DNA from: a virus
Strand: one strand, 5' to 3'
Length of the DNA stretch: 20,797 bases
Virus record (IMG/VR): IMGVR_UViG_3300042939_000055
Location: 1-20,797 of that record
Shown: positions 1 through 20,797 of the stretch, piece by piece
How positions within the stretch are numbered: position 1 is the stretch's first letter
Layout of the letters: each line of letters opens with the position of its first letter
Program-made: the position numbers and the translations under genes
The notes under the pieces: generated by a model
Told to the model about the DNA's origin: nothing
Database searches by the model: none
The model's input: only the letters and a program-made list of their open reading frames with translations

Positions 1-2778
1 GGTGCGCCGATTAAGTTCCGACATTCCGCTAATTAGACTATCGAGGTTTGCAAGTTCGGCGGCTTGTGCTGGCTCCGTTATCGTTTCCGATACTGCGGGT
101 TGGTAAACATACAGATCGCCTTGCTTGACATAGCCTTCTGGCAATGAAGAGTATTTTAGTTTATCAAAGACATCTGCATTTACTGGTTTATTTTCAGATA
201 ACGCTTTGTATAAAACACCTTGCTGAACTGATTCTCCACCATACGATTCAAGGTTTTGCGTAGCAGTTTTTATTTCACTTTCAATTTTTCTTCTGCGCTC
301 GCTTTGATTTAATTGAGCCTTTACACTTTTAGGAAACTCTTCTTTCTTTATTTTATCTAATTTGGATTCTGCATCTATTAAATTTTTTTGAGCCTTATTA
401 AATGTAGATTTATATTCTTCAAAACTCATCTGCTCTGGCTTCGTCACATCGCGCTGGACTGGCTCCGTTATCGTTTCCGATACTGCGGGGGCGGTCGCTT
501 GCACGGCCTCGGCAGCTGGTGCAGCTGCTCCAACTGGTTGTTCAGTTACCCCCGCTTTGAAAACATATTTACCACCTTCTTTAACATAACCTTTTGGTGG
601 TTTAGTTTTTGAAACCTTTGCACTCATTGCTGGAGCATTTGGATCACGCAATGTTACTGGCTCAATCCTTACTCCTCCAACTGGGTCTTTGATGTCGCCA
701 TCTCTGCCTCTACCTTTTTTTGGTTTCCAAGAATATGCAAACCCAGAATCAGATACATACAATTCCGCACTTCCAGTTGGCGTTTCAATTATGTCTCCTT
801 CTCGGAACCCTTGTTTTTCTAAATGATTTGTGAGTGATTCGTTTGTTATCTTTGAAGCCTTGAATACCCTTACATCCGTCGGGTCGCGTTGCGCATATCC
901 CAAGTCGGCGGCTTCTTCTATTGTTATTTCTTCTGGTGCAGCTTGCTCGGTGACTGGTGCGGGAGATACTACTGGATCACCTAAATGCGGGTATCTTCCA
1001 CCAGATAGTTCAAAAGGAGAAAGACCTTCTTGCGGGGATTGTGAAGCAATTGGAACTTCTGCGATCTTTTCGTTAAATCGAAAACGGATTACTTCTGGAG
1101 TAATTTCAACCGAAGCATTCTTTCCTTCTTCATATTCATTCCGAATCTCTTTTATTTTTTCTGCGTTTTCGGGAGAAACAAAAGCAATCTGGTCAGAGTA
1201 ACTTGTTGTTCCAGAGTATTTGTCTCGGCGTATCTTCCCATCTGGTAAAATATAATAAGTGCTGCCACGACTTGTTTTGAATGTTGTCGTTGCTACAGTT
1301 GGTTCTAACGCCTTTCGTTCTTTAGCTGTTCCGATTTTCGGATTACGAGATAGCTCTGTGTATCTATCAATAGCAGCAGCTTCTGGCGCGGCCTCTGCGA
1401 TGGGTGGCGCAACCTCTGCTGGTGGCGTGACTACTTGTTCTACTGGCGCTTTAGGCCTCACAACTGGAATAGGCGTGACTCCCGGTATCACTTCTTTCCC
1501 TACCATAGACACAGGAGGTTCTTCGGTAACTATTGGCTTGGCAGGTGCGGCCTCCGTAGGTTGAACTGTCAAGGATTCCTTGACAGTTGGCTCTGCGGGC
1601 GCGGCTTCTGGAGTGGTAATCGCTTTCGCCAATTCAAGCTGTTGCTTCTCTGCTTCTGCTACTGGATCAGCGGATTCAACGATACTATCTACTTGGCCTT
1701 GTGCTGCCGCGAGGATGGCTTCTTTCTCTTTGAGTTCCAACTTCAGCTTCTGCGCTATTGGATCAGTTGATTCGATAGCTTGTAAGACTTGCTTGGTATC
1801 CGCGATTTCTTGTTCTAACTTTTGCTTATTAGCCAGCACTGCTTTACCCTGTGGATTATCGTTACCGATAACAAGGTTTTCAGCTTCTTTGTTTGCACTC
1901 TCAGTAATCTTAGCTTCTTCAATTTGCTCTGGTGTAAATGGTGCAGCGATAGTAGTAGCCGCCGCGCCTGCCGCACCACCAATCAACGCTTCACCGATAG
2001 CCTGTTTAGGATTAACCTGTATTCCTTTTTCAGTTTCTATAGTGCCACCAATTTGTTCAGCAAAAGATTGCAAGCCCTCTGGAACACTTTGCCCAAGGAA
2101 TGAAGATGCAAGGCGTTTAAAGAATGGGCCAACAGCTTCCTTGCCGCCCGGAAGAAATCTTGTAGCAAAAGAATCTAATGCGCCAGATACAACGGCGGTT
2201 GATATAGCATAAGCCATATCCTCGTCAGTTGGTTCTGTGTAACCATTATTCTTGGCTCGTTCCAAGGCAACTGGGCCTACAACTTGCGCTGCCGCAATTG
2301 CTGCTGGGCCTACGAATTCTCCAGCCGCGCCACCTATTGTGCCTCCTGTTGGGCCAAGCAAACCTCCAACTCCTCTACCAATAAATTTTCCAACAATTCG
2401 TGATCCAATGCTATAAAGAATCTGACCAGTCTGTTCAGCAACCGCTCTTGGAGCATACTGAGGCGCAAACCCTGCAATCTGGAACTCACCTTCTTGTGGC
2501 TCCATGAATCTTTGACCAGCAGAAACATAACCTTCTGGTTCTTGAATCGCACCCTTCAATGCTGTAGCTACTGCGGGGAACCCAGCAACTTGTGCCGTCT
2601 CTCCCATAGCTTCAAGCGGTTGACCAAACGATTGCTTGAGTGCCGCTGGTATTTGCAAGATTTCTTGACCAATAGAAGTGCCTACTGGTTTTTCTATTCC
2701 AAGGTAAGCGTCGGGGTCGAATGGCGTTTCTTTAACGCCACCCCCTTCAGCAAGATAAGCGTCTGGATCAAAGGCCAT
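1..2778 (-). CDS. Large ejection-type (internal virion) protein, 3' end beyond window
   Basis: The frame is open from an ATG at 2778 to the left edge with no stop, giving 926 visible residues. The start lies four bases after the stop of the upstream gene. The protein opens with two copies of FDPDAYL (about residues 3-9 and 20-26), which I remember from very large phage virion proteins. Then come a Gly/Ala-rich hydrophobic stretch (about 120-160), a second Gly/Ala stretch near 270-285, a coiled-coil-like Glu/Lys/Gln segment (about 310-365) and a long Pro/Ala/Glu-rich linker (about 375-465). Near the visible end a GYVK-G-YV motif followed by PAVSETITEP occurs twice, 130 residues apart. No catalytic motif is recognised. 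Last place after two Ala/Gln-rich genes and an adaptor gene suggests a protein ejected with the DNA. An enzymatic domain may lie beyond the edge. Confidence 0.75.
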   Translation of the reverse strand, partial: MAFDPDAYLAEGGGVKETPFDPDAYLGIEKPVGTSIGQEILQIPAALKQSFGQPLEAMGETAQVAGFPAVATALKGAIQEPEGYVSAGQRFMEPQEGEFQIAGFAPQYAPRAVAEQTGQILYSIGSRIVGKFIGRGVGGLLGPTGGTIGGAAGEFVGPAAIAAAQVVGPVALERAKNNGYTEPTDEDMAYAISTAVVSGALDSFATRFLPGGKEAVGPFFKRLASSFLGQSVPEGLQSFAEQIGGTIETEKGIQVNPKQAIGEALIGGAAGAAATTIAAPFTPEQIEEAKITESANKEAENLVIGNDNPQGKAVLANKQKLEQEIADTKQVLQAIESTDPIAQKLKLELKEKEAILAAAQGQVDSIVESADPVAEAEKQQLELAKAITTPEAAPAEPTVKESLTVQPTEAAPAKPIVTEEPPVSMVGKEVIPGVTPIPVVRPKAPVEQVVTPPAEVAPPIAEAAPEAAAIDRYTELSRNPKIGTAKERKALEPTVATTTFKTSRGSTYYILPDGKIRRDKYSGTTSYSDQIAFVSPENAEKIKEIRNEYEEGKNASVEITPEVIRFRFNEKIAEVPIASQSPQEGLSPFELSGGRYPHLGDPVVSPAPVTEQAAPEEITIEEAADLGYAQRDPTDVRVFKASKITNESLTNHLEKQGFREGDIIETPTGSAELYVSDSGFAYSWKPKKGRGRDGDIKDPVGGVRIEPVTLRDPNAPAMSAKVSKTKPPKGYVKEGGKYVFKAGVTEQPVGAAAPAAEAVQATAPAVSETITEPVQRDVTKPEQMSFEEYKSTFNKAQKNLIDAESKLDKIKKEEFPKSVKAQLNQSERRRKIESEIKTATQNLESYGGESVQQGVLYKALSENKPVNADVFDKLKYSSLPEGYVKQGDLYVYQPAVSETITEPAQAAELANLDSLISGMSELNRRT
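69..99 (-). repeat. 31-bp direct repeat, copy B
   Basis: This stretch is identical over 31 bp to 459-489, exactly 390 bp away. On the minus strand it encodes PAVSETITEP inside the giant protein. It contains one copy of the TATCG-N4-CGATA dyad. Confidence 0.9.
78..93. repeat. TATCG-N4-CGATA dyad, copy 1 (in coding sequence)
   Basis: The plus strand reads TTATCGTTTCCGATAC. It lies inside the giant protein gene and within the 31-bp repeat. The dyad core is intact and the outermost pair is broken. Confidence 0.6.
459..489 (-). repeat. 31-bp direct repeat, copy A
   Basis: Identical to 69-99 and in the same reading frame. The surrounding protein repeat (GYVK-G-YV and then PAVSETITEP) is diverged outside the 31 bp, so the exact DNA identity is local. 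It could reflect recent duplication or gene conversion, or selection on the DNA itself. Confidence 0.9.
468..483. repeat. TATCG-N4-CGATA dyad, copy 2 (in coding sequence)
   Basis: The sequence is the same as copy 1 (TTATCGTTTCCGATAC), inside the other 31-bp repeat. It may be a by-product of the protein repeat and not an independent site. Confidence 0.55.
1564..1588. repeat. 25-bp perfect inverted repeat in coding sequence
   Basis: The arms are AACTGTCAAGGA (1564-1575) and TCCTTGACAGTT (1577-1588) around one central T. All 12 bases of each arm match. It lies in the Pro/Ala/Glu-rich linker of the giant protein and encodes TVKESLTV. In mRNA it would form an 11-bp stem with a three-base loop. 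No T tract follows on the minus strand, so it is not a standard terminator. Confidence 0.85.
1856..1871. repeat. TATCG-N4-CGATA dyad, copy 3 (in coding sequence)
   Basis: The plus strand reads TTATCGTTACCGATAA, a full six-base-arm copy identical to the one at 6302-6317. It encodes VIGND in the giant protein, just before the coiled-coil segment. Confidence 0.65.
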
Positions 2779-2782
2779 GTAA

Positions 2783-4117
2783 TTAAATTCCTAATCTTTG
2801 TTTGATTTGCTTTGCGCGAGGATCATTTGAATTCGCGTTAGCCCAGTCTAATGCTTGTTGATCCATTGGCGAGAGTTTTTTTACTTCTGTTTTCTGAAGA
2901 TTTTTTGATGCAGACAAATTCAATCCCGTAGAGTCAGCGATAGCTGGAACAGTCTGAATTGTTTGGATCATCTCATATTGTGCTTCAGTAATTGGAATTG
3001 GAGTTGCGCCTTCCCGTGGGATAACAACAAATGGGAATTTGGATTTTGGCCCGTATTCTTTTTCTGGAACAGGAGCAAGCGTAGCATTTAGAATGCCGCC
3101 ATTTTGCTGAAAGATTTCTTTGAACGTAGGAAGATCAGCAGCAGGTCGTTCTTTAGATAGCTTGGATGAAGAATCTCTAAGCTTAGAAATAAACTTTTGG
3201 TTATCTGCATATTGTTGCTCTCCAACTTTTACAAATTCTTGTGCAAATGTTTTGCGAACAGTTGGATCATCATTCGTTCCACTCGCAGTCATCTTGATGC
3301 GAACTTGCTCATTTACTTTAGGAACACCGATGCTCCCAATATCAATTCCATATTCGCCAAGATCAATCTTTGCTTCTTCGTATTTAGAAGCACCCGGATC
3401 AAATGCTACAGATTGATTTGCTGCTTGAACTTTTTGTTGTGCAGGCAATGCGTTAAATCCAGCAACATTTGCAACTGACGCTTGCTTGTATGTAGGTAAT
3501 TTAGCGAATGCTTGTTGTGCTGCTGCCGCTTCTTTTGTCGGGCCAGCCATATCTGGTTGTTGCATTTTAAATGGTTTGCCTTCTGCACCAAGTTGCGCTG
3601 CTCGTTCTTCTGGGGTTAATACTGGTTCCATTACTGGCAACCCAGACATCTCATCTACAGGTTGAGTAAAGTCAGGTTCGCCCATTATTGCTTGCTCTGC
3701 CGCTTGCGCTCCAGATATTTGAGATTCACCCCCACCGCCACCATACCTCGCGTTATACATATTTTCACGAACGCGAAGTTGTTCTTTTTTATAGAAATCA
3801 TTTGTTGCAAGTTCTATTCCCTTTTCAAATGCAGGTATAGCTTGCCTCAAATTTGGATTATTCATTACAGATGGATCAGTCAAGAATGGCATCAGCTTCG
3901 CATACGCCTCACCAGTCTTCCCTGATCCAGCAAGGCTCATCGACTCCTGCATACTCTGCTGCAAGAAGGGTAGCATAGCTTGTGCTTGCTTCTGCTGTTC
4001 TTGCTGCGCTAAAGCTTGTCCTACATTCTGACCAAGTTTAGCCAAAGAATCTCCAACCCATGCGGTAGATTCCGATGCGCGGTTGGTTCCTGTCATTATG
4101 AGTTCTGCGATAGACAT
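2783..4117 (-). CDS. Putative internal virion / DNA ejection protein, 444 aa
   Basis: The protein is rich in Ala, Gln and Lys. Residues 30-60 are helical and Gln-rich, and a Gly run lies near 126-130. The C-terminus (SPMDQQALDWANANSNDPRA, then KQIKQRLGI) resembles the short end helix common in phage structural proteins that warns of residues DPRAK-I-RLG. No enzyme motif is seen. The ATG follows the previous stop directly (TAATATG) and has no Shine-Dalgarno sequence. The position between a Gly/Ala/Gln-rich protein and the giant protein is that of podovirus ejection proteins. The functional call rests on position and composition, not on a recognised domain. Confidence 0.7.
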   Translation of the reverse strand: MSIAELIMTGTNRASESTAWVGDSLAKLGQNVGQALAQQEQQKQAQAMLPFLQQSMQESMSLAGSGKTGEAYAKLMPFLTDPSVMNNPNLRQAIPAFEKGIELATNDFYKKEQLRVRENMYNARYGGGGGESQISGAQAAEQAIMGEPDFTQPVDEMSGLPVMEPVLTPEERAAQLGAEGKPFKMQQPDMAGPTKEAAAAQQAFAKLPTYKQASVANVAGFNALPAQQKVQAANQSVAFDPGASKYEEAKIDLGEYGIDIGSIGVPKVNEQVRIKMTASGTNDDPTVRKTFAQEFVKVGEQQYADNQKFISKLRDSSSKLSKERPAADLPTFKEIFQQNGGILNATLAPVPEKEYGPKSKFPFVVIPREGATPIPITEAQYEMIQTIQTVPAIADSTGLNLSASKNLQKTEVKKLSPMDQQALDWANANSNDPRAKQIKQRLGI

Positions 4118-4118
4118 A

Positions 4119-5339
4119 TTAGTAAATCATACTTCCTATATTTCGATATGGGTTATATGCCGCTGAAGTTTGTTGCGCTTGTTGAGGACTTCCATATCCA
4201 CCCATAGCGGCGTATTGATTATAGCTAGGACCTTGTTGAGCCGCAGACGCATAACTTAAACCCATGCCAGCCCCAACACCAGCCTTACCAATATCAGAAA
4301 ATCCTTGGCCGATTGCTTGCTGTGCAGCGTAATTTGCGGCGGCATTCTCTCTGTTCACATTATAGATATTCTGCGCCTGCCCAGTCAATGCGCCAAAGTT
4401 TCCTTGGTTGATCTGAGAGATAAGACCTTGTTGTTCCATAGCATTTTGTATGCCATATTGTTTTACTTGGATGTCTTGCCCTCTTCCTTGCAACCCTATC
4501 CCCATCATTTGCGGGACGTTTTGAGTGAATGCACTAGCTAATTGCTGCCAGCTTTGGGCTGTATTTTGAAGTCCTCGGAAACCTTCAGAAAGTCCAATGC
4601 TACTTGTTGCCAGCCCCCGCTGCTGTTCGTTGACTCCGGGCGCTAATTGCATTCCAGCAAGAATCCTTGCTTCAGATGATAGTCTTAGTTGGTCAGCAAG
4701 TCCAGCCTGCGCTGTTTGGAATCCACCAACCCTGCCTGCTGTTACTGGATTAAACCCTGCACCTGACCTTTCTGCAATCGTTCGGTTGATTTGCTCTTGC
4801 TGCACTGGAGTAAGCTCGCCTCTCAACATACTGCCAACTACTCCCCGTTGCTGGTCAATCAATGCTTGGTTAGCTTGTAGCCCTTGGTATTGCTGGTTAA
4901 GGTTATTCTCCCACTGATTAAGTGACTGCATCGCTTGCGCTCTGGCCTGCGAAGACCCCGGAACAATTCTATCAAGTTGCTGTAAGGTATTAGCGGTTAT
5001 CTGATTTGCAGCATTTATGGATTCAAGCGTTGCATTCTGAAGATTAAATTCTGGAACGTTAAGATTGGGATTTATCTTTTCGATAGCAGACTTAACTTGA
5101 TTTTGTTGCTGAATGTATTGACTTGTTGCTTTTTTAAGCTGCTTTTGATAAGTCTTGCCCGCCTTACCTTGAGCTTTAGATGCACGATTTGCTGCCGAAA
5201 CATTAAACAAACTTGATCCTATAGAACCCAAGATTCCCGCGCCTCCAGCGGCCATTGCTGAACCAATCACAGGCAACGCATAAAACATCCTAGAGTGCTT
5301 ATCTCTAATTTTATTTTCTGGAAGTGTTAAAAAGCTCAT
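4119..5339 (-). CDS. Putative internal virion / ejection protein, 406 aa, Gly/Ala/Gln-rich
   Basis: Residues 20-48 form a Gly/Ala-rich hydrophobic stretch (LPVIGSAMAAGGAGILGSIG), which could insert into a membrane. A long helical Gln/Ala/Asn-rich body follows, and the C-terminus is a low-complexity Gly/Tyr/Gln tail. Podovirus ejection proteins of the T7 gp14 or P22 gp7 kind have this general make-up. The family link is inferred from composition and gene order only. The start overlaps the stop of the adaptor gene by ATGA (5336-5339), so translation is probably coupled. Confidence 0.7.
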   Translation of the reverse strand: MSFLTLPENKIRDKHSRMFYALPVIGSAMAAGGAGILGSIGSSLFNVSAANRASKAQGKAGKTYQKQLKKATSQYIQQQNQVKSAIEKINPNLNVPEFNLQNATLESINAANQITANTLQQLDRIVPGSSQARAQAMQSLNQWENNLNQQYQGLQANQALIDQQRGVVGSMLRGELTPVQQEQINRTIAERSGAGFNPVTAGRVGGFQTAQAGLADQLRLSSEARILAGMQLAPGVNEQQRGLATSSIGLSEGFRGLQNTAQSWQQLASAFTQNVPQMMGIGLQGRGQDIQVKQYGIQNAMEQQGLISQINQGNFGALTGQAQNIYNVNRENAAANYAAQQAIGQGFSDIGKAGVGAGMGLSYASAAQQGPSYNQYAAMGGYGSPQQAQQTSAAYNPYRNIGSMIY

Positions 5340-6298
5340 CGGTATAGGAAGTAATCGTTGGGTGATGGTGAAAGTAAATCAGAACCGATTAGGTTTTCTG
5401 GTCGGCTATAGTTTGAGAATCGAATTGGCGCGGCGGTTGGGATTTCCAAGTTCTCCATCTCCTTCTCTTGCTCTTGCACGGCCAAGGCCAAGTTAGACAT
5501 GAACTCTTGAGCCTTACGATTCTCCCGCGAGTTTAATGCAAGAACCGCATAGATCATTGCATCAGGAATAAACTCGCAGAGTTCCTTTGGTTCAGTTAGG
5601 TCAAAGTATTTCTTGGATGCGTAAAGTGTAATGCACTCGCAAGTCTTCGGAGCTTTGAACCTACGGAATGTAGGATTGCTATCATTGGGTTGATAGATTG
5701 CTATCAGCGTTCTTGCCTGCAACTCCATGTCGTAAGCATAAACGCGAATCCTACCTTTAGTTACTGGCTTGGATACTGCACGAACTCCCTTGATTAACAG
5801 GTCAGTCTTGGAGAGATTAGGACTCTGCGCGGCGAATAGATTGACCTTATGGTAAGTGTCGTATTGATCCTGCACTTCAAACATCAACTCTGTGCCTGCA
5901 TCTTCTATGTCTTCCGCAATGATTCCCAACTGGTATGGGTGTGTTGTGTAATCACGGAACAATACATGGAGTCCGCCGACTTCAACTATCCCCCTATGGC
6001 ATGAATTTTCTGCCCGAAGCGCAAAGGCGTTGGTCGCATTGAACCACTCGTCAGCAAGAGACGCAGAATCATCCCCGATCCAAGCAAGTTTAATTTGCTC
6101 GTATCGGTTAGGCAGCGTGAAGCAGTTGTTCACGCAGCAGATTTGGACATACTCTTCTTGAGAAGTCCAAGCTCGTTTATTCCATAGTAGTCGTCTTGCT
6201 TGGTTTACTGCTTTGACTCCGCGCTCGTATGAACAAGTTCCTGAGTCGCCGACAAACCCCTTCACAAGCTCTACCATCTCTTCGAGGGTATCGCCCAT
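5336..6298 (-). CDS. Putative head-tail adaptor / tail tubular A-like protein, 320 aa
   Basis: The N-terminal part has helices with a conserved-looking pattern (VKAVNQARRLLWNKRAW), then a strand and the turn FTLPNRYEQI. Podovirus adaptor and tail tubular A-type proteins show this kind of pattern: an early helix, a Trp, then LP-Y. The C-terminal part (about 250-290) is helical and ends in an unstructured tail. It has eight cysteines, including CC and CEC. The ATG is preceded by a dyad (6302-6317) three bases upstream in place of a Shine-Dalgarno sequence. It opens the adaptor-plus-ejection-protein block. A different structural role remains possible. Confidence 0.6.
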   Translation of the reverse strand: MGDTLEEMVELVKGFVGDSGTCSYERGVKAVNQARRLLWNKRAWTSQEEYVQICCVNNCFTLPNRYEQIKLAWIGDDSASLADEWFNATNAFALRAENSCHRGIVEVGGLHVLFRDYTTHPYQLGIIAEDIEDAGTELMFEVQDQYDTYHKVNLFAAQSPNLSKTDLLIKGVRAVSKPVTKGRIRVYAYDMELQARTLIAIYQPNDSNPTFRRFKAPKTCECITLYASKKYFDLTEPKELCEFIPDAMIYAVLALNSRENRKAQEFMSNLALAVQEQEKEMENLEIPTAAPIRFSNYSRPENLIGSDLLSPSPNDYFLYR

Positions 6299-6301
6299 AG
6301 A

Positions 6302-6317
6302 TTATCGTTACCGATAA
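6302..6317. promoter_or_regulatory. TATCG-N4-CGATA dyad, copy 4, before adaptor gene
   Basis: The plus strand reads TTATCGTTACCGATAA. On the minus strand the dyad begins directly after the TAA of the 52-aa gene and ends three bases before the ATG at 6298. It therefore fills almost the whole gap. If transcribed, it would form a six-pair stem with a GUAA loop over the initiation site. Confidence 0.7.
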
Positions 6318-6476
6318 TTACTTCTGGTAGCCTTGCTTTGGAGTGCCAGCAGTCGTATAGACGCTGGGCTTTTTCGAGCCAAGGTTCGGTTTGTTCCCCA
6401 TGGTTTCACGGATCATGCCGCGAGTTGGTGAGCCGCCGCTGACGAGTTTAGGATCTGTTCCTTTTAGTGGTGTCAT
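6318..6476 (-). CDS. Small protein, 52 aa, unknown function
   Basis: The frame runs ATG (6476) to TAA (6318) and encodes a basic, Gly/Pro/Lys-rich peptide: it starts MTPLKGTDPKLVSGG, has MIRETMGNKPNLGSKK in the middle and ends PKQGYQK. It fills the gap between the small beta protein and the adaptor gene, on the same strand, with 19 bases upstream and the dyad directly downstream. No domain or membrane segment is seen. Its size, charge and fit in the operon suggest a real virion or assembly protein. Confidence 0.65.
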   Translation of the reverse strand: MTPLKGTDPKLVSGGSPTRGMIRETMGNKPNLGSKKPSVYTTAGTPKQGYQK

Positions 6477-6495
6477 ATTTTTGTTTGGTTGGTTG

Positions 6496-6864
6496 TTATG
6501 CTGAATGGATTGCTACCCATTCTACGTTTGTTATTGTGGCTACGTTTTGGTCAATGAAGACTGTGAAGCCAGAAATAGTTTGTGATCCAGTTTGGATTGC
6601 AAAAATTGGTGCTGAAGCTGCGCCACCCGCATTGGCTTGAGGCGTAAATGCTACAGTGTAATTGTCGCTTGGCATTGCAGTTGCGAAAGTAATAGTTACA
6701 GTTTGATCTCCAACAACAAGACCAGAAATAACGCCTTGCCTTACTTGTGTAGTAGCAAGAACATCAATTTGATTCTGCAAGTTCAACAGATAATCATTGA
6801 TTGTTTGGATCTGCTGCGGGGTGACATCTGCCAATCCGGGGATATTTACAGTTCCACTCGCCAA
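6496..6864 (-). CDS. Small beta-rich tail-associated protein, start uncertain
   Basis: The only usual start codon in the frame is TTG at 6864, giving 122 aa with a helical linker (TPQQIQTINDYLLNLQNQID) and then a beta-rich domain with NYTV and GFTVF strands, as in small fibre or tail-associated proteins. The frame stays open upstream to 7003-7005, after a TAA at 7006-7008. The upstream codons read as convincing protein (SSPALIFPSVPDDFCPTG, NWTQIFQQFTDTV) and join smoothly to the TTG. The true N-terminus is therefore probably near 6990, with a non-standard start such as ATC. A base error near 6960-6995 is the alternative. Confidence 0.65.
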   Translation of the reverse strand: MASGTVNIPGLADVTPQQIQTINDYLLNLQNQIDVLATTQVRQGVISGLVVGDQTVTITFATAMPSDNYTVAFTPQANAGGAASAPIFAIQTGSQTISGFTVFIDQNVATITNVEWVAIHSA

Positions 6865-6992
6865 AACAGTGTCAGTAAATTGCTGAAATATCTGAGTCCA
6901 GTTTCCAGTTGGGCAAAAGTCGTCTGGAACAGATGGAAAAATAAGTGCGGGTGATGAATCTTGATTGTCCGTAAGCCTGTAATGGTTGATTG

Positions 6993-8849
6993 TTAATTGA
7001 CGATATTATATTCCCAATATTTTTCTTGGCAACACAAAAATGGTTCGCATTCTTGATTTTCTTCTGGGCAGTCACCAACTGGAGAATCGTCGTTGTTTTT
7101 AATGTTCGCCATCAACCTCACTCGATCAATGGTTGCTGATCCAGTTAGATTGATTTTGATTTGAAATTCACTTCCTTCTACTGATGGGATGCCAGCCAAG
7201 TCATTGCACTCACTTGGGTCTGGTGTGTTAAACTTATAGCGTTTGTAGCGATTACCACCCCGCTGCGGGACACATTCAGTCACCACCGGAGAACATGGAT
7301 TGCAGCCAAAAGTAGTAGGCACTTTAAGTTCCGACCAGCAAGGATTGCTGTCTGCGCGAAATTCAACAGAACTTTCTACTTCTCCCTTAATCTCACTCAT
7401 CCACATTTCTCCACCAGTAATTTTCTTACGGAGGAACTTGTTTGTTGCTCCGCTTCGGTTGAAGTCATACCTGCCAGTAGTGAAGAAGGATTCAATCTGC
7501 CTTGTTCCGTTTGGGCCAAAGTCATCAGTTTGTTCTGATGTTACTTCATACAAGCGATTTTTATTGTCGTTATCAAATGAGAAAGCGAACCCACGCTTCT
7601 GTCCAGCTATCAATGCTGATAACATTTGAGTAGGTCGAATACCAGTCCATAGCCCGTTCCAACGGAATGTCAGTTGAGCGTCCGGTGCTGGAGATGCCGA
7701 CTGGTCAAGATCAAGCGCGATCATCCCACGATGATACCTATGAAGTCCGAGTGCTGATGTTCTTTTAATCTCAGGAGCAACTGTGCTTAATAGGTAGTTG
7801 TCAAAAAACATTGAAGACGCAAACTGTCTAAGCCAAGGCGTATCACGTTCCACCCATTTGTTTACCTCTCTCGATAGTTTACGAAGTGAGAAGTATCTAT
7901 TAAACTCAGATTGAGTATTTGAATAGAACGCCCAACCATCGTGTGACCTAAACCAAAGCTCAGAGTTTACCAATCCCAAGTATGGGCTTGTGCATCCGCG
8001 CCCAAGAAGACTAATACGTTGGATGTTTGTCGTATTCCATTGCGCTCTTGGGATTGATACATCCATTGCAAACGCTCCATTGCCAGTTAAGACTACAAGT
8101 TGACCTTGGCCGCGAAGGTTCAACCCAAGCTCTGGCATCACTTTCATGCCAGTGATATTTCCCATCATGCTTGGAGTGGAAAACGCCCCTCCCAATTCCC
8201 AGTAAGTTATCTCGGTGAATCTACGGGTGTTGGTAGTATCAGTAAATCCAGCACCAAAGATAATGTCAGATGCGTAGATTTGGTTAAATCTATCGGATAC
8301 GAATACACGGCCAAACGCATACTCCATGATCGTGCCAATCGGCATTTCTCGATTGAATGGATTCAGCCTCACTGCGTTGGTATTAAGATCGCCATTCCAT
8401 GCAATCGGGTTTTGGTATCCGTTCTGGATGTAGAGTTGGTCTTCAGCCTGCACGAAAAAGGTGTGCATCAGGCTTCCATCATTCCATGTCCACCCATCTG
8501 CTACTGGTAGTTTGTAGGCGTAAGCAACATTGTTTACGATCTTCAGAAAGTAGATTACCCCCGCGACTGATATTACTATTCCATCAGCAGATTCGTATGT
8601 TGTCCTCCGATATGGATACGCGCCTTGGAAGTTTCCAGTCTGAATATCGTTTACGATAGTCTCTGGTTGTCCCACTCCCGCTACGATGTTGATATTCCTG
8701 ATACTTGGGCGAGTGCGGTTAATGCCGCCTCGGAAGGTTCTATTCACCGATTCGGCTACATACATCTCAGGCAAATACGATGGATGCGTTGCAGCGTCTT
8801 GCGCTATAACACTTGTGAATCCATCAAAGACTGATCCTTCTGCTGGCAT
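6993..8849 (-). CDS. Putative tail nozzle / stabilisation (tail tubular B-like) protein, 618 aa
   Basis: The size, gene position and beta-rich sequence fit the podovirus nozzle or stabilisation proteins, which are largely beta-propellers. Repeating patterns such as GVIYFLKIVNN, DQLYIQNG, GRVFVSDR and GQLVVLTGNGAFAM look like propeller blades. A basic helix (YFSLRKLSREVNKW) follows near residue 335. The C-terminal third contains a cysteine cluster (FGCNPC, TECVP, ECND, DCPEENQECEPFLCCQ). The ATG shares a base with the previous TAA (TAATG), so it is translationally coupled to the collar-domain fibre gene. I cannot assign a family with certainty. Confidence 0.65.
   Translation of the reverse strand: MPAEGSVFDGFTSVIAQDAATHPSYLPEMYVAESVNRTFRGGINRTRPSIRNINIVAGVGQPETIVNDIQTGNFQGAYPYRRTTYESADGIVISVAGVIYFLKIVNNVAYAYKLPVADGWTWNDGSLMHTFFVQAEDQLYIQNGYQNPIAWNGDLNTNAVRLNPFNREMPIGTIMEYAFGRVFVSDRFNQIYASDIIFGAGFTDTTNTRRFTEITYWELGGAFSTPSMMGNITGMKVMPELGLNLRGQGQLVVLTGNGAFAMDVSIPRAQWNTTNIQRISLLGRGCTSPYLGLVNSELWFRSHDGWAFYSNTQSEFNRYFSLRKLSREVNKWVERDTPWLRQFASSMFFDNYLLSTVAPEIKRTSALGLHRYHRGMIALDLDQSASPAPDAQLTFRWNGLWTGIRPTQMLSALIAGQKRGFAFSFDNDNKNRLYEVTSEQTDDFGPNGTRQIESFFTTGRYDFNRSGATNKFLRKKITGGEMWMSEIKGEVESSVEFRADSNPCWSELKVPTTFGCNPCSPVVTECVPQRGGNRYKRYKFNTPDPSECNDLAGIPSVEGSEFQIKINLTGSATIDRVRLMANIKNNDDSPVGDCPEENQECEPFLCCQEKYWEYNIVN
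8644..8659. repeat. TATCG-N4-CGATA dyad, copy 5 (in coding sequence)
   Basis: The plus strand reads ATATCGTTTACGATAG. It lies in the nozzle-like gene and encodes IVND. The 14-bp core is identical to the core of copies 6 and 7, and the outer pair is mismatched. Confidence 0.6.
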
Positions 8850-9943
8850 TATGTTTTGATAATGTAGTTCATCGCCACATTTTGAGGGCGAGTTTCTGTT
8901 TGTCCATCAGATGCTATTGTATGTTGGTGATCCGATCCACCAGATGAAGTTGTTCCAGAATAGGTGTGTGTATGGCGAGTGCTTGCGCCTCCTGTGTTAA
9001 ATGGGGCTTGAGAATTTCTTTGCACATCAGTTCCGCCGCCAGATTGCACGTTTCCAGTAAGATTTGTTTCAGAGTAAACATGGCTATGATCTGGTGAATC
9101 AACTCCAGTTGTTCCGCTAAATGAATGGGTGTGGGTTGCGTTAAACAACCCTGTATTACCACTGTGATTATGAGATTTGAATGCGTCTGCTTGAGTGGTT
9201 CCAAATGCACGGAGAGGGTCAATTCCCCTGCCATTATCAAATCCACGAACAAACATTCCGCGAAGATCAGGGACGGCAAAGTTTGTTAGTCCATCTCCAG
9301 CGCCATAGGTAGTTCCAATAGCAGAAAACAAGTTAGGTTGAGGGGATGGATCAAGTGCTGTTCTCCCATACAATGAACCATCGCAGATAACCCATCCAGA
9401 AGGCGCAGAGTTTGCGGCGAAAGGAACAATTGCTCCAGTTGGGATACCACCGGGAATCGTTGAGTTGAATTGGATATTCCCACTCAATACTTGCAAGAAG
9501 TCTCCATTTACTCCGCTCGCAAGTGAAAATGAACTGCCATTTTTAACCAAGACTCCGTTACCAGCTGGAAGGAGTGAGGCCAAATTACCAATCTTCCATT
9601 GAGTTCCATCCCAGTAAGCCAAGAAGTTATCGCCCGTATCAGTGGGTTGCCATTGTCTTACAGTTCCATCGGCCAAAAGAACCATGATCTTAGGCGCGAC
9701 ATCGACTGCGTTAAGTTGCAAACTAGGCAGTTTGATTGGTGATGTCAGTGATCCACTCTTCCAAGCAACATCGTTGTTTTGGTCATACTGGAGAAGAGAT
9801 ACTTCAGTTGGTTCCACCAATACCTTTTGGCAAGAAGCGTGATCTTCTACTACGAGTTTGCGTCCATCTGTAGTTGTTTCAAGTCCTTCGCAAAACAATG
9901 GAAACTCTGTGTCGCAAGGTGGGCAGTTTGTGCAGTCGCTCAT
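8849..9943 (-). CDS. Tail fibre with phage tail collar domain, 364 aa
   Basis: Residues 1-43 form a cysteine-bearing module (CPPC, PLFCE-LETT, VVED, CQK) shared with the next upstream fibre. Residues 166-235 match the phage tail collar domain: PTGAIVPFA, PSGWVICDG, the YGAGDG turn and VPDLRGMFVRG. The C-terminal part has five His-X-His motifs (258-260, 271-273, 286-288, 324-326, 339-341) in SGTT-type repeats. Such motifs bind metal along the axis of trimeric fibres such as T4 long tail fibres. The protein is therefore most likely a trimeric, metal-stabilised fibre that contacts the host. The ATG has no Shine-Dalgarno sequence. Confidence 0.88.
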   Translation of the reverse strand: MSDCTNCPPCDTEFPLFCEGLETTTDGRKLVVEDHASCQKVLVEPTEVSLLQYDQNNDVAWKSGSLTSPIKLPSLQLNAVDVAPKIMVLLADGTVRQWQPTDTGDNFLAYWDGTQWKIGNLASLLPAGNGVLVKNGSSFSLASGVNGDFLQVLSGNIQFNSTIPGGIPTGAIVPFAANSAPSGWVICDGSLYGRTALDPSPQPNLFSAIGTTYGAGDGLTNFAVPDLRGMFVRGFDNGRGIDPLRAFGTTQADAFKSHNHSGNTGLFNATHTHSFSGTTGVDSPDHSHVYSETNLTGNVQSGGGTDVQRNSQAPFNTGGASTRHTHTYSGTTSSGGSDHQHTIASDGQTETRPQNVAMNYIIKT

Positions 9944-9960
9944 AATATTTTTTATGTAAA

Positions 9961-10851
9961 TTAAACAACAATACGCAGTTCGCCAGTTGATGTTTTGTAA
10001 ACATCATCAGCAACTAATCCACCAGTAATTGCAGCGGCATTCGTTGCATAAGTTGGAAGACCTTGTAAACGAAGTGTTCCATTTACATGAAGTTTTTTTT
10101 GCGGAGTAGAAGTTCCAATCCCGACATTACCCGCGCTTGCTACACGCATCTGTTCAGCATTGTTTGATTTTATGATGAGCGGATGCGCTGAAGATGTTCC
10201 CACTTCAGCCTGCGCGTTCTGTTCTGCCGTAAGATCAACTGAAACTCCACCTTGAGTAGCGATATATGAAGATGAAGCTGCGCTAGACGTATCAGTATTT
10301 ACTACTCTTACTGCTGTTTGCGCTGCTTGAGTTTGGGATACGTCTAGCTTTACTGCTGGAGAGTTCGTTCCAATACCTACACTACCATTCGTGTTCGATT
10401 GTAGGTTTACGCTCGTTCCATCAATCTGAAGGATAGCTGAGTTAGTAAAAATCCTTGGGGTAGTTCCTGCGGCTTGGATGCGAAGATCATAGTCATCCGA
10501 GTTTGGATTCTTCAAATCCATGTAAACATTTCCTGTTCCTCCAACCTCAATGCGGGTGTCGCCACTTGGGTTGTTTAAAAGCAATTCAGTTCCGCTGATA
10601 GAGGAGAACGCCACTCCACCAGTTGAATCTCTTTTAACAATTGTATTCGGAGTATTTGTGCTTACAGCTTGAGTAAACTTGATAAATCCATCCGTAACTA
10701 TCGGAATACTACCCTCTGTGCCCGTAAGACGCTTTTGGCAGAACAATGAATCCTCAACAACAAATGCTTTTGCTGTGCTTGTTGTTTCAAGCGGTTCACA
10801 GAATAATGGATAGTCTGTTTCGCAAGGAGGAGCTGGTGTGCATGGAGTCAT
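9961..10851 (-). CDS. Tail fibre protein with GIGT-P repeats, 296 aa
   Basis: Residues 1-42 carry the same cysteine module as the collar-domain fibre (APPCETDYPLFCEPLETT, VVED, CQK). The body is beta-rich and contains two GIGT-x-x-P motifs (159-165 and 244-250), each followed by a K-L-(D/H)-V strand. This pattern is common in trimeric phage fibres and in bacterial surface proteins. No intramolecular chaperone domain of the S74 type is seen, and the C-terminus ends at ELRIVV. The shared N-terminus suggests that both fibres attach to the same tail component. The gap to the next gene is 17 bases. Confidence 0.8.
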   Translation of the reverse strand: MTPCTPAPPCETDYPLFCEPLETTSTAKAFVVEDSLFCQKRLTGTEGSIPIVTDGFIKFTQAVSTNTPNTIVKRDSTGGVAFSSISGTELLLNNPSGDTRIEVGGTGNVYMDLKNPNSDDYDLRIQAAGTTPRIFTNSAILQIDGTSVNLQSNTNGSVGIGTNSPAVKLDVSQTQAAQTAVRVVNTDTSSAASSSYIATQGGVSVDLTAEQNAQAEVGTSSAHPLIIKSNNAEQMRVASAGNVGIGTSTPQKKLHVNGTLRLQGLPTYATNAAAITGGLVADDVYKTSTGELRIVV

Positions 10852-10866
10852 AAGGCTTGTAGGTTA

Positions 10867-11142
10867 TTATAGTGCTTGCCAAGCGGTTCCGTTCCATACA
10901 AACATAATATTGGATGTTGTATTAAAATACAATGCACCGACAATTAGAGCATTTCCAGAATTATCGACCGTTGGTGCGGTTGCTTTTGCGCCCAAGTAAA
11001 CCGTGTTAAATTGAGCCACTTGATCCGCTGCATATTGAGCTATGCGAGCGTAGTATGCTGCCCTTTCAGCGATTGCATTCATCGCGTCCTCACTTGGGCC
11101 GCATGGGTTACATTTAGAACTTCTGGATTTTGAACAACTCAT
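10867..11142 (-). CDS. Short tail fibre-like protein, 91 aa
   Basis: The N-terminus is cysteine-rich (MSCSKSRSSKCNPCG), followed by an Ala-rich helix (AERAAYYARIAQYAADQ). Residues 49-91 (VYLGAKATAPTVDNSG to FVWNGTAWQAL) match the short LGA-A-P--DN-G--L--GALYFNT---M-VWNG-AW module widespread in phage fibre and neck proteins. The MSC start and Ala-rich helix resemble the N-terminus of the collagen-like fibre. A dyad occupies the gap before the ATG, with one base between. This gene opens the fibre-plus-nozzle block. Confidence 0.78.
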   Translation of the reverse strand: MSCSKSRSSKCNPCGPSEDAMNAIAERAAYYARIAQYAADQVAQFNTVYLGAKATAPTVDNSGNALIVGALYFNTTSNIMFVWNGTAWQAL

Positions 11143-11143
11143 A

Positions 11144-11159
11144 ATATCGTTTACGATAA
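11144..11159. promoter_or_regulatory. TATCG-N4-CGATA dyad, copy 6, before short fibre gene
   Basis: The plus strand reads ATATCGTTTACGATAA. It fills the 18-base gap between the stop of the Cys-His-Asp lipoprotein gene (11161-11163) and the ATG at 11142. No Shine-Dalgarno sequence is present in the gap. Confidence 0.7.
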
Positions 11160-11160
11160 T

Positions 11161-11523
11161 TTAATCAAGGAAACTTGCACTGACAAGAGAAATTTTAGGG
11201 TGGGTATAAGCAAGCCAAGCATTAGCAATACTTGCAGGATCATAATACCATGCGCGAAGATTGACTGACTTCCAATATGAATCCCAAACATAGAGTTTAT
11301 TCGCGCCAGTTGGGTATAAGTAAACTGTAACTGCATGACCCCAATCTTTGGTTTGGATTCGCAACACGCGAGCTTGTATCGCTTTTTCTCTAAGCCCCTG
11401 CGCCATTGCTATTGCTTCTGGTAAACAAGCGTTTTTGTAGCGCCCTGAGAACGATGGCTCATTAACCGGAAGCGTTGAGCATCCAACGAGAGCTAGTATA
11501 GCTATGGCGATTATGAATCTCAT
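11161..11523 (-). CDS. Lipoprotein with a Cys-His-Asp triad, transglutaminase/papain-like, 120 aa
   Basis: I chose the ATG at 11523 because it overlaps the stop of the previous gene by ATGA and opens directly on a signal peptide (MRFIIAIAILALVGCSTL) with lipobox LVGC, Cys15 being the lipidation site. After that come KNACLPEA (Cys33), WGHAVTVYLY (His63) and YVWDSYW (Asp81). This order and the flanking strands match small transglutaminase- or papain-like folds. In its lysis-cassette position it may cut or bind cell-wall or outer-membrane material, or act as a late exclusion factor. The enzymatic role is inferred from three residues and their spacing. A longer frame reaching 11631 is a shadow overlapping the YkuD-like gene. 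Confidence 0.75.
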   Translation of the reverse strand: MRFIIAIAILALVGCSTLPVNEPSFSGRYKNACLPEAIAMAQGLREKAIQARVLRIQTKDWGHAVTVYLYPTGANKLYVWDSYWKSVNLRAWYYDPASIANAWLAYTHPKISLVSASFLD

Positions 11524-12062
11524 ACCTGTTCCACCAAAAGATATGGAATCGTCTTCTGGTTGTATCGACTCATTTCTGAATAGACGAGGTTGATGAATCC
11601 GTCCCATTGTGTCGGGTAGATTGTTTGGCAACCAAGCGAGCTGGTTGTATTAAATCCCCCTTTGTGGATATTAATCGCGATCCCAAGCGACTCACCCTCA
11701 GAGTCTCTAATGACGGGAAGAGCCTCATTTGGCGTAGCAGGTCTAAGTGCTGGATACCCGCCACTCGGTTTACTAATTCCATGCTTACCTTTTTTGTAGC
11801 GATGAACACCCGGAATGAGCGAAGCCACGCCTTTTTTAAAGACCGACGGATCAGTGTTAGCGTTAAAAGTAGCATGGCACGATGGTGATAGTAAGATAAT
11901 GGCATCATCATATAAGTTTCGGTCGTTTTTTCCTTTTACTCCCATTGAATTGGCGTAATACCCTCGTATTCCAACCAAAACAACTCTATCTTCAATCCTT
12001 GCTTTGATTACCATAGCAAGGGTTTTTTCTTTAGCCTGTTGAGGTCTGGAATTTGGGAGCAT
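11520..12062 (-). CDS. YkuD-like (L,D-transpeptidase-type) cysteine protein, candidate endolysin, 180 aa
   Basis: The C-terminal half has the signature H-x(8)-S-x-G-C: INIHKGGFNTT, then SSLGCQT, with His133 and Cys145. That is the active-site layout of YkuD-type L,D-transpeptidases (HG...S-GC). The middle (VGIRGYYAN, NDRNLYDDA, FNANTDPS, PGVHRYKKGKHG) matches a phage branch of this fold that I remember as being annotated as lysis-related. No signal peptide is seen, so export would need a holin. It sits between a holin-like gene and a lipoprotein. It is the only plausible peptidoglycan enzyme in the window. Hydrolysis rather than transpeptidation is inferred from context. Confidence 0.78.
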   Translation of the reverse strand: MLPNSRPQQAKEKTLAMVIKARIEDRVVLVGIRGYYANSMGVKGKNDRNLYDDAIILLSPSCHATFNANTDPSVFKKGVASLIPGVHRYKKGKHGISKPSGGYPALRPATPNEALPVIRDSEGESLGIAINIHKGGFNTTSSLGCQTIYPTQWDGFINLVYSEMSRYNQKTIPYLLVEQV

Positions 12063-12232
12063 TATCCTTTACGAATTACGTTGATTAAACCAACTAATCC
12101 CAATCCAGCTACAAGAATCGCTTCTTGCAACTCCGGTTCGATCTTAACTCCAACTGCCGTAGCAATCAGAATCAATCCGCGCCAAGTTGAATTTTCACTC
12201 AACTTCTCTAACAATATTTCTAGTATTTTCAT
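12062..12232 (-). CDS. Holin-like small membrane protein 2, 56 aa
   Basis: The start at 12232 overlaps the upstream lipoprotein gene by ATGA and has an AAAGGA sequence 8-13 bases before it, one of the few Shine-Dalgarno-like sites here. A short helical N-terminus (MKILEILLEKLSE) precedes two hydrophobic stretches (RGLILIATAVGV and ILVAGLGLVGLINVI) split by the polar turn KIEPELQEA, then a basic end (RKG). The core is clearly related to the other holin-like protein. It may be a second holin, an antiholin or a pinholin-type partner. The stop shares a base with the next ATG (TAATG). Confidence 0.75.
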   Translation of the reverse strand: MKILEILLEKLSENSTWRGLILIATAVGVKIEPELQEAILVAGLGLVGLINVIRKG

Positions 12233-12387
12233 TTTTTTGTTCCTTTCGGTTCGGGTAGTTCGTATGTCAGCCTCCCGTAATCTGTTTCTAGCGATACTCC
12301 AAGCGTAGTGCATCCAGTTAAGAATGCAAGTGCAAGAAATACGAATGAAATTAAAATCATCCCAAGTGCAATTTTTTCTGGTTTCAT
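12229..12387 (-). CDS. Small lipoprotein, spanin candidate, 52 aa
   Basis: This frame runs from ATG (12387) to TGA (12229), with ATGA overlaps at both ends to the two holin-like genes. It starts with a positively charged tip and a hydrophobic signal (MKPEKIALGMILISFVFLAL), then lipobox LTGC with Cys26, and a short mature part of 27 residues ending in YELPEPKGTKK. Outer spanins of Gram-negative phages are short lipoproteins encoded in the lysis cassette, and this fits in size and place. It has fewer prolines than typical Rz1 and no partner inner spanin is visible, so the spanin role is a suggestion. Confidence 0.75.
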   Translation of the reverse strand: MKPEKIALGMILISFVFLALAFLTGCTTLGVSLETDYGRLTYELPEPKGTKK

Positions 12388-12563
12388 TTATTTTTGTTCC
12401 AGTTTTTTGCTATGACAGCAAGCGAGCCGATTCCAACAGCAATACCTACTAGCAGCGAAGCTATCCTTAACCAAGCCTCCACTTCTGGAAGCATTGATAT
12501 TCCGACTGAAGTTGCCGTTGCCAGCAATCCAGCAGCGCAAGCATTAAACGATGGTGTGTCCAT
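12384..12563 (-). CDS. Holin-like small membrane protein 1, 59 aa
   Basis: I chose the ATG at 12563, five bases after the stop of the preceding gene, over a longer frame that would start inside that gene. The protein has two hydrophobic stretches (AAGLLATATSVGISML and IASLLVGIAVGIGSLAVIA) split by a polar PEVEAW turn, and a basic tail (KNWNKNK). The pattern ATA-VG----PE-----A-L-VG--VG is shared with the second holin-like protein. This is the usual layout of small phage holins. The pair probably arose by duplication. Confidence 0.78.
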   Translation of the reverse strand: MDTPSFNACAAGLLATATSVGISMLPEVEAWLRIASLLVGIAVGIGSLAVIAKNWNKNK

Positions 12564-12568
12564 AATTT

Positions 12569-12976
12569 TTAAGATGAAAGTTCTGTCATTGCTGCAACAA
12601 CGACCGTTGCAAAAGTATATGGCGGCAGTGCCCAATCATTGCGCGAGCCTTGATCTTGTGCATAGATAGCCAAAATTCCCCTTAAATACAGCTCAAGCGC
12701 ATCCAGTTCCGCGCATGTTTTGTTGGCAGCCGTTAAACTCATTCGCAGATAAATCAACGTAGGTTGGTAGTCGCTCCCGAGGCCTATGTTATATAGGTGC
12801 TCAATCGCCGTGCAAAATGGAAGCGGGAGATTCGGTATTGGAGGCGCGGGCTGGGCTGCCAACCAAAGCGCAAATTCCTCTTCCGTCATTTGCACCCAAG
12901 GCGGTCCTGGGTCAATGTCAGACTCTCTCCTGCGGGCGAGGGTTCCAATTTCGGGATTTAAGTGAAGGTAAAGCAT
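12569..12976 (-). CDS. Unknown protein, 135 aa, first gene of the lysis run
   Basis: The ATG lies four bases after the stop of the collagen-like gene and has no Shine-Dalgarno sequence. The N-terminal part (MLYLHLNPEIG, then WVQMTEEEFALWLAAQPAPP) looks like a small beta region and a helix with a Pro-rich end. The rest is helical (LIYLRMSLTAANKTCAELDALELYLRGILAIYA). No family is recognised. Position right after a large fibre could mean a fibre chaperone or assembly protein. Adjacency to the holin genes is equally compatible with a lysis role. Confidence 0.7.
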   Translation of the reverse strand: MLYLHLNPEIGTLARRRESDIDPGPPWVQMTEEEFALWLAAQPAPPIPNLPLPFCTAIEHLYNIGLGSDYQPTLIYLRMSLTAANKTCAELDALELYLRGILAIYAQDQGSRNDWALPPYTFATVVVAAMTELSS

Positions 12977-12980
12977 TTTT

Positions 12981-15491
12981 TTAGGCAGTTAGAAATGTCA
13001 TGACTGGAACTGTTGCAACGTGTAAAGCACGCGAGGTTGTGCCGAGAGTTTTCACGATGAACGCGCCCCAGTGCATTGTCGTGGTTGGATAGCCGGATGT
13101 TATGGTTAGTGGGGTTCCGTTGTTAATCGTAACGCGCAGCTCCGTCCCATTATAGCGGATGTCGACTTTTATCCATACGTTAGCTGTAATCGTAGCTGTT
13201 CCGGTAGAAAGAGTTTCGACTCCCGCCGATGTTGCTGCGGCGTAAGCGAGGTTGCCATTTATCATCATCCCAACTGATCGACGGTTTGCAAATGTTCCGC
13301 TGTCTGCGTATCCGCCAGCGTAAACCCGAAATCCCTCAGTTCCATCTGACAACGTAGGGATTCTGATATAAAACGACCCGTTAAAAACCGAGAACGCTTG
13401 AACAGTATTTCTATTTCGATCGCCAACCCAAGACCCACTCCCCGAAGCAAATACCGAATGACCCGCTGCGCCAGCGGCTGTTGACCCCGTGCTGAGAATG
13501 CTGTGATTCGGAGTTGTCCCCGAAGACGTGCCAGCGCCTAAGTCGGCAGTAGCACCAGTGCCACTCGTAAGACCAAGTGCGCCATTCGCAAAAATCGGCA
13601 CTTTTGTTCCGGCGAATAAGAGATTGACAAACGATGTGTATGGGTCTGCAACACTCTCGAGGTTGTTCGCTGCGGTCAATAATTGCTGCTCAACGTTGCT
13701 GGAATCCCGCACGAAGGGAACCCCTGATGACAAATACAAATCACCGATTTGAGGCGAGCCACTTACTGAAAGCGGCACACGCATTCTTCCCGAGAAGACC
13801 GCCAAATCCGCGTTGCCTGAACCGTCAAATGTTAGTCCAGAAGCACCAGCAAAGGCTCCAGATAGGTTATACTGAGCTTGGCCGCTGCTTCCTCCGGGCG
13901 TGCCTCCACCGCCAGATGGCCCTGTCGCGCCCGTCAAACCAGTAGCTCCTGTAGCTCCCGCGCCTGTAGCTCCCGTTGCTCCTACATTGCCGACTGTAAA
14001 AATAATAAATGCAAGATCGGCATTGTTTGGGAAATTGGTAGTTCCAGTGCCACCTGATGTGACAAAAGTTACTGGATATTCGACATATCCCGTTTGCAAT
14101 ACTGGGGTAGCAGATACAGTCCATTTCTGGAAATTGTTGCTATTGCCAATGTCTTGCAAAATGATTGTATCCCCAGTTTTTACTAATTGCAAAATTACAT
14201 CGACATCATTGTTGAGCGCGTCAATGTGGCTTACATTGATTTGCGTTGCGCTAATTTGAGTCGCATTATTCCATATAAGATGGGTATTGCCCGGATCGCC
14301 GCTTGTGATTGTGGTTTTTCCTTTGTATTCAAAAAAGTTGGAAGAAGATCCGCTTGGGCCTGTTGCACCCGTGGCTCCAGCAACCCCTGTCGCTCCAGTC
14401 GTTCCCGCTCCCGTTGCTCCCGTTGCCCCAATAATACCTGTTGCACCTTGGACTCCCGTTGCTCCCGTTGCCCCTGCGCCTGTAGCTCCTGTGGCTCCGT
14501 TTACTCCCGCAACACCAGTTGCTCCTGTGGCTCCGTTTACACCAGCAACTCCAGTAGCACCTGTTGCGCCATTTATACCAGCGGTTCCTGTTGCGCCCGT
14601 AGCCCCCGCGCCTGTCGCGCCTTGAACGCCAGTCGCTCCAGTTGCTCCGTTTACTCCAGCAGTTCCTGTAGCACCAGTTGATCCTTGGGTTCCAGTCCCC
14701 GTTGCACCTGTTGCCCCGTTTGAGCCAGAAACGCCAGTCGCGCCAGTCGCGCCGTTGACACCAGCAACTCCAGTCGCACCCGTGCTTCCTTGTATTCCTA
14801 CTCCAGTTGCACCAGTTGATCCTTGTGATCCAATTCCTGTAGCTCCCGTGGCTCCCGCGCCTGTAGCACCTTGGATGCCAGTTGCTCCCTGTGATCCTGT
14901 GGCCCCCGTCAATCCCGTTGCGCCTGTAATGCCAGTAGCTCCCGTGATTCCGCTTGCTCCTGTAGCACCAGCAGACCCAACGCCCGTGGCTCCTGTGGCT
15001 CCTGTTGGACCACCGCTTGGCCCTGTGGCTCCTGTAATTCCAGTTAATCCAGTAGCACCGCGAGGCCCAATGCTTCCAGTAGCCCCTTGCGACCCAACCA
15101 TTCCTTGCTGCCCAGTAGCCCCTGTAGAACCAGATGCGCCAATACCAGTCGCACCCGTAAGTCCTGTTGAACCCGTCAACCCAGTAGCTCCTGTAATTCC
15201 AGTTGCTCCGCGAAGTCCAGTAGCTCCCGTAGTCCCGTTAGTTCCCGCCAATCCTGTAGCGCCCGTAGCACCTAACCCAGTAGCGCCCGTTGCCCCAGTA
15301 GGGCCACCACTTGGCCCAGTCGAACCTGTGAGTCCCGTAGCACCCGTTGCTCCGATACCAGTCGCACCAGTTGCTCCGCTTGCGCCAATAGCCTTTTGCG
15401 CCAAGCAAGCTGAATGCGCTGCACTCTCCGCACTTTCTTTAGCAGACCTTGCATAAGATGCAACAATAATGGTTTCGTTACAGCAACTCAT
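12981..15491 (-). CDS. Collagen-like tail fibre with C-terminal lectin-like domain, 836 aa
   Basis: The N-terminus ([20 protein letters not shown], then an Ala-rich helix with a further Cys) probably anchors the fibre. Residues 36 to about 380 are Gly-X-Y triplets, mostly Gly-Ala-Thr, with occasional GPSGGPTG-type units. A beta domain follows (about 385-490), then a short second Gly-Ala-Thr stretch (about 500-530) and a C-terminal part whose last 190 residues have the strands of a concanavalin/LamG-like lectin fold ([31 protein letters not shown]). The protein is likely a long trimeric fibre with a sugar-binding tip. The ATG lies six bases after a dyad. Confidence 0.88.
14350..15386 (-). repeat. 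Collagen-type Gly-X-Y repeat region
   Basis: About 115 consecutive nine-base units encode Gly-X-Y, mostly Gly-Ala-Thr with Gly-Val-Asn and Gly-Leu-Thr variants. The third codon positions differ freely between units, so the array is old at DNA level although some blocks such as [12 protein letters not shown] recur. The opposite strand gives open Pro-Val-Ala frames, which are artefacts of the repeat. Confidence 0.9.
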
Positions 15492-15493
15492 AG

Positions 15494-15727
15494 TTAGTTA
15501 TCGTTTACGATAATTGGTTGAATCCAACTTGGCAATGTTATTCCTTCCGGCAGCATCGCGCTCCATGTCCATTCTGTCGGGTCCTCGGGGTCGTCCGGCG
15601 TAGGGACGAGCGTGACGCCCCACTCCATCGGGCGGGTCTTGCCGCCGTCTGTCGTATCCCAGCAATACCACGGAAGGCTGTTGTCTTGAAGCGCGGTTGC
15701 GCGGTAGCGTGGCATGGGAGTTCTCAT
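15494..15727 (-). CDS. Unknown small protein, 77 aa
   Basis: The start overlaps the stop of the LamG-like gene by ATGA (15724-15727). The sequence is Trp- and Pro-rich ([35 protein letters not shown]) with no membrane segment. Its last residues, IIVNDN, are encoded by the dyad at 15498-15513. A longer frame (15498-15764) overlaps it in another phase and is less protein-like. It may be a small tail or fibre-associated protein, but no family is recognised. Confidence 0.65.
15498..15513. promoter_or_regulatory. TATCG-N4-CGATA dyad, copy 7, before collagen-like fibre gene
   Basis: The plus strand reads TTATCGTTTACGATAA, a seven-base-arm dyad around TT. It ends six bases before the ATG at 15491 and overlaps the last codons of the 77-aa gene. 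Confidence 0.7.
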
Positions 15728-16635
15728 GGTAGTCCGAGTCCTTGGCCGAGGGTGGATTTTGCAAGACTGTAAATGTCCTGCATTTTTTGCGCGGTCATTC
15801 CAATGTTAGGCTGGAATGCCAGCAGGTAACTAACCCGAGAAGTTGCGGCAGCGGTTGTGTTGTTACGACCAGCCGTCTGAAGCGTATAGTTTCCGTTTGT
15901 GGGCGTAGAAGTAACAAGGTTGTTTATTGGCAGATCAACTCCATTGGTTTGCAACGTTAGCGTGTCAGCATTCCATCCATAGCCTACGTTTCCTGAAATT
16001 GGCAGATTTGCACCAAAATTGTAATACCTTCTCCCGTTGTAATTTCGAGACTCAGGGAGCCATGTTGTTCCGCCACCTACACCTGTTGTAATAGTATTCT
16101 GAATTCCAGCAACGGCTGAGCCTGTCGAGCCGAATAAAACAAACTCTCCCTCAAAAGAGCTAACGTTTACCCCGAGTCCACTCCATACAGCGTGAACCGA
16201 ATATCCGCCCTCAGTAAAATCGACTGCAAATTGAGGGCTATACTCGATCCGTTGCGTATTGCCTCCAAATGAGACCCCATCCGCCCCCCACGTCGGCCCG
16301 TTGATAAGCGTTCCGTTGTATGTCCCCAATCCCCCCAGCGAGTAAACGATTGAGCCGGTCCCTGCGCTCTGCGATGAGCGCAGCGGCCAGCACACCATGC
16401 TGCTCCAGAGGCCGAGTTGTTTAATGCCTTTTACAAAGTAGTTAATTGCTTGAAAATCCGTTGCTCCGCTTTCTTGGCAATAAGCCAGTGCATCTGGATC
16501 AAAATCGGTTCCAGTATTAAAAAGGAATAATTTATTGTAAATAAAAGGAATTAAAAACTTTGCTCGTCTGATTTTAGAGCTTCCCCTTAGTGCAATATTT
16601 AATTCACCTGTAAATGGATTAAGAACGTAAGGCAT
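15724..16635 (-). CDS. Tail protein with LamG/concanavalin-like lectin domain, 303 aa
   Basis: The N-terminus MPYVLNPFTGELNIAL is a motif seen at the start of many phage tail proteins. Residues about 95-290 look like a concanavalin/LamG-like fold: LGGLGTYNGTLINGPTWGAD, VSFGGNTQRIEYS, YSVHAVWSGL, then strands ending VSYLLAFQPNIG. The terminal helix (TAQKMQDIYSLAKSTLGQGLG) is typical after LamG-like domains in phage proteins. It is therefore probably a sugar-binding tail component. The ATG follows the previous stop by one base and has no Shine-Dalgarno sequence. Confidence 0.75.
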   Translation of the reverse strand: MPYVLNPFTGELNIALRGSSKIRRAKFLIPFIYNKLFLFNTGTDFDPDALAYCQESGATDFQAINYFVKGIKQLGLWSSMVCWPLRSSQSAGTGSIVYSLGGLGTYNGTLINGPTWGADGVSFGGNTQRIEYSPQFAVDFTEGGYSVHAVWSGLGVNVSSFEGEFVLFGSTGSAVAGIQNTITTGVGGGTTWLPESRNYNGRRYYNFGANLPISGNVGYGWNADTLTLQTNGVDLPINNLVTSTPTNGNYTLQTAGRNNTTAAATSRVSYLLAFQPNIGMTAQKMQDIYSLAKSTLGQGLGLP

Positions 16636-16636
16636 A

Positions 16637-16897
16637 TTACGGATATGCTATTGAAATATTGATAATATTTGCGTCTGGAAGAGTTGGGGGTTGAGGTGAA
16701 TAAACAAGCGTCAAAGTTGCTACCACATTTCCACCATTCAGATACTGCACAGTAGAAATGTTGTTTGTCGTTCCGTAATACGCAATATCAATCTCATCGT
16801 ATTGCGGTATGTCAAACCCAGCAACTTGTTTCAATTGCTCATAGAGCTTGTAGTTTTGAAAGTCTGGCGTCAGATCGGTGAAGCAAGGTTGAGTCAT
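16637..16897 (-). CDS. Small CFTDL-type protein 2, 86 aa
   Basis: It starts MTQPCFTDLTPDFQNYKLYE and shares CFTDL and the following Y-Y/L spacing with the upstream 91-aa protein. After a helical stretch it becomes beta-rich (EIDIAYYGTTNNISTVQYLN, VVATLTLVYS). The size and place suggest a small structural protein. The ATG is six bases after a dyad. No known family is recognised. Confidence 0.7.
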   Translation of the reverse strand: MTQPCFTDLTPDFQNYKLYEQLKQVAGFDIPQYDEIDIAYYGTTNNISTVQYLNGGNVVATLTLVYSPQPPTLPDANIINISIAYP

Positions 16898-16903
16898 AAT
16901 CTT

Positions 16904-16919
16904 TTATCGGTTACGATAA
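16904..16919. promoter_or_regulatory. TATCG-N4-CGATA dyad, copy 8, before 86-aa gene
   Basis: The plus strand reads TTATCGGTTACGATAA. On the minus strand it begins directly after the TAA at 16920-16922 and ends six bases before the ATG at 16897. Confidence 0.7.
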
Positions 16920-17195
16920 TTACAGTGCAAGGGCAAGAGCCTCGTTCAAAAGAAACAATTGCTGATCTTCAGTTTTTTGAACAAAGCAATTTTCGGTGAT
17001 TGGTGATCCGCCTCCATACAAAGTAAGAGCATCGTAAAATTGATACATCTTAGCAGAATCACTCATCGCATCGAAACATCCATACGAAACAATACTGAAA
17101 ATAACTGGAACCGCTTTTAGGGCAGCTTGTTCTTGAATCGTTTGAAGAAGCGGGTAAGATTTATTGCGGTAATCGAGATCGGTGAAACAGGCCAT
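16920..17195 (-). CDS. Small CFTDL-type protein 1, 91 aa
   Basis: The sequence begins MACFTDLDYRNKSYPLLQTI and is mostly helical, with cysteines at YGCFDAM and ENCFVQK. The N-terminal CFTDL motif is shared with the next gene. The hydrophobic segment near residues 26-40 (LKAVPVIFSIVSYG) is too short and too mixed to call a membrane segment. The leader is A/T-rich and follows a terminator-like hairpin, so expression may depend on read-through or a local promoter that I cannot identify. Confidence 0.7.
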   Translation of the reverse strand: MACFTDLDYRNKSYPLLQTIQEQAALKAVPVIFSIVSYGCFDAMSDSAKMYQFYDALTLYGGGSPITENCFVQKTEDQQLFLLNEALALAL

Positions 17196-17200
17196 AATTT

Positions 17201-17239
17201 AAAAAAGGGGTTAGGGTGAGGAAGTTTCCTTCCCCACCC
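17201..17239 (-). terminator. Intrinsic terminator-like hairpin after the 204-aa gene
   Basis: On the minus strand GGGTGGGGAAG pairs with CTTCCTCACCC over 11 pairs with one G-U pair and a GAAA loop. A run of six T follows, seven bases after the stem. It lies between the stop at 17251 and the ATG at 17195. The late T run suggests partial termination. Confidence 0.65.
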
Positions 17240-17250
17240 ATGGTTGAGGT

Positions 17251-17865
17251 TTAGTAGTAGATACCGACAACGTAGGCGTTCACATAAAGTGCGCCAACAC
17301 GTCCAGCAGTATCAGCACCAGAGGTGACGTTTACGCCAGCATTTTCGTAGGTGAAGGTGGTTGTATTAACAACTGTGACTTCAGCTTGCACGGCATTGAA
17401 CGTAGTGTCGGTCATGCTGGCAATCGTGATCGTGTCACCCGTGGAGAAACCATGAGCGGCAGCGGTAACAATTGTAGCAACGCCAGAAGTGCGAGCGCGG
17501 GTGGCAGTAGCTTGACCAAGACCAACAGTGGATTTCAACAAACGAAGTTTGCTGGAGCCAGTGATAACATAAGGATTGGCAGCAAGCGCAAGGGGATTGT
17601 AGCGGCCTTGGTTATCAAGAGCGTCAGTGATAGTAAGGGAAGCTGAGACGTTTTCGCCAGTGGTTCCATTGTCCACGATCACGATTGGATCAGTGGCAGT
17701 GGTTCCGCGAGCGTAAGCAGTTTCCAGAATGATGCTTGTTGGAAAGAACTTAGTGTCTTGGTCGTTAAGAACCAAGAGGTCAGTGTCTCCAGCAGCGAGT
17801 AGGTTTACAGGAATCGGGCCAAACAGGTTGACACGATCATAAGCGAGTGGTCGAGAATTAGACAT
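17251..17865 (-). CDS. Putative head decoration or minor head protein, 204 aa
   Basis: The gene follows the capsid gene. The N-terminal half is beta-rich with a Gly/Thr-rich pattern. Residues about 123-180 form a module (SGVATIVTAAAHGFSTGDTI, then TTFNAVQAEVTVVNTTTFTY) often repeated in phage surface proteins: AT-VT-A-HG---GD-VTI------FN---VTV----TFTY. A surface decoration protein or head fibre fits this composition and place. There is no Shine-Dalgarno sequence before the ATG. Flanking hairpins on both sides suggest that this gene is set off from its neighbours at RNA level. Confidence 0.65.
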   Translation of the reverse strand: MSNSRPLAYDRVNLFGPIPVNLLAAGDTDLLVLNDQDTKFFPTSIILETAYARGTTATDPIVIVDNGTTGENVSASLTITDALDNQGRYNPLALAANPYVITGSSKLRLLKSTVGLGQATATRARTSGVATIVTAAAHGFSTGDTITIASMTDTTFNAVQAEVTVVNTTTFTYENAGVNVTSGADTAGRVGALYVNAYVVGIYY

Positions 17866-17884
17866 ATATTTTATTTAAGGTTGT

Positions 17885-17911
17885 GGGGAGAGGCTTTAAT
17901 AGCCCCTCCCC
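17885..17911 (-). terminator. GC-rich hairpin after the capsid gene
   Basis: On the minus strand GGGGAGGGGCT pairs with AGCCTCTCCCC over 11 pairs with one G-U pair and a five-base loop. No T run follows, so it may protect the 3' end of capsid mRNA or slow the polymerase and not fully terminate. Confidence 0.6.
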
Positions 17912-17921
17912 TTATTTAACT

Positions 17922-19331
17922 TTAGGAAGGCACAACAATGTCACCCACACCAGCGCAGCTATAGCAATCCTGATTGTTCTCAGGAACGATGTAGCTTTGA
18001 ACTGGGCAGCAGGAACCGTAGAGGTTTTTGCTTTGTGGCAAGCGATGCAAGAACGTGTGTATGATGGCTGGGTCTTTGACCTGTGCGGCCAGACGGAACT
18101 GGGCTTGATAGAAGCCCGATTTGCGCCAGCGGTTGCACTCCCAATCTGGGTTCTTCCATTCCCAATCGCCAGCGTAGTTCTGGGTCATCTGTTGGGCTTG
18201 GCCGTATCCAGTCGAGGATGGCATTGTCCATTTGCACATTGCTTTGTTCACCATAGCAACCGAGATACCGAAGTCGGCAGTGCGGTAAGCTTTGTTAGGA
18301 ACATAAGCACAGCCGTTTTCAAGGACTGTCTTGATGTAACGAGGAACGCGAACGAGACGTGCCCATGTTGCAGGATCAGCTTCGTTGAACGTAGCAAGAC
18401 CAGCGTTGAAGGCAGTGTCGGCGTTGAAGCGAGCCGAGTTGATGTCGTATCCGAAGGCGTAGTCACCGATGATGCGGTTGATGCCGAGTTTCAGACGAGT
18501 AAGACGCTCATCGAAGTCGGTGTTTGCATCCCAGTAACCGTTATTGCGCTTGGCTTGGAAGTAAAGCGCACGGCCCACTTGAGGATCAGGGATAACGATG
18601 TCGAGCAATGGCTGACCAGTCGCATCTTGGAGATCAAGGCGGAAAGCGTCATCTTCGTCTTGGAGGTCAACGAGTGCGTCGTCGAGCATATCAAGCGAGA
18701 GATAAGCGATCTTGTTGAGATCAGCAGGAGCGAGCTTAACGCGAATCGCGCAAAGGTCGTAACCAGCTTCATTGTTGATGGTATGCTCAGGAACGAACCA
18801 TGCTTGGTCATCGACCAAACCGCAATAGGTTCCGTCATCCGTGGTGATGCCCATCCATTTGTGTCCAGCACCGCCGATGTAGTTGGAGCGAAGGAACTCT
18901 TCGTGGACGTTCTTGGTGATGCGAGCATTCGACTCCTCGAACTGAAGGATTTCTTCAGCGGGGAAGAGGCGATAGAGAAGGCTCTCAACGCAAATCCAGT
19001 CGGTCGTCATCTCTTTACGGAGAAGCTCGAAAGTATAGCTCTCAGTGCCGGGACGCTGAATGACTTCGGGCTTGCTATCGCAAGAATCAGTCTCGCAGTA
19101 GGTGTCGGTGATCGCACGGAAAGGAGTGCAAGGATCGTGGAATCCACGGCCAAAGCGGAATGCTTTCTGTTCGGTTGTATGATTCAAGGGCCATGATTGC
19201 TCCTCGAAACGTGTGAAATATGCAGAGTTGGTGACGAGCTTCTTTACATAGAGGTCGTTGAAATACTCGCGGCCCTCGCGGAAGAAACTGTCAATCTCAG
19301 CACAAGAATTGAAATATAGTTGATCTGACAT
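17922..19331 (-). CDS. Probable major capsid protein, 469 aa
   Basis: The call rests on order and size: it follows a coiled-coil scaffold-like gene, has its own long leader, and precedes a decoration-type gene. The sequence starts MSDQLYFNSCAEIDSFFREG, is mixed alpha/beta throughout and has no enzyme motif or signal peptide. It holds 14 cysteines, four of them near the end (GSCC, QDCYSC). I did not recognise an HK97-type signature by eye, but divergent capsid proteins rarely show one. The ATG has no Shine-Dalgarno sequence, only an A/C-rich leader. A long open frame on the opposite strand is a shadow. Confidence 0.72.
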   Translation of the reverse strand: MSDQLYFNSCAEIDSFFREGREYFNDLYVKKLVTNSAYFTRFEEQSWPLNHTTEQKAFRFGRGFHDPCTPFRAITDTYCETDSCDSKPEVIQRPGTESYTFELLRKEMTTDWICVESLLYRLFPAEEILQFEESNARITKNVHEEFLRSNYIGGAGHKWMGITTDDGTYCGLVDDQAWFVPEHTINNEAGYDLCAIRVKLAPADLNKIAYLSLDMLDDALVDLQDEDDAFRLDLQDATGQPLLDIVIPDPQVGRALYFQAKRNNGYWDANTDFDERLTRLKLGINRIIGDYAFGYDINSARFNADTAFNAGLATFNEADPATWARLVRVPRYIKTVLENGCAYVPNKAYRTADFGISVAMVNKAMCKWTMPSSTGYGQAQQMTQNYAGDWEWKNPDWECNRWRKSGFYQAQFRLAAQVKDPAIIHTFLHRLPQSKNLYGSCCPVQSYIVPENNQDCYSCAGVGDIVVPS

Positions 19332-19505
19332 TTGATTTTAGTTGGTTTAGTTTTGGTTTTGCACCGCTAAACCATACCGCAGAGGAATAGCAAGCGAGTG
19401 CTTGGTTTCCTCTGCTGGACTCAACCCAGAGTTTTATCTGTCCAGAAATCGTTTTTCATGCGAGGTCGATAACTCGCCAGTCAGGGTGCGACTGAATCAC
19501 TAATT
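19332..19505 (-). promoter_or_regulatory. Structured 5' leader of the capsid gene
   Basis: This gap holds no gene. On the minus strand it can form GCGAG/CTCGC (19460-19477, eight-base loop) and a large hairpin at 19380-19414 with CAGAGGAA/TTCCTCTG outside and CAAGC/GCTTG inside. A competing stem CTCTG/CAGAG (19427-19431 with 19410-19414) uses one strand of the large hairpin. The leader could therefore switch between two folds. A role in capsid expression is inferred from position. Confidence 0.45.
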
Positions 19506-19521
19506 TTATCGTAAACGATAA
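19506..19521. promoter_or_regulatory. TATCG-N4-CGATA dyad, copy 9, in capsid leader
   Basis: The plus strand reads TTATCGTAAACGATAA. It lies 174 bases before the capsid ATG, between the terminator and the folded leader. Its centre is in the reverse orientation compared with the other copies. Confidence 0.65.
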
Positions 19522-19543
19522 TTTCGTCTATCCCTTATATCGG

Positions 19544-19572
19544 ACATTGCAACAGACTATTTTCCATGTCAA
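19544..19572 (-). promoter_or_regulatory. Weak candidate promoter for the capsid gene
   Basis: Just after the scaffold terminator the minus strand has a perfect TTGACA (19567-19572). At a 17-base spacing the -10 position reads CAATGT, a poor match. A promoter is expected here because the preceding terminator would otherwise cut capsid expression. Confidence 0.25.
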
Positions 19573-19584
19573 GCAACTTTTTTT

Positions 19585-19623
19585 AAAAAAATGAAAAGGG
19601 GAGTAAGTTTTACCTTACCCCCC
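19585..19623 (-). terminator. Intrinsic terminator after the scaffold-like gene
   Basis: On the minus strand GGGGGGTAAG pairs with CTTACTCCCC over ten pairs with one G-U pair and a six-base loop, followed by TTTTCATTTTTTT. It begins 25 bases after the stop codon. The stem is intact only in the minus-strand transcript, because the plus strand would have an A-C mismatch. Confidence 0.8.
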
Positions 19624-19647
19624 TTCCAGCTAACAAGAATGTTGAGC

Positions 19648-20797
19648 TTATGCGGTCGCCCTGCCTTGTGGAGAGAACCTAGCCAATTTACTAGCAAGTC
19701 CCTCACTGATACTCATTCTTGGTTTCTGGGAATCCGATGCACTTGGAGTGGAAGAAATGCGCGATGAGCCTTTGAGTTGTGCGATGTAATCGTCTTTCTC
19801 TTTGACCATAGCTTGGTATGCCTTCAGTTGTGCTTGAATCTTCTGGTATGCGCGGCCTTGGTGGATCAGTCGGTTCATGTCCTCAACAGATGCTTGCTCA
19901 TTGGTTTGCTGTGTAGCAGCCAGCGCAATAGCTTCATCACGGGAGATGTCGAACTTGATACCCTTCTCCTTCATGTAGTCGGCAAGCGAATCTGGGATTT
20001 CAGTCGCCTTATCAATCTCTTGCTGAGTGTTCTTGTATCCCTCGCGCCACTGGTTCAGATACTTGTTTCGACCTTCTTGTTCTTTTTGTTTAGCGGTTTG
20101 AAGTATATTTTGCTTGGTTTCTTCAAAGTTGACAAGAGCTGCGTGATGTCCCTGAGTTGCTTTGATGAAGCTGTTGACTTGCTCCGCGAATTGATATTGT
20201 TTGAATTGTGAGAGCGAGTTCGTGATTTCCTCGAACGCTTGGTCACGGTCGGCTTCTGCCGCTCTACGATCCTCTTCGGAGCCTGCATTGAAGATGGAGG
20301 CATTTGCATTGACAGCGCGGGAGAATGTCGAAAGAAGAGTTGGATCATTCGATAACAATTGTCGCGCAGTATCGTAGGTGCTTTTGATAGGATCAATGTA
20401 AGTCTTTTTGAAGTCGGGATTGCTCGTAATATCGTGGAAGTCCAGTTTACCCCGAAGGTCTTTGATCTGTTCCGATAGTTGCTGCTCAATGTCCAGCTTC
20501 TCTTGGTTGGCTTTGTTGAGTTGTTCTTGGTAGTGGTTGGTTTCAACCGTTGATTTTGACTCGGACACCAATCGCTCAAGTTCTTGGATCTTGGTTTCAA
20601 ACTTGGGGATTTCATCTTTCTTGTATTTCTCAAGTTCTTCTTTGAGCTTTCGGTTTTCTTCGATCTGCCGTTCGACAAACCCTTTCTTTTTTCCTGTTCG
20701 GTCAGATGTGATTTCAGCTTCGGTAACTCCCGCCACTGGTTCTTCTGGTGGTTCTTCATTGAATTTCTGGATTCCAAGGTTAGGGTCGCCAACATTG
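19648..20797 (-). CDS. Putative capsid scaffold protein, 5' end beyond window
   Basis: The frame is open to the right edge (382 residues visible). A GTG at 20736 could be mistaken for the start, but the 20 codons before it read smoothly as protein (NVGDPNLGIQKFNEEPPEEP), so the true start is outside. The protein is highly charged and helical: a coiled coil near the start (ERQIEENRKLKEELEKYKKD through QELERLVSES), a second helical part and a Ser/Arg-rich basic tail (RMSISEGLASKLARFSPQGR). An acidic or coiled-coil body with a basic C-terminal end just before the capsid gene is typical of phage scaffold proteins. Confidence 0.72.
   Translation of the reverse strand, partial: NVGDPNLGIQKFNEEPPEEPVAGVTEAEITSDRTGKKKGFVERQIEENRKLKEELEKYKKDEIPKFETKIQELERLVSESKSTVETNHYQEQLNKANQEKLDIEQQLSEQIKDLRGKLDFHDITSNPDFKKTYIDPIKSTYDTARQLLSNDPTLLSTFSRAVNANASIFNAGSEEDRRAAEADRDQAFEEITNSLSQFKQYQFAEQVNSFIKATQGHHAALVNFEETKQNILQTAKQKEQEGRNKYLNQWREGYKNTQQEIDKATEIPDSLADYMKEKGIKFDISRDEAIALAATQQTNEQASVEDMNRLIHQGRAYQKIQAQLKAYQAMVKEKDDYIAQLKGSSRISSTPSASDSQKPRMSISEGLASKLARFSPQGRATA

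Follow-up and report, generated by a model that had tools for sequence, protein, structure and literature searches.

Which protein opens the host cell wall is the question raised by a run of five small genes in the window, here the whole 20,797-base virus record, itself a fragment of a freshwater phage genome. The genes lie on the minus strand within the fibre-gene region, start 5 bases after the end of the preceding gene and overlap in order by 4, 4, 1 and 4 bases (Table 1), ORF coordinates that bear out the order and the tight junctions described in a first-pass annotation. None of the five proteins had a usable match in Pfam or NCBIfam. Overall, the comparisons make it likely that the cassette is a holin-endolysin module, in which a 180-aa cysteine enzyme of the phrog_3000 family with a divergent YkuD-like fold is the endolysin, a 52-aa lipoprotein is an o-spanin-like component and a 120-aa lipoprotein is an exchangeable accessory. 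The lysis module was seen again on about 70–80 viral contigs, and its recurrence on ~80 contigs indicates that the arrangement is not due to chance.

Table 1. Positions of the cassette genes, of other features of the window and of features at related loci
Sequence	Feature	Position	Strand	Details
Window	Holin-like membrane protein 1	12384..12563	-	59 aa, two hydrophobic segments; no holin profile match
Window	Small lipoprotein, possible o-spanin-like component	12229..12387	-	52 aa, ~27 aa mature, lipobox LTGC
Window	Holin-like protein 2	12062..12232	-	56 aa, one strong and one weak hydrophobic segment
Window	Putative endolysin, divergent YkuD-like fold, phrog_3000 family	11520..12062	-	180 aa; His133, Cys145
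Window	Accessory lipoprotein, papain/transglutaminase-like	11161..11523	-	120 aa, lipobox LVGC; Cys33/His63/Asp81 invariant
Window	Collagen-like fibre protein	12981-15491		836 aa, long GATGATG repeats
Window	Tail/fibre-like gene	8849-9943		Cys-rich N-terminal region
Window	Tail/fibre-like gene	9961-10851		Cys-rich N-terminal region
Window	ORF antisense to putative major capsid gene	17883-19196	+	437 aa
Window	Putative major capsid gene	17922-19331	-	
L328	Phage_lysozyme N-terminal + phrog_3000 domain	4413-5735		
L331	Phage_lysozyme N-terminal + phrog_3000 domain	4413-5873		
L332	Phage_lysozyme N-terminal + phrog_3000 domain	4401-6155		
L338	Phage_lysozyme N-terminal + phrog_3000 domain	4413-6176		
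L340	Phage_lysozyme N-terminal + phrog_3000 domain	4371-6161		
L344	Phage_lysozyme N-terminal + phrog_3000 domain	2714-4450		
L351	Caspase (Peptidase_C14) + C-terminal phrog_3000 domain	3321-5660		Verrucomicrobiota
L374	Caspase (Peptidase_C14) + C-terminal phrog_3000 domain	3273-5594		Verrucomicrobiota
L375	Caspase (Peptidase_C14) + C-terminal phrog_3000 domain	142-2409		Verrucomicrobiota
L251	HNH-like endonuclease gene	4330-4860	-	

Small membrane proteins of the cassette

For the two proteins initially described as related holins, an alignment of 42 aa at 36% identity (pairwise E 2e-6) bears out a weak relatedness; holin profile searches matched neither the 59-aa nor the 56-aa protein. Both are small, have membrane segments and lie within the lysis module, and we infer a holin function for them from their size and hydrophobicity. 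The second also matches phrog_8494 (E 4e-5), a family with no assigned function. Among the 68 viral relatives with enough sequence upstream of the enzyme gene, the 52-aa lipoprotein was found there in 67, holin-like gene 2 in 58 and a homologue of holin-like gene 1 in 40.

The 52-aa lipoprotein combines a lipobox with a short periplasmic tail, as in the o-spanin of a two-component spanin, and its homologues are also present in cassettes that carry CHAP or amidase enzymes. No i-spanin (a membrane segment plus a coiled coil) was seen in the window cassette when its ORFs were read, and i-spanin candidates adjoin the lipoprotein homologue at two related loci (L288 and L178). These features suggest a spanin-like role, and the protein would most likely serve the outer-membrane step.

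The phrog_3000 family and its predicted fold

The sole family match of the 180-aa protein was to phrog_3000 (E 3.5e-13), whose profile was matched by all 28 of 28 diverse family members (best E 1.2e-35); no function is assigned to phrog_3000, whereas an endolysin role is proposed for it here. The relatives include at least 163 viral proteins and 88 from bacterial genomes (Bacteroidota, Verrucomicrobiota, Rhizobiaceae, Nitrosomonas and others), with distant members in two Bacteroides phages. A sequence search of the PDB returned no relative of either the 180-aa or the 120-aa protein. Across about 240 family ORFs the motif histidine was present in 240 of 240 and the motif cysteine in 239 of 239, in the context INIH[KR]xG...TSSxGCQT, and His94 was a third invariant histidine in the 28-member alignment. 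The proposed active-site residues, His133 and Cys145 in this protein and Cys33, His63 and Asp81 in the 120-aa lipoprotein, lie where the first-pass annotation had placed them, each set being invariant in its own family.

The same annotation had called the 180-aa protein YkuD-like, a label addressed by structure prediction. The AlphaFold model (mean pLDDT 89) found its best solved-structure match in the YkuD-type L,D-carboxypeptidase Csd6 of H. pylori, a weak one (E 0.017, probability 0.97, TM 0.43), and no other PDB fold match stood out; neighbours among viral models included one named ‘Lysin’ and DUF5675 proteins. The predicted order of elements (strand with the histidine, SxGC loop, strand, helix, strand) fits a YkuD domain, as do a histidine that precedes the cysteine and a nucleophile set in S-x-G-C. 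The motif of YkuD proteins and Csd6 is H(S/G/D)X14-19C (PMC4599014), with 15–20 residues between histidine and cysteine, whereas His133 is followed by Lys134 and is separated from Cys145 by 11 residues, with lysine or arginine after the histidine throughout the family. None of the 28 diverse members matched any Pfam family, PF03734 included, and a profile comparison of the family (hhalign) with LdtA/B/C/E and DpaA of E. coli gave probabilities below 1%. Canonical YkuD (PF03734) membership was thus ruled out by motif spacing, Pfam and profile homology. The part of the original label that stands is the one carried by the Csd6 fold match and the S-x-G-C context, and ‘divergent YkuD-like’ is the furthest that the model and the motif allow.

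A YkuD-type domain is among the predicted phage lytic domains, with 10 proteins in PhaLP (PMC8310338; PMC5017753). Those domains are members of PF03734, PF10908 or cd16913, whereas the 180-aa family is missed by Pfam. The literature searched, which included few subscription journals, held no experimentally proven YkuD-type endolysin, YkuD appearing there as a rare predicted lytic domain.

Role of the 180-aa protein

The position of the 180-aa gene is held by canonical endolysins of four classes in related lipoprotein/holin cassettes, namely CHAP (L178, L188, L283, L293), Amidase_2 (L288, L289), an M15/VanY peptidase (L185) and PG_binding_3 muramidase-type enzymes (L187, L172, L173). The capsid protein was 93–98% identical to that of the window in 15 of 20 long enzyme-bearing records, and the phages with replacement cassettes had a capsid protein unlike the window's; as they are distant by capsid, the replacement represents module exchange and not an isogenic swap. 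The location of the cassette inside the fibre-gene region would fit a virion-associated enzyme of the tail or fibre, cutting the wall at entry and not at exit. Such a role is highly improbable, however, given that the gene is tightly overlapped with a set of small membrane-protein and lipoprotein genes conserved on ~70 contigs and that ordinary endolysins replace it in related cassettes. Genes for other small membrane proteins, for lipoproteins or for Rz-like proteins also precede many diverged viral members; neighbours that are small membrane proteins or lipoproteins were not significantly enriched for these members (15/22 vs 12/29, p 0.09) or for the bacterial copies (15/68 vs 16/100, p 0.42).

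The first-pass annotation had named a canonical endolysin elsewhere in the genome as the observation that would speak against this enzyme, and, the window being a fragment, one was sought in relatives and was not found. CHAP, Amidase_2, Phage_lysozyme, M15_4 and PG_binding_3 were each without a match in the 20 long enzyme-bearing records (40–62 kb, which may be partial), and Phage_lysozyme, M15_4 and PG_binding_3 in Bdellovibrio phage phi1422 and the L144 record, with controls detected; PF09374 was used in place of PF05838, for which no control was detected. Pfam scans likewise gave no wall hydrolase for ORFs of 95–420 aa from four long records, nor among the 25 families listed, of 36, for the proteins of phi1422. 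In that phage gp76, ~45% identical to the 180-aa protein, is the last gene of a complete genome without a recognisable endolysin, though its flanking genes are unlike those of the window. An extra gene between holin and enzyme at four loci (L005, L251, L253, L264) was considered as a hidden endolysin and rejected, since the gene in L251 is an HNH-like endonuclease on the opposite strand and the other three carry a similar insert. The L251 gene lies exactly between holin-like gene 2 and the endolysin candidate.

Fusions in bacterial genomes provide a separate line of evidence. Six Pfam-confirmed loci, from Sinorhizobium/Ensifer, Rhizobium, other Rhizobiaceae/Hyphomicrobiales and a Nitrospirae MAG, encode a Phage_lysozyme domain fused to a phrog_3000 domain, and one locus from a Rhizobiaceae-group MAG (L343) encodes a Glucosaminidase fused to it, the phrog_3000 domain being placed behind the lysozyme or glucosaminidase. 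Because these two wall glycosidases are unrelated, the fusions constitute strong but indirect evidence that the phrog_3000 domain acts on peptidoglycan. The lysozyme fusion of L332 (Ensifer) is followed by a gene for a T6SS Tle1-like phospholipase, and given this neighbour some of the lysozyme fusions may be interbacterial effectors. The Tlde1 effectors of the T6SS similarly have an altered LD-transpeptidase fold (PMC9638812) turned on bacteria, whereas nothing in the surroundings of the window gene points to secretion, and it is located in a phage lysis module. At three further loci, from Verrucomicrobiota, the phrog_3000 domain is C-terminal to a caspase, an unusual pairing of a caspase-like with a putative wall-active domain.

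The 180-aa protein occupies a slot held elsewhere by canonical endolysins, and no other endolysin is recognisable in the long relatives or in phi1422, which makes it unlikely that the protein is a helper that modifies the wall or cuts attachments, by lipoprotein release or stem-peptide trimming, with another, unrecognised protein as the main endolysin. Points that would fit a helper are that Csd6, the only PDB fold match, is a trimming carboxypeptidase and not lytic (PMC4599014), that some YkuD enzymes anchor proteins to peptidoglycan or detach them (PMC12729407), and that the lysozyme and glucosaminidase fusions would suit a helper domain as well. On inspection, the 180-aa protein had neither a signal peptide nor a membrane segment, which fits a soluble endolysin released by a holin. 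With slot replacement by four canonical classes, fusions to wall glycosidases and no signal peptide, the protein is best read as a putative endolysin, and the main idea of the first-pass annotation, that it degrades the wall, is supported by good comparative evidence, with its family label weakened and the second lipoprotein placed outside the core cassette.

As an endolysin, the 180-aa enzyme would build up as a cytoplasmic protein and reach the wall once the inner membrane is opened by the small holin-like proteins. Cys145, activated by His133, would then cut stem-peptide bonds of the peptidoglycan. The L,D bond of mDAP-D-Ala is the site of attack of YkuD enzymes, some of which have L,D-endopeptidase activity (PMC12729407). 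For the phage enzyme the most likely target would be this bond, joining meso-diaminopimelate to D-Ala, where it occurs within 4->3 cross-links; the enzyme would then act as an L,D-endopeptidase, and its cuts there would open the wall. The endolysin reading is directly testable through the two residues proposed for the active site.

These results give a likely function to phrog_3000, a widespread phage family with further members in the genomes of Bacteroidota, Verrucomicrobiota, Proteobacteria and other bacteria, and point to a possible additional catalytic class among endolysins. A wider claim, for which the chances seem evenly balanced, is that phrog_3000 represents a hitherto undescribed class of cysteine enzymes that cut peptidoglycan and have a shortened YkuD-like fold. 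In freshwater phages such an enzyme would work alone as the endolysin, and in bacteria from several phyla it would form part of lysozyme or glucosaminidase fusions, some of which may be interbacterial toxins. Such enzymes would cut cross-links by chemistry that bacteria normally use for making them.

The accessory lipoprotein and other features of the window

The lipid-attachment residue of the 120-aa lipoprotein, Cys15, was invariant in 20 sequences together with the Cys-His-Asp triad. Its model (pLDDT 87) had weak fold matches only, mostly to papain-like proteins (arylamine N-acetyltransferases, ubiquitin proteases, CPR-C4), and Pfam matches were at E 0.2 or worse. The proposal of a protease or transglutaminase-type enzyme thus retains its invariant triad, and its fold is indicated weakly. 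The place in the lysis cassette that the protein had been given at the outset proved not to be fixed: the gene was next to the module or close by at just 7 of 80 loci, and 21 of its 56 copies had no lysis genes within 2.5 kb, several of them lying beside glycosyltransferase, deaminase or structural genes. For the remaining 35 copies, lysis genes lay no more than 2.5 kb away, and the endolysins next to them were of several types. With this distribution the idea of a core lysis gene was dropped, and by its motif and its neighbours the gene is best read as a papain/transglutaminase-like moron, an exchangeable accessory that often accompanies lysis modules.

Enzymes of the MepS type are outer-membrane-anchored endopeptidases, and it is plausible, short of probable, that the lipoprotein acts on the envelope in lysis in a similar manner, as a papain/transglutaminase-like enzyme. 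The invariant triad with the lipobox cysteine, the weak papain-like matches and the copies near lysis genes agree with this, but the copies that lack a lysis neighbour and the majority of YkuD-like cassettes, which lack a nearby copy, do not. A superinfection-exclusion protein or other host-surface moron with no link to lysis is a tentative possibility, in keeping with the mobility of the gene among contexts; why it so frequently sits beside lysis genes would then have to be explained otherwise, and its similarity to the Cor family of exclusion lipoproteins was marginal and not significant (E 0.016, residues 1–44 including the signal peptide).

Three other features of the window were observed. 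A collagen-like fibre protein adjoins the lysis cassette, with similar proteins at related loci. Two neighbouring tail/fibre-like genes have similar Cys-rich N-terminal regions, a likeness in sequence that suggests a shared attachment module. The putative major capsid protein had no relative among named phages, and the long ORF antisense to its gene is probably a by-product of codon use.
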